64,000 bases of DNA, from assembly GCA_012839805.1 (NCBI GenBank), contig DUMU01000035.1, positions 1-64,000 on the forward strand. The letters run 5' to 3'. Positions 1 to 64,000 of the stretch are shown here, piece by piece. The number at the start of each line of letters is the position of its first letter. Position 1 is the first letter of the stretch. The notes under the pieces were generated by a model. It was not told the DNA's origin. It saw only the letters and a list, made by a program, of their open reading frames with translations, and did no database searches. Origin of the DNA: Bacillota bacterium. Lineage in GTDB: Bacteria > Bacillota > Limnochordia > Limnochordales > DUMU01. A program made the translations under genes and the position numbers.

Positions 1-495
1 ACCGAGCGAGGCAGGCACATAGTGGAGATCACGGTCAGCTCCCAGGGGCTCCTGGTGCGGGGTGAGGCCCGTACCAACGATATGTACGCTTCCGTTGACG
101 AGGCAGTCGACAACATAGAGAGGCAAGTGGACAAAGCACGCACCCGGTGGCTCCAGCGCAAGCAGGATCGCCCCAAGATCGCGGAAGCGCTGCTCGCGGC
201 CGAACTGGGGGTAGAGGCCGAGCGTGGCCAGGGGGTGCGGGTGGCCGCGGCGGGTGAGGAACAGGCCGAAACCGGTGGCGGCGAACGTGCCGGAGGGGTG
301 GTTACGGAGGAGCTGCCCCGGGTGGTGAGAGTAAAACGGCATGCCTGGAAGCCAATGTCTCTGGAAGAGGCGGTCACCCAGATGGAACTCCTCGGCCACG
401 ACTTCTTCGTTTTCACCAACGCCTCCACCGACGAGGTCAACATTCTCTACCGCCGGCGGGACGGAAACTTGGGCCTGATCGAGCCGGAGAAATGA
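1..495 (+). CDS. hpf: Ribosome hibernation promoting factor, long form (5' truncated by window start)
   Basis: Reading frame is open from base 1 (TERGRHIVEITVSSQGLLVRGEARTNDMYASVDEAVDNIERQVDK); C-terminal module VVRVKRHAWKPMSLEEAVTQMELLGHDFFVFTNASTDEVNILYRRRDGNLGLIEP is typical of long HPF; located before secA/prfB as in many Firmicutes. Confidence 0.93.
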   Translation, partial: TERGRHIVEITVSSQGLLVRGEARTNDMYASVDEAVDNIERQVDKARTRWLQRKQDRPKIAEALLAAELGVEAERGQGVRVAAAGEEQAETGGGERAGGVVTEELPRVVRVKRHAWKPMSLEEAVTQMELLGHDFFVFTNASTDEVNILYRRRDGNLGLIEPEK

Positions 496-591
496 GACCA
501 GGGGTGGCGAAACACGACGTTCGACGTACGGGGGCGTAGCACGGAGGAAGTAGCCCTCCTCATCTTCGAGGGAGACCGCCCTACCTCGCCC

Positions 592-1827
592 GTGGAAGAG
601 TGGATGGCCCGGGCCCGGGAAGCGATGGTCCTCGACGAGCTGGAGCGGGCGGCCCGGGTCACGGGTATTGAACGGCGGATCGTCGTTACCAACCGCCGCG
701 GTCTGGCCGGCGAGGTTAGCCGCCTGGGACTGGCACAGGTCATATGGGAAGACCCCGACGCAGGCCGGGCGCCCGGGGAGGCCCGGCCTCGCGACCCGTG
801 GGAATACCATCTTGGACGCGCCTTGAGCCGGGTGATCCTGGCAGAGCGCTGCCGTAACGTCATCTACTTCGGCGGGGGTGCGTGCCCCCTCATCACCGAA
901 GCTGAGCTCGGTGAGATCAGCCGTCGCCTTAAAGAAGAAAAGAACGTCGTCTTCACCAACAATCCTTTCTCGGCGGATGTGGTGGCTTTCTCGCCCGCGG
1001 AGGCGATAGCGGCGATCGATCCCCCGGAGGTGGACAACCCCCTGCCCATGCTGCTTCACCGGCAGGCGGGATTGCGTCTCGTTCAACTGCCGCGCACGCT
1101 CGGAATCAATTTCGACGTGGATACACCCACCGACCTGATGGTGCTCGCAGTTCACCCGGGGGCGGGCCAGAGGACGAAGGCGCTCCTGGAAGAGTTACCC
1201 TTTGATCGCCGGCGGTTCGAGAAAGCAAAGGAGCTGCTGCTCAATCCGGAGGCGCAGGCGCTGATTTACGGCCGGGTGGGGGCGCCGCTCTTCGGGTATC
1301 TCGACGAAAAGAGCCGCTGCCGGATCAGGCTGATTTCGGAGGAGCGCGGGATGAAGGCTTCGGGACGGGACGAGCGGGGCGAGGTAGTGTCCATCTTGGG
1401 GCTCCTTTGGCAAAACACCACTCCTGAACGGTTCTTCACGGCGCTGGCAGACCTGGCCGACGTGGCTTTCCTCGACACCCGGGTGATTTTCGCCCACCTT
1501 TTCGGGCGGGTGAAACGGGCGGATCGGTTCTACTCCGACCTGGGGTTGCCGGACCAGGTGGGGGAGGCACGGGTGCGCCGGTTCACCGAAGCGGCGCTGG
1601 CGGCACCGATTCCGGTAATCCTGGGCGGTCATTCTCTGGTCACCGGAGGGCTGTGGGCCTTGCTGGATGCTGCCTATGCGGCCGCCGGTGCGGCGGCGCC
1701 GGGACGAGCGCCGGGGGTGCGGGAGTCGGAGGGAGAGCCGGGCCCGAGCAGCCGGAGAGCGGGTGAGGGAAGAGGCGATTTCGCCCTGGCGCCGGTATCC
1801 TATCCCCTTTCTCCCTGGCAAGAGTGA
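592..1827 (+). CDS. NTP-transferase (CofC-like) domain protein with uncharacterised C-terminal half
   Basis: 411 aa ORF; YFGGGACPLITEAEL and LGINFDVDTPTDLMVL resemble the MobA/CofC nucleotidyltransferase fold; start codon uncertain (frame open upstream). Confidence 0.6.
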   Translation: MEEWMARAREAMVLDELERAARVTGIERRIVVTNRRGLAGEVSRLGLAQVIWEDPDAGRAPGEARPRDPWEYHLGRALSRVILAERCRNVIYFGGGACPLITEAELGEISRRLKEEKNVVFTNNPFSADVVAFSPAEAIAAIDPPEVDNPLPMLLHRQAGLRLVQLPRTLGINFDVDTPTDLMVLAVHPGAGQRTKALLEELPFDRRRFEKAKELLLNPEAQALIYGRVGAPLFGYLDEKSRCRIRLISEERGMKASGRDERGEVVSILGLLWQNTTPERFFTALADLADVAFLDTRVIFAHLFGRVKRADRFYSDLGLPDQVGEARVRRFTEAALAAPIPVILGGHSLVTGGLWALLDAAYAAAGAAAPGRAPGVRESEGEPGPSSRRAGEGRGDFALAPVSYPLSPWQE

Positions 1828-2061
1828 AGAATGAGTGGTCTGGCTACGGCTACGGAGGCAGGCAGGCAAGAGGAAGGCAGGCAGGAATCTGTCCCCTGGC
1901 ATCGAATGGAGAACCGCTAGCCGTCGCGGCTGCTACTCCCTGGGGCTGGGGGTGCCGATACTTCAGGGTGGACCTTTCGTTAGGCTGCTGGTCGTACGAG
2001 GTTACCGCGGGGCAACGAGAAGCGACGGACGATATGAAGCCAGCAACGGGGGGTAACTCGC

Positions 2062-2949
2062 ATGGAGTCGGCGACGAGCACGCCGGGTGACGATCTGGCC
2101 GCGGTGGAGCAAAGTATCGCCGCCTTACGGGGGGTTCAGTCGTGTCGTATCTTGACAACTGAATCAGGGGAGATCGCCGAGATCCACGTGGTGGCGGAAG
2201 GGCGGGCGGTTCACGAAATCATTGACGAGATGGAGGCGCTCTTCCGGGTACAGCTCGGGTACGTACCGGATCGCCAAAAGATCTCGGTGGCGCTGCTCGG
2301 CAAGGAGAAAGCGGCGGTGGAGGAGCATCGTCCGGAGTTGCACGCCTTCATGGTGCAAAAGACCAAGACAGGGGTGAGAGTGAGAGTAGAGCTACTCCAC
2401 CGCAAGACGGTCTACGTGGGCGAGGCGGACAGCGGCAGCAGTACGGGAGGAGTACTGCCGGTGTCGGCGGCGGCGACGCTCAGGGCAGTGCAGTCTATGG
2501 TCGGTCGCGGGGTGGGACTGCAACTCGATGAAGTGACCATGGTGCCGGTCGACGACGTTGTCGTCGCCATGGTCGGGGTTAGCGTTCAAAAGGAGGGAAC
2601 TGAAACTGTACTGCTGGGGGCGAGTCTGGTCCGCCACGACGAGGCGGAGGCGGTTATCCGGGCTTGCCTGGATGCGGTGAACCGGTATTTCTACGCCGTC
2701 CCCGAGGAGAGGAGGACGATGGCGACGGCAAGCAGGACGGGGGCGGTGGGGGCAGAGGGTAAGGCGGGTGCCCCAGGCGAGATCGACTTGAGCGAGGGTA
2801 TGGCGGCCCGGGCGAGGCAAATGGAAAGCACGGAGCGGCCGGGCGGGACGGCGGGGGCGGGCAGGACAGCGCGCCCTGCGGCAAGTGAGGCTGTGGCGGG
2901 TGAAGAAGCAGCAGCCGGAGCGGAGGTGGACCAGCTTCGGGACGAATGA
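2062..2949 (+). CDS. Conserved hypothetical protein (two domain-like halves, low-complexity C-terminal tail)
   Basis: 295 aa ORF with GGGGGT Shine-Dalgarno; pattern VQSCRILTTESGEIAEIHVVAEG...ISVALLGKE followed by TVYVGEAD...AATLRAVQSMVG...VVVAMVGVSV...LLGASLVRHDEAEAVIRACLDAVNR. Confidence 0.7.
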   Translation: MESATSTPGDDLAAVEQSIAALRGVQSCRILTTESGEIAEIHVVAEGRAVHEIIDEMEALFRVQLGYVPDRQKISVALLGKEKAAVEEHRPELHAFMVQKTKTGVRVRVELLHRKTVYVGEADSGSSTGGVLPVSAAATLRAVQSMVGRGVGLQLDEVTMVPVDDVVVAMVGVSVQKEGTETVLLGASLVRHDEAEAVIRACLDAVNRYFYAVPEERRTMATASRTGAVGAEGKAGAPGEIDLSEGMAARARQMESTERPGGTAGAGRTARPAASEAVAGEEAAAGAEVDQLRDE

Positions 2950-3290
2950 GCCCAGCGTCCGCTCGAGGCACAGCAAATAGGGCGGCAGGATGGCAGGACG
3001 GCGACAGGGCGCTCGGTAACGGGCGAAACGCAATCGGCGCTAAGGACCTTGCCAACGCGAGCCTTCAGACTAAAGCTCGAAATCCAGTTCATAAAGCAGA
3101 TACATAGAGGTGAAATAAGGCACAGGATGACACGGGGATAATCCCTGAGCATCCGTTGGTGATTGGATAAGGGTAAGATTTGCCGGAGGAAGGAGAAGGC
3201 TTGTCAGCAGCGTGCAACCCGGAGCGTAGCGGAGTTCGCGCGGGTCTTGTGCAGACAAGACGCGACGGCTCACTCTGGGGGGTTACTTCC

Positions 3291-3371
3291 GTGAAGGCTC
3301 GCTTGCTGACGATTCTCTTGGCTCTTCTCAGCCTGGCCCTGCTTGGTGCTGATATCACTTGGGAGTACTAA
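3291..3371 (+). CDS. Putative 26-aa signal-peptide-like small protein VKARLLTILLALLSLALLGADITWEY
   Basis: GTG start preceded by GGGGGG about 8 nt upstream; basic N-terminus, hydrophobic core, short polar tail; immediately upstream of HD-GYP gene. Confidence 0.45.
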   Translation: MKARLLTILLALLSLALLGADITWEY

Positions 3372-3426
3372 GCCGGAGCAATTACTAAGCCTGATCCTTC
3401 CCCGGCTCTGCCAGGAGATGGGTTAC

Positions 3427-4830
3427 ATGGGACCTTTGATGCGCAGGCCGCGGCCGCACTCCAAACGGGTGTGGACTTATATCGCATTTATCGTGATCCT
3501 CGCAGGGGCAGTCGTAATATCGCTGCCTCCGACGAAGGTTCGTCTGCCTCCTGTTGACCTAGCAATTCTAACAATACTCTACATTATAAGCGAGATTATC
3601 GCTGTCAGGATGCCAAGAATCGGTGCGATTTCTCCTAGCATTGTGATACGCTTACCTTTAGTTACCATAATGCCCGGAAGAGAGTCCGTTGTTCTTGTTG
3701 GTACAGCCATGATGTGTTCTAAGCTGATGCGCGGGCAACCTATAGAAACCATAGTGTTTAATGGGGCTGTTGTCTCTATTGCTTCTGCTACATGTGTTAC
3801 CATCATGCATTGGGCTGGGTTTGGCACGTCATTCGTATATCCCCAGGCGGTACCTGCATTCATAATGGCGACCACGCTCAATATGCTCGTCAACGTCGTA
3901 TTGGTCGATGTAGTAATAGTTCTGGACAACCCTGGAAGGATCCAAGAGGTGTGGCGGAGCACCTTACGGTCGGTTCTGCCGGCATACTTGGCGATGGTTC
4001 CTCTAGCGCTGCTCGCAATCTTGGTTTATCAGTCGCCGGCTGGCATCGTTGGCATCATACTTTTCACATTCCCTCTGATTCTGGCACATTTATTCCTTTC
4101 CGTTTGGGTACAATTGAAGGAATCACATTTAGAGACAGTCGAGGCGTTGGCGGCTGCGCTGGAAGCCAAGGACAGCTATTCGAGGGGCCATTCTGACCGC
4201 GTAGGGGAGCTTGCGAAGCGAACGGCCCAGGTGATGCGGTTTCGGGCAAGCATGGTTGAAGAGGTCGAGAACGGCGGGCGGCTTCATGACATCGGCAAGA
4301 TAGGCGTTCCGGACCTTGTCCTGAAGAAGCCCAGTCCGCTTACACCCGAAGAACTTGAAACTATGCGACGGCATGTGGAAATCGGGGCCGAGATAGTAAA
4401 GCCTTTGTCGTTCTTGCGGTCGGTGACTGGTATGGTTAGGTACCATCACGAGTGGTTTGGCGGGGGCGGGTATCCGGGGGAAATGGAAGGGACGAGTATC
4501 CCACTAGGAGCAAGGGTGCTCGCTGTTTGCGATGCTTGGGATGCCATGACGTCGAACCGGATCTACCGGCGCGCTATGGAGCCCCTGGAGGCCTGGCGCA
4601 GATTGGTGGCGGGGGCCGGGACCCAGTTCGATCCGGAAGTGGTGTCGGCTTTCAAAAAGGTAATCGCGGCTGATAAGCTGGTACCGTTAGATGTACTTGA
4701 GGCAGAAGAAGTCCGGATACGGGAGGAGCGCGAACGTGAGAGCCGGGAAGAGATGATGGCCACGGACCAGCTGGGCCAGGGGTTGATGGAGGCAGCAGCA
4801 GGGCAGGAGGAGCGGGGTGAGGGCGTTTGA
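3427..4830 (+). CDS. Membrane-anchored HD-GYP domain protein (putative c-di-GMP phosphodiesterase)
   Basis: N-terminal multi-TM region; C-terminal HDIGKIGVPD ... HHEWFGGGGYPGEMEGTSIPLGARVLAVCDAWDAMTSNRIYR. Start chosen at ATG 3427 with AGGAG 9 nt upstream; ORF frame opens at 3343. Confidence 0.9.
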   Translation: MGPLMRRPRPHSKRVWTYIAFIVILAGAVVISLPPTKVRLPPVDLAILTILYIISEIIAVRMPRIGAISPSIVIRLPLVTIMPGRESVVLVGTAMMCSKLMRGQPIETIVFNGAVVSIASATCVTIMHWAGFGTSFVYPQAVPAFIMATTLNMLVNVVLVDVVIVLDNPGRIQEVWRSTLRSVLPAYLAMVPLALLAILVYQSPAGIVGIILFTFPLILAHLFLSVWVQLKESHLETVEALAAALEAKDSYSRGHSDRVGELAKRTAQVMRFRASMVEEVENGGRLHDIGKIGVPDLVLKKPSPLTPEELETMRRHVEIGAEIVKPLSFLRSVTGMVRYHHEWFGGGGYPGEMEGTSIPLGARVLAVCDAWDAMTSNRIYRRAMEPLEAWRRLVAGAGTQFDPEVVSAFKKVIAADKLVPLDVLEAEEVRIREERERESREEMMATDQLGQGLMEAAAGQEERGEGV

Positions 4831-5411
4831 TACTGGAAGCGCTGGTGCTGGGGCTGTTGATCGGGACCTGGCGAGGAGGGCGGTTGGCCAATCTGGCGGA
4901 AGTAAGATGGCGCTGGCCGCTTCTTTTTGTTTTTGCCATGCTCTGGCAACGGATCCCCTTCCTGATGGTCCGGGAATGGCCGGCACTCCAGCCGGCGGTG
5001 GTCTGGCTGTATCTTTCCTCCTACGCTCTCCTGGCAGTGGCCGTTGGGCTGAACTGGGATGATCCGGCCTTCCGGTGGATCGGGCTGGGCCTTTTGCTGA
5101 ACTTCCTGGTAATCGCACTGAACGGCGGCCGCATGCCGGTATGGTCGACCGCGGTTGACATAGCCCGGCTGAAGGTGAACCTGACTCCTGCCGGGGCGGC
5201 CACTTCTCCCCACACTTTAATGACCGAGGCGACGAGGCTGAAATTCCTGGGCGACGTTTTGCCACTTCCCCCGCCTTACCCGCGCCCGCGGGTCCTCAGC
5301 ATAGGCGATGTGTTCCTGGCCGTTGGGATTGCTTTTCTCCTGATCAGGGGCATGGGGACGCGGAGAGAGCGCCGGACCGAAGCCAGACCCGAGACCGCCG
5401 GGACGGCCTGA
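4827..5411 (+). CDS. DUF5317 family membrane protein
   Basis: Hydrophobic 194 aa ORF overlapping upstream stop; FLVIALNGGRMPVW ... LKFLGDVLPLP...SIGDVFLAVGIAFLL. Confidence 0.75.
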   Translation: MILEALVLGLLIGTWRGGRLANLAEVRWRWPLLFVFAMLWQRIPFLMVREWPALQPAVVWLYLSSYALLAVAVGLNWDDPAFRWIGLGLLLNFLVIALNGGRMPVWSTAVDIARLKVNLTPAGAATSPHTLMTEATRLKFLGDVLPLPPPYPRPRVLSIGDVFLAVGIAFLLIRGMGTRRERRTEARPETAGTA

Positions 5412-5449
5412 GGGAGAAACGGGGGAGGGTGGGCCGGTGGAGGCTGTGG

Positions 5450-5455
5450 TATAAT
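5450..5455 (+). promoter_or_regulatory. Extended -10 element (TGGTATAAT) ahead of secA
   Basis: TG-n-TATAAT; no clear -35; precedes a ~160 nt GC-rich leader. Confidence 0.5.
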
Positions 5456-5618
5456 GGAAAACGCCGCGCGGTCGGGCCGGGAGCGGCCCGGCCTCGTCGC
5501 GTAAGGGGACTCCCGGAGCACGGGCGAAAGCAAAGCCCGGACGGAGGGCCGGCGGAAGGCCAGACGGCAGGTTAGGGGAAGGCCGGACGGGTAAGTCGCC
5601 GGGAAGGCAGGTGGGAAT

Positions 5619-8600
5619 ATGTTCGCGCTGTTACAGCGCTTGTTTCACCGGGGCAACGAGGCTGAGATCGAACGCCTGCGGGAGCAGGTAGCGGCCATCA
5701 ACGCGCTCGAGCCCGAGATGATGGGCAAAAGCGATGACGAGTTGGCGGCGATGACGGCCGGGTTTCGCCAGCGCCTGGCGAACGGAGCAACCCTGGACGA
5801 CCTCCTTCCGGAGGCGTTTGCGGTGGTGCGGGAGGCGAGCCGGCGGGTACTCGGGCAACGGCATTTCGACGTCCAGTTGATGGGTGGCATCGTGTTACAC
5901 GAGGGCCGGATCGCAGAGATGAAGACGGGCGAAGGAAAGACGCTGGCGGCCACCGCACCGGCCTATCTCAACGCGCTCACCGGGCGGGGGGTGCACATCG
6001 TTACCGTCAACGATTACCTCGCCAAGCGTGACGCGGAGTGGATGGGCGCGATCTACCGCTTTTTGGGACTCACGGTAGGGGTCATAGTCCATGAGAAGAA
6101 TTACCGGGAGCGCCAAGAAGCATATCGTGCGGACATAACCTACGGAACTAACAATGAGTTCGGGTTTGACTATTTGCGCGACAACATGGCGCTACACCCG
6201 GAGCATCTCGTTCAACGCGAGTTGAATTACGCCATCATCGACGAGGTAGACTCGATCCTCATCGACGAAGCTCGGACCCCGCTCATCATCAGCGGAATGG
6301 CCGAAGAGTCGACGCAGCTTTACTATGACGTGGCGAAGTTCATCCGGACGTTGACCCCCGAAGAAGATTACACGGTAGATGAAAAGGCTCGGACGGCGGC
6401 ATTGACCGAAGCCGGGGTGGCCAAGGCAGAGAAGTACTTCGGTGTAGAAAACCTCTACGACGAAAGCAACATGCGCCTCTCCCACCATATCCTGGCCGGC
6501 TTGAAGGCGCACACACTCTTCAAGCGAGACCGGGATTACGTGGTCAAGGACGGCGAGGTGATCATCGTCGACGAGTTCACCGGCCGCCTGATGTTCGGGC
6601 GCCGCTACTCGGATGGTATCCACCAGGCCATCGAGGCTAAAGAGGGCGTCCGCATCCAGCGAGAGAGCCAGACCCTGGCTACCATCACCTTCCAGAATTA
6701 CTTCCGCATGTACAAGAAGATCGCGGGCATGACCGGCACGGCCAAGACGGAAGAAGAAGAATTCCGCAAGATCTACGGCATGGATGTGGTGGTGATACCC
6801 ACCAACAAACCCATGATCCGGACCGACTACCCGGACCTGGTCTTCCGGACCGAGCGGGCCAAGTGGAACGCCGTCGTGGACGAGATCGAGGAGTTGTACA
6901 AGCAAGGTCGCCCCGTTCTCGTGGGCACCATCTCCATCGAGCGGTCGGAGCATCTCAGTGACATGCTGCGGCGCCGCAACATCCCGCACCAGGTGCTGAA
7001 TGCGAAGTACCACGAGCGGGAGGCGGAGATCATCGCCCAGGCGGGACGGCCGGGCATGGTGACCATCGCCACCAACATGGCCGGAAGAGGCACGGACATC
7101 CTGCTTGGTGGTAATCCGGAATACAAGGCCAAAGAGCGCCTTCGCCAGAAGGGTTATAGCCCCGAGGAAGTTCGACTGGCGAGTGAACGCCGGGTCGACG
7201 AGACCGGCTTGACCGACCGGGTGAAGCAAGCCCGCCGCCTTTTCCAGGAGTTCCTCGAGGAAGAGGCCCGGGCGATGGAAGAGGAACACGCCCGGGTGGT
7301 GCAGCTCGGGGGCTTGCACATCATCGGTACGGAGCGGCACGAAAGCCGCCGCATCGACAACCAGCTCCGGGGCCGGTCGGGCCGGCAGGGCGATCCGGGT
7401 TCGTCCCGGTTCTACGTGTCGCTGGAAGACGATCTGATGCGCCTGTTCGGGTCGGCCAGGATCGCCGGGCTGATGGACCGGCTGGGTTGGGATGAAAACG
7501 TGCCGATCGAAGACCGGCGGGTTACGCGAGCCATCGAAAACGCGCAAAAGAAAGTGGAAGCCCGCAACTTTGAATTGCGCAAACAGGTACTCGAGTATGA
7601 CGAAGTAATGAACCAGCAGCGGCAGGCGATCTACGCCTGGCGCCGGCGGATCCTCCTCGGAGAGAGCCAGGAGGAACGGGTGGGACAGATCCTGAAGGAC
7701 GTGGCGGCAAGCTTCGTGGAGTCATATGCGCCCGAGAAGGTGCTGCCGGAGGAGTGGGATCTCGTTTCGCTGGTTCAGCGGCTGGGCGAGCTGGTCGGGC
7801 GCCCGCTCTCCTTCCGTGCTGATGACCTGCCCCGGCGCCGGCCGGAGGACCGGGCGCAAGTGCTGGCCCGGGTGGAGGAAGAGCTCAAACGGCTTTACCG
7901 GGAGCGCGAACAGGAACTGGGGCCGGAAACTCTGCGTGAGATCGAGCGCTTGATCCTGCTCCGGGTGATCGATGCCCAGTGGATGCAGCACCTGCGGGAC
8001 ATGGACGACCTGCGGGAAGGGATCGGTCTGAGGGCCTACGGGCAGCAGAACCCGCTGGTGGAGTACCGCCTGGAGGCCTTCCAGATGTTCCGGGCCATGA
8101 TGGAGCGGATAAACGAGGAGACGCTGCGCTATCTCTTCCGCGTCCAGGTGGCGGTTGCTCCCGCCGGCACCGGTCTGGGAGCGGACGGGCGGCCCGCGGC
8201 CGCGGCCGTTTCAGGCCCGAGGGTGGCCGGTGACGGCCGCGGCCGGACCGGTGCTACGGCGGGCCGGGGGCCGGCGGGGGCGGCAGCAGCGGCGCCGGGG
8301 ACGGGGCTCCTGGCCCGGGCCACGTACTCAGGAGGCGGTCCGCCACCCTTTGCTCTGCCCGGAGCCGGTAGCGCAAGCGGGAGCCAGGACGGCGCCGGCC
8401 GGGGTGGTCGAGGCACTGGAGCAGGGGCGGCAGGTCCGGCGGGCGGTCGTCTGGAGCCGCGCCGGGTGCAAAAGGTGGGCCGCAACGACCCCTGTCCTTG
8501 CGGCAGCGGGCTAAAGTACAAGAAATGCCACGGGCGGTATGGCGATGGGGCGCCCGACATAGGCGGCGGCGGCCGCGGAACCGGTGCTGCCGGGGCTTGA
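5619..8600 (+). CDS. secA: Preprotein translocase ATPase SecA
   Basis: [82 protein letters not shown]-terminal zinc motif [20 protein letters not shown]. Confidence 0.99.
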
Positions 8601-8643
8601 GAGGAACGGCCGGCCAAGCAACGGTCGAAAAGGTGATGGGGGG

Positions 8644-9907
8644 ATGACTATGGTCACTGAACTCACCCTGACTCCACTCAAGGAGAAACTGGGCGAGCTT
8701 TTGCGGCGCCTGAACGAAATGAGGGTTTACCTTTGACGTCGATCACGGCAAGGCACGCCTGGCCGAGCTAGAGAACATCATGGCCGCGCCCGGCTTCTGG
8801 CAGGACCGGGAGCGGGCAAGCAAGGTGATCGCCGAGGCGAGGAGCCTCAAAGGCCGGCTCCGCGCGTACGAAGAAACGAGGGAGACGGCCGACGAGGCAG
8901 AAGTGCTGCTGGAGCTGGCCGAAGAAGAATTGTCAATGGGCCGTGGCGACCAGGGCGGGCCGGGAACCCAAAGTGGTGGTAGCACGCGGAGTGACCCGGC
9001 GGTACCCGGCGCGCCGGGTGTAGATGGCCCGGCGGATACGGGGGCGGCCGGCACGACCGTGGCCGAACTGGTCGCCACGCTGGAGCGGCTTGAGCGGCAG
9101 GTAGTTCGACTGGAGTTTCAATCGTTGCTGGGTGGGGAGTATGACCCGAATAACGCCATTCTCGCCATCCACCCGGGGGCGGGAGGCACCGAGTCGATGG
9201 ACTGGGCGGAGATGCTCCTGAGGATGTACACGCGGTGGGCCGAGCGACGCGGGTTCACGGTAGAACTGCTTGACCTCTTGCCCGGTGACGAGGCGGGCGT
9301 GAAGAGTGCCACTCTCCAGGTGAACGGCGAGTATGCGTACGGATACCTGAAGGCGGAGCGGGGAGTTCACCGGCTGGTACGCATCTCACCTTTCGACGCG
9401 GCAGGGCGCAGGCACACCTCGTTCGCCTCGGTGGACGTCTGGCCGGTGGTGGAGAACGATACCGACATCGAGATAAAGCCGGAGGAGATCCGGATAGATA
9501 CCTACCGGGCGAGCGGGGCGGGCGGCCAGTACGTAAACAAGACCGAGTCGGCGGTCCGCATCACCCACCTTCCCACCGGGATCGTGGTGCAGTGCCAGAA
9601 CGAGCGGTCGCAGCACGCGAACCGGGAGACGGCCATGCGGATGCTGAAAGCAAGGCTCTTGCAGCGGCGGCTCGAGGAACAGCAGGAGAAACTGGAGCAG
9701 ATCCGGGGCGAGCACGGTGAAATCGCCTGGGGATACCAGATCCGTTCTTACGTCTTCTGCCCGTATACGATGGTGAAGGATCACCGCACAGGAGTAGAGA
9801 CCTCCAACGTGCAAGCGGTGATGGACGGCGAGATCGACGAGTTCATCGAAGCGTTCTTGCGCCAGGAAGCGGCATCGGCCGGCGCCCGGAAAGAGGCACG
9901 GGCGTGA
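8644..9907 (+). CDS. prfB: Peptide chain release factor 2, programmed +1 frameshift at CTT TGA C (8731-8737)
   Basis: Zero frame 8644-8733 ([30 protein letters not shown]) ends at TGA 8734-8736; +1 frame from 8735 continues [24 protein letters not shown]... into the 8780 ORF with GAGGQ and [16 protein letters not shown]. Confidence 0.97.
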
Positions 9908-10692
9908 ACCGGCGCGGGCGGGACGTGCTTCCTGGGGCGGGCCTGCGAAGCAAGCGGAATTGGCGGGTCCGGGCCGGGGTGGCCGGGCTGGCAGTGGTCG
10001 CCTTGCTTACGCTGGCCGGCGAACTCTGGCTGCCGTCATGGGCTTCGGCCCGGTTGGAGGAAGCCCTCTACCAGTCGCTCGGTCCGGCGGGGGTGGTGGA
10101 CGTAAAGGCGCGCAGTTTTCCGGCCTTCCGGCTCCTGGCCGGCCGGGTCGACCGGTTCTATGCCGAAAGCCGGGAGTTTCCCGTGGGGGGACTGCAGGTC
10201 GAGGCGTTGATCATCGACGGCCGGGGGATGGCGTACGACGCACCCGCGCTTTATCGCCACCACACGTTTCGACTGTTGAGCGCGGACTCCCTCCGGGTCA
10301 CGCTGGTAGTCAACGAGAGCGCGCTCAACCAGTTCTTCTGGGCCCAGGCCGACCCGGCTCACCGGTTCCGCCTGGCGCTGGCCGATGAAACTGCCAGGCT
10401 GAATGGGTCTGTGGACGTGCTCGGCCGCAAGATCGAGGTGGTGGTGAGCGGCCGGCTGGTGGTGCGCGGGCCTAACCTGGTGGCCTTCGAGCCGGAACGC
10501 CTGGCGCTGGAGAGTCTTGAGCTCCCGCGGTTCGTGCTGAATTGGCTGGCCGGCCGCTGGGCCATCCGGCTGGACTTCGGTTCGCTACCTTTCGACCTGG
10601 AGTTGACCGGCGTGCGCATACAGGGCGGCCGGCTGTACGTGTACGGCAAGAACGCGACGACGGGCCAAGACGAGCAGGCAGGTGCCGGGTAG
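9904..10692 (+). CDS. DUF2993 (LmeA-like) domain protein with N-terminal membrane anchor
   Basis: 262 aa; single N-terminal [26 protein letters not shown] ... [16 protein letters not shown] pattern. Confidence 0.75.
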
Positions 10693-10719
10693 GGACGCGC
10701 CAGGCACAGGCGGGGACAG

Positions 10720-11595
10720 ATGCAGGCCAAGAGGCAAGCGAGGTTATTCATGAAAGCAGGAGAGGCGCGGGAGTACGCGGGAATTCTCGTCGGGTCGCTC
10801 ATTACGGCGGCCGGGCTGGACTGGTTCCTCGTCCCCGCTCGCATTGCTGCCGGAGGGGTGAGCGGGCTTGCCACCGTGATCCACTATCTGGTGGGAGGGC
10901 CGGTGGGCGCGCTGATGCTCGTCTTCAACGTACCACTCTTCCTCGCAGGGCTCCGCTGGCTCGGCCCCCATTTCGGACTCAAGACCCTGTGGGGGGCGGT
11001 TACCCTTTCGGTTTTCACCGATCTTCTGGCCCCGCACTTGCGCCCGCTAACCACCGACCCGCTGCTTTCTGCCCTGTATGGCGGAGCACTTACCGGGGTG
11101 GGGATAGGGCTGACTTTCCGGTTCGGCGGGTCGACCGGCGGCACCGACATCGCCGCAGCCTTGCTCGGTCGCTATACCCCTCTTACCATGGGTCAGGGAC
11201 TCATGGGAATCGATGGAGCGGTCATCCTGCTCGCGGGTCTCGCCTTTGGTCCGGAACTCGCACTCTATGCACTGGTGGCGGTCTTCGTTGCCTCGCGGGC
11301 GATCGACCTGGTGCAGGAAGGGATGGACTACGCCAAGGCGGTCTACATTATCTCGAAGGTCCCGGACGAGATCGCCCGGAGCATCCTGTTTGAGATGGGA
11401 CGAGGCGTTACGGCCCTGCACGGGGTGGGAAAGTTCACCGGGCAGGAGCGGGACGTCCTCCTGGTGATCGTGTCGCGCAGCGAAGTGACGACATTGAAAG
11501 AGCTGGTTCACCGGCACGACCCGCGGGCGTTCGTGGTGATCCACGATGCCCGGGAGGTGCTGGGCGAAGGGTTCGACGAGCGCTTTCAGAGCTGA
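10720..11595 (+). CDS. YitT family membrane protein (DUF161 + DUF2179)
   Basis: LVPARIAAGGVSGLATVIHYL, FGGSTGGTDIAA, C-terminal AVYIISKVPDEIA...GVTALHGVGKFTGQERDVLLVIVSRSEVTTLKELVHRHDPRAFVVIHDAREVLGEGF. Confidence 0.93.
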   Translation: MQAKRQARLFMKAGEAREYAGILVGSLITAAGLDWFLVPARIAAGGVSGLATVIHYLVGGPVGALMLVFNVPLFLAGLRWLGPHFGLKTLWGAVTLSVFTDLLAPHLRPLTTDPLLSALYGGALTGVGIGLTFRFGGSTGGTDIAAALLGRYTPLTMGQGLMGIDGAVILLAGLAFGPELALYALVAVFVASRAIDLVQEGMDYAKAVYIISKVPDEIARSILFEMGRGVTALHGVGKFTGQERDVLLVIVSRSEVTTLKELVHRHDPRAFVVIHDAREVLGEGFDERFQS

Positions 11596-11621
11596 GCTCA
11601 GGTGAGCTTGAGTGAGCTCGA

Positions 11622-13001
11622 GTGATCGGGCGGGTGTATACTGGGAACAGAAAGGGTCGTGATTCTGCCGTGGATCGCCGGGCACGCGTACGTTTCTTTC
11701 TCCTGGTGGGCCTGGTCCTCACCCTCCTGCTCAGTTCGGTGGCGAGTTTGGCCCTGGTACGGGGGGCATCGCAGGCCGGCGAGAGCCTGTCCCAGATCCA
11801 GCGGGTGATGGAGATCGTCTCCTACGTCAAGTCGATGTACGTCGACCCGGTGGGAGCTACCGACCTGCTGCGGGCCTATTCGGAAAAGGGTACTATTGAA
11901 GGGATGCTTGCCACTTTGAACGATCCTTACACCCGCTACCTCGACCCGCAGGCGTGGGAACAGGTACAGATCGAGACTACGGGGAGTTTTGCCGGGATAG
12001 GGCTCTGGGTCGCCATGAGCAAGGACGGGGAAGTAACGGCGGTAGCGGCGATCCCGGGCACTCCCGCGGAAGAGGCGGGGGTCCTACCCGGTGACGTGGT
12101 TTTGCGCATAGATGATCAGGAAACCAAAGGCATGTCCCTGGATGAAGCGGTGCACCGGATCCGCGGGCCGGAGGGAACCAAGGTTCGGCTGGAACTGAAA
12201 CGCAAAGATGTGAGTCAACCCATTGTGGTGGAGATAACGCGCAAGTTGATCCATGTGCCCTCCGTGAGCGGGGTAAGCCTCTTGCCCGGAGGAGTTGGGT
12301 ATCTGCGGCTCATGCAGTTCCAGGAGAATAGTGAGACCGAGCTGGACCAGGCGCTCGCCCGGCTTAAGCAGCAGGGAGCGAAGGCGATCCTGCTCGACTT
12401 GAGGTTCAACCCGGGAGGGCTCCTGGATACGGCCGTGGCGGTAGCGAGCCGGTTCATCGAAACCGGGCCGATCGTCTGGCAAAAGAGCCGCAATGGACGG
12501 GAAGTAGTGTACGCGGCCTGGGGACGGCAGGCGGTGGTGGCGAACGGGGGCGTACCGGCGTACTCGGAGCCCATGGCCGTACTGGTCAACGGGTACAGCG
12601 CTTCGGCTTCCGAGATCGTGGCGGGAGCGCTGAAGGACGCGGGCCGGGCAACACTGGTAGGAACCAAGACGTTCGGCAAAGGGCTCATCCAGACCCTCAT
12701 CCCGTTGCGCAGCGGCGGTGCTCTTTCCCTGACGACCGCCCGGTACCTGACGCGGGGCAAGCACGCCATTGACAAGGAAGGGATCAAGCCGGACGTCGAG
12801 GTGCCGGATCCCCAGCCCGAGGCCATGGCGGAGTACCTGGGAAGTGACCGGCCGGACCTGCGGGATCCGCAGCTGCGTGCCGCCCACGAGCTGCTTTTAA
12901 AGAAGCTGGTGGAGACCGGCGGGAGCGGCGCGGGAACGGCAGCTACGGATGCCTCGGCAGCGACAGGGACGGAAGGTGCGGCGTTAGAACCGGCCGCCTG
13001 A
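11622..13001 (+). CDS. ctpA: S41 family carboxy-terminal processing peptidase
   Basis: N-terminal TM, PDZ domain, DLRFNPGGLLDTAVAVASRFI, NGYSASASEIVAGALKD, GTKTFGKGLIQT (Ser/Lys catalytic). Start could be 11670. Confidence 0.95.
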   Translation: MIGRVYTGNRKGRDSAVDRRARVRFFLLVGLVLTLLLSSVASLALVRGASQAGESLSQIQRVMEIVSYVKSMYVDPVGATDLLRAYSEKGTIEGMLATLNDPYTRYLDPQAWEQVQIETTGSFAGIGLWVAMSKDGEVTAVAAIPGTPAEEAGVLPGDVVLRIDDQETKGMSLDEAVHRIRGPEGTKVRLELKRKDVSQPIVVEITRKLIHVPSVSGVSLLPGGVGYLRLMQFQENSETELDQALARLKQQGAKAILLDLRFNPGGLLDTAVAVASRFIETGPIVWQKSRNGREVVYAAWGRQAVVANGGVPAYSEPMAVLVNGYSASASEIVAGALKDAGRATLVGTKTFGKGLIQTLIPLRSGGALSLTTARYLTRGKHAIDKEGIKPDVEVPDPQPEAMAEYLGSDRPDLRDPQLRAAHELLLKKLVETGGSGAGTAATDASAATGTEGAALEPAA

Positions 13002-13040
13002 AGCTCAAATGGCTGGCCCAAAGTCGTAACTCAGGAGGGG

Positions 13041-14417
13041 GTGGCGGCCGTGCCGGGAGAAGGTGATGCCGGTTTTGGTCTGGGGCCGGCCCTTCGTTTC
13101 TGGCTCGAGAACCTGCTCTCTGCCTTTGCCGACCCCAGTCTCCTTCTGTGGCTCGGATTTGTGCTGGCCCTCGTCTACTGGCAGTACCGGAGGCTCGCCA
13201 CGCTGGAACGCATGCGCCTGGGCGGGACGACCATCTCCCCCGGCCGGGAGACTTTCGAATCACTGCTGGCAGGCTTGCTCGGGGGCATGGCGGGGGCCGG
13301 TGTCCTCATGCTCGTGGGAGTCTCCCTCCTCGATGCCGGTATCTTGTATCTTTGGCCGCTCGCGTTGCTTTTGATGTTCATCCATCCCCGGTATCTCTGT
13401 TTTGCGTACGCCGGGGGCTTGCTTGCCACCAGTCATATGCTCTTCGGCGTACCGGCAGGGCTCGAGGTCGCCTCCCTGGCGGCGCTGGTGGCGGTGCTTC
13501 ACGGGATCGAAGCGACGTTGATCTGGCTCAACGGGGCGAGCCATCCGCAGGCGCTCTACGTGCGTACTCCCCAGGGAGAGACGGTAGGGGGATTCCTGCT
13601 GCAACGGGCCTGGCCCATACCCACGCTGGGCCTGGCGGTGGCCTTCGTGACTCCGGCCGAGTTCCAGAGCCTGGCGGATTATGTGCGCATGGTGCCGACT
13701 CCCTCCTGGTGGCCGCTGATTCCGTTCCGGGAGGCGGCCTCCGGGTTGAACGCGGTGGTGCTGGCCATTCCCCTGGTGGCCGCCCTCGGGTATAGCGATC
13801 TTACCATCACGCGTGAACCGTCTGCCAAAGCCCGCCGTTCTGCCCTGCAGCTTGGCATCTACAGCCTCTCCTTGCTGGGCCTGGCCGTTCTGGCGGGGCG
13901 AGCGGGATGGGCGGGCTATCTCGCCGCGGTGGCCATGCCTTTCGGCCACGAACTGGTGATCCTGCTGGGGCAGCGGGCCGAGACGCGAGGCGTTCCCCGG
14001 TTTTCCGGGGCGATGGTGGGGCAAGGAGTAGGGGTGCTGGATGTGGTGCCCGGGTCGGCTGCCGCGGCCATGGGGCTACGGGCCGGGGATCGGATCGTGC
14101 GCGCCAATAACGAGCCGGTGGCGAACGCGGAAGCGCTCTACCAGGTTCTATCACCCTGGTCCGTGGGCGTAACCCTGGAGGTGGAGCGGCTCGGCCGCCG
14201 GATCGTGCTGAGCTATGATGGGAAGGTGCCGCCCCTGGGGCTAGTTCCCGTACCAGACAGCCGGGAGGCCAGAGCGGTTCCGTTGCCCGAAGATACGTGG
14301 ATTGACGGGCTCCTGTGGCTTGGCCGTCGTCTGATCGGCTGGTGCGGCGGGCACTCGAGACACGGACGCCGGCCCGGCGATCATCAGGTCCAGGAGGCAC
14401 AGCTGCGAAACCGGTGA
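13041..14417 (+). CDS. Polytopic membrane protein with C-terminal PDZ domain (MinJ-like)
   Basis: Multiple TM segments then GVGVLDVVPGSAAAAMGLRAGDRIVRANNEPVANAEALYQVLS; directly downstream of ctpA. Confidence 0.85.
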   Translation: MAAVPGEGDAGFGLGPALRFWLENLLSAFADPSLLLWLGFVLALVYWQYRRLATLERMRLGGTTISPGRETFESLLAGLLGGMAGAGVLMLVGVSLLDAGILYLWPLALLLMFIHPRYLCFAYAGGLLATSHMLFGVPAGLEVASLAALVAVLHGIEATLIWLNGASHPQALYVRTPQGETVGGFLLQRAWPIPTLGLAVAFVTPAEFQSLADYVRMVPTPSWWPLIPFREAASGLNAVVLAIPLVAALGYSDLTITREPSAKARRSALQLGIYSLSLLGLAVLAGRAGWAGYLAAVAMPFGHELVILLGQRAETRGVPRFSGAMVGQGVGVLDVVPGSAAAAMGLRAGDRIVRANNEPVANAEALYQVLSPWSVGVTLEVERLGRRIVLSYDGKVPPLGLVPVPDSREARAVPLPEDTWIDGLLWLGRRLIGWCGGHSRHGRRPGDHQVQEAQLRNR

Positions 14418-15757
14418 ACTTCGTGACGCGCCTGGCCGCCGTGGCCCGCCCCGCGGCCGGCCGGCTCTTCGATCGTTGGCGGGCATCTCTCCAGGGTTTG
14501 AGTGCGTCACGCTGGTTCTCCCCGCGGGAACGGCTGGCGGTGACGATCGTCCTGCTCCTGGGGATGACCCTCGGTGGCTATGCCGGGATGCGACACGCAG
14601 AATCGAGCGAGTGCGGGTCGTCACCGGTGCCGGTCACAGCCTGGCGGGGGCTTATGCCCCGCCCGCCTTTGGCTATTCCCTGGAGCTCGTCTCTTCTTCC
14701 CGTTCCGTCTCTCGTTACTACTCCATCTCTCCTCGCCGTCCCGTCACCTGCCATGTCATCACCGCCGCTTGCGAGTTCCCCGCCGGGTGGCACGATCGGA
14801 CCCGGCTCCGGCCCATTGGCAGCCGAACCGGGATCCGGCCCTTCTGAGAACGCCGAGCCTGGTGAGATCAAGCTACTGCCCCAGGGGAGAACCGGTAGCG
14901 CAGGAGGTAGTGATAAGAGGGCCGGCGGCGAGGGCTACCAGGGGGACGGCGGCGGCCGTAGCGGCGCCGGCCGGGAAGGCGACGGCGAGAACGGCCCCTA
15001 CCAGGAGGGCGAGCACGGCCAGGAGGGAGACACCCGGCCTGCACGCCGGGCGAAACTGGCGATCGTGATCGACGATTGGGGGTACGATTGGCCGGCGGCC
15101 CGCGAGTTTCTGGCCCTTCGCGTGCCCCTGACCGTGGCGGTCATACCGCACGCTCCGCTAACCCATGAGCACGCAGAGCGGGCTCGTAAGGCCGGCTTCG
15201 AGGTCCTCGTGCATTTGCCCATGGAACCTTTCCGTCTGAGCGGATCGAACGGGTCCGCCAGCGCGGATATGGTTCGAGTCGACATGGAGACTGCTGAAAT
15301 ACAAAGCCTGGTGGCCCGGGCGATTGCCGACGTGCCGAGGGCAGTAGGCATGAGCAACCACCAGGGATCGCGGGCCACTTCCGACCCCCAGGTCATGGGG
15401 GCCGTGCTCGAGGTGGTGCGGGAGCACGGCCTCTTCTTCCTCGACAGCCGTACCGCACCCAGTTCAGTGGCGGCTACGACCGGGCAGGAGCTGGGAGTCC
15501 CCACGGCTCGGAATGACCTCTTCATCGACAACGACGACCGGGTGGAGGCGATTGTGGCGAGGCTTCGGGAAGGGGCTCGTCTGGCGCGACGTGAGGGTTC
15601 GGCTATTGTCATCGGCCATGTGCACCGCGCCACGGCCGCGGCGCTTCGCCAGGTTCTCCCCGAACTGGCACGGGACGGCATCGAGCTCGTCCCGGTTTCC
15701 CAACTGGTGTCGCCGCCCGGCACGTCCGGGCCTGCCCTGAGCAACCAGCCCCGCTAG
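14414..15757 (+). CDS. Divergent polysaccharide deacetylase family protein (YibQ-like)
   Basis: KLAIVIDDWGYDWPAAREFLALRVPLTVAVIPHAPLTHEHAERARKAGFEVLVHLPMEP...GMSNHQGSRATSDPQVM; GTG start overlaps previous stop; long low-complexity linker. Confidence 0.9.
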   Translation: MNFVTRLAAVARPAAGRLFDRWRASLQGLSASRWFSPRERLAVTIVLLLGMTLGGYAGMRHAESSECGSSPVPVTAWRGLMPRPPLAIPWSSSLLPVPSLVTTPSLLAVPSPAMSSPPLASSPPGGTIGPGSGPLAAEPGSGPSENAEPGEIKLLPQGRTGSAGGSDKRAGGEGYQGDGGGRSGAGREGDGENGPYQEGEHGQEGDTRPARRAKLAIVIDDWGYDWPAAREFLALRVPLTVAVIPHAPLTHEHAERARKAGFEVLVHLPMEPFRLSGSNGSASADMVRVDMETAEIQSLVARAIADVPRAVGMSNHQGSRATSDPQVMGAVLEVVREHGLFFLDSRTAPSSVAATTGQELGVPTARNDLFIDNDDRVEAIVARLREGARLARREGSAIVIGHVHRATAAALRQVLPELARDGIELVPVSQLVSPPGTSGPALSNQPR

Positions 15758-15811
15758 AGATTACTTGCTCTCAAGGGCGCATTAAAAATATCAAGGCTGG
15801 ACGCCAGGATA

Positions 15812-15840
15812 TTGACTAACTGAGCCCTATCCGGTAAAAT
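15812..15840 (+). promoter_or_regulatory. SigmaA-type promoter TTGACT-N17-TAAAAT
   Basis: -35 at 15812-15817, -10 at 15835-15840; precedes the DUF2089/SHOCT operon in a locally AT-rich intergenic region. Confidence 0.75.
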
Positions 15841-15906
15841 TGTTGATGCAGGGATTTAATCTGGCAACGCGCCGGCCAAGGCCGTACCCGGGAGGGGGGT
15901 GAAGTA

Positions 15907-16362
15907 TTGACACCGGATCGGACGATGCCCGGGCAGTGTCCGATATGCGGGGGACCGCTGGAGGTGACCCGGCTCGAATGCGGGGCGTGCGGAACGGGAC
16001 TGACGGGCCACTTCTATCCCGGCCGGTTCGGCCGGCTCAGCCGCGAGCAGCAGCAGTTCATCGAGGTGTTCGTGGTCTGCCGCGGTAACATCAAGGAGGT
16101 CGAGCGGGTCCTGGGCGTTTCCTATCCGACGGTGCGAGGCCGCCTGGAACAGGTGATCGAGGCCCTTGGTTACCCGGTGGAACGGCGGGAGGCGGGGGCA
16201 GGAGGGGCGGCGGCGAACACCGCCCGGGCCGGCGCCAGAGCGTCGAGCGAGGAGCCCGGGCGGGCTGAGAAGCGGCGGAAGGTTCTGGAGGCTCTTAGGC
16301 GGGGTGAGATCAGCACCGAAGAGGCGATTCGCCAGCTCCGGGAGCAGAGGGGAGAGCGGTAG
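15907..16362 (+). CDS. DUF2089 domain protein (zinc ribbon + HTH-like)
   Basis: CPICGGPLEVTRLECGACGTGLTGHFYPGRFGRLSREQQQFIEVFVVCRGNIKEVERVLGVSYPTVRGRLEQVIEALGY. Confidence 0.9.
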   Translation: MTPDRTMPGQCPICGGPLEVTRLECGACGTGLTGHFYPGRFGRLSREQQQFIEVFVVCRGNIKEVERVLGVSYPTVRGRLEQVIEALGYPVERREAGAGGAAANTARAGARASSEEPGRAEKRRKVLEALRRGEISTEEAIRQLREQRGER

Positions 16363-16377
16363 GAGGGGTCTGAAACC

Positions 16378-16806
16378 ATGGCAGAGATGAAAGAAGAGAG
16401 AATTCACATCTTGCAGATGCTCAAGGAAGGTAAGGTTACGGTGGACGAAGCGGCCCGGCTGCTGGAGGCGCTAGACCCTGATCCGGAACATGGTGCGGCC
16501 AGTTCGGCGAGTTCGGAAACGCCCGGTGAGGACTGGGAAAGAGCCGCTCCAGCCGTGCGACCGCTCCAGTCCCGGTTCTTGCGCGTGCGTGTGCTTAGCT
16601 CGGACGGAGACAAGGTCAATGTGAACATCCCGCTCAGTCTCGCCAAGCTGGCGATGAAGTTCATCCCCGGAGAAGCCCGGGCGCGGATGGAGGAGCAGAA
16701 CATCGACCTCGATTCCATCGTGGCGGCGATCGAGGAGGGGGCGGAGGGGAAGATCGTCGAGCTCAGCAGCGGCGACGGCGACCTGGTGGAAGTCTACGTC
16801 GAATGA
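16378..16806 (+). CDS. SHOCT-like (YvlB-type) protein
   Basis: ERIHILQMLKEGKVTVDEAARLLEAL ... RFLRVRVLSSDGDKVNVNIPLSLAKLAMKFIP. Confidence 0.85.
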   Translation: MAEMKEERIHILQMLKEGKVTVDEAARLLEALDPDPEHGAASSASSETPGEDWERAAPAVRPLQSRFLRVRVLSSDGDKVNVNIPLSLAKLAMKFIPGEARARMEEQNIDLDSIVAAIEEGAEGKIVELSSGDGDLVEVYVE

Positions 16807-16808
16807 GG

Positions 16809-16829
16809 GCGGGAGGCCCCGCCTCCCGT
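16809..16829 (+). terminator. Possible terminator hairpin GGGAGGC-ccc-GCCTCCC
   Basis: Perfect GC stem just after stop codon of SHOCT protein; weak T tract (GTTCC). Confidence 0.4.
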
Positions 16830-16919
16830 TCCAACTCCTCCTCTGCCATCGGAAGGAAGTACCGGCCATAAGGAGAATGACAGGATGAACTTCCGGAAGG
16901 GGCGAGAGGAGGCGGTATC

Positions 16920-18308
16920 ATGGGGCGCGGCGAGAAAGCCCGGTACCGGCTGCGTGCCGGTTGGCCGGTAACGATGGCTGGTGTACTGGCAATGGGCGTC
17001 GTGCTTACCGCCCTACCCGCGGCGGGGGCGGCGACCTCAGCCAAGCCGCAATCAAAGGTAGTGCTCCGCTTCATGAACTGGTGGGATGCCGACCGCGAGA
17101 CGTGGATGAATGAAGTGATCCGCCGCTTTGAGGCGCTCTACCCCTGGATTGACGTGCGCAACGAAGTCCAGGGGTGGCCCGACCGCAGCTCCAAGGTCAT
17201 GGCCGCCTTTGCGGCGGGGGTTCCGGCCGAGCTTACCATGGTTACCCGGTCGGAACTGGCTGCCCTGGCCGATTTGGACGCCATCGTCCCCATCACTCCG
17301 TTCCTCAAGCGGGACAACGTGGACTTGAAAGAGTTCTTCGCGGCCGAGATCCAGGCCTTCATGTGGGACGGCGAGATCTGGAGTCTTCCGCTCCCCAGCG
17401 TATCCGGGGAAGGGAGCATGTACTTTTTCAACCAGACCCTCTTCGAGGAGGCGGGGCTCGACCCGGCTAAACCTCCGCTTACCTGGCGAACGCTGGCGGA
17501 GGCTTTGCGCAAACTCACCCGGTTCGATCCGCAGGGGCGTATACGGCAGTTAGGAATGGATACGCATCCGCCGATGGTAGTTCACTTCACGTACGTGAAC
17601 GGGGGGCAGGTTATCAGCGATGACCGCCGCCGTGCCCTCTTCGACAGCGAAAGAGCCGTGGAAGCGCTCCGTTTCGTGGCGTCCGACCTGACCCAGAAAG
17701 CTCAGGGTGGAGCGGCCGCCATGGATGCCTTCCTGGCCGGCGCGCAGCCGGTGGAGCGGTTCGTTCAGGGAAAGCAGGCGATCATAAGCGGCCACCCCAG
17801 CGTTATCGTATGGCTCTTAACGAAAGTACCGGCCGACTTCCGCTGGGGGGTTATGCCCGCCCCTTACAACGATTTGCGCCCGGACTCGAAGTCCCGGGGC
17901 ATTGCCGGCTTTCAATGGGGTTGGGGTTATGCTATTCCGAAGAATCTATCTCCGGAGAAACAAGAGGCCGCCTGGCTCTTTTTGAAATTCATCACTATGG
18001 ACGAACGGGGCGCCGGATACTTCCTCCTCCAGCAGGGAAGACCGGCTTCGATCCGGCGGTTCAACCTGAATCCGGACTATCTCAAGAAGATGGGCCCCAA
18101 TTGGCCGCTAATCATCAAGTACCTGGACAACGACGTGGCCTTCCCGGTCCTTACGGTTATGAAGGATATTTACGACACAGTCATCAACGGGCTATGGAGC
18201 CCTCTCGCCGGGGCGATGGAGCCCGATGTCGCTTTGCAGAGGATAAACGAGTCACTGCAGAAGATCCTGGACGACTACTGGGCGCGGCGGTCTCCGGGCA
18301 AGAAGTAG
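16920..18308 (+). CDS. ABC transporter extracellular (sugar-type) solute-binding protein, orphan 1
   Basis: Signal peptide then VVLRFMNWWDADRETWMNEVIRRFEALYPWIDVRNEV ... MYFFNQTLFEEAGLDPAKPPLTWRTLAEALRKLT; GGAGG Shine-Dalgarno; no permease/ATPase genes adjacent. Confidence 0.92.
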   Translation: MGRGEKARYRLRAGWPVTMAGVLAMGVVLTALPAAGAATSAKPQSKVVLRFMNWWDADRETWMNEVIRRFEALYPWIDVRNEVQGWPDRSSKVMAAFAAGVPAELTMVTRSELAALADLDAIVPITPFLKRDNVDLKEFFAAEIQAFMWDGEIWSLPLPSVSGEGSMYFFNQTLFEEAGLDPAKPPLTWRTLAEALRKLTRFDPQGRIRQLGMDTHPPMVVHFTYVNGGQVISDDRRRALFDSERAVEALRFVASDLTQKAQGGAAAMDAFLAGAQPVERFVQGKQAIISGHPSVIVWLLTKVPADFRWGVMPAPYNDLRPDSKSRGIAGFQWGWGYAIPKNLSPEKQEAAWLFLKFITMDERGAGYFLLQQGRPASIRRFNLNPDYLKKMGPNWPLIIKYLDNDVAFPVLTVMKDIYDTVINGLWSPLAGAMEPDVALQRINESLQKILDDYWARRSPGKK

Positions 18309-18442
18309 CCGCCGTAGGGTGACGGCCGTAACCCCTTCCGTGTGCCGGTGGATGAGGGAGTGTGGTACAATAAATAATCCGGGTCCGGTCAATCCGGCCG
18401 GTGTTACCACTTCCTTGACCGGTGGGGTGGGGGTACACAGGG

Positions 18443-20653
<2,211 letters not shown>

Positions 20654-20719
20654 GGGCCGGTTCGGCCGGTTGGCCGGCAAGGCGCGGCGGGAGACGCGCG
20701 ACCCGGAGGTGAGGGCACC

Positions 20720-21220
20720 GTGGCAGAAGCCTCGACCGATGTGGCGAGGGACGGGGCCAGGGTTTATGTGCGGCGGGCAACCTGGCGGGACAAAGAGCAG
20801 GTGCTCAACCTGCTCGAGGAGTTACAGGCCGCGACCCCCGGCATCCAGCTCGCGCCTCGCCCTTATATCGGCCGGATCTTTGACCAGCATATCAACAGCC
20901 CTCTCTACGTCTTGCTGGTGGCCGAAGTCGACGACGGTAGCGGTGGCAAGCCCCGTCTGGCGGGCCTGCTCAGTATGGCCTTGCGCAGTACGCTCTTGCA
21001 TGCCGGGGTCAGCGCTCTGGTGGACGAGGTGGTGGTCGCTCGCGAGTTCCGGCGTCGCGGAGTGGCTCTGGCCTTACTGGAGCAGGCGGTGCGTGCCGCC
21101 CGGGCCGCCGGATGCCTTGAGGTAGAGATCAGCACGACTTACGGGAACGAGGCGGCTCTTGCCCTTTACCGGGAAGCCGGTTTCGAAGAGCAGGGCATCT
21201 GGCTGGAACGGCATTTTTGA
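20720..21220 (+). CDS. GNAT family N-acetyltransferase
   Basis: [64 protein letters not shown]. Confidence 0.9.
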
Positions 21221-21232
21221 GGAGGACACAGG

Positions 21233-24200
21233 GTGGCCCAAAACAAAATCGTCATCCGGGGGGCTCGTGAGCACAACCTCAAGAACATTAACCTGGAAAT
21301 CCCCCGGGACCGGCTGGTCGTCTTCACCGGCCTGAGTGGTTCGGGCAAGTCTTCGCTGGCCTTCGATACGATTTACGCCGAAGGGCAGCGGCGTTACGTG
21401 GAGTCGCTCTCGGCTTACGCCCGGCAGTTCCTCGGCCAGCTGAACAAGCCCGACGTTGATGCCATCGAGGGTTTGTCGCCCGCGATCTCCATCGACCAGA
21501 AGACCGCGAGCCACAACCCCCGTTCCACCGTGGGAACGGTCACCGAGATCTACGACTACTTCCGCTTGCTCTGGGCGAGGGTGGGCCACCCCCATTGTCC
21601 CCGGTGCGGGCGTCCGGTGGAACAGCAAACGGCCCAGCAGATCGTCGATCGTGTTCTGCGGCTACCGGAAGGGACCCGTTTCTTGCTGCTCGCGCCGGTG
21701 GCCCGGGGGAAGAAAGGGGAGTTCAAGAAGGAACTCGACGACATCCGCCGGCAGGGCTTCGCCCGGGTACGGGTGGACGGGACGGTGTATGAGCTCGGCG
21801 AAGTGCCCGAGCTCGAGAAGAATAAGAAACATACGGTGGAGATCGTGGTGGACCGCCTGGTGGTCCGCCCCGGCATCGAAAGCCGCCTGACCGACTCGAT
21901 CGAGACCGCCCTTCGCCATGGTGAAGGCATTGCTTCCATCCTCATCGTGGAGAGAGAAAGAGGCGAGGCACCCGCTCCCGGCATAAGCACCCCTGAGGGC
22001 AGCGGGCGGGCCAACACAGGTGAGGATGCGGCCGGACCGGAAGCGATGGGAGAAGCCGCGGCCGGAAGGGCAGAGAAGGAGATAGTCTTCAGTGAGAAGC
22101 TTGCCTGTCCGGTCTGCGGCATAAGCTTCGACGAGCTTTCCCCCAGGCTTTTTTCGTTCAACAGCCCCTATGGGGCGTGCCCGGAGTGCGACGGTCTCGG
22201 GGTGAAAATGGAATTCGATCCCGACCTGGTGCTCGACCCGAGCCGTTCGCTCCTGGGCGGTGGCATCCGGCCCTGGGCGGAAAGCCAGAGCCAGTGGCTC
22301 TACGGCCTGATCACCGGCTTGTGCCAGCGCTACAACCTGGACTCCACCGTGCCCATCCGCCGGTTGGGGGAGGAGGCCAGGCGCCTGATTCTGTACGGTT
22401 CCGGGAAGGAGAAGGTCCGCTTTCCTTACATCAATCAGGCCGGGGAACGCAAGTGGTTCGAAGTGCCCTTCCCGGGGGTGATCCCCTGGCTCGAAGACCG
22501 GCTGCGGCAGGCCAACTCCGACTGGGCCCGGCAGGAGTACGAGCAGTACATGTCCGCACGCCCCTGTACTGCCTGCCAGGGCCGGCGGCTGCGCCCGGAA
22601 GCCCTGGCCGTCACGGTGGGGGGACGGTCCATTGCCGAGGTATCGGCCATGACGGCGCGGGAGGCCCTCGAGTTCTTCGACCGTCTCGACTTGAGTGAAA
22701 GGGAGATGACCATCGCCCGCCTGGTACTGCGCGAGATCCGGGCCCGCCTCGGTTTCCTGGTCGACGTTGGCCTCGATTACCTGACCCTGGACCGGGCGGC
22801 CAGTACGCTCTCCGGGGGTGAGGCCCAGCGCATCCGGCTCGCCACCCAGATCGGGTCCGGCCTGACGGGCGTACTCTATATCCTGGACGAACCCTCCATC
22901 GGGCTTCACCAGCGGGACAACCGGCGGCTCCTCAACACGCTGAAAAAGTTACGCGACCAAGGGAACACGTTGATCGTGGTGGAACACGACGAAGAGACCA
23001 TCCGGGAGGCCGACTGGGTGGTCGACATCGGCCCGGGGGCCGGTAACCAGGGAGGGCAGGTGGTAGCCGCGGGTCCTGTTGAGGTGATCATGGCCACTCC
23101 CGGGTCCATCACCGGCCAATACTTGAGCGGCCGGCGGCGGATACACGTACCGCCCCAACGCCGTTCACCGGGGAAAGAGTGGTTGGAGATCAAGGGGGCC
23201 CGGGAGCACAACCTGAAGAACATCGATGTGCGCGTCCCGCTGGGGCTTTTCGTGTGTGTAACCGGCGTGTCCGGTTCGGGCAAGAGCACGCTGGTGAACG
23301 AGATTCTCTACCGCCAGCTGGCGCACGATTTGAACGGTGCAAGCTCCCGCGGGGGCGATCACGACGCCATCCTGGGTGAACAGTACCTGGACAAGGTGAT
23401 CAACATCGATCAGTCCCCCATTGGGCGAACGCCTCGTTCCAACCCCGCCACTTACACCGGGGTGTTCGACCTGATCCGGCAGACCTTTGCCGAAACGCCG
23501 GAGGCGAAGATACGGGGGTACCGCCCGGGCCGCTTCAGCTTCAACCTGAAGGGGGGCCGTTGCGAGGCCTGCCAGGGCGACGGCATCATCCGTATCGAGA
23601 TGCACTTCCTGCCCGATGTGTATGTTCCCTGCGAGGTTTGCAAGGGTAAACGCTACAACCGCGAGACGCTGGAAGTGCGCTACAAGGGCAAGACCATCGC
23701 GGACGTGCTGGCAATGCGCGTGGACGAAGCCCTGAGCTTCTTCCAGAACCTTCCACAGATCTCCCGCAAGCTCCAGACCCTCTATGACGTGGGTCTCGGG
23801 TACATCCAACTGGGGCAGCCCGCTACGACGCTGTCGGGGGGCGAGGCCCAGCGGGTGAAGCTGGCCGCGGAGCTCTCGCGACGGGATACGGGGCGCACGC
23901 TCTACATTCTCGACGAGCCCACCACGGGACTACACATGGCAGATGTGGAGAAGCTCCTCGGCGTATTACACCGGCTGGTGGACGCGGGAAACACGGTAAT
24001 CGTGATCGAACACAACCTGGACGTTATCAAGACCGCAGACTACATAATAGACCTCGGTCCGGAGGGCGGCGACCGGGGGGGAGAGGTGGTCGCCGTGGGT
24101 ACGCCAGAAGAGGTAGCCGATATGCCGTGGTCGTACACGGGGCAGTTCCTGCGGCCGCTCCTGATACAGGCCGGGACCCTCAGAGCTACTCCGTTGGGCA

Positions 24201-24349
24201 AGAAAGCGGGGGCTGATCACCAGGGGGACGGTCACCGCCGCGCCGGCCCGAATGGGGTACTGAGCGTGGCGGAGCGGGAGAAGGCGGCCCCGGCAACCGC
24301 CGGATCGTCCCGGGGCGGACCGGACCCGGAGCCGCGAGGGCGACCCTGA
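21233..24349 (+). CDS. uvrA: Excinuclease ABC subunit A
   Basis: [70 protein letters not shown] twice. Confidence 0.98.
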
Positions 24350-24456
24350 AGCCCCAGCTAGTCCCAGCGGGTACGGCTGGTTTAACGGAGGTAAGGGTTG
24401 GAATCCGCAACCGACCGGGGGTTGACAGGCATTTCCTGATACGCGATGGAGATATA

Positions 24457-24464
24457 GTTATAAC
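24457..24464. promoter_or_regulatory. GTTATAAC palindrome (candidate HutC/GntR-type operator) upstream of SBP 2
   Basis: 8-bp perfect palindrome GT-TATA-AC about 90 nt upstream of SBP start; same octamer sits at the GntR gene promoter (34578-34585). Confidence 0.4.
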
Positions 24465-24550
24465 TTTAGAAGGAGCTGGGATGGTCCCAGCGAATATTCG
24501 TGATAGGGGGCGAGAGAATCACTACCCCGCAGTCTAAGGGAGGGAGCTAC

Positions 24551-25825
24551 ATGAGCAGGCGTGCAGTACCGTTGGTCATCGTCCTGGCTTTCGGGCTGTT
24601 GCCAAGCGTAATGCCGAGCCTCGCCGCCGAGAAACCCGTCACCACCGTGGAGTTCTGGTCGTGGGCGACGGGGGATGAGTTGAAGCAGCTGAATGAGCGC
24701 ATCAGACTTTTCGAGAACGCCAACCCGGACATCAAGATCAATTTGGTTACCGTTGGTTGGGCCGAAATCGGTACCAAGCTGCCCGTGGCCGTTGCCGGCG
24801 GTAATTCCCCCGATCTGGTGACCGTCAGTTCGTACTGGGGCTATGACCTGGCAGTGAATAAGCTCTACATCGATCTCCGTCCTTATCTGGAAGCAGTACG
24901 GAAGCAAGACCCGGCCTGGGATGTTGACGATATCTTTGCCGGTGCCATGACTATGTGGCAAACGGCCGATGGTGATCAGTTTGCCTTCCCGGACAGCCTG
25001 GACATCCAAGGCGTCTTCTACAATCAGGACCGGTATGACGAAACCGGCCTTCGCTATCCCAATGACAAGACGTGGAATTGGAGCGACATGCTTACCGAGT
25101 CGATCAAGATGACTGCCGATGTTAACGGTGACGGTGAGATAGACCGCTGGGGGATTAGCGATTACTACTTCAACTGGTACCAGCTGATCCTGGCCAACGG
25201 TGGCCAGATCCTGACCAAGGACTTCAAGAACGCCATGAATACGTCCGCAGCTCGGCAGGCCTGGGAGTACTGGAAGAAGTTCTACGATGCCAAGGCGATT
25301 CGCGGTTGGATCAGCAGCACCGTCCACGGTGATGCTTCTTTCCGAGCCGGCCATGTGGGTCTGCAGCCGGCCGGTTACTGGCTGGCTCTGCAGCTCAACG
25401 CGATGGAGAAGAAGCTGCATTACGATGTGACGGGCATGCCCCTCAGCCCGGCCGGCAAGCGGGCGGCTACCGCGGACGGCTCGGGCGTGATGATTCCGGC
25501 GGGGGCGAAGCATCCCGATGCTGCTTGGCGTTTCATCAAGTTCATGCATTCCAAAGAGATGCTGGCGGAGGTAGCCAAGCAGCCTGGTGCCATGCCGCTG
25601 CGCCGCTCTTCAGCTGCGGTCGCGTTCCGGATCCCCGATCCTCCTAAGAACAAGGCCATCTTTGCCCAGATCCTCGAATACACGGTGGGCAATCCGAGAA
25701 CCCCGAAGTGGAGCCAAGTACGTTCGCTGATCTTCCAAGCCGGCTCGCAGTTCTTCACGGGAGCCAAATCTTACGAGCAAGCTATGGAGTATTTCTCCGA
25801 GCAGCTTGCCATCATTCTGAAGTAG
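24551..25825 (+). CDS. ABC transporter extracellular (sugar-type) solute-binding protein, orphan 2
   Basis: Signal peptide MSRRAVPLVIVLAFGLLPSVMPSLAAEKP; FWSWATGDELKQLNERIRLFENANPDIKINLVTVGW; no adjacent permeases; GGGAGG Shine-Dalgarno. Confidence 0.93.
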   Translation: MSRRAVPLVIVLAFGLLPSVMPSLAAEKPVTTVEFWSWATGDELKQLNERIRLFENANPDIKINLVTVGWAEIGTKLPVAVAGGNSPDLVTVSSYWGYDLAVNKLYIDLRPYLEAVRKQDPAWDVDDIFAGAMTMWQTADGDQFAFPDSLDIQGVFYNQDRYDETGLRYPNDKTWNWSDMLTESIKMTADVNGDGEIDRWGISDYYFNWYQLILANGGQILTKDFKNAMNTSAARQAWEYWKKFYDAKAIRGWISSTVHGDASFRAGHVGLQPAGYWLALQLNAMEKKLHYDVTGMPLSPAGKRAATADGSGVMIPAGAKHPDAAWRFIKFMHSKEMLAEVAKQPGAMPLRRSSAAVAFRIPDPPKNKAIFAQILEYTVGNPRTPKWSQVRSLIFQAGSQFFTGAKSYEQAMEYFSEQLAIILK

Positions 25826-25869
25826 CGGACGCAACCGGTTGGTCATAGGCCAAGCAGCCGGTGGCCGGC

Positions 25870-25902
25870 GGCCCGGGGGCTCGTTCCCCGGGCCTTTCGG
25901 TT
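25870..25902 (+). terminator. Rho-independent terminator GGCCCGGGG-loop-CCCCGGGCC-TTTCGGTT
   Basis: 9-bp perfect GC stem after SBP 2 stop, followed by T-rich tract. Confidence 0.7.
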
Positions 25903-25952
25903 ATCCGGTGATTCCCAACGTGCTTTATACTTATGGACGGGGGTAAGGGTCC

Positions 25953-28127
25953 GTGCCTGGCCCGAAGACGGTAAACCGTGTGCAGGCGAAATGCCAGGGC
26001 GGTTACGAAGACATGACCAGGTCGAAGCAGAGTGCGAGCATACGGTCGGAGCAAGGGGCCGGCGTGATCCAGACGAGCCTCAGGGAGAAGCTGGCTCTTC
26101 TCCCCGGCCGCCCCGGCGTCTACCTCATGAAGGACCGGCAGGGGAAGGTTATCTACATTGGCAAGGCCGTCTCGCTGCGCCGCCGGGTTCGTTCTTACTT
26201 CCAGGGCCTTTCCAAGGGCGAAGGCGGGGTACCCAAGCGCCATGCCGGGACCAAAGTAGGGCAGATGGTCGCCGAGGTAACCGACCTCGATTGGATCGTC
26301 ACCGACTCCGAGGCCGAGGCGCTCATCCTCGAGTCCAACCTGATCAAACTGCATCGCCCGTGGTTCAACGTCAAACTACGGGATGACAAGGCGTACCCGT
26401 ACATCAAGGTGACCACCAACGAGACTTATCCGCGCCTTGTGATCGTGCGGCGCCCGCAAGCGGACGGCGCCCGTTACTTCGGCCCGTATACAAGCTCTAC
26501 CGCGGTACGGGAGACATTGCAGTTCATCCGCAAGCTCTTTCCCATTCGCACCTGCCAGCTGGAGCTGGATAAGGGCCAGCGCCGGAGCCGCCCTTGCTTG
26601 CTTTATCACATCGGGCGCTGCCCGGGGCCGTGCGTAGACGGTCTGACGACTCCGGAGGAGTATCGCCAGATCATTGACGAGATCTGCCTTTTCCTGGAGG
26701 GCCGCCAGGAGAAGCTGGTGGCCGGTTTGCGGCAACGCATGAAAGAGGCCGCGGCCGGCCTTGCATTTGAACGGGCCGCTCGCCTCCGGGACGTTCTGCA
26801 AGCCATCGAGAAGGTGGTGGAGCGGCAAAAGATAGTCTCGCCGCGCCTTGGTGACGTGGATGTGATAGGACTGGCCCGGGATGAACGGTTGGCTCTCGCC
26901 TGTGCCGCCGTTCTTTTCGTCCGGGACGGCAAACTGGTGGGACGGGAGACCTTCTTCCTGGATTGGGCCGCGAACGCCCAATCCCGTCCGGCCGGGGCCG
27001 GCGAGGTGGCCGAGATACTCAGCACGTTTCTCAGCCGTTATTACGCGCAAGCCACCTTCGTGCCGCCCGAGATCTGGCTCACCGCCCCGGTACGGCCGGA
27101 GGATCAGCGTTTGCTGGTGGCCTGGCTGGGCCGGCGCCGCCTGGAGGTGGAACGAGAGCGGAACGGGCAGGTACGGATCATAGTACCGCGACGGGGCGAG
27201 CGGGCCGCGCTGGTACGCCTGGCCGACGAGAACGCAAATGAAGCATTGCGGGAGTACGTGGAATCGACCAGCCGCCGGGAGGCTGCCAACCAAAAGGGGA
27301 TGGAGGAATTGGCTCGGGTCCTCGGTCTACCCGGGCTTCCCTGGCGGATCGAGGCCTACGACATCTCCAACCTCCAGGAGCGAGAGCCCGTCGCCGCCAT
27401 GGTGGTGCTAGAGGGAGGCGAGCCGGCGCCGTCGGAATACCGCAAGTTCAAGATGCGCACTCCGGGTCCCGACGACTTCGCCATGATGGCCGAGGTGGTC
27501 GAGCGTCGCTTCCGCCATGGCCTAAGCGAGCGCCGGGATCTCGCGGCCATGGGGTTGCTCGGCACGATCGAGCGCCGGCCTCCTGCCTGGATGACCAAGG
27601 GTGGCGACCGGGAGCCGGCTGGCGGTCCGGCGAAAGCCGGCCCGGAGGCCAGCCCCGACGTGGGCGGAAGGCGAACGCCCGCTCGTTTTGCCATCTTGCC
27701 CGACCTGGTGGTGATCGACGGAGGTCCGGGGCAGTTAAATGCCGCCGTCGAAGTGCTGGACCGGCTCGGCCTGGGGGCCCTACCGGTCATAGGCCTGGCC
27801 AAGGAGAACGAGTGGATCTACGTTCCAGGGCAGGCCGAGCCGGTGATTTTACCCGGTCATTCACCGGCGCTCCATCTTCTGCAGCGGGTACGGGACGAAG
27901 CCCACCGCTTCGGCCTGAGCTTCCACCGCCGGCTGCGAGGCCGGCGGGTGCTGGCCTCGCAGCTGGATGACGTACCCGGCATCGGCCCGGCCCGCAAGAA
28001 GGCATTGTTGCAGGCTTTCGGTTCAATCTCGAGAATCCGCCGCGCGAGTGTAGAGGAGCTGGCGGCCGTCCCGGGTATCTCCCGTGAACTGGCCGTACGC
28101 ATCCACGAACACCTGGGAGGTATGTGA
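25953..28127 (+). CDS. uvrC: Excinuclease ABC subunit C (true start possibly 26013 or 26064)
   Basis: LALLPGRPGVYLMKDRQGKVIYIGKAVSLRRRVRSYF (GIY-YIG), PDLVVIDGGPGQLNAA, C-terminal HhH motifs. Confidence 0.98.
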   Translation: MPGPKTVNRVQAKCQGGYEDMTRSKQSASIRSEQGAGVIQTSLREKLALLPGRPGVYLMKDRQGKVIYIGKAVSLRRRVRSYFQGLSKGEGGVPKRHAGTKVGQMVAEVTDLDWIVTDSEAEALILESNLIKLHRPWFNVKLRDDKAYPYIKVTTNETYPRLVIVRRPQADGARYFGPYTSSTAVRETLQFIRKLFPIRTCQLELDKGQRRSRPCLLYHIGRCPGPCVDGLTTPEEYRQIIDEICLFLEGRQEKLVAGLRQRMKEAAAGLAFERAARLRDVLQAIEKVVERQKIVSPRLGDVDVIGLARDERLALACAAVLFVRDGKLVGRETFFLDWAANAQSRPAGAGEVAEILSTFLSRYYAQATFVPPEIWLTAPVRPEDQRLLVAWLGRRRLEVERERNGQVRIIVPRRGERAALVRLADENANEALREYVESTSRREAANQKGMEELARVLGLPGLPWRIEAYDISNLQEREPVAAMVVLEGGEPAPSEYRKFKMRTPGPDDFAMMAEVVERRFRHGLSERRDLAAMGLLGTIERRPPAWMTKGGDREPAGGPAKAGPEASPDVGGRRTPARFAILPDLVVIDGGPGQLNAAVEVLDRLGLGALPVIGLAKENEWIYVPGQAEPVILPGHSPALHLLQRVRDEAHRFGLSFHRRLRGRRVLASQLDDVPGIGPARKKALLQAFGSISRIRRASVEELAAVPGISRELAVRIHEHLGGM

Positions 28128-28223
28128 ACCGGTTCTCGGCCGTACCGGGTTCAGCTCGCAGCTCGGGTGGAGGCCGGCGGCCCGCTTGAGCTTGGCTATT
28201 CGGGGACGGGCCGGCCCGGGATG

Positions 28224-29213
28224 CTAAGGCCGCTGGTATTTTGTGAGCAGTTCCATGGCCTCAGGGCTTAGGGACGGGGGTACGGGAGCGGGTGGGGCCA
28301 GGACGTACCCTTGAGCAAAGGCTACGTTCTCGGCGAGCAAGACGGCCAATTCGTCGAGGGTTTCCACCTGCTCGGCCACGACATTGATTCCGGCCCGGCG
28401 AGCCCCTTCCACCAGAGTGGCGAGAAATCTGCGCCGGCGCGGATCGCTGGCGAGCCCCTTCACCAGAACGCGATCCAACTTGAGCCATTCGGGTTGGAGT
28501 TCAACCAGGCTGGCGAGGCCCGAAAACGCCACGCCAAAGTCGTCCAGGGAGAATTGCCATCCCTTGGCCCGGAGGGCGGGAAGGATGGGGGCGAGAAGAG
28601 GGTCCCGCAGGGACGGGTCTTCTTCGCTCAGCTCGAGGACGGCGGGGTGTCGCAACTCGGCCTTAAGCTCGTCTAGGTAGAGGGCGTCCCGGGGACAGGC
28701 AGCCGGCGCGCCGGCTTCGGCAGCCGCCATGCCCGGGGTAGACGGGGTCGCGCCGGCGGGCGGGGTCACGGTTACCCTCAGGAGAGGGGCGACGCTCGCG
28801 ACGTTCAGGAAAAGGAGATCATCCGGAGGTACCAGCCCTGCGGCACGGCGGACGGCCAGGAGCCGGGAGAGCCGGTCGAGTTCGAGCAGGAGTCCGGCCC
28901 GGCGGGCCAGCGAGAAAAGCACCCGGGGACTTTCGAGAACGGTTCCAGAAGGTCCCCGGGTCAGGGCTTCGTATCCGATCACCCGGCCTTCGGCCAGGCT
29001 TACTACCGGCTGAAAGAAAGTGCGCAAGAACTCGGGTTCTTCCAGGAGCTGCTTGATGATGCGAACGGCTTCCGGATCGGGAGCGGGAGCGTCGGGCAGA
29101 GGATGGCCTTCGTCCGGGGCCGAAGGCTCACCGGGAGGGATCCAGTCTCCGGGAGCTATCGCCCAAAGATGCTCCTCGACAACAAGCAGCTCGCCCAATA
29201 ACATATCGAGCAC
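28224..29213 (-). CDS. EAL domain protein (putative c-di-GMP phosphodiesterase)
   Basis: FFQPVVSLAEGRVIGYEALTRGP, LFLNVAS, LELSEED, FSLDDFGVAFSGLASLVELQPEWLKLDRVLVKGL, INVVAEQVETLDEL, AQGYVLAPP; most catalytic EAL positions retained. Confidence 0.88.
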   Translation of the reverse strand: MLDMLLGELLVVEEHLWAIAPGDWIPPGEPSAPDEGHPLPDAPAPDPEAVRIIKQLLEEPEFLRTFFQPVVSLAEGRVIGYEALTRGPSGTVLESPRVLFSLARRAGLLLELDRLSRLLAVRRAAGLVPPDDLLFLNVASVAPLLRVTVTPPAGATPSTPGMAAAEAGAPAACPRDALYLDELKAELRHPAVLELSEEDPSLRDPLLAPILPALRAKGWQFSLDDFGVAFSGLASLVELQPEWLKLDRVLVKGLASDPRRRRFLATLVEGARRAGINVVAEQVETLDELAVLLAENVAFAQGYVLAPPAPVPPSLSPEAMELLTKYQRP

Positions 29214-29326
29214 CCCTACCTTTCCTCACGTACCAGGCATCGGCGTAAAAGGCCGGAAGGTTGAGGAAAGCAGCAGGTAAACGAGGCAGTCGGGCGAAAC
29301 CAGGGAGAGAAAGGGGGGCGGGCAAT

Positions 29327-30280
29327 GGCATGGCTTACTTCGGAGTAGTTTCTCTCAGCCTCAGCCGGTTACCGTTCACCGAGTTTCTGGACTTTCTTAC
29401 GGAGATAGAGGCGGATGGTTTCGAGCTGACCACCGTGGCCGGAGCGCACCGCGGACAGGTGGAGCTGGCAACGGAGGAGGGTCGCCGGCGCCTGTCCGAA
29501 CAGGTGGCAGCCGCCGGGCGCCGGATTTTGTCCCTGGGAGCTTACAACACTTTCATCGTACCTGCCGAGGCGCTACCGGCCCAGGTTGAACGGCTGGCCG
29601 GTTACATCCGGCTGGCCGCCGAACTCGGGATTCCGGTGGTACGGGCGATGGGGGGCGAGCTCCCCGAGGGTTTCACCCGGGAAGAGGGGATCACCGCCTT
29701 GGTGGAGGGTTTCCGCCAAGCGGCCCGCATCGCCGCCGATCACGGGGTGGTGCTGGCCCTGGAGAACCACGGGCGCTTCTTGCAGGAGGCAGACCTGCTG
29801 AAAGAGGTCGTGGAAAAGGTTGACTCCCCCCACTTCCGCCTTACTCTGGATACGGGCAACTTCTGCTGGGCGGGGCGTAGCATTGCCGAGGCGCGGGCGG
29901 CTTTTGCCGCTTTGCTGCCCTACGTGGCCAATGTTCATCTGAAGGATGTGGAGGCCGGAGCTGGTGTTCGTTTCGTTCCCGCCGGCACGGGGCAACTGGC
30001 AGAGGCGTTGGCGGACCTCTTGCACGGGCTGGCAAAGCAGGACTATTCTGGCCCCATACAGGTGGAATTCGAAGGGGCCGGGGACCCCCGGGAATTGCTC
30101 GGCCGGGAAGACCCCAACATCGATCGATATCTCAAATCGGGAACTCGCCACGGTTTGCAATGGGCGAAGGAGACGTGGGACAGTGCAGGTTTACATCATG
30201 GCGGACATGGAGGGGATCGGAGGTATCGTACTGCGGGAACAGGTGTCGCGCGGGACTCCGGAATATGCGGAGGCCCGTGA
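29327..30280 (+). CDS. Sugar phosphate isomerase/epimerase (AP_endonuc_2 TIM-barrel)
   Basis: MAYFGVVSLSLSRLPFTEFLDFLTEIEADGFELTT ... GVVLALENHGRFLQEADLLKEVVEKVDSPHFRLTLDTGNFCWAG ... YVANVHLKDVEAG; ORF overlaps next gene by about 98 nt. Confidence 0.85.
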   Translation, partial: GMAYFGVVSLSLSRLPFTEFLDFLTEIEADGFELTTVAGAHRGQVELATEEGRRRLSEQVAAAGRRILSLGAYNTFIVPAEALPAQVERLAGYIRLAAELGIPVVRAMGGELPEGFTREEGITALVEGFRQAARIAADHGVVLALENHGRFLQEADLLKEVVEKVDSPHFRLTLDTGNFCWAGRSIAEARAAFAALLPYVANVHLKDVEAGAGVRFVPAGTGQLAEALADLLHGLAKQDYSGPIQVEFEGAGDPRELLGREDPNIDRYLKSGTRHGLQWAKETWDSAGLHHGGHGGDRRYRTAGTGVARDSGICGGP

Positions 30281-30983
30281 GCTCTTCATTGCCGAAGTGA
30301 ACGCCGCGGTCGACGGCGCGTTCGCGGGCGGGGCGAGCCGGGTCATCGTGAGGGACGCCCACGGGACGGGGTTCAACTTTCCTCTGGAGAAAATGGATCC
30401 GAGGGCGGAGTGGGTCGCAGGGGCGGTGCCGGCGGGAGAGCGTTTCCCGGGGATGACCGGGGAGACGGACCTCTTGTTGCTGGTGGGCTACCATGCCCGG
30501 GCGGGTACGGAGGCTGCGGTGCGAGACCATACCATGAGCAGCCTGACCTGGCAGCGCTTCGAGCTCAACGGCCGGGAAGGAGGCGAGGTGATGATCGACG
30601 CCGCGCTCGCCGGTTACCTGGGGGTGCCGGTCGGCCTCGTCACGGGCGACGATAAGGTCTGCCGCGAGGCGCGGGAGCTCCTGGGGGAGGTCGAGACGGC
30701 GGAGGTGAAAAAGGGCCTCGGGCGGCACGCGGCGCAACTCCTCGCTCCCGAGGCAAGCCGCCGGCGGGTGCGGGAGGCGGCCGCCCGGGCGGTGAGACGA
30801 GCCCGGGACTTCACGCCTTTCGTGGTTAAGCCGCCGATCGTGGTCCGTATCCGGTTCACCGGGACCGAGATGGCCGATGCCGTCCGGGTGGATGGCAAAA
30901 CTCGCGTCCGTCTGGACGGCCAGACCATCGAGTACCGGGGAGACGACCTCTGGCAGGTAGTGAGTATGGCTTTGTGGGGTTGA
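30183..30983 (+). CDS. M55 family D-aminopeptidase (DppA-like)
   Basis: VQVYIMADMEGIGGIVLREQV, VIVRDAHGTGFN, LLLLVGYHARAGTEAAVRDHTMSS, GVPVGLVTGDDKVCREA. Confidence 0.93.
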   Translation: MQVYIMADMEGIGGIVLREQVSRGTPEYAEARELFIAEVNAAVDGAFAGGASRVIVRDAHGTGFNFPLEKMDPRAEWVAGAVPAGERFPGMTGETDLLLLVGYHARAGTEAAVRDHTMSSLTWQRFELNGREGGEVMIDAALAGYLGVPVGLVTGDDKVCREARELLGEVETAEVKKGLGRHAAQLLAPEASRRRVREAAARAVRRARDFTPFVVKPPIVVRIRFTGTEMADAVRVDGKTRVRLDGQTIEYRGDDLWQVVSMALWG

Positions 30984-31038
30984 AAGTAACCCGGTGGAAC
31001 TCTCAGGCTAGTAAGCCGGAAGCGGGGGTAGTGACAGG

Positions 31039-32145
31039 ATGAGCAGCAAGGAGTTCACCATCAACTTGGCCGCAGAACTTTTGCGTCACCCGCCGGTGGA
31101 GAAGCCGGTAGGCTGGGCGGTGGTCGGGTGCGGAGTGATCGGGCCACTACACGCCGCCGGGGTGGCCAAGGGGCCCTTCACCCGGCTGGTTGCTTGTTGC
31201 GACATCGTGGCGGAGCGGGCGGAAAACCTGGCCCGGCAGCACGGGGCGAAGGCGTACACCAGCCTGGAACAGGTGCTGGATGACCCGGAGGTAGAGGCGG
31301 TGTCGATCTGCACTCCTTCGGGGATGCATCCCGAGATGACGATTCGGGCCTTGCGGGCGGGTAAGCACGTGTTGACCGAAAAGCCCATGGCCATCCACCT
31401 CGAGGATGCCGACGCCATGATCAGGACCGCGGAAGAGACGGGCGGGCAGCTGGCAGTTATCTTTCAACGCCGGACTCAGCCGGTCTTTCGCACCATCAAG
31501 GCGGCGATGGAGGAAAAAGTACTTGGTAAACCGGTTCTGGGCGATGCTTACATGAAGTACTACCGTTCCCCCGAGTATTACCGCAGCGCGGATTGGCGGG
31601 GCACTTGGCAGTGGGACGGTGGCGGCGCACTGATGAACCAGGGGATACACATCATTGATATGCTGCAATGGCTCATGGGCCCGGTCGAGTCCGTCTACGC
31701 TCACGCAGGTACTCTGGTCAGAGAGATCGAGGTAGAAGATACCGCGGTGGCAGTACTGAAGTTCAGAAACGGAGCCTTCGGGGTAATCGAGGGGACCACT
31801 TCTGTATATCCTGGAGTGGACCATCGTATTGAACTGCATGGCGAGAAGGGCACCATCCGGGTTGACGGCGAGAGGATCGTGGAATGGCGGGTAGAGGGTC
31901 CGGACGGCAAGCCCGTATCCCGGCTGGAGGGAACAACAGGTGAGGCCGGCAGCCCTTCGCCGACCTCGGACCCGCGGGCGATTTCGGCCGACGGGCACTG
32001 GATCCAGATCCAGGACCTGGCATTGGCCATTCGGGACGGCCGGCCGCCCCTGGTTCCCGGGCGGGAGGGCCGGCCGGCGCTGGAGATCATCCTGGGAATC
32101 TACGAGTCCAGCCGGACGGGCCGGGAGGTTTATCTGGGCAGATAG
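31039..32145 (+). CDS. Gfo/Idh/MocA family oxidoreductase
   Basis: GWAVVGCGVIGPLHAAGVAK ... AVSICTPSGMHPEMTIRALRAGKHVLTEKPMAIHLEDADAMI ... GGGALMNQGIHIIDMLQWLMGPVESVYA. Confidence 0.95.
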   Translation: MSSKEFTINLAAELLRHPPVEKPVGWAVVGCGVIGPLHAAGVAKGPFTRLVACCDIVAERAENLARQHGAKAYTSLEQVLDDPEVEAVSICTPSGMHPEMTIRALRAGKHVLTEKPMAIHLEDADAMIRTAEETGGQLAVIFQRRTQPVFRTIKAAMEEKVLGKPVLGDAYMKYYRSPEYYRSADWRGTWQWDGGGALMNQGIHIIDMLQWLMGPVESVYAHAGTLVREIEVEDTAVAVLKFRNGAFGVIEGTTSVYPGVDHRIELHGEKGTIRVDGERIVEWRVEGPDGKPVSRLEGTTGEAGSPSPTSDPRAISADGHWIQIQDLALAIRDGRPPLVPGREGRPALEIILGIYESSRTGREVYLGR

Positions 32146-32340
32146 GGCGGACGCCCGGTTGACCCGGCCGGGCGAGCCGGTCTGATAGGCTGGGCCGGCC
32201 CGGTCGAACCGGCTTGAGCCGGGGGCCGGGCAGTTCAAGGGAGCGGGCAGGGCCGCGCCGGCGCAGAAGGCCGGGCTCGGGCCGGGTTGGCGACAGGCTC
32301 GGCGCCCACCAGATCGGAAATGCAGGCGGAGGTGCGAGGG

Positions 32341-32682
32341 ATGCCCGGGTTTCTCTGGCGATTACTGCTCAACGGAATCGCCTTGCTGATCACGGTACGA
32401 CTGGTGAACGGCCTCAAGGTGGACACGGTCTGGACCGGCCTGCTGGCCGGCGCGGTGCTGGGTATCGTCAATGCGGTGATTCGCCCGGTCCTTTTTTTCT
32501 TTTCTCTACCAATCACCGTATTGACCCTTGGCCTTTTCACTCTGGTCATCAACGCTTTGATGCTCTGGCTGACTTCGGCCATCGTACCCGGCTTCCGAAT
32601 CGACGGCTTTGCGGCCGCGTTTTGGGGGTCATTGGTACTATCACTGGTGAGCTGGGTGCTCAGCTGGTTCTTGCCCGGTTGA
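32341..32682 (+). CDS. Phage holin 4-like (YvlD-type) membrane protein
   Basis: Four hydrophobic segments; LLAGAVLGIVNAVIRPVLFFFSLPITVLTLGLFTLVINALMLWLTSAIVPGF. Confidence 0.9.
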   Translation: MPGFLWRLLLNGIALLITVRLVNGLKVDTVWTGLLAGAVLGIVNAVIRPVLFFFSLPITVLTLGLFTLVINALMLWLTSAIVPGFRIDGFAAAFWGSLVLSLVSWVLSWFLPG

Positions 32683-32761
32683 GCGCCGGTCCCGGCCGGG
32701 TTGAGACCCGCGGGAGTGAGGGCCCGAGGTTACCGAGGTGCAGGCAAGGGAGGGGCGGCAG

Positions 32762-33772
32762 GTGAACTTGGTTACCACGGTTACTGCTAATGCGACCGTG
32801 GACAAGACCTACCGGCTCGACCGCTTCGAACCGGGCACTTTGATGCGGGTTCACCAGATGGAGTCGGTCCCCGGTGGAAAAGGGATCAACGTGGCCCGGG
32901 TGTTACGCCGCCTGGGACACCCGGCCCTGGCCACCGGTTTCGTGGCCGGCTTCTCGGGGGCGTGGATACGCCACCGCCTGGACCAGGAAGGTATCTGGCA
33001 TGATTTCGTCGAGGTGGACGGGGAGTCACGCCTTTCGGTTACCATCCCGAACCCGGACGGGCGCGGGCAAACCGAGATTCTCGAACCGGGACCGGCCATC
33101 AACCCCGACGATCAGTTGGCCCTGATCTCCGTGGTGGAACGGTGGGCGCGGCAGAGCCGGTGCGTCGTGCTGGCAGGGAGCTTGCCCCCGGGCGCCTTCC
33201 CGGATCTTTATGCTCGGATAATCAGGACCGTTCAGGCAGCGGGGACCCCGGTGGCTCTCGACGCCAGCGGCGAGGCACTCCGGCTGGGGATCGCCGCCCA
33301 CCCGTTTCTGGTCAAACCCAACCGGCGGGAACTCGCCGCTTTAGGCCTGCCGCCCGGGCTGCCGGGATCCGTCCCGGGAGCAGCCGGGCGCCAGGCATTG
33401 AGGGCGCTCGCGGAGGCGTGGGCGCGGTTGGCGCAGGCCGAGTGGTTCATCGTTACTGCGGGCGAGGAAGGAGCGCTGGCGGTATGCCGGAGGGTGGACC
33501 GGGGTGGGGGGCAGGGGGCAGGACAGGATCTGCCCTCGTTTGAGTTTTTCTGGGCGACACCTCCTGAGGTGACTCCCGTCAACCCGGTGGGCAGCGGTGA
33601 CGCGTTCCTGGGAGGCCTTCTGGCCGGCATGCTGGAGGGCCGGGATGCGGCCGGGTGCCTCCGCTTGGCCAGCGCCGCGGCGGCGGCCAACGTCATGGTG
33701 ATGGGAGCGGGGATGATCGACCGGAAAATAGTGCAGCGTTTGGAGGAGCACGTTACGGTGGAGGCGATATAG
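32762..33772 (+). CDS. PfkB family hexose kinase (1-phosphofructokinase/tagatose-6-P kinase type)
   Basis: TVTANATVDKTYRLDRFEPGTLMRVHQMESVPGGKGINVARVLRRLG ... VNPVGSGDAFLGGLLAG. Confidence 0.92.
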   Translation: MNLVTTVTANATVDKTYRLDRFEPGTLMRVHQMESVPGGKGINVARVLRRLGHPALATGFVAGFSGAWIRHRLDQEGIWHDFVEVDGESRLSVTIPNPDGRGQTEILEPGPAINPDDQLALISVVERWARQSRCVVLAGSLPPGAFPDLYARIIRTVQAAGTPVALDASGEALRLGIAAHPFLVKPNRRELAALGLPPGLPGSVPGAAGRQALRALAEAWARLAQAEWFIVTAGEEGALAVCRRVDRGGGQGAGQDLPSFEFFWATPPEVTPVNPVGSGDAFLGGLLAGMLEGRDAAGCLRLASAAAAANVMVMGAGMIDRKIVQRLEEHVTVEAI

Positions 33773-33774
33773 AG

Positions 33775-34509
33775 TTATACGCCTTCCAGTTCAACCTGAA
33801 GGGTGTACCGGTCGGCTCGCAAGAAGGATTCGACGAACTCGATGGGGCGATCATCGGGCAGGTAGGAGACGCGTTCCACGGCGAAGGCCGGCGAGCCCGG
33901 GCGCACGCCCAGGAGATGGGCGGTGGGAGTGTCCAGGAGAACGGCCGAGTACTCCTCCACGGCCCGAACCGGGCGCAGGCCCATCCCCTCGAGGACCGAA
34001 TAAAGTGAACCGGTGGCCAGCTTATCTTCTTCCCTGAGCAGGGGATGGACCAGGGAAAAGGGTAGATAGGCGGTCTGCAGGCCCATGGGTTCGTCATCGC
34101 CCAGGCGCAAGCGGCGCAAAACGGCTACCGCGTCGTGGTCGCCGATGCCCAGGGCACGGGCTACCTTGGGAACGGCGGTTTGCACTTCGAAAAGCAGGAG
34201 CTTGATGCCGGGGCGGAGGTTACGCTGTTTCAGCTCTTCGGTGAAGCTCGTGATCGTCTTGAGCTTGCGGGAGAGGCGGGGGCGGGCCACGAATGTTCCT
34301 TTACCCTGAATGCGGTATAGGCGCCCTTCGAGGACGAGTTTCTGGATCGCCTGTTTTACCGTGATGCGGCTGACTCCGTGGCGGCGGGCGAGTTCGAGCT
34401 CGGTCGGAATCTGTTCGCCCGGTGAGTAGACGCCCTTTTCCAGGTCGGCTCGAAGCAGGTCGTACATCTGCTGGTAGAGCGGGAGCGGGTCTTCGCGGTT
34501 GAGAGTCAT
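33775..34509 (-). CDS. GntR family transcriptional regulator with UTRA domain (HutC subfamily)
   Basis: PLYQQMYDLLRADLEKGVYSPGEQIPTELELARRHGVSRITVKQAIQKLVLEGRLYRIQGKGTFVARP plus UTRA region. Confidence 0.95.
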   Translation of the reverse strand: MTLNREDPLPLYQQMYDLLRADLEKGVYSPGEQIPTELELARRHGVSRITVKQAIQKLVLEGRLYRIQGKGTFVARPRLSRKLKTITSFTEELKQRNLRPGIKLLLFEVQTAVPKVARALGIGDHDAVAVLRRLRLGDDEPMGLQTAYLPFSLVHPLLREEDKLATGSLYSVLEGMGLRPVRAVEEYSAVLLDTPTAHLLGVRPGSPAFAVERVSYLPDDRPIEFVESFLRADRYTLQVELEGV

Positions 34510-34577
34510 AGCCGGTGTCCCCTTGTGTCCGTGTCACCTTGCCGTGTTACCCTGCCGGGTTACCGTCGGGGTACGTG

Positions 34578-34619
34578 GTTATAACATTCTCATCTTAAAG
34601 CAATTGCCCCCCTTGTCAA
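34578..34619 (-). promoter_or_regulatory. SigmaA-type promoter (TTGACA-N16-TAAGAT, minus strand) overlapping/adjacent to GTTATAAC palindrome
   Basis: -35 complement at 34614-34619, -10 complement at 34592-34597, GTTATAAC at 34578-34585 near the expected +1. Confidence 0.6.
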
Positions 34620-34695
34620 GTCTTGCCGGCGCAGGGTATGCCGCGCGAGCACGATCCCGCGGGCCGGAAGGTTGGCCCGCGTGCTGGAAGGCCGG

Positions 34696-35106
34696 TCACG
34701 GGGGAGACAACGGGGGAAGAAGGGCTTCGACGCGGCGAAAGAGGTTGGTGATGCCGGCGCGCCGGGGTTCAAGCCATCGGGTGCGAAGTTCCTCGGGGTC
34801 CGGCTGCCAGAGGAGTTCACCCGTCTCTTCGTCCTTTAGCGGGCCGCAAGCAGACCGGTAGTCCAGCCGCAGGTGGGCGCCGGATTTAGCCGGGCGCCGT
34901 TCGAGACGCGCCCCCAGGCACCGCAGTCCGTGAAGCAGGCCGGCCAGTTGAGCAGCATCGCCCGGGGCGGGGGCGGCGCGAGCGCTCGCCCACGCTTCGA
35001 CGAGGAGTGTTTCCCAGAGAAGATGGTCTTCGAGCAGATCGGGGCGGGGATCGTGGTCGAGACCGGGCGTAGCTTGACCAACGTCCTCCGGCAAAGAGCC
35101 CTCCAT
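34696..35106 (-). CDS. Hypothetical protein
   Basis: 136 aa ORF with plausible composition (DPEELRTRWLEPRRAGITNLFRRVEALL) divergent from the phasin/UbiB operon; no family recognised. Confidence 0.5.
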   Translation of the reverse strand: MEGSLPEDVGQATPGLDHDPRPDLLEDHLLWETLLVEAWASARAAPAPGDAAQLAGLLHGLRCLGARLERRPAKSGAHLRLDYRSACGPLKDEETGELLWQPDPEELRTRWLEPRRAGITNLFRRVEALLPPLSPP

Positions 35107-35352
35107 CGCGGATTTCCCCCTCGCTCCGGCTCGTCCAAATGGTCTACTTCGTCCCGGGGCCGGTTTCTCCTTGCTTGGGAGTGGAGCGAGGGGGTGGCCT
35201 CACCCGGCCGCCCGGGCCGAGGCCAGGGCCGCGCGGAGCTGCCAGGACAGGGTAAAAGGCGCAGCGGGCGTTAAGGTATAATAAAGTTATTGGCCAAAGG
35301 TGGCCGGTTCAAGGAAAAGGGGAAGATGCACTGCGTCGAAGGGGGTCAGCAC

Positions 35353-35673
35353 ATGGGCGAGGGAACCAGCACGATTGGACGATGGGTCCTGGCCGGACTG
35401 GGACTGGCCGCGCTGACGCGTGACAAGGCCGAAGAGCTCATCCAGGAGCTCGCGCGCCGGGGGGAGATGAGCCGGGAGGAGGCCCGGGAGATCGGACGGC
35501 AGATCCGCGAGCGGGGCGAGACCGAGTGGGCCGAATGGAGGCAGTACTTTAGCAGCAGTGGTCAGAAGTTCTTCACCTCCGCCGGCCTGGTTACCCGAGC
35601 CGAGTTCCAGGAGCTGAAGCAGAAAGTGAAGGAGCTCGAAGAGCGGCTGGACCGGCTGGGGACGGTTCAGTAA
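35353..35673 (+). CDS. Phasin-like protein (PHA regulator-type coiled coil)
   Basis: GLAALTRDKAEELIQELARRGEMSREEAREIGRQIRERGE ... GLVTRAEFQELKQKVKELEERLDRL. Confidence 0.8.
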   Translation: MGEGTSTIGRWVLAGLGLAALTRDKAEELIQELARRGEMSREEAREIGRQIRERGETEWAEWRQYFSSSGQKFFTSAGLVTRAEFQELKQKVKELEERLDRLGTVQ

Positions 35674-35682
35674 GCTGTTGCC

Positions 35683-37479
35683 TTGCTCGAGCGGTTCATC
35701 GGCCTTCTGCGTTTTCTCGCCCCCGGCCGGTGGCAGCGCCGCCGAAGACTGCTCTCCCGGCTCCGGTACATCGGCGACGTGGTAGCTCGCCATGGCCTGG
35801 GCTGGGCATTTACCCGGATCAGGCTCACCCGTTTTCTGCCCGCCGGGTGGCGCAGGCGCTTCCCGGCGAGACCGCAGGGGGATCTCGCCACTCAGGAGGA
35901 GCTGGGGTCTCGAATCCGTTGTATCCTCGAGGAGCTCGGCCCGACCTTCATAAAGCTGGGCCAGCAGCTGAGTACCCGGCCCGATCTCCTGCCGATTCCG
36001 GTGTGGCGTTCCCTGCAAGAACTCCAGGACCGTGTGCCTCCCCTTCCCTGGGAACCTATGGCCGAAGCCTTTCGCCAGGCCTTGGGCCGCAGGCCGGAAG
36101 AGGTTTTGGCCGAAATCGACCCGGTGCCCCTCGCGTCGGCATCGCTGGGACAAGTATATAGGGCCCGTCTCCGGAGGCCGGACGGTGCGGGCCCCGGCGA
36201 GCGGGTCGCGGTCAAGATCCGGCGGCCCGGGGTGGTCGAGGAGATCGAAACCGACCTGGAGCTCCTTTACTGGGTCGCAGAGCGGGCGCAGGCGGTGCTT
36301 GCTCCGGAGTTCGTAGACCTCAGGGAGGTAGCAAGGGAGTTTGAGCGGTTCATCCATGCTGAACTGGACTACGAACGGGAAGCCCGCACCATGGAGTTCT
36401 TCCGCCGCCGTCTTTCGGGGGAGGGGGAACTCCACATCCCTCGCGTCCATTGGGAGTTGACACGCCCCGGGGTGCTGGTGATGGAGTACGTGGAGGGGGT
36501 GAAGGTAAACGACCTGGAGGGACTCGACCGTTTGGGACTGGATCGGCGCAACATCGCGCGCCAGGGAGCTCGCCTGGTTCTGAGCATGATCTTCGACCAC
36601 GGGCTGGTACATGGAGACCCGCATCCGGGCAACATCCTGGTAGAGCCAGGCGGTACCATCGCCCTGCTCGATTTCGGACTGGCGGGGCACCTGCGGCCGG
36701 AGGTCGTCCGCGAACTCAGCCGGATCCTTACCGGGGTCATCCGCCGTGATCCAGAGCAGGTGATACGGGCTCTCCTCGGCCTCGGCATCGCCCGGGCCGA
36801 GCTCGACCGGAAGGCACTGGCCGACGACCTCGAGGAGATCATCTCCCGTCACTGGGGCCAGGAACTCGCCGATATCTCGTTCACCATGCTCCTGGGGGAG
36901 ACCTTGGAGATCGCCTACCGTCATCACCTGCGGCTGCCGCGGGAGTTGATCCTGCTCATCAAAGCCCTGGGCGCACTGGAGGGGGTCGGACGCCAGCTCG
37001 ACCCGGAGTTCAATGCTTTCGAGATGGCGGCGCCTTTTGCGCGGCGACTCCTCTTGCGAGAGGCCACGGTGGGGTTGGTCGGCCGGGTGGTCGAGGAGAC
37101 CAGGGAAGTGGCAGGGACCCTCAGCGGCTGGCCGGAGAAGCTGGATCAGATCCTGGATCAGCTGGCCGGAGGAAGGCTGACCGTCCGCTTCGAGCACCGC
37201 GGGCTAGAGGAGACGGAGCGCGTGGCCGCGGAGGTGGGCCGGCGGATGAACGCGGCCATCCTGGCCGCGGCCCTTCTGATCGCGGCGGGAACGGGCCTCG
37301 AAGCCTGGCGAGGGCCGGCACGGACCCTGGCCGTAGCCGGGGCGCAGATACCTTTGACCTGGATATGGCTCATCCTCTTGGCGGCCGCGATCGGGCTCGG
37401 GATCTACAGCCTGCGTCCGGTCAGGGTGCACCTGCGCTCTTCCCGCGGGGCGGCCGGCGGCCGGGAGAAGAACGAGTGA
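35683..37479 (+). CDS. AarF/ABC1/UbiB atypical kinase family protein
   Basis: LGPTFIKLGQQLSTRPDLLP, ASASLGQVYRA, VAVKIRRPGV, HGDPHPGNILV, LLDFGLAGHL; two C-terminal TMs. Confidence 0.96.
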   Translation: MLERFIGLLRFLAPGRWQRRRRLLSRLRYIGDVVARHGLGWAFTRIRLTRFLPAGWRRRFPARPQGDLATQEELGSRIRCILEELGPTFIKLGQQLSTRPDLLPIPVWRSLQELQDRVPPLPWEPMAEAFRQALGRRPEEVLAEIDPVPLASASLGQVYRARLRRPDGAGPGERVAVKIRRPGVVEEIETDLELLYWVAERAQAVLAPEFVDLREVAREFERFIHAELDYEREARTMEFFRRRLSGEGELHIPRVHWELTRPGVLVMEYVEGVKVNDLEGLDRLGLDRRNIARQGARLVLSMIFDHGLVHGDPHPGNILVEPGGTIALLDFGLAGHLRPEVVRELSRILTGVIRRDPEQVIRALLGLGIARAELDRKALADDLEEIISRHWGQELADISFTMLLGETLEIAYRHHLRLPRELILLIKALGALEGVGRQLDPEFNAFEMAAPFARRLLLREATVGLVGRVVEETREVAGTLSGWPEKLDQILDQLAGGRLTVRFEHRGLEETERVAAEVGRRMNAAILAAALLIAAGTGLEAWRGPARTLAVAGAQIPLTWIWLILLAAAIGLGIYSLRPVRVHLRSSRGAAGGREKNE

Positions 37480-37549
37480 CGGGGGAAGCGGCAGGGTTTG
37501 CCCGGCCGGTTGCGGAATCCAATCGAACGCTGAATTTTAGAGGGAGGCT

Positions 37550-38083
37550 ATGCCAGTGGACGTTGCTCAACTCAAAGCCAAGATCCGTGAAGTACCGGAC
37601 TTTCCGACGCCGGGGGTGAGTTTCAAGGACATCACCACCCTGCTCAAAGACCCGCAGGCTTTCCACTATGCCGTGGCCACCCTGGCCGACCGTTACCGCT
37701 CCGCCCATCCGGAAGTGGTGGTAGGCATCGAAAGCCGCGGTTTCCTGCTCGGCGCTCCTATCGCCTATGAACTGGGGTGCGGTATCGTGGTAGTCAGAAA
37801 ACCCGGCAAGCTTCCAGCGGAGCGGGTGCGGGTCGACTACCAGCTGGAATACGGGCAGGATGCGCTGGAGGTTCACAAGGATGCCATTTTGCCGGGGCAG
37901 CGGGTGCTTCTGGTAGATGACCTGCTGGCGACCGGCGGCACCAGCTGGGCCGCCGCGGAGCTGGTGAGGAAGCTGGGGGGCGAGATCCTAGGGTTCGCCT
38001 TCCTGATCGAACTCGCCTATCTTTCCGGGCGCCGGAGGCTCGAGGGTTTCCGTGTGGAGGCGTTGATTACGTATGAGTCCTGA
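37550..38083 (+). CDS. apt: Adenine phosphoribosyltransferase
   Basis: [60 protein letters not shown]. Confidence 0.98.
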
Positions 38084-40463
38084 TTCAGAGACGATCCCGA
38101 GCGAGGAGGAGATAATCCAGGCGCTGCCCAAGTCCAACCCGCAGGCGGAGGAGCTGGTCCGGCGAGCCTACCGGTTTGCCGAGCAGGCCCACGCCGGCCA
38201 GCAGCGGGACAACGGGACATGCTACTTCCAGCATCCGGCGGCCGTCGCTCTCATACTTGCCCAGCTGGAACTGGATGCCTCGACGGTAGCGGCCGGCCTG
38301 CTTCACGACGTACTGGAAGATACGCGGGTGACCCGGGAGGAATTGGAAAAAGAGTTCGGGGAAGAGATCGCCCGCCTCGTCGACGGGGTGACGAAGCTCT
38401 CCAGGATCCCTTTCCAGTCCCGGGAGGAGCACCAGGCCGAGTCGCTGCGCAAGATGTTCCTCGCCATGGCCGAGGATGTGCGGGTGATACTGATCAAGCT
38501 GGCCGACCGCCTGCACAATATGCGCACTCTGGAGGGGCTGCCGCCGGAGCGGCAAAAGAAGATCTCCCGGGAGACGCTGGAGATCTACGCTCCCATCGCC
38601 CACCGGCTGGGTATGTTCGGCCTCAAGTGGGAGATGGAGGATGCTGCCTTCCGCTACCTCGAACCGGAGGCTTACTACGAACTGGTTCAGATGGTGGCCA
38701 AGAAGCGCCGGGAGCGGGAAGGCGAAGTGGCCGAGGCGGTCGCTTTGCTCAAGCAAAAGCTGCAGGAGATGAATATCCGGGCGGAGGTGCAGGGGCGGCC
38801 CAAGCATCTTTTTTCGATCTACCAGAAGATGCGCAAAGGGCGGCAGTTCAACGAGATATACGACCTCATCGCGGTGCGAGTCATCGTGGATACGGTAAGA
38901 GATTGCTATGCCGTACTGGGTATGGTTCATTCTATGTGGAAGCCGATTCCGGGACGGTTCAAGGATTACATTTCGATTCCGAAGTCAAATATGTACCAGT
39001 CATTGCATACTACTGTGGTTGGCCCCCGAGGCGAACCGCTAGAGATCCAGATCAGAACTTGGGAGATGCACCGGATCGCCGAACGAGGGATCGCGGCGCA
39101 CTGGTTGTACAAAGAAGGGAATAAGTCGTCCCGTGAATTCGAGGAGAAGGTAGCCTGGCTCCGGCAAGTAATGGAGTGGCTACGGGAGATGAAAGATCCC
39201 CACGAATTCATGGAGACGTTGAAGATCGACCTTTTCGAAGACGAAGTCTTCGTTTTCACTCCAAAAGGCGACGTTAAAAACCTTCCCGCCGGGGCGACCC
39301 CGGTGGACTTCGCGTTTGCAGTTCACACGGACCTGGGCCTCCATTGCGTGGGTGCGAAAGTGAACGGCCGGATCGTTCCCCTTGACTACCGGCTGCAAAA
39401 CGGCGAGTTCGTGGAGATCCTTACCGCGAAGAACGCCACTCCCAGCCAGGACTGGCTCTCCTTCGTGAAAACTTCGAAGGCGAGGAGTAAGATCCGGGCC
39501 TGGCTCAAGGAGAGCCAGCGAGAAGAGGGGGCCCGGGAAGGCCGGGAACGGTTGGAGCAGGAGGCCCGGAGGCTCGGGTTCGAGGTGAAAGAGGTTCTCG
39601 GCCACGACAAGCTAACCGAGGTGGCCCGGCGCTACGGGATGGGCGACGCGATGGACCTGCTGGCAGCGGTCGGCTTTGGCAAGGTGACGGTGGCGCAGGT
39701 ACTCGGGCGGATTGTGGGGCCGGAGGAGTTGGAGGCACGGCGGCGAGCGCTGCGGCCGGTGGCCGGGACGGGCCCGGGGGCCGGCGCGGCGGCCGGCGCC
39801 GGGCCGGTGGCCGAGGGTGAGGCGGCGGGAGCGGCAAGGCTCGCGGGTAAGGGCCGGGCAGGACAGTTACTGCGGTGGACGCGGCGGCCAGGAGCCGGAC
39901 AGGCGCCGGGCCTTGGCCCTGGTGCCGGCCCGGGCACGGGGCAAAGCGGGGCAGCGGGGCCGGAGCGGGCGCAGGCGGAGGCGGCCGGCCGTTCCGTGGT
40001 GGTGGCAGGCGTCGATAACCTCCTGGTCCGTTTTGCCCACTGCTGCAACCCGGTCCCCGGTGATGCCATCGTGGGCTACGTGACCCGGGGCCGGGGAGTC
40101 TCCATTCACCGGGCGGACTGTGCGGTGTTGCGGGACGTTCCCGATAGCAGTGCCCGGAGAATAGCGGTGGAGTGGCGCAGCGGAATCTTACCCGCCTCTT
40201 TCCCGGTGGAGATCGAGATCGAAGCGATCGATCGCGTAAACCTCCTGGCCAACGTGATGAACGCCATTGCCGAAGGGGAGACCAACATCGAAGCGGTGCA
40301 GGCGTATAGCACGAAAAGCCATTACGCCTACGTCAGCTTGGTGGTAGACATCCGGGATATTGCCCACCTGGAAAACGTGCTGGAGAGGGTCCGGCGGGTC
40401 AGCGGGGTGCTGTCGGTGAGCCGGGCAGTTCACCGGCGGGGAAGGCTTTTGCGGGCGCGTTGA
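38073..40463 (+). CDS. relA: Bifunctional (p)ppGpp synthetase/hydrolase
   Basis: HD domain HDVLEDT, synthetase [21 protein letters not shown]-like stretch ([27 protein letters not shown]), TGS and ACT domains. Confidence 0.98.
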
Positions 40464-40488
40464 CCGGCCCCGTCAGGTTCGATAGAAT
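40460..40488 (+). promoter_or_regulatory. SigmaA-type promoter TTGACC-N17-TAGAAT
   Basis: -35 at 40460-40465 overlaps relA stop codon; -10 at 40483-40488; precedes SurA-like gene. Confidence 0.65.
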
Positions 40489-40560
40489 GGACAAAGTGCA
40501 GCGAAGCGGAGGAAGGCAGCGAACGGAGGTCGGCTGCGATACCGTAACGGGGGGAACTAC

Positions 40561-42108
40561 ATGTTCTTTCAAAAACTGCGCAAGCAGATGAAGTGGATTT
40601 TCGTGGTGATCGCGGTAACCTTCGCGGTCGGCCTCGCCTATCTGGGAGGAATAGATCTCGGTCTCGGCCGGAGCGCAGATACCCGGCGCGGCCCGGTGGC
40701 GGTGGTGAACGGTGTCAAGATCAGCCGGGCCCAACTGGACCGCCAGGTACGCGATCAGGCGGAGAGCTTGAGAGCCTACGGCCAGAGTGTGCGCTACAGC
40801 ATGCGGCCGGAGCTGGAGTATTACGCTTATGTCATCTTGCGTGACCACTACATTTTACTCACCGAGGCCCGGCGGCAGAAGATCAAAGTGACAGACAAGG
40901 AGTTTGACGAGGAGTACAAAAAGCAGGTCGAAAACTTCCCCTCTCGTCAGGATTTCCTTGATGAGCTCGAACGTAACGGATTTGCCAGCGAAAAGGAATT
41001 CAAGAACTGGCTGAGGGAAAACTTGATGGTCAGCAAGCTGGTCGACTCGGTCGGCAATGTTAAAGTGACCGATGCCGAGGTGGCCCGGGCATACGAGAAG
41101 ATCACCGCGTCGATGATCCTCATCAAGCCCAAAGCCGAAGGAGAGGCCGGTTGGCAGCTGGCAGAACGGCTGGCGAAGGAAGTGGCCACCAAGGCGAAAA
41201 GCGGGCAGAACTTTGCCCAACTCGCCAAGACCTTCTCGGACGATCAGGCGACGAAGCTCTCCGGAGGTGAGCTGGGAGAGATCGGGCACGAGCAGCTACC
41301 GCCGGCGGTGGACGATGTGGCTTTCCGGCTTCCGGTGGGCGGGGTGAGTGACCCGATCAAGGGTCCGGACGGTTACTACATCGTGCGGGTGTCGGCTCGT
41401 AAGGAAGCCACCGGCCCGGATTTCGAGAAAGAGAAGGAGAATCTTCGTAAACAGCTAGCCGACCAGCGGCGTCAGGAGGAGCAGGCCCGGTGGTTCGCGT
41501 CTCTCCAGGCCCAGGCAAAGGTCGAAATCCTCGACCCGGTGCTGAAGGCCCGCGATCTGGTAGGGATCGGCAAGCTGGATGAGGCCATCGCCGAGTACCA
41601 GAAGGCTTTGGCCGAGCAGGATGATCCCTATGTGCGTCTGCAGCTCGCGCGGGTTTATGAGATGAAGAAAGACAAGGTACAGATGATCAAGGAACTTGAG
41701 CGTGCGGCAGCCGTCACTCCGGAGGACGTCGACATCCAGCTGGCCCTGGGGACTGCGTACAAGGATGCGGACGACAAGGAGAAGGCACTGGCGGCTTTGA
41801 CCAAAGCGGCCGAGGTCGCCCCCCAGTATGATCTGCAGGTCCACAGCCAGTTGTCCCAGCTTTTCTCGGAGCTCGGTCGTAAGGACCTGGCCGATCTGGA
41901 GGACAAGAAAGTAAACGAAATCTACGCTCTCTATACCCAGCGCCTGGAAGCTGCTCAGAAGGCGCAAACTGAGGCCCAAAAAGCCAACGAACCGGCCCAG
42001 AATACCGCCGGGGAGTCCGGGACGGGCGACCGGACGCCGGCCGGGTCGGCCTCAGGTCAGGCCGGCGGGGCGGCGGCAGGGCAGGATGGAGCCGGGGCGA
42101 AACGCTAG
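40561..42108 (+). CDS. SurA-N/parvulin PPIase domain protein with C-terminal TPR repeats
   Basis: N-terminal TM, VAVVNGVKISRAQLDRQVRDQ, parvulin segment GQNFAQLAKTFSDDQATKLSGGELGEIGHEQLPPAVDDVAFRLPVGGVSDPIKGPDGYYIVRV, then TPR-like repeats. Confidence 0.9.
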   Translation: MFFQKLRKQMKWIFVVIAVTFAVGLAYLGGIDLGLGRSADTRRGPVAVVNGVKISRAQLDRQVRDQAESLRAYGQSVRYSMRPELEYYAYVILRDHYILLTEARRQKIKVTDKEFDEEYKKQVENFPSRQDFLDELERNGFASEKEFKNWLRENLMVSKLVDSVGNVKVTDAEVARAYEKITASMILIKPKAEGEAGWQLAERLAKEVATKAKSGQNFAQLAKTFSDDQATKLSGGELGEIGHEQLPPAVDDVAFRLPVGGVSDPIKGPDGYYIVRVSARKEATGPDFEKEKENLRKQLADQRRQEEQARWFASLQAQAKVEILDPVLKARDLVGIGKLDEAIAEYQKALAEQDDPYVRLQLARVYEMKKDKVQMIKELERAAAVTPEDVDIQLALGTAYKDADDKEKALAALTKAAEVAPQYDLQVHSQLSQLFSELGRKDLADLEDKKVNEIYALYTQRLEAAQKAQTEAQKANEPAQNTAGESGTGDRTPAGSASGQAGGAAAGQDGAGAKR

Positions 42109-43428
42109 ATGAGCGAGAGGGCTAGGGGCGAAGAGGCAGCCGCCGGGAAAGCCGTAGCGCCAGGCGCCGCGGCGGTCCGGGGAACGAGGGACATCTTGCC
42201 GCCCGAAAGCAGCCGGTGGCAGTGGGTGGAGGGCGTGGCCCGGCGAGTGTGCGAGCGCTACGGCTACCGCGAAATACGGACGCCCATCTTCGAGGCGGCG
42301 ACGGTCTTCACCCGCGGGATTGGCGAGGCGACCGACATCGTCGAAAAGGAGATGTACCTCTTTCGTGATCGCGCCGGGCGGGAACTGGCCCTGCGGCCGG
42401 AAGGAACGGCCGGAGTGGTGCGGGCGTTCCTCGAGCACAAGCTCTACGCCGGGCCGCTGCCCGTGAAGCTCTTCTACCTCGGTCCGATGTTCCGCTATGA
42501 ACGACCCCAGGCCGGGCGATACCGGCAGTTCGAGCAATTCGGAGTAGAAGCGTTCGGCAGCGCCGACCCGGCGATAGACGCCGAAATCATCTCTCTAGGG
42601 ATTGCCTTCCTCGAGGCAGTGGGGCTTGACCGTTGGGAACTTCGGCTCAATAGTATCGGTTGTCCTACCTGCCGTGCTGCCTACCGCGAGATGCTGGTCA
42701 CCGAGCTCAGCCCGCGACGCCAGGAGCTTTGCCGCAGTTGCGAGCAGCGGCTGGAACGGAACCCTTTGCGGATTTTAGACTGCAAGGAGCCCGGCTGCCA
42801 GCTGCTGGTAGAGCCGCTACCCGGTTTGGAAAGCTATCTTTGCTCCGACTGCCGGGCCCACTGGGAGACGGTTCAGCACTACCTGGGTGAACTCGGTATC
42901 TCCTATCGTAAGTATCCGCGTCTCGTACGCGGTCTTGACTACTATACCCGCACGGTATTCGAGCTGGTCGGTACCGGGCTTGGCTCGCAGGATGCGCTGC
43001 TGGGCGGCGGGCGCTACGACGGGCTGGTGGAGGCGATGGGAGGACCGAGTGTCCCCGGCATTGGCTTCGCGGCCGGGCTCGACCGTTTGCTGATGAGCCT
43101 GGCCGGCGGCGACGGCCTGCCCCCGGCGGCCGCGGCAACCGACGTGTACGTGGCCCGGGCGGGGGAGGTGCCGATGGGAGCGGTGTTGCAGCTGGCCGAA
43201 AGGCTCCGCCGGGCCGGGATTCGGACGGAGCTCGAATTGGCGGGCCGCAGTTTGAAGGCGCAACTAAAGGTGGCGGACCGGCTGGGAGCCCGGTTCGTGG
43301 TGATAGCCGGAGAGGCCGAATGGGCCCGGGGCCTGGTTACGCTGCGGCGGATGGCCGATGGGCTTCAAGAGGAGGTCGCCCGGACGGAGGTGCCGGGCCG
43401 CCTGTCCGAGCTGATCTCGGAGACCTGA
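42109..43428 (+). CDS. hisS: Histidyl-tRNA synthetase
   Basis: RGTRDILPPES, LRPEGTAGVVRAFLEHKLYAGPLPVKLFYLGPMFRYERPQAGRYRQFEQFGVEAFG, GGRYDGLVEAMGGPSVPGIGFAAGLDRL. Confidence 0.98.
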   Translation: MSERARGEEAAAGKAVAPGAAAVRGTRDILPPESSRWQWVEGVARRVCERYGYREIRTPIFEAATVFTRGIGEATDIVEKEMYLFRDRAGRELALRPEGTAGVVRAFLEHKLYAGPLPVKLFYLGPMFRYERPQAGRYRQFEQFGVEAFGSADPAIDAEIISLGIAFLEAVGLDRWELRLNSIGCPTCRAAYREMLVTELSPRRQELCRSCEQRLERNPLRILDCKEPGCQLLVEPLPGLESYLCSDCRAHWETVQHYLGELGISYRKYPRLVRGLDYYTRTVFELVGTGLGSQDALLGGGRYDGLVEAMGGPSVPGIGFAAGLDRLLMSLAGGDGLPPAAAATDVYVARAGEVPMGAVLQLAERLRRAGIRTELELAGRSLKAQLKVADRLGARFVVIAGEAEWARGLVTLRRMADGLQEEVARTEVPGRLSELISET

Positions 43429-43461
43429 CGCCGGGTGGTGTAGGAGAAGGAGAGTCGAACG

Positions 43462-45321
43462 GTGGACGGAAAAACGGGCGGACGGATCATGGAGCAGCAG
43501 GAGCAGCCCGGGCAGCCGGGGCAACCCGGACGGCCGGGGCTGCAAGGGCAGGGCGAGTGGCGGCGGAGTGCCTGGTGCGGTGAACTGCGAGCCAGCGACG
43601 CGGGCCGGGAGGTAGTGTTAAACGGCTGGGTGGCGCACCGGCGGGACCACGGTGGCCTGATCTTCATCGACCTGCGGGACCGGAGCGGCCTGGTACAGGT
43701 GGTTTTCAACCCGCAAACCGACCCGGAGGCTTTCCGCACCGCCGAGACCCTGCGCCTGGAATACGTCGTCTCGGTGGCGGGTCAGGTCCGGCACCGTAGC
43801 CCCGGTATGGAAAATCCCAAGCTTCCCACCGGCGAGATCGAAGTGGCCGGCCACACCCTGACGGTATTGAGCACGTCCAAGACCCCTCCCTTCGTGCTCG
43901 ACCGAGCCCCCTCGGTGGACGAAAACCTGCGGCTTCGCTACCGCTACCTCGACCTGCGCCGCCCCGAGATGCAGAGAAACCTCGTGCTCCGTCATCGCCT
44001 GGCGCAAAAGACCCGGGAATTCCTGAACGCCCGTGGTTTCCTGGAAATCGAGACGCCCATGCTCACGCGTAGTACGCCGGAGGGAGCCCGGGACTTCCTG
44101 GTTCCCAGCCGGCTGAGTCCGGGGACGTTTTACGCCCTGCCACAGTCACCCCAGCTTTTCAAGCAGCTTTTGATGGTGAGCGGCTTTGAGCGCTACTACC
44201 AGATCGCCCGCTGCTTCCGGGACGAAGATTTACGGGCCGATCGGCAGCCGGAATTTACCCAGATCGATATCGAGATGTCGTTCGTAGAGCGGGAGGACGT
44301 GATGCAGCTCGGAGAAGAGCTGATCGCAACTCTCCTGGGCGAGGTGAATGTACGCGTCGAACTGCCGCTGCGCCGGATTACCTACGGGGAAGCCATGCTC
44401 CGGTACGGGTCCGATAAGCCAGACCTGCGGTTCGGGCTGGAGATTCAAGACGTGTCTCAACTCTTTGCCACCAGCGGCTTCCAGGTATTCGCCCGGGCGG
44501 TGGCAAGCGGCGGGGTAGTGAGGGCTCTTGTATTGCCCGGCGGCAGTGACCTCAGCCGGCGGGAGCTGGACCAGCTGGTGGAGCTCGCTCCCCGTTGGGG
44601 CGCCCGGGGGCTCGTCTGGATGCTGGCCGAGGCGGAAGAGCTGCGTTCACCGATAGCGAAGTACCTGGGGGCCGGCGAGGAGGCGGCGCTACGAAAGCAG
44701 CTCTCGGTTCAGCCGGGCGACCTCATCTGTCTGATGGCCGGGCCCGAAAAGGAGACGGCCATCGCCATGGGAAGGCTCAGGCTTTTCCTGGCTGAGAAGA
44801 AAAACCTCATCCCGCCTGGCCGCTGGGAGCTCGTCTGGGTAGTGGACTTCCCGCTCCTGGAGTGGAATGAGGAGGAACGGAGGCTGGAGGCGGTTCACCA
44901 TCCTTTCACTTCGCCGCGGCAGGAGGACGTTGATTTGCTGGCCACCGAGCCGTTGCGGGTGCGGGCCAACGCTTACGACCTCGTGCTCAACGGGGTAGAG
45001 CTGGGTGGCGGGAGCATCAGGAACCACCGCCGGGAGGTGCAGGAACGGGTTTTCGAGGCCCTCGGCATCTCTCCCGAAGAGGCCCGGGCGAAATTCGGGT
45101 TTCTGCTGGAAGCATTGGAGTATGGTGCCCCGCCCCACGGTGGTATCGCCTTCGGGTTCGACCGGCTGGTGATGTTACTGGCGGGGGAGGAGACAATCCG
45201 GGACGTGATCGCCTTCCCCAAGACGCAAAGCGGGGCCGATCCACTGACCGGAGCGCCGGCCGCGGTTTCGGCGGCCCAGCTCGGGGAGTTGCATATCATT
45301 CCGGAAGTTCCGGTGGCTTAG
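43462..45321 (+). CDS. aspS: Aspartyl-tRNA synthetase
   Basis: VVLNGWVAHRRDHGGLIFIDLRDRSGLVQVVF, ARCFRDEDLRADRQPEFTQIDIEMSFV, GGIAFGFDRLVMLLAGEETIRDVIAFPKTQSG. Confidence 0.98.
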   Translation: MDGKTGGRIMEQQEQPGQPGQPGRPGLQGQGEWRRSAWCGELRASDAGREVVLNGWVAHRRDHGGLIFIDLRDRSGLVQVVFNPQTDPEAFRTAETLRLEYVVSVAGQVRHRSPGMENPKLPTGEIEVAGHTLTVLSTSKTPPFVLDRAPSVDENLRLRYRYLDLRRPEMQRNLVLRHRLAQKTREFLNARGFLEIETPMLTRSTPEGARDFLVPSRLSPGTFYALPQSPQLFKQLLMVSGFERYYQIARCFRDEDLRADRQPEFTQIDIEMSFVEREDVMQLGEELIATLLGEVNVRVELPLRRITYGEAMLRYGSDKPDLRFGLEIQDVSQLFATSGFQVFARAVASGGVVRALVLPGGSDLSRRELDQLVELAPRWGARGLVWMLAEAEELRSPIAKYLGAGEEAALRKQLSVQPGDLICLMAGPEKETAIAMGRLRLFLAEKKNLIPPGRWELVWVVDFPLLEWNEEERRLEAVHHPFTSPRQEDVDLLATEPLRVRANAYDLVLNGVELGGGSIRNHRREVQERVFEALGISPEEARAKFGFLLEALEYGAPPHGGIAFGFDRLVMLLAGEETIRDVIAFPKTQSGADPLTGAPAAVSAAQLGELHIIPEVPVA

Positions 45322-45343
45322 GCGGTAATCCTTCGACTGGACC

Positions 45344-45372
45344 TTGCCACGCCCGGGACGGTGTGCTATCAT
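45344..45372 (+). promoter_or_regulatory. SigmaA-type promoter TTGCCA-N17-TATCAT for 6S RNA
   Basis: -35 45344-45349, 17-bp spacer, -10 45367-45372, just upstream of 6S closing stem. Confidence 0.8.
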
Positions 45373-45379
45373 GTCGCCG

Positions 45380-45580
45380 GAAAGCGAGTTCCCTGCTGTG
45401 TCCGTGATCAAGCCGGCAGATGGTATGCGCCAACACCATCTAAAAGGGATCCGGACTCTGGACACCGAGGGCAGGCCCCCCCTGCTCGGGGAAGCCCGCA
45501 TGGCGTCCAGGAGGAACCCACCTGCCGGGGGCAGGTGCAAACCGGCCGGCACCTAACGGCACGGCGGGGAAATCGTCGAG
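45380..45580 (+). ncRNA. ssrS: 6S RNA (SsrS/BsrA-type)
   Basis: Terminal closing stem: CGAGTTCCCTGCTGTGTCCG pairs with CGGCACGGCGGGGAAATCG; internal hairpins AGATGGT/ACCATCT and CACCTGCC/GGCAGGTG flanking a central bubble; long apical arm (CTGGAC/GTCCAG, CCGAG-GG-CAGG/CCTGCTCGG); synteny aspS – 6S – rrf2 – cysteine desulfurase – mnmA matches B. subtilis bsrA locus. Confidence 0.85.
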
Positions 45581-45584
45581 GGAG

Positions 45585-45614
45585 CCGAGGGGTCTGGCAC
45601 TCCTCGGTTTTTTC
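45585..45614 (+). terminator. Rho-independent terminator of 6S RNA
   Basis: CCGAGGGG-tctggca-CTCCTCGG-TTTTTT. Confidence 0.85.
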
Positions 45615-45779
45615 GCGTTTCCCTACTCGTCTGCTGCCGGTTCATTGCCGCTGGTTCATCGAATTACAGAAGATCGGGTCGAAAATGTGCCTGGCTTGCC
45701 TCCGGCGATGGCGACCCCGGTGGTATACAGCTCGGGTGCAGGGTTCAGGTTGGTTGGGCCGGGTTAGGTTGAGCCGGGT

Positions 45780-45808
45780 TTGACGCCGGGGGAGGCCGGG
45801 CGTATCAT
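45780..45808 (+). promoter_or_regulatory. SigmaA-type promoter TTGACG-N17-TATCAT
   Basis: -35 45780-45785, -10 45803-45808; upstream of rrf2-cysteine desulfurase-mnmA. Confidence 0.75.
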
Positions 45809-45936
45809 GGGAAGGGAAAGGCGAGCAATCTGCTCGGGATTGGTGCGCCCGGTGCGGCCGCTCGCAGGCGCGACGGGGGAACGGGGCGACCTGGCAGGAG
45901 ACGGAACACGCAAACGGGCTATGGGGGCGGGGATCC

Positions 45937-46389
45937 ATGAGGATATCGACCAGGGGAGAATACGGCCTGCGAGCCATGGTGGAGCTCGCGCTCCGCGCCG
46001 GGCAGGGACCGGTCCCGCTCAAGGCAATAGCCGAAAGCCAGGGCATCTCCGAGCCATATCTCGAGCAGTTGATGGGCACGTTACGGAAGGCGGGACTGGT
46101 AAATAGCGTGCGGGGGGCGCAGGGAGGCTATGAACTCGCCCGCCGGCCGGAGCAGGTGAAGGCGGGAGACGTGGTCCGGGCACTGGAGGGTCCGATCGTC
46201 CCCTGGGAGTGCGTGGACGAAAGCAGCGGGGCGGTTTGCCTGCTGACGGAGGGCTGTTCTACCCGCCTCCTCTGGAAGAAGCTGCAAGATGCCATCGAAG
46301 CGGTGCTGGACTCCGTGACCCTGGCCGACCTGGTAGAAGAGCAGCAGCGACTTCGAGTGCAGGGGGGCGCGCTGCTGTTCGACATCTGA
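45937..46389 (+). CDS. Rrf2 family transcriptional regulator (IscR/CymR-like)
   Basis: MRISTRGEYGLRAMVELALRAGQGPVPLKAIAESQGISEPYLEQLMGTLRKAGLVNSVRGAQGGYELARRPEQV. Confidence 0.95.
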   Translation: MRISTRGEYGLRAMVELALRAGQGPVPLKAIAESQGISEPYLEQLMGTLRKAGLVNSVRGAQGGYELARRPEQVKAGDVVRALEGPIVPWECVDESSGAVCLLTEGCSTRLLWKKLQDAIEAVLDSVTLADLVEEQQRLRVQGGALLFDI

Positions 46390-46409
46390 ACTTCGGAAGC
46401 GAGGGGAAC

Positions 46410-47624
46410 ATGCCGGGCGAGCGGATCGAGCGGATTTACTTGGATCATGCGGCCACGACCCCTCTTCGTCCCGAGGTAGTCGAGGCCATGCGGCCGTTTG
46501 CCCAGGAAGTATTTGGTAACCCTTCCTCGTTGCATGCCCGTGGCCGGGAGGCAAGGCGCCGGGTCGACGAGGCCCGGGACCGTATCGCGGCCATTTTGCG
46601 TTGCCGTCCGGGAGAGATCTACTTTACCAGCGGGGGCAGCGAGTCCGACACCTGGGCGTTGATGGGTTCAGTGGTAGCCGCGCGGGAGCGGGGCGACCCG
46701 CGCCGGCGGATCATGGTCTCCGCGGTGGAACACCGGGCGGTGCTGGACACAGCCGAAGCCCTGGCCCGCAGCGGGGTGAACGTGGACTACCTCCCCGTCG
46801 ACCGGTTCGGGCGGATAGCAGTGGACGAAGTGGTCGAGCGGGTGGAGCGGCAGAAGGACACCCTGCTCGTGGCGGTGATGTACGCCAACAACGAGGTGGG
46901 GACGATCCAGCCCGTGCGGGAGCTGGGTGCCCGCCTGCGTGAACTGGGAGTTCTATTCTTCGTCGACGCAGTCCAGGCCCCCGGCTATCTGCCTTTAGAC
47001 TTGCAGGAGCTGCCTTGCGATCTACTGGCCCTCTCCGCTCACAAGTTCAACGGCCCCAAGGGAGCAGGACTTCTCTACGTTCGCCGCGGGGTAGAGATCG
47101 CGCCGCTGGTTCACGGCGGGGCCCAGGAGCGAGGCCGCCGGGGCGGTACGGAGAACGTGGCCGGGGTGGTGGGGATGGCGGTCGCGCTGGAGCTGGCCGA
47201 GGGCGAGCGGCCGGCCGAAGCCAAGCGAGTGGCCGCACTTCGGGATCGCTTGTTCGCCTTGATCCGGAAGGCTCTGCCCGACACGCGGTGTCATGGTCAC
47301 CCGGCGGAACGGCTGCCCAACAACCTAAACCTCTCCTGGCCCGGAGTCGCTAGCGATACGCTCCTCCTCGCCCTGGACCTCGCCGGGGTGGAAGCTTCCA
47401 GCGGGGCGGCCTGCAGCGCGGGGGCGCTCACCGAGTCCCACGTCCTCACGGCCATGGGGGTGAGAGAGGCCGAGGCGGGGGGGCCGTTGCGGTTGAGCCT
47501 GGGACGGGGCAACACCGAGGCCGAAATCGACGAAGCCGCCCGCCGCATCGTCGCGGCAGTCGAGGCGGTGCGGGAACGCAGGCAAAGCGCGGGGGGAGCC
47601 GGAGAGCCAGATGGTAGACGGTAG
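46410..47624 (+). CDS. Cysteine desulfurase (IscS/NifS family)
   Basis: [77 protein letters not shown]. Confidence 0.97.
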
Positions 47625-48909
47625 GGAAGACGGCCTGGTGATCGGAATGACCGGCGAGCAAGAGTCCCTGGAGGCCGCGAGAGACCGGGTTCGGGTCGAA
47701 CTTGCCCGCGTCGCAGGTCGAGGTCCTCTGGCTCCCCGCGGGCGGCGGGTGGTGGCCGCTATGAGCGGCGGAGTGGATTCATCGGTGGCGGCCGCCCTGC
47801 TGGTCGAGGCCGGATTCCAGGTGATCGGTATCACCTTGCAGCTCTGGCCGGAATGGCTGCCGCCGGACCACGAGGGCGGATGCTGTTCACTGGGGGCGGT
47901 GGAGGATGCCCGCCGGGTGGCCAACACGCTGGGCATACCCTATTACGTCCTCAACCTGAGCGAAGCTTTCGAGGAAGTGGTGATCCGGCCGTTCACCCGG
48001 GAATACCTGGGCGGCCGGACGCCCAATCCTTGTTTGGTCTGCAATCGGGAGATCAAGTTTGGTGTTCTACTGGAAAAGGCTCGTGAACTGGGGGCCGGCT
48101 ACGTGGCCACCGGCCATTATGCCCGGATTGGCTGGGATGAGCGACGAAAACGCTATCTGTTGCGTGCGGGAATCGATTCCAGTAAGGACCAGAGCTATGC
48201 ACTCTACGCCCTTACGCAAGAACAGCTGGCCTGCACCCTCACTCCTTTGGGCGTCCTTACCAAGAAGAGAGTGCGGGAGCTCGCAACCGCGCTGGGATTG
48301 GTGACGGCCCGCAAACCGGAAAGCCAGGAGATCTGTTTCATACCCGGCAACGATTACCGCCGCTTTTTGCGAGAGTACGCGGGGGTGGCGGAAAACCCGG
48401 GCCCGATCGTGGATCGGCAGGGGCGCAGGCTCGGAACGCACCGGGGAGTCGCCTTCTATACGGTAGGGCAACGGCACGGATTGGGGTTGCCGGGCCCGGA
48501 GCCGTACTACGTGCTGGAGATCGATGCCCGGCGGAATCGCCTGGTGGTCGGGAGGCGGGAGGAAGCCAGGGGAGCAGTGCTGCTCGCGAAGGATGTTAAC
48601 CTCATTTCCCAGGTCGAGGTTCCCCCGGAAGGGCTCAAGGTTTGGGCCAAGGTACGCTACCGGGTACCCAAGGCCGAGGCGCGGATCATGCCGGCGGGGC
48701 CGGATACCTCGTGGATGTGGACTTGTTTTGCGGAGCCCCAATGGGCCATCACTCCCGGCCAGGCGGTGGTCTGGTACGAAGCCGGGGACGAGGCGGATAT
48801 CGTAGTCGGTGGTGGTACCATCGCGGACGCAACTGAGCTCGCCGCGAAAGCCGGGAATACTACTCCCGATGACGCCGGTTGCCGATGGGAAGGTGGAGTT
48901 AAATGGTGA
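47611..48909 (+). CDS. mnmA: tRNA-specific 2-thiouridylase
   Basis: [73 protein letters not shown]. Confidence 0.97.
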
Positions 48910-49058
48910 ACCGTTTCTGGCAGGGTGTGCTCATGGGAGTAGTGCTCGGTATCGTCATGAGCTTGCGTTATCTGCAACGGGGCACGTCCGCCGAAACGGA
49001 GACCGTGCCGCGGCGGGTGATGGCGCGGCTTGCCGTGCCTTCGCTGAGGCGAGGTTAG
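48903..49058 (+). CDS. Small single-TM protein (51 aa), not in the ORF track
   Basis: [54 protein letters not shown] overlaps mnmA stop (AAATGGTGA), YtxH-like hydrophobic N-terminus. Confidence 0.6.
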
Positions 49059-49087
49059 GCAGTACGACCTTCGGGGAGGAAAGCGGC

Positions 49088-50275
49088 GTGCCCGGGCGTG
49101 CCGTCTCCCGCTTCGGCGCGATAGCGGTCGCGGTCGCAGCGGTGGTCGGCCTCGCCCTTCTTTACTACCTGCGCACGCTCGTCCTACCTTTCATGCTCGC
49201 CCTCTTCCTGGCCTATCTGGTCTCGCCCCTGGTGGACCGGCTGGAACGGGCAGGAGCGGGGCGGGCGGCCGCGTCCGGTATCGTGCTGGCCTCCCTGCTG
49301 GCCGGAGTGGTGGCCGGGGGGGTGTTGCTCCTGCCGGCCTTGGGCCGGGAGGTGGGCCGGGTGGTGGCGCAGGTTCCCCCGGGTACGAGCCCGGCGGGGT
49401 GGCTTACGGGATGGACGACCGGGATGATGCCGGGACCGTGGCGGGGGCTGGCGGGGCAGCTCAACGCGGGAATAGAAAGATGGATGAGGCAGTTCACCGG
49501 CCGCGTGGTAGCCTCCGGCGGGGAATTCGCCAGCATGGCGTATGCGCTGCTCTTCGTGCCGTTCATCGCCTACTATTTCCTGCTCGACCGTGGTCGCCTG
49601 GGGCTTGGCGTCCTGCGACGTCTACCGCCCCCATGGCGGCCTCATGTGGCGGTACTGGGCGCAGAGATCGGCGCCACGCTGGCCGGGTTCGTGCGGGGCC
49701 AGGTGCTAGTATCGGCCCTGGTAGGGGTGGCGACGGCGCTGGCCATGGCTGCCTTACGAGTTCCCTTTCCACTCCTGATCGGGGTCTTGGCGGGGCTCCT
49801 GGACGTGATCCCGTACTTCGGACCGGTCATAGCGGCGGTTCCGGCGGTGGTGGTAGGGTTTTCGGTTTCCTCGTGGACGCCGGTCTTCGTCGTTCTGACC
49901 TTCTTTGCCATCCACCAGCTGGAGAGTGTCTTCCTCGTTCCACGAGTCATGGGAAGTCTGACCGGTCTGCACCCCCTCGCGGTGCTGGCGGCCATCCTGG
50001 CCGGAGAGCAGGTCCTGGGATTGACCGGAATGCTCCTCGCCGTACCCGCTGCCGCCTGCGTGCGTATCCTGGTCGACTACTGGACGTTCCGCCGGGGTAC
50101 GGGTGGTGCGCCAGGGGCGGTGGCCGGGGCAGACGGCACCCGCCAGGCCGGCAAGGCAAGCTCCGGTCGCGTTGACAAGCTGGGTTCTCATGGATATGAT
50201 GGGGAAGATTCAGTCCAGGGTAGGGGCAGGGGGGATACTCCCGCCGCCGTGCGGGAGACCAGATGCGACGACTGA
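49088..50275 (+). CDS. AI-2E family transporter
   Basis: LLYYLRTLVLPFMLALFLAYLVSPLVDRLERAGAGRAAASGIVLASLL ... PLLIGVLAGLLDVIPYFGPVIAAVPAV ... QLESVFLVPRVMGSLTGLHPLAVL. Confidence 0.95.
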   Translation: MPGRAVSRFGAIAVAVAAVVGLALLYYLRTLVLPFMLALFLAYLVSPLVDRLERAGAGRAAASGIVLASLLAGVVAGGVLLLPALGREVGRVVAQVPPGTSPAGWLTGWTTGMMPGPWRGLAGQLNAGIERWMRQFTGRVVASGGEFASMAYALLFVPFIAYYFLLDRGRLGLGVLRRLPPPWRPHVAVLGAEIGATLAGFVRGQVLVSALVGVATALAMAALRVPFPLLIGVLAGLLDVIPYFGPVIAAVPAVVVGFSVSSWTPVFVVLTFFAIHQLESVFLVPRVMGSLTGLHPLAVLAAILAGEQVLGLTGMLLAVPAAACVRILVDYWTFRRGTGGAPGAVAGADGTRQAGKASSGRVDKLGSHGYDGEDSVQGRGRGDTPAAVRETRCDD

Positions 50276-52923
50276 GCGGCAACGAGCTACGGGAAGAATA
50301 CCTTCGTTTTTTCGAGGGTAAGGGGCACCTGCGTCTGCCCAGCGCCTCGCTGGTTCCGGAGAACGATCCTACCTTGCTTTTCACCGGAGCCGGGATGGTG
50401 CCCTTCAAACCTTACTTCCTGGGCCGGGCCAGCCCCCCACATCCCCGGCTGACCACCTGCCAGCGGTGCTTGCGCACCGCCGATATCGACCGAGTCGGCA
50501 CCACCGCCCGGCACGCCACCTTCTTCGAGATGCTGGGAAACTTCTCCTTCGGCGACTACTTCAAGGAAGAGGCGATTGGCTGGGCCTGGGAGTTCATCAC
50601 CCGTCATTTGGAGCTCCCGCGGGAACGCCTCTGGGTGACCGTCTATCAGGACGATGACGAGGCGGCGGCGCTCTGGGAGCGGATAGCCGGCATACCCCCT
50701 GCACGCATCGTTCGCCTGGGCAAGGAAGACAACTTCTGGGAGATCGGAGTAGGCCCGTGCGGTCCTTGTTCCGAGATATACCTGGACCGCGGACCTGATC
50801 GAGGTTGCGGCCACCCCGATTGTAAGCCGGGCTGCCATTGCGACCGGTTCATGGAATTCTGGAACCTGGTTTTCATTCAATACTTCAAGAATGAAACTGG
50901 CGAATACCTGCCGCTGGAACGCAAAGGAATCGATACCGGTATGGGGCTGGAGCGGATGGCCGCCCTGTTGCAAGGGGTCGAGAGTATCTTCGACATCGAC
51001 CTCGTCCGCCCGGTCCTCGACCAGGTAGCCCGGACGGCGGGTATACCGTACGGGGCGTCGCCGGAGAAAGACGTCTCCCTGCGTGTCATCACCGATCACG
51101 TGCGGGGCGCCACGTTTCTCATCGCCGATGGGGTGTTGCCGGGAAACGAAGGACGCGGCTATGTGTTGCGCCGCCTAATCCGGCGCGCGATCCGGCACGG
51201 GCGGCTCCTGGGCATCGAACGCCCCTTCCTGGACGCGATCGCAGGTACGATGGTGGGCGTGATGGAGCCGGCCTACCCCGAGTTGAGGGAGCACACTCCC
51301 AGGATCCGCGAGGTTTTGCGTACTGAAGAGGCCCGTTTCCGCGCTACGCTGGATCAGGGGACCCAGCTCCTTGAGCAGCTGCTCGAGCGGCTGCGGGCCG
51401 AGGGGAAGAGGGTGTTGCCGGGAGAGGACGCCTTCCGCCTCTACGACACTTACGGATTTCCCTTCGAGCTGACGAAGGAGGTCGCGACCGAGTCCGGCTT
51501 TACCGTAGACAAGTCCGGGTTCGACGCGGCGATGGAGCGGCAGCGGGAAAGGGCGCGAGCCACCCGGGGCGAGATGAGCTACCTGGGGGGCGAGGACGAC
51601 GCCTGGGCCCGGTTGGCAGAAAGGCTCCGCAGCGAGTTCACCGGGTATCAGAAGACCTCTGACGCTACCACCATCCTGGCGCTTAGCCGGGAGGGACAGC
51701 TGGTAGATGAGCTCGTCACCGGTGAACGGGGTGAGATGGTCCTGGCGTCGACTCCGTTTTATGGTGAAGCGGGCGGTCAGGTGGGTGACACAGGGACGAT
51801 CACCGGCCCGAGCGGGCAATTCGTGGTCGAGGACACCCAGCGGCCGGCGGCAGGTTTGATAGTTCACGTGGGCAAGGTGGTCTCGGGACGGCTGCGCATG
51901 GGTGAAGAGGTGGTTGCTTCGGTGGATGCGCAGGACCGGATGGACACGGCGCGCAACCACACCGCCACCCATCTGCTGCACAAAGCTTTGCGGGAGATTC
52001 TGGGTGAGCACGTGCGGCAAGCAGGGTCGCTGGTAGCTCCCGACCGGCTCCGTTTCGATTTCTCCCAGGGACGGCCGGTAGAGCCTGCCGAGCTGGTGAG
52101 GATCGAACGGCTGGTGAACGAGAAGATCCTGGCCGACCTGCCCGTGACCGTAGAGGAGCTCCCCATCGAAGAGGCGCTCCGCCGGGGAGCGATGGCGCTC
52201 TTTGGGGAGAAGTACGGTGATGTGGTACGGGTAGTGTCGGTAGGCGATTTCTCCATGGAACTGTGTGGCGGTACCCACGTACGACGGACCGGGGAGATCG
52301 GGCTTTTCAAGATCACGGCGGAAGAGAGCACGGGGGCAGGAATCCGCCGTATCGAGGCGGTGACCGGCCGGCGGGCGCTGGCGCTGGTAGAGGAGAGGTT
52401 CGCGCTCCTCGGTCGAGTGGCGGCTTTGCTCGAGACGAATGTCGATGAGGTGACTTCCCGGGTGGAGCGACTCCTGGGCCAGTGGCGGGATCTGAACCGG
52501 GAGTATCAGGTGCTGACGGAACGTTTGGCCGAAAAGACCGCCGACGACCTGGCCGAAAGGGCCAAGGACATCGGGGGCATGCGACTCCTGGTAGCCACGG
52601 TGAAGGGTTTTGATCCCGACGGTCTGCTCGCCCTGGGCGACCGGTTACAGGCGCGGCTGGGAGAGTCGGTGCTGCTTCTAGCCTCCATCGATGGACAGCA
52701 GGCGCATCTCGTGACCCGGGTGAGCCGGGGTCTGGCCGGTGCCGGTCTCGACGCCGGGCGGCTGGTACGCGAGGTGGCGGAACGGGCCGGCGGGCGGGGT
52801 GGGGGCCGCCGCGAGCTGGGTCGAGGGGCGGCCCGGGATTTGCGGGCGCTGCCGGCGGCGCTGGACAGTGTGGCGGAAAAGGTTGCCAGCCAGTTGCGCG
52901 CTCTCGATCTGTCCCATCACTAG
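50263..52923 (+). CDS. alaS: Alanyl-tRNA synthetase
   Basis: [62 protein letters not shown]-type ([18 protein letters not shown]); [16 protein letters not shown]. Confidence 0.98.
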
Positions 52924-52961
52924 ACGTCACCAGGCAGGTTCATCCGAGGGGAGGGAGACCG

Positions 52962-53279
52962 GTGGCAAAAGAGGGGGAGACGGCAGGAGGCCCGCCCTCG
53001 CGTACCCGTGGGCACGGTTGGCAAGAGGAGACCGTGATCTTCCGCCCGCGACCGGAGGAGCAACCGAACCGGGCAAGTGATGTGTTGCGCCAGGTTTATC
53101 GGGCCCTGAAGGAAAAGGGTTACGACCCCGTGAGCCAGCTGGTCGGTTATCTCTTGTCCGGTGATCCCACCTACATTACGAGCCATGCCGGGGCCCGTTC
53201 ACTCATCCGAACCGTGGAACGAGACGAACTATTAGAGGAGCTCCTGCGTACCTTTATCCGGCAGGAGCAGCAAGGATGA
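52962..53279 (+). CDS. ireB: IreB family regulatory protein (DUF965)
   Basis: [55 protein letters not shown]; between alaS and ruvX. Confidence 0.95.
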
Positions 53280-53743
53280 CCGGCGGGAGGTTTCTTGCTC
53301 TCGACCTCGGTGAGCGCCGTATCGGCCTGGCCGTCTCTGACCCCCTGGGGCTGGTAGGGATGGCGGCCGGCCAGATCGAACGGTGCGGAGAGGCCGAAAA
53401 GGACCTCGAACGCATTGGAGAGCTGATCAGGCAGTACCAGCCGGTGGAGGTGATCGTGGGCTTACCGGTGCGGACCGACGGCCGCTGGGGAGAGCCGGCG
53501 GTCAGGGCGCAGGAGCTGGCCGGGATGATCCGGGAACGGTTCGGGGTGCCGGTGGTGCTCTGGGACGAACGGTTTACCACGAAGATCGCCGAGGACCTGC
53601 TCCTCGCAGCCGGGATACGGCGCCAGGACCGGCGCCGGGCGCGGGACAGTCTGGCGGCCGCGGTGATCCTGCAATCGTACCTGGAGCACCGGCGGAGGGA
53701 ACGGTGTCATGAGGGTAGAATCCCAACCGGCGGCGGAGGTTAG
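53276..53743 (+). CDS. ruvX: Holliday junction resolvase RuvX (YqgF)
   Basis: [67 protein letters not shown]. Confidence 0.96.
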
Positions 53744-53838
53744 AGGTTAGCAGATGAGGGAGGCGAGGGTAGGCAGGCCCCAACGGTATGGCAACTACGG
53801 GTTCAGGGGATACGACGTGAGGAAGGAAGGGTCGAGAT

Positions 53839-54576
53839 ATGTCCCATAAGCATGATCACAGCCACGGCCATGGGCACTATCATGGCTATGATCACGATCA
53901 CGACGAGCGGTGGCACGGAGATGACGAGGACGGCGTCGAGGTAGTTACCCTCGTGGACGAAGATGGGGAAGAGCACAATTTCCAGGTCATCGATGCCGTC
54001 GAAGTAGATGACAAGGAGTACCGCGTCCTGGTCCCTGAAACCGAGGAGGACCAGGAGGAGGATGAGGACGAGGAAGGAGAAGAAGCCTACCTCTTCCGGG
54101 TCGAGAAGGACGAGAACGGTGACGAAGTGCTGGTGAGCATTGAGGACGACGCCGAGTTCGACCGGGTCGTCGCGGCCCTGCGTGAGCTCGAAGACGAGGA
54201 CGAGGATGACGAGGGGTACGAAGAAGAAGAGCTAGACGACGAAGACGACGGGTACGAAGATGAGCAAGACGACGAGGAGGACGATGCGGAAGCAGACGGC
54301 GAGGATGAAGAGGACGAAGAAGATGAGGACGACGTCTACGACGAAGACGAGGATGAGGGCGAGGACGAAGAGGATTGGGACGATGAAGATTGGGACGAGG
54401 ATGACGACGAACTAGACGAAGACGAAGATTGGGATGATGATGACGAAGATGTTGAGGATGAAGAGGACGGAGAGGGCGACGACGACATAGACTGGGAGCC
54501 TTTCGAGGAGGAGGAAGAGGAGCAAGAGGAGGAAGACGGGCCGGGTAATTCCGGTCCCAGGCGGGGGCGCAAGTAA
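53839..54576 (+). CDS. DUF1292 domain protein with His-rich N-terminus and ~120-aa Asp/Glu tail
   Basis: MSHKHDHSHGHGHYHGYDHDHDERWHGDDEDGVEVVTLVDEDGEEHNFQVIDAVEVDDKEYRVLVP...AYLFRVEKDENGDEVLVSIEDDAEFDRVVAAL then near-continuous D/E. Confidence 0.9.
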   Translation: MSHKHDHSHGHGHYHGYDHDHDERWHGDDEDGVEVVTLVDEDGEEHNFQVIDAVEVDDKEYRVLVPETEEDQEEDEDEEGEEAYLFRVEKDENGDEVLVSIEDDAEFDRVVAALRELEDEDEDDEGYEEEELDDEDDGYEDEQDDEEDDAEADGEDEEDEEDEDDVYDEDEDEGEDEEDWDDEDWDEDDDELDEDEDWDDDDEDVEDEEDGEGDDDIDWEPFEEEEEEQEEEDGPGNSGPRRGRK

Positions 54577-54607
54577 GCTCCCGGTCTTGTCTTGAGAGGT
54601 GTCCAGG

Positions 54608-54636
54608 CACCCCGGCGGCGCCCGAACCATAAACTG
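54608..54636 (+). promoter_or_regulatory. Candidate sporulation promoter (CACC-N16-CATAAACTG; sigmaK-like) upstream of sigK
   Basis: Resembles mACm-N16-17-CATAnnnTA with one mismatch; 37 nt before the proposed GTG start. Confidence 0.3.
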
Positions 54637-54672
54637 ATCAGGAGTCCTTTCCACAAAGGACGGGGCCTGGAG

Positions 54673-55371
54673 GTGGGTCGGGTGCTACCGGTCTGGTTGG
54701 ACCTGGCTGGGTGGCGTGAGTTACTGGCCCTGGTTGCCTTCGTCAGCGGCCAGGGAGCATTTCCGGCCCCGCTGAAGCCGGAGGAGGAGGCCGAGCTCCT
54801 GGCCCGCTGGCGGCAGGGAGACCGGCAGGCCGCCCATACTTTGGCGGAGCGAAACCTGCGCCTCGTCGCCCATATCGCCCGTAAGTTCGAAAGCACCGGC
54901 GAGGACCAGGACGATCTGATCTCCATCGGGACCCTGGGATTGGTTAAAGCCATTGACACCTTCGACCCGGAGCACAATACCCGGCTGGCTACCTACGCCG
55001 CCCGGTGTATCGAGAATGAGATCCTGATGTACCTGCGTTCCCGGCGCAACAGCCGCCAGGAGGTCGTCCTTTCCGAGCCCATCGGGGCGGACCGGGAAGG
55101 AAACGAGGTTACGCTGATGGATGTCTTGGGTACGGACGGCACCGAGGTGTACGATCAGGTGGAGGGCCGGGTCGAGCGGGAGCAATTGCGGGAGAAGCTG
55201 GGCTCTCTGACCCGGCGGGAGCGGCTGGTGCTGGAACTCCGATACGGGCTGGGAGACGGAGTAGAACGGACCCAGCGGGAGATCGCCCGGCTTCTCGGTG
55301 TGTCCCGTTCCTACGTCTCCCGTATAGAAAAACGAGCGCTGCTCAAGCTGGCGCAGGTGCTGGGAGCTTAG
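54673..55371 (+). CDS. sigK: RNA polymerase sporulation sigma factor SigK (contiguous)
   Basis: VGRVLPVWLDLAGWRELLALVAFVSGQGAFPAPL; LVAHIARKFESTGEDQDDLISIGTLGLVKAIDTFDPEHNTRLATYAARCIENEILMYLRSRRNSRQEVVLSEPIGADREGNEVTLMDVLGT. Confidence 0.95.
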   Translation: MGRVLPVWLDLAGWRELLALVAFVSGQGAFPAPLKPEEEAELLARWRQGDRQAAHTLAERNLRLVAHIARKFESTGEDQDDLISIGTLGLVKAIDTFDPEHNTRLATYAARCIENEILMYLRSRRNSRQEVVLSEPIGADREGNEVTLMDVLGTDGTEVYDQVEGRVEREQLREKLGSLTRRERLVLELRYGLGDGVERTQREIARLLGVSRSYVSRIEKRALLKLAQVLGA

Positions 55372-55400
55372 AAGGTATCAAGAACCAGGAGGAGGCAGAG

Positions 55401-55988
55401 GTGCAGGGGGCAGGAGGCATATGGTCGAGGATGGCCCCCGCGCGCCTGGTCGCTGCCGTTGACGAGATCGACGTGGAAGAGCTGTGGGAGGCGGGCTACC
55501 GGGGCATAATCCTGGACATCGACAATACCATCGCCCCCTGGCATGGCAGCGAGCCCGTCGCGGCAGCCGAAGAGTGGGTGGAGCGGGCGAAGCACCGGGG
55601 ATTCCGGGTCTGCCTGGTTTCCAACGCCCGGGCCGCCCGTATCCGATCTTTCGCGGCCCGTCTCGGCGTCGGCCACGTGGAGGCAGGGCGCAAGCCGGGC
55701 CGCCGGCCGTTCCTGGAGGCGCAAAAGCTCCTGGGGCTCCCTCCCTCCCAAATAGTGGTAGTAGGGGACCAGCTCTTAACCGACGTCTGGGGAGCAAGGA
55801 GATTGGGATTCCAGGCCCTCCTGGTCGACCCTATCAGCCCGCGCGAGTTTCTTGCCACCCGGTTGGCCCGCCGGCTGGAGGCGCTGGTTTTGCGGCAGCT
55901 GGCCCGCCGCCGGCTGGTCCGGCCGGAGGCGGAGGCCCGCCGGCGGCGGAGGGTGTTTTCTGACGGTTCACAGGAGGGAGAAAAGTGA
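55401..55988 (+). CDS. YqeG family HAD IIIA-type phosphatase
   Basis: [49 protein letters not shown]. Confidence 0.93.
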
Positions 55989-57217
55989 CACTCCGCTTCT
56001 TGACCGCCGGCGAGTCCCACGGCCCTGAGCTGGTTGCTATCGTCGAGGGCCTGCCGGCCGGGCTTTACCTCTCACGGCAGGCGATCGACCGGGAGCTCAG
56101 CCGCCGGCAGCAAGGGTACGGGCGAGGGCGCCGGATGCAGATCGAACACGACCATATCCGCTGGATCGGCGGGGTACGCCACGGGTTCACCCTGGGAAGC
56201 CCCGTGGCCTTGGCCATTGCGAACCGGGACTGGCCTCACTGGCAGGAGGTGATGTCGGCCGACCCGGTGCCGTCCGAGGCGGCCGGCGACCGGCGCGCCC
56301 TCTCCCGCGCTCTCCATCGCCCCCGACCCGGTCATGCGGACTTGAGCGGCGGCCTGAAATACGGTCACCGGGACCTGCGCAACGTCCTCGAGCGGGCGAG
56401 TGCCCGTGAAACCGCGGCCCGGGTGGCGGTGGGGGCGGTGGCCCGCCAGCTCCTTGCTCATTTCGGGGTCCGCCTCGCTTCGCTGGTGGTCGAGCTGGGC
56501 CAGGTGGCGGCCGATCCGGCCACCTATCTCGAAACCTCCAGCGAAGCTCCCCGCCCGATCGCCGACTGGCAGGAGGTAGTCGAAGCCTCGCCGGTGCGCT
56601 GCCCCGACCCGGAGGCGGCGGCGGCGATGATGACGGCGATCGACCGGGCCCGGGAGGAGGGTGATACCCTGGGCGGTATCTTCCTGGTGGTAGTGGAGGG
56701 CCTTCCGCCGGGGCTTGGCAGTTACGCCAGCTGGGATCGGCGCCTGGACGGGCGCCTGGCTGCCTCGCTTATGTCGATCCCCGCCATTAAGGGAGTCGAG
56801 ATCGGGCTCGGGTTCACCGCGGCCAGGCGCCCGGGGTCCGAGGTTCACGACGCCATTACCTATGACCCCGGGGAACGAAAGTTTCGCCGGCCGACCAACC
56901 GGGCCGGGGGGCTCGAGGGCGGGGTGACCAATGGAGAGACCCTGTGGCTCCGGGCGGCGATGAAGCCCATTGCCACCCTCGTCCGGCCGCTTGCCTCCGT
57001 CGACATCGAAACCGGAGAGCCGGTCATGGCCGCGGTGGAACGGTCCGACGTTTGCGCGGTGCCGGCCGCGGCGGTGGTGGGAGAGGCACAAGTAGCCTGG
57101 GAGCTCGCCTGTGCCTGGATGGAGAAGTTCGGCGGAGACTCCCTGGCGGAGGTGGAGCGGAACGTAGCCGGCTACCTGGAGGCCGTACGGAATTATGTCG
57201 GTAAATATCACGGCTGA
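55985..57217 (+). CDS. aroC: Chorismate synthase
   Basis: [87 protein letters not shown]. Confidence 0.98.
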
Positions 57218-57884
57218 TGATCCCGGCGACCCTGGAGCGGGGCGCGCTCCGGGCATCGTACTGATCGGGCTGATGGGCGCCGGCAAGAGCGCGGTAGGAC
57301 GCACCGTGGCCGCCGAGAGCGGCCTTCCCTTCGTGGACCTGGACCGGGTCGTCCAGGCTCGGGCGGGCACGGATATTCCCACGATCTTCGCTCTTGGGGG
57401 CGAGGAGGCCTTTCGAGAGCTGGAATGGCAGGCGCTGCAGGAACTTGCCGGCACCGGCGGCGATTGGAGGAGTGGTCAGCGGGAAGGGCCGCGCCGGCAG
57501 GAGATCGGGCGGCCGGTTACTTTGGAAGGTGGAAGCCCGCGTGGGATCATCCTGGCGACCGGAGGCGGTACACCCTGCCGCGAAGAAACCTGGCCCTTGC
57601 TCCGGCGCCTGGGTCTCGTGGTGTGGCTCATGGTGGACCCGGCCGTTGCCGCCGCCCGGCTCCTCGAATCTGAGCCCGAGGTGAGCGGTCGTCCCCTCCT
57701 GCAGGGGGCAGCTACCGGGGAAGAGCTGGTGCACCGGCTCACCCAGCTCTTGTCGGCCCGGACCCCCTGGTATGAACGGGCGGACGTCCGGGTGGAAACC
57801 AACGGGCGTACCGTCGCCGAGATCGCCGCCGAGGTTAGACGGGCTTGGGAGTCAGCGCGAACCGGGAGGTCGGCTCCGGCATGA
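57195..57884 (+). CDS. aroK: Shikimate kinase
   Basis: [45 protein letters not shown]; about 30-aa insertion before GGG motif. Confidence 0.94.
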
Positions 57885-59053
57885 CACGAGCTGGTGGCGT
57901 AAAGTTCTCCGTCCCCGTGAATGTCGCTCCCTGCCCATACCGGGTCGAAATCGGGGAGGGGCGCTTGGAGGAGATTGGTGTCCTGCTGCGTAAGCTTTTT
58001 CCGGCTACCGGAGACTCTCTGCTGGTGACCAACCCTACCGTGGCCGCGAAGCTGGCCGGCCGGGTGGAAAGTTCACTGGGGGAGGCCGGATTCCGATGCC
58101 ACCGGCTCCTGATGCCCGATGGGGAAGAATGGAAGACACTCGCTACGGTCTCCTCCCTTTATGAACGGGCGGCTGCCCTGGGAGCCGAGCGAGGCTGGCC
58201 GGTGTTAGCCCTGGGGGGCGGGGTAGTAGGGGATACCGCCGGCTTTTTCGCCGCCACCTATCTGCGGGGAATGCCTTTCGTGCAGCTGCCTACCACGCTG
58301 CTCGCTCAGATCGACGCGAGCGTCGGCGGCAAGGTGGCGGTGGACCTGCCTGCCGGCAAGAACCTGGTGGGCGCGTTCTACCAGCCCCGGCTGGTCCTCA
58401 TCGACCCGGCGACCCTATCCTCGCTTCCCGCCCGCCAACTCCGTTCGGGGATGGCGGAAGTGATCAAGACCGCCGCCCTGGCCGGAGGCGAGCTGCTGGA
58501 GCTACTGGAGGAGCAGCTGGAGAGGCTCCTTCGCCAACCGGGCACCGGTGAGAGTTGGGGGCGCCTGATTCAAAAGACGGTAGCTTTCAAGGCCCGGGTG
58601 GTAGAGGCGGATGAACGGGAGACGACGGGGCTTCGTACCATTCTCAACCTGGGCCATACGGTGGGCCACGGATTGGAGACCCTGACCGGTTACCGGGTTT
58701 ACACCCATGGGGAGGCGGTGGCCATCGGCCTGGGGGTCGCCCTGCGGCTCTCCCGGCACCTGCTGGACTTACCGGCAGAGGAGGAAGGAAGGATCGTGGC
58801 GCTGTTGCGGCGAACCGGTCTTCCCCTGCTGCCCTTCGAACCCTGGCAGCCGGAGCGGGATGGACCGGCGCTCGCCCAAGCCCTGCAGCGTGACAAGAAA
58901 GTGCTCTCGGGAGAGGTCCGCTTCGTACTGCTTCGGCGGCTGGGAGAGCCGGTGGTGAGCCCGGTGCCCGGAGAGCTCTTGCATGCGACCCTTGACGAAC
59001 TCTGGGGGACCGGCACGGGGAACGGTGCCGCCAAGGAGGGGGTAGGAGAATGA
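57881..59053 (+). CDS. aroB: 3-dehydroquinate synthase
   Basis: GGGVVGDTAGFFAATYLRGMPFVQLPTTLLAQIDASVGGKVAVDLPAGKNLVGAFYQP; LNLGHTVGHGLE. Confidence 0.98.
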   Translation: MTRAGGVKFSVPVNVAPCPYRVEIGEGRLEEIGVLLRKLFPATGDSLLVTNPTVAAKLAGRVESSLGEAGFRCHRLLMPDGEEWKTLATVSSLYERAAALGAERGWPVLALGGGVVGDTAGFFAATYLRGMPFVQLPTTLLAQIDASVGGKVAVDLPAGKNLVGAFYQPRLVLIDPATLSSLPARQLRSGMAEVIKTAALAGGELLELLEEQLERLLRQPGTGESWGRLIQKTVAFKARVVEADERETTGLRTILNLGHTVGHGLETLTGYRVYTHGEAVAIGLGVALRLSRHLLDLPAEEEGRIVALLRRTGLPLLPFEPWQPERDGPALAQALQRDKKVLSGEVRFVLLRRLGEPVVSPVPGELLHATLDELWGTGTGNGAAKEGVGE

Positions 59054-59538
59054 GCAGGATTCTCATCTTGAACGGGCCCAATCTCAACTGGCTCGGACGC
59101 CGGGAGCCGCACCTCTACGGTGGCGCCACCTGGCCGGTCATCCAGGCCAGGCTGGAAAAGGAGGCTCGGGAGCTCGGGGCGGTGATCGAGTGCCGCCAGT
59201 CGAACCACGAAGGTGAACTGATCGACCTCCTGCAGGCAGCGGCGGAAGAAGGGCGCTACGACGCGGTGGTCTTGAACGCAGGAGGGCTTACGCACACCAG
59301 CGTCGCCTTAAGAGACTGCGTGGCCGCCCTGCCCATCCCGGTGGTGGAGGTGCATCTCACCAACATTTACGCCCGGGAGGAGTTCCGGCGGCGTTCTCTG
59401 CTCGCCCCGGTGGTGGCCGGGCAGATCACCGGGTTCGGCGGCTACTCGTACTCGCTGGGGCTGTTGGCCGCCGTGCACCTGGCCAAGGGAAGAGAAGGCG
59501 GAAAGGCCACGGGGACGGCGCCGGAAGCTTCGGGCTAA
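59050..59538 (+). CDS. aroQ: Type II 3-dehydroquinate dehydratase
   Basis: ILILNGPNLNWLGRREPHLYGGATW, ECRQSNHEGELIDLLQAA, VVLNAGGLTHTSVALRDCVAALPIPVVEVHLTNIYAREEFRRRSLLAPVVAGQITGFGGYSYSLGL. Confidence 0.98.
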   Translation: MSRILILNGPNLNWLGRREPHLYGGATWPVIQARLEKEARELGAVIECRQSNHEGELIDLLQAAAEEGRYDAVVLNAGGLTHTSVALRDCVAALPIPVVEVHLTNIYAREEFRRRSLLAPVVAGQITGFGGYSYSLGLLAAVHLAKGREGGKATGTAPEASG

Positions 59539-59558
59539 CAAGGGGGTCTAGCTCTCAA

Positions 59559-60653
59559 ATGGCCTATACCCTGCCGGCTATCGACGTCGAAGCGCGCCTT
59601 GACCGCCTGCGGGCCAAGTTGCGGGAGAAGGGCGTCGATGGGATCCTGGTCTTCGGGCTCGAGAACATGCGTTACTTCAGCGGGTTCACCGGCGATAGCG
59701 GAGCGCTCCTCATCACCTCCCGGGACGCTATCCTCCTCACCGACTTCCGTTACGTGGAAGCCGCCCGGGAGGAGGCGCCTGCTTTTCAGGTGGTTCAGTA
59801 CCAGGATCTCTTAGAAACGTTGCCGCAGATAGTAAGCGAGCTTGCCGTCGGTTCACTGGCGTACGAGGGGAACGTGCTCACCGTGCGGCGCTTCCAGCGC
59901 TTGCAAGAAGTGCTGCCCGGCACCGGCTGGGTGGAGCAGGACGGGCTCATGGAGACCTTACGCGCGATCAAAGAGGAGGCAGAAGTGGCCCGCATGCAGG
60001 AGGCCGCCCGGATTGGCGACGAGGCGTTCAGCTTCTTGCTGGATCGCTTGCGGCCCGGCCGCACGGAGAAAGAGGTCGCGCTGGAACTGGAATGCTATCT
60101 CAAGAAGCATTCCGAAGGGCCGGCCTTTCCCAGCATCGTTGCCTCGGGGCCCCGGGGCGCGCTGCCGCATGCGCTGCCAGGAGGGAAGGAAATCCGGCGG
60201 GGCGAATTAGTAGTGCTGGATTTTGGTGCGGTGGTGGACGGGTACCGATCCGACATGACCCGCACGGTGGCGGTGGGCGAGGCAGACGAGAAGGCCCGAG
60301 CAATCTATGAGATCGTCCGGCAGGCGCAGCTCGCGGCCCTGGCCGCGGTACGGCCCGGCCCCACCGGCCGGGAAGTGGATGCCGTGGCGCGGGAACTGAT
60401 CACGCAGGCCGGATATGGGGAGCAGTTCGGCCACGGTCTGGGACACGGGGTGGGGCTGGCCATTCACGAGGATCCACCCCGGCTGTCGCCCCGCAGCGAG
60501 GGCAGGCTCGAGGAGAACATGGCGGTTACCGTCGAGCCCGGGATCTATCTGCCCGGTTATGGCGGGGTACGGATCGAAGACCTTGTGTTGGTAACATCGA
60601 ACGGCGCCCGGCGGTTGACGCAGTCCCCTAAGGAGCTCATGGTGGTGGGGTAG
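59559..60653 (+). CDS. M24 family Xaa-Pro peptidase
   Basis: [95 protein letters not shown]. Confidence 0.96.
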
Positions 60654-60753
60654 TCCCGTAGCCGCCGCCGGATCGGGACGGCGAGGCGGCAGCGATAGCG
60701 ATAGGGCGACGCAAGAGAAATGGGAAACGGAGCGAAGCAGGAGGGAACGGGCA

Positions 60754-61311
60754 GTGATATCCAGTAACGATTTTCGCACCGGCTTGACCATCGAGGTCGA
60801 CGGCGAGGTGTGGAGCGTGGTAGAGTTCCTTCATGTAAAACCCGGCAAGGGCTCGGCGTTTGTGCGAACCAAGCTGAAAAACGTCAAAACCGGCCAGGTA
60901 ATCGAGCGTACGTTCCGCGCCGGGGAGCGGGTAAATCTCGCCCATGTGGAACTCCGACCCATGCAGTACCTCTACCAAAGCGGCGACGAGTTCGTCTTCA
61001 TGGACACCAAATCGTTTGAACAGATCTCACTGCCCCGGGAAAAGCTGGGTGACGCCCCCAAGTATTTGAAAGAGAACATGGAAATCGGCCTACAGATGTA
61101 CCAAGGCGAAGCGATCGGGGTGGAACTCCCCACCTTCGTGGAACTCAAAGTGGTACAGACCGAGCCGGGCGTGCGGGGCGATACGGCGGCCGGCGGGGGC
61201 AAACCTGCTACCCTGGAAACCGGGCTCGTGGTCACGGTGCCCTTCTTCGTCGAGGAGGGCGATGTAATCCGGGTGGACACCCGGACTGGCGAATACCTCT
61301 CGCGAGTGTGA
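60754..61311 (+). CDS. efp: Translation elongation factor P
   Basis: [58 protein letters not shown] ... [47 protein letters not shown]. Confidence 0.99.
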
Positions 61312-61425
61312 GATCGTCCATAGCCGGCGTAACCCTTGGCAGACCGGGGTCAAGCTCCCGGGGTGTCCACCGGTACTCGCCGGGAATACTGTCCTCGGGG
61401 ATGAAGCACAGGGGGTGCCACCAAA

Positions 61426-62016
61426 ATGGAGAGCGTGCGGGAGAAGGTCGCTTATCTACGGGGGCTGATCGACAGCCAGCGTGCTGAACTGGAGACAGCG
61501 GGGAGCGTGCGCCTATGGGAGGCGCTGGTAGATGCCCTCAACCATGTGGGTGAGGAGCTCGATGATCTGAGGGATAGCCTGGAAGATCAGGAGGTATATC
61601 TCTCCGCGGTGGACGAGGATCTGATGGACCTGGAGGATACGGTGTACGGGATCGATGAGGTCGACGCCGAAGCGGGCGAGAACGACGAAGACGAGGTCGC
61701 AGAGGAGGGCGAGGACGGGGAGGAGGGCGACGCCGTGGCCGATGGCGCGACCGGTACGGCCGGTACCGTGGTGGCCGTCGGGGCGGGCCGCCCCGAGGAG
61801 GACGCTAAGGGGAACGGGCAGGCCGCCGACCACCATCCTACCTTCGTCGCGGTGGAGTGCCCAAACTGTCACGCTCGACTCTTCGTCGAGGAAGAACTGT
61901 TCGATGAGCCAAACGTCCAGGTCACCTGCCCGGAATGCGACGAACCCGTCTACACCGGCGAGGCTTACCATGAGATCGGCCGGACGGCGGCCCGGGATGG
62001 GCGGGTAATGGTCTAA
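61426..62016 (+). CDS. CD1247 N-terminal domain-type protein with C-terminal zinc ribbon
   Basis: VREKVAYLRGLIDSQRAELETAGSVRLWEALVDALNHVGEELDDLRDSLEDQEVYLSAVDEDLMDLED; VECPNCHARLFVEEELFDEPNVQVTCPECDEPVY; acidic low-complexity middle. Confidence 0.8.
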   Translation: MESVREKVAYLRGLIDSQRAELETAGSVRLWEALVDALNHVGEELDDLRDSLEDQEVYLSAVDEDLMDLEDTVYGIDEVDAEAGENDEDEVAEEGEDGEEGDAVADGATGTAGTVVAVGAGRPEEDAKGNGQAADHHPTFVAVECPNCHARLFVEEELFDEPNVQVTCPECDEPVYTGEAYHEIGRTAARDGRVMV

Positions 62017-62059
62017 AACGGGGCGGGTACGGTCTATCCCGGGAGAAGCGAGCATATCT

Positions 62060-62107
62060 TGTCCCTTGCCCGCCGGAGTCTTGGCGCCGCGGGCAGGGGG
62101 TTTTTTT
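62060..62107 (+). terminator. Terminator-like hairpin (TCCCTTGCCCGC / GCGGGCAGGGGG) followed by TTTTTTT
   Basis: About 11-12 bp stem with one G-U pair and a 7-T run immediately before spoIIIAA GTG 62110. Confidence 0.75.
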
Positions 62108-62109
62108 CA

Positions 62110-63180
62110 GTGTTTGGCTGGACGCCGATCCTCTCTGCGATCCTCTCGGTTCTCCCGCCGCGGGTATGCACCTGGCTGGAGCGCTATCAGGCAAGGATGA
62201 GCGAAGCCGCCGGCGACCTCGAGGAAATCCGCTTGCGGGCGGAGCGACCGGTACAGCTGGTTTCGGCCCGCCGGGAAGGGTTCCTCACGGAGGCGGGCGA
62301 GCTCGTCCATGACGCTGCCGGCGCACCGGCCCTGCGGGCGGAGGAGATCGTCGAGACGGCCCGGCGGGCAAGCCGGCACTCGGTCTACGCCTTCGAAGAG
62401 GAGCTTCGCCAGGGATTTCTTACCCTGCCCGGAGGACACCGGGTGGGACTGGTGGGCCGCTGCGTGGTGGAAGGCGGGCGGGTACGGACCATCGATCCGG
62501 TAAGCGGACTCAACTTCCGGCTGCACCGGCAGGTGACCGGGCCAGCCCGGCCGCTTCTACCCCACCTGGCCTCACCCTTCCCTCCGTACGTGTATTCTAC
62601 TCTGATCATCTCGCCGCCCGGGGCGGGCAAAACGACCCTCCTGCGGGACCTGGCCCGGCTGTTGAGCGACGGAGAGGGTTGGGGTCCGGGCGCCATCCCG
62701 CCCCGGAAGATCGTGGTGGTGGACGAGCGCTCCGAGATTGCCGGTTGCTGGCTGGGAGTTCCCCAACTGTCGGTGGGCAGTCGCACCGACGTGCTCGACC
62801 GCTGCCCCAAGGCGGAGGGTATCATGATGGCCCTGCGGGGCATGGCTCCGGACGTGGTGGTGACCGACGAGATCGGACGGCCCGAGGACCTGCTGGCACT
62901 TGAGGAGGCTCAAAACGCCGGGGTGGCGGTCCTTGCGACCGCGCACGGCGTCTCCTGGGAGGAGGTCATCTCCCGTCCCGCCTTGCGCGATCTGCGCGAC
63001 TATCCCTATTTCGACCGGGTCGTCCTGCTGAGCCGCCGCCAGGGACCGGGGACAGTAGAGCGGATCTTTCGCCCGGAAAGTTGCGCGGCATCCGGGTCCG
63101 GACCCCGGGCGGGAAGAGCCCGCCCTCCGGCCGGCCGCGGCCGGTCTAGTCCCTCCCGTCCGAGCATACACATGCCTTGA
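62110..63180 (+). CDS. spoIIIAA: Stage III sporulation protein AA
   Basis: ILSVLPPRVCTWLERYQARMSEAAGDLEEIRLRAERPVQLV, HSVYAFEEELRQGFLTLPGGHRVGLVGRCVVEGGRVRTIDPVSGLNFRLHRQV, IISPPGAGKTTLLRDLARLLS; GTG start after hairpin preferred over ORF start 62059. Confidence 0.95.
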   Translation: MFGWTPILSAILSVLPPRVCTWLERYQARMSEAAGDLEEIRLRAERPVQLVSARREGFLTEAGELVHDAAGAPALRAEEIVETARRASRHSVYAFEEELRQGFLTLPGGHRVGLVGRCVVEGGRVRTIDPVSGLNFRLHRQVTGPARPLLPHLASPFPPYVYSTLIISPPGAGKTTLLRDLARLLSDGEGWGPGAIPPRKIVVVDERSEIAGCWLGVPQLSVGSRTDVLDRCPKAEGIMMALRGMAPDVVVTDEIGRPEDLLALEEAQNAGVAVLATAHGVSWEEVISRPALRDLRDYPYFDRVVLLSRRQGPGTVERIFRPESCAASGSGPRAGRARPPAGRGRSSPSRPSIHMP

Positions 63181-63238
63181 AGGTGGACGAGATGCACCCC
63201 GGCCCGGCGGAGGCGCCGGATTGCAGGGAGATCGGGCA

Positions 63239-63778
63239 ATGGGTGAGGGCTTGCTCATGGTTATGAAAGCAGCCGGAACGGTGCTGGTCCTGGCTGCCGG
63301 CACGGGAGCAGGATGGGTAGTGGCTCAGGGCTACGCCCGCCGGCCGGTGGAGCTTCGGGCGCTGCGGCAGGCCCTGGCCACTTTGCGGGCGGAGATCCTC
63401 TACCGCTCGTCGTCGCTCACCGAAGCCTGGGCCGAGGTGGCCAGGAGAAGCCCGGCCCCGGTCACGGCCCTCTTTCAGGAAGCATCGGAAAGACTCGGAA
63501 CTGACCGGGCGGGGACGGCCATGGTCGCCTGGGAGGCAGGGCTTAAGAGGCTGGCAGAAGAGAGTTCGCTCTTCCCGGAGGATCTGGAGATTTTGCGCCA
63601 TCTGGGCCAGGCCCTGGGCGCGTCGGGACGGGAAGAACAGGAGCGGGTGCTGGCGCTGGCCGACCAGGAGCTGGCGAGTGCCGAAGAGATCGCGCGGGCC
63701 GAACGGGAAAAGAACGCCCGCCTCTGGCAGTATCTCGGGTTCGCCCTGGGGGCCGCCGTGGTGCTGCTTCTGGTCTAG
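63239..63778 (+). CDS. spoIIIAB: Stage III sporulation protein AB
   Basis: N-terminal TM, RPVELRALRQALATLRAEILYRSSSLTEAWAEVARR ... DLEILRHLGQALGASGREEQERVLALADQEL; C-terminal TM. Confidence 0.92.
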   Translation: MGEGLLMVMKAAGTVLVLAAGTGAGWVVAQGYARRPVELRALRQALATLRAEILYRSSSLTEAWAEVARRSPAPVTALFQEASERLGTDRAGTAMVAWEAGLKRLAEESSLFPEDLEILRHLGQALGASGREEQERVLALADQELASAEEIARAEREKNARLWQYLGFALGAAVVLLLV

Positions 63779-63839
63779 AGGGGGGCCTGACTGCGCCGGG
63801 ACGACGGGCGCAAGACGGCGGGCGCAAGGGGGGCGTGCC

Positions 63840-64000
63840 GTGGACATCAGCCTGATCTACCGCATTGCCGGCATCGGCCTTCTGATCTCCATCCTCAACA
63901 TCGTCTTGAAGCAGGCGGGCCGGGACGAGCAGGCCCACATGCTTACTCTGGCCGGGGTAATCGTCGTTCTGATCGCAATCATCCAGCTCATGAGCCAGCT
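63840..64000 (+). CDS. spoIIIAC: Stage III sporulation protein AC (3' truncated by window end)
   Basis: GTG start: VDISLIYRIAGIGLLISILNIVLKQAGRDEQAHMLTLAGVIVVLIAIIQLMSQL. Confidence 0.9.
   Translation, partial: MDISLIYRIAGIGLLISILNIVLKQAGRDEQAHMLTLAGVIVVLIAIIQLMSQ

Follow-up and report, generated by a model that had tools for sequence, protein, structure and literature searches.

In agr and ComX pherotypes, ligand and receptor are exchanged together. S-components, for their part, hold small ligands in a pocket that is open to the outside, and in CbiM/NikM systems S-components have small membrane partners. For most membrane HD-GYP and GGDEF enzymes we know of no extracellular signal, and to our knowledge no peptide partner is known for MASE9-HD-GYP phosphodiesterases. 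Our search, confined to the open-access literature, turned up no paper that connects a peptide with HD-GYP or that treats MASE9 together with HD-GYP.

Here, we analyze a 64-kb stretch of Bacillota DNA, referred to as a whole as the window, in which a 26-codon ORF directly precedes a MASE9-HD-GYP gene. The ORF belongs to a previously unnamed family of micropeptides of 24–29 residues, and the peptide/MASE9-HD-GYP pair recurs at well over 100 bacterial loci. In the way they co-vary, the tail of the peptide and the sensor domain of its neighbor resemble a signal with its receptor, suggesting that bacteria may communicate by peptides in a new way. We consider it fairly probable that the product of the ORF is the ligand in a peptide–receptor pair, that is, an exported peptide whose tail is a specific ligand of MASE9 and controls c-di-GMP hydrolysis, with pherotypes resembling those of agr and ComX.

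The micropeptide gene and its neighborhood

The micropeptide ORF consists of 26 codons plus TAA (3291..3371, + strand; VKARLLTILLALLSLALLGADITWEY), as supported by sequence, family conservation and a coding test. An earlier note on this DNA had described its layout, and the coordinates re-read in the sequence agree: a GTG start at 3291, a Shine-Dalgarno-like GGGGGG (3277..3282, +) 8 nt before it, a TAA ending at 3371, and a gap of 55 nt between the end of the ORF and the HD-GYP gene start at 3427. The frame stays open upstream as far as a TTG at 3180; the start is placed at 3291 because conservation and the Shine-Dalgarno run point there. Position conservation and dN/dS divide the peptide into a signal-like conserved part with a basic N-terminus, a hydrophobic core and the small-residue motif LGA (3291..3350, +), and a variable tail, DITWEY (3351..3368, +), the proposed ligand, which is further delimited by its co-diversification with MASE9.

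A strict filter (Shine-Dalgarno motif, 20–33 aa, basic N-terminus, uncharged core) passes a single ORF in the 64-kb window, namely the micropeptide at 3291, and no such ORF in ten Markov-random 64-kb sequences. Moreover, when the window's own family was left out of the HMM, the window peptide still ranked first among 1526 six-frame segments (E = 0.006). The peptide is divergent, with LLGA where most relatives have LAGGA, and a genome-wide search with a profile of nine peptides from outside the class did not recover it; its family membership rests on two relatives (G001, 65% identical; G002, 56%), on its position and on the broader profile.

A codon-substitution test, which the earlier note had proposed, shows synonymous changes to dominate: 23 independent close pairs hold 102 synonymous and 62 non-synonymous codon changes, against 45 ± 5.8 synonymous ones (at most 65 in 500 shuffles) when the positions of these base changes are randomized. 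Furthermore, 97 of the 98 family members have a Shine-Dalgarno-like motif in −18..−5, and all 98 have K/R within residues 2–8. By every evolutionary test applied, the micropeptide ORF is real and translated. The earlier note had also allowed for chance, and the ORF is indeed short, near a gene start and begins with GTG; conservation across loci, the synonymous codon pattern and the held-out profile match have already refuted this alternative, to which we give next to no weight.

The gene order of the window (HPF, further genes, the 295-aa protein, the peptide, MASE9-HD-GYP, DUF5317, secA, prfB) is widely kept elsewhere, partly even in Actinomycetota MAGs. The 295-aa protein (2062..2949, +), for which a Pfam search returned no family, is a recurrent upstream neighbor: tblastn places it right before the peptide gene at ~26 distant loci, one of them in a Ca. 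Eisenbacteria MAG. The DUF5317 membrane protein (4827..5411, +; Pfam E = 5e-37) is the recurrent third member of the block: by tblastn it follows the HD-GYP gene at almost every one of the longer loci, where it often directly precedes secA, and a search of the open-access literature found no mention of it. Further along, prfB (RF2; 8584–9907) appears split between two frames, with a stop ending at 8736 and the next frame running from 8780, as expected from the known programmed frameshift of RF2.

Across the family, the peptide ORF lies 4–258 nt (median 55) upstream of the HD-GYP gene in one transcription unit, and no terminator-like site was found between the two genes. This arrangement, along with an ORF length close to that of known leader peptides, would fit a regulatory leader ORF on which translation or stalling controls HD-GYP expression, as in TnaC or ErmCL, an option that the earlier note had raised as well. 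We regard it as improbable, as no structured leader was found at 24 loci (mean folding z −0.42), the accessibility of the HD-GYP ribosome site is 0.39 vs 0.41 overall, both the stop codon and the motif-to-stop distance vary across the family, and the ORF reads as a membrane peptide whose tail co-varies with the sensor protein. No Rfam family was matched; the only listed match, to a MIAT exon, was dismissed as spurious (21.9 bits vs a gathering threshold of 75).

Distribution and pairing

The pairing of the peptide with MASE9-HD-GYP is strict. A search for relatives of the HD-GYP protein gave 17 loci, window included, with similarity over the full length into the membrane domain, and an ORF of 25–29 codons in the same layout stands upstream at all 17 of these MASE9-HD-GYP loci of the class (Limnochordia). 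The peptide occurs in none of the 56 class genomes without this MASE9-HD-GYP type, and at none of 13 loci with other, non-MASE9 HD-GYP proteins. The comparison of relatives by which the earlier note had wanted the ORF to be judged therefore went in its favor, since the ORF is kept wherever this HD-GYP type occurs. A profile of 13 peptides, run against 73 class genomes, matched exactly 17 of them (E ≤ 1e-9, one copy each), with the next match at only E = 0.04.

In a phylum sample of 399 genomes, the profile matches 81 at E ≤ 0.01. Outside the class, a MASE9-HD-GYP gene follows directly at each of the 24 best-scoring loci (24/24) and at nearly all further true matches; the ~75 further loci outside the class, mostly spread across the phylum with some in Actinomycetota, lie a median of 55 nt before MASE9-HD-GYP. 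Lower-scoring matches, considered as SecF/FliL fusions, were rejected as apparent chance matches to transmembrane segments of frames of 291–313 aa and 149–167 aa, which we take from their sequence to be SecF-like and FliL-like; a few other unrelated frames were also matched by chance.

Additionally, 38 named GTDB loci were ascertained with MASE9 alone and not with the peptide, to the same effect. The peptide is found at E ≤ 1e-3 in 32 of these 38 and in a recognizable version in 4 more; one of the remaining loci starts at a contig end, and the other (Alkaliphilus transvaalensis) has a doubtful candidate only. Hosts include Desulfosporosinus, Thermosediminibacter, Fervidicola, Thermovorax, Tepidanaerobacteraceae, Actinomycetota and Ca. 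Subteraquimicrobium/Oleimmundimicrobium MAGs. Upstream of MASE9 genes with GGDEF or other non-HD outputs, the peptide was found in 0 of 18 cases. No named family in Pfam, NCBIfam or PHROGs matches it.

Some loci depart from the common form. At the MASE9-HD-GYP genes L156 and L169, a search for an upstream peptide ORF found none, so that it is seemingly absent; L169 is a second copy in its genome, and the other copy there has the peptide. Short or doubtful versions alone occur at L150, L157–L159, L162 and L164, including 20-aa versions at L157, L162 and L164 (VKKVMRIVARLLSGGSNFMW, VKWLFNFMSLFLGRGGNYKW and VKKMVNVLTRLMGVAGVWKW) that keep the tail pattern and have little hydrophobic core. At L176, the peptide MKRFLPAIITLLTLVLAAGSHASWV precedes a MASE9-HD-GYP of 600 aa with an extra C-terminal region.

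A second family (class II) of 29–33 residues is found in Limnochordia upstream of paralogous HD-GYPs with a diverged MASE9-like domain (loci L226–L242 and L275–L281, directly upstream of the HD-GYP genes). It is present in 16 of 17 paralogue loci, with the 17th found by further search, and a profile of it matches 21 of the 73 class genomes. These peptides have a textbook secretion signal ending in ALA/VLA, then DT and 3–7 residues (e.g., VVALA followed by DTARFRWPR); the pattern of ALA/VLA, DT, A/V/I and R/K is of the canonical AxA type and signal-peptidase-like. Coupling between the class II tail and its sensor is not clear (partial r 0.32 vs 0.46 for the core). Class II supports export as the general theme.

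Regional constraint within the peptide

Selection acts unevenly along the peptide, with dN/dS at 0.39 in the N-terminus, 0.14 in the core, 0.02 in AGGA and ~0.50 in the tail (W27 apart). As dS is similar among the regions, that of the tail being equal to that of the core, this split marks a sharp boundary just after the small-residue motif: the core and the (L)AGGA motif are frozen, and the 4–8-residue tail varies. Position conservation, computed over 91 unique peptides (effective number 48), is highest at L14, L17, L19, A20, G21, G22, A23 and W27, reaching 86% for L17, 90% for A20 and 96% for G22, and class I peptides have A/S/G at the proposed −1 position.

The tail Trp (W27) is conserved to 77% across the family and some aromatic residue is nearly always present, so the tail is less open than that of classical pheromones. 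Moreover, 4–8 residues are very short for a released pheromone, which counts against the ligand reading. Cys occurs in the last nine residues of 1 of 98 family members; a truncated AgrD was ruled out, there being no conserved Cys and no AgrB.

Co-diversification of tail and sensor

Judged from sequence comparisons, the tail and the sensor diversify and swap as one unit; the tail that the earlier note had singled out, DITWEY, coincides exactly with the segment diversifying alongside the sensor domain. Among close relatives, mean identity is 84% in the HD-GYP half and 93% in the peptide core, compared with 66% in the tail and 67% in MASE9. DNA profiles give the same picture, with mostly 95–100% in the upstream DNA and peptide core, 20–70% in tail, spacer and MASE9, and 80–99% in HD-GYP. 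In several unrelated families, tail, spacer and MASE9 make up a single hypervariable block with conserved sequence on either side, and the edge of this block lies at one and the same codon in independent families, immediately behind the AGGA motif.

Comparing 57 pairs with HD-GYP identity ≥ 0.78, those with identical tails (16 pairs) have equal identities of 0.87 in MASE9 and HD-GYP, and those with different tails (41 pairs) have 0.67 in MASE9 and 0.90 in HD-GYP. Four-fold sites follow suit. Where tails differ, MASE9 is near-saturated, at 0.34 vs 0.88 in HD-GYP (L123/L166) and 0.39 vs 0.66 (L072/L104); where tails are the same, the two halves agree, at 0.91 vs 0.91 (L085/L090) and 0.61 vs 0.60 (L100/L102). 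As a control, the MASE9-GGDEF proteins of G167, G083 and G201 are 90–97% identical in the sensor and 94–97% in the output domain, with four-fold sites alike, whereas the peptide-linked MASE9 of G167 and G083 stands at 0.31 vs 0.70 in HD-GYP at these sites.

Given HD-GYP, the partial correlation between tail and MASE9 is 0.70 over 129 pairs, which share loci and are therefore not independent events; none of 500 within-cluster permutations reaches 0.70, their mean itself being 0.53 because clusters differ. The corresponding value for core and MASE9 is 0.29. Mutual information between peptide and MASE9, over 91 pairs, was not significant against the HD-GYP control. The tail physically adjoins MASE9, and linkage therefore contributes to the co-swapping. 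By analogy, such co-swapping is what one would expect if a ligand and its receptor were exchanged together.

The adjacency also invites another account, in which MASE9 diversifies for reasons unrelated to the peptide (diversifying pressure or recombination, e.g., through its use by a phage or toxin) and the tail varies as the edge of the block, much as the spacer between them does. However, tail dS equals core dS while dN differs, and the block ends at one codon, after AGGA, in independent families. This account, which we deem quite improbable, also leaves unexplained why the peptide exists and why it is absent at MASE9-GGDEF genes, whose MASE9 does not diversify.

The MASE9-HD-GYP partner and a proposed mechanism

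The candidate receptor is a protein of 467 aa (3427..4830, +; Pfam MASE9 E = 1.3e-6, HD_5 E = 2.6e-35), preceded by a Shine-Dalgarno GGAG (3414..3417, +); translation might instead begin at the in-frame ATG at 3418. Its MASE9 membrane sensor domain (3427..4113, +; Pfam match 3706–4092) scores above the curated cut-off of PF20972 (29.0 bits vs 24.3), and its HD-GYP domain (4147..4641, +; HD_5 at residues 241–405) shows HDIGK and GGGGYP motifs in translation, the latter within HHEWFGGGGYP. By family, the partner is a predicted c-di-GMP phosphodiesterase that should break down c-di-GMP; two GGDEF proteins are encoded in the window's own genome, so c-di-GMP is probably present.

AlphaFold models of MASE9 from the window (pLDDT 93.9) and from L073 have ECF-transporter S-components as their best Foldseek matches, led by TmRibU (probability 1.00; TM(target) 0.67–0.69 in the two models, 0.69 for the window; E-values modest, 0.002–0.09), with further matches to FolT, ThiT, BioY and CbiM. 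No sequence similarity between MASE9 and ECF S-components was found. With modest E-values and no sequence match, the S-component fold of MASE9 is a proposal, made here from models, and the outward pocket of the modeled domain would be a plausible seat for the short aromatic tail. In a read-through fusion model, in which stop codons were read as Gly, the MASE9 part is good and the peptide has pLDDT values of 78/58/64, with no docking readable.

The earlier note had suggested that the tail could be a secreted signal sensed by the N-terminal domain of the adjacent HD-GYP protein, and our results support this reading. In the mechanism we propose, a 24–29-residue peptide with a signal-like N-terminus and (L)AGGA would be made just before its receptor and inserted into or exported across the membrane. 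Its 4–8-residue aromatic tail (here DITWEY) would probably be freed by cleavage after the small-residue motif and might then occupy the outward-facing pocket of MASE9. Pocket occupancy may in turn alter the attached HD-GYP phosphodiesterase and hence the c-di-GMP level, a control that we infer, as we do the direction of its effect.

The main rival to this peptide-ligand reading is an uncleaved membrane micropeptide subunit, a single helix packed on MASE9 that would use its tail to plug or gate the pocket in cis, much as small accessory subunits serve ECF metal transporters, with no cell-to-cell signal. The hydrophobic core is more conserved than a mere signal peptide would be, beyond simple hydrophobicity at L17, A20 and G22 and in its dN/dS, which would suit a membrane subunit, and the strict one-to-one pairing, the interfacial Trp and the likeness of MASE9 to S-components with small membrane partners (CbiM/NikM) point the same way. 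Such a subunit does not readily account, however, for the joint exchange of tail and sensor as divergent alleles, saturated at synonymous sites, between near-identical flanks, and the canonical signal-peptidase-like site at the end of class II peptides also speaks against it; we consider it unlikely, if still deserving of attention.

Returning to the exported ligand, we tentatively entertain a further step, namely a quorum-sensing or kin-recognition system of Bacillota and some Actinomycetota, in which the pheromone receptor would itself be a c-di-GMP enzyme: its S-component-like membrane pocket, joined to HD-GYP, would sense the linear peptide made from the preceding micro-gene, and pherotypes would be exchanged as cassettes of tail plus sensor. 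The pair puts forward a candidate ligand gene for an entire class of receptors, and from it follow predictions of the peptide part and the domain that determine specificity. If true, peptide communication would be linked to c-di-GMP control without a histidine kinase. More generally, the pair shows that genes of ~25 codons, though passed over by annotation pipelines, can be old and subject to co-evolution.

Comparison with known systems

SHP/Rgg, Phr/Rap and other RRNPP systems share with this locus a tiny leader-like ORF, a linear tail of few residues and a hydrophobic signal-like part. Their receptors, however, are cytoplasmic and need peptide import, whereas here the adjacent partner is a membrane domain whose modeled fold faces outward; no RRNPP/Rgg-type TPR receptor was adjacent in the true matches inspected, the partner being MASE9-HD-GYP in every one.

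In agr (AgrBDC) and ComQXP, as here, a short peptide gene adjoins a membrane sensor gene, tail and sensor are hypervariable and exchanged together, and the output domain and peptide leader are conserved. Unlike those systems, the present loci have no gene for a processing enzyme (AgrB, ComQ), the neighbors being the 295-aa protein, MASE9-HD-GYP, DUF5317 and SecA, and unlike AgrD the peptides have no conserved Cys or cyclization residue. Moreover, the receptor is fused to an HD-GYP phosphodiesterase in place of a histidine kinase, and the tail keeps a conserved Trp.

The partner gene shares its domain architecture with MASE9 (PF20972)-HD-GYP phosphodiesterases, and in both models its MASE9 shares the fold of ECF S-components (RibU, FolT, ThiT, BioY, CbiM). 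CbiM-type S-components have small membrane partners (CbiN/NikN), of which CbiN is longer than the peptide described here. Unlike ECF S-components, MASE9 is fused to a signaling enzyme and not to a transporter.
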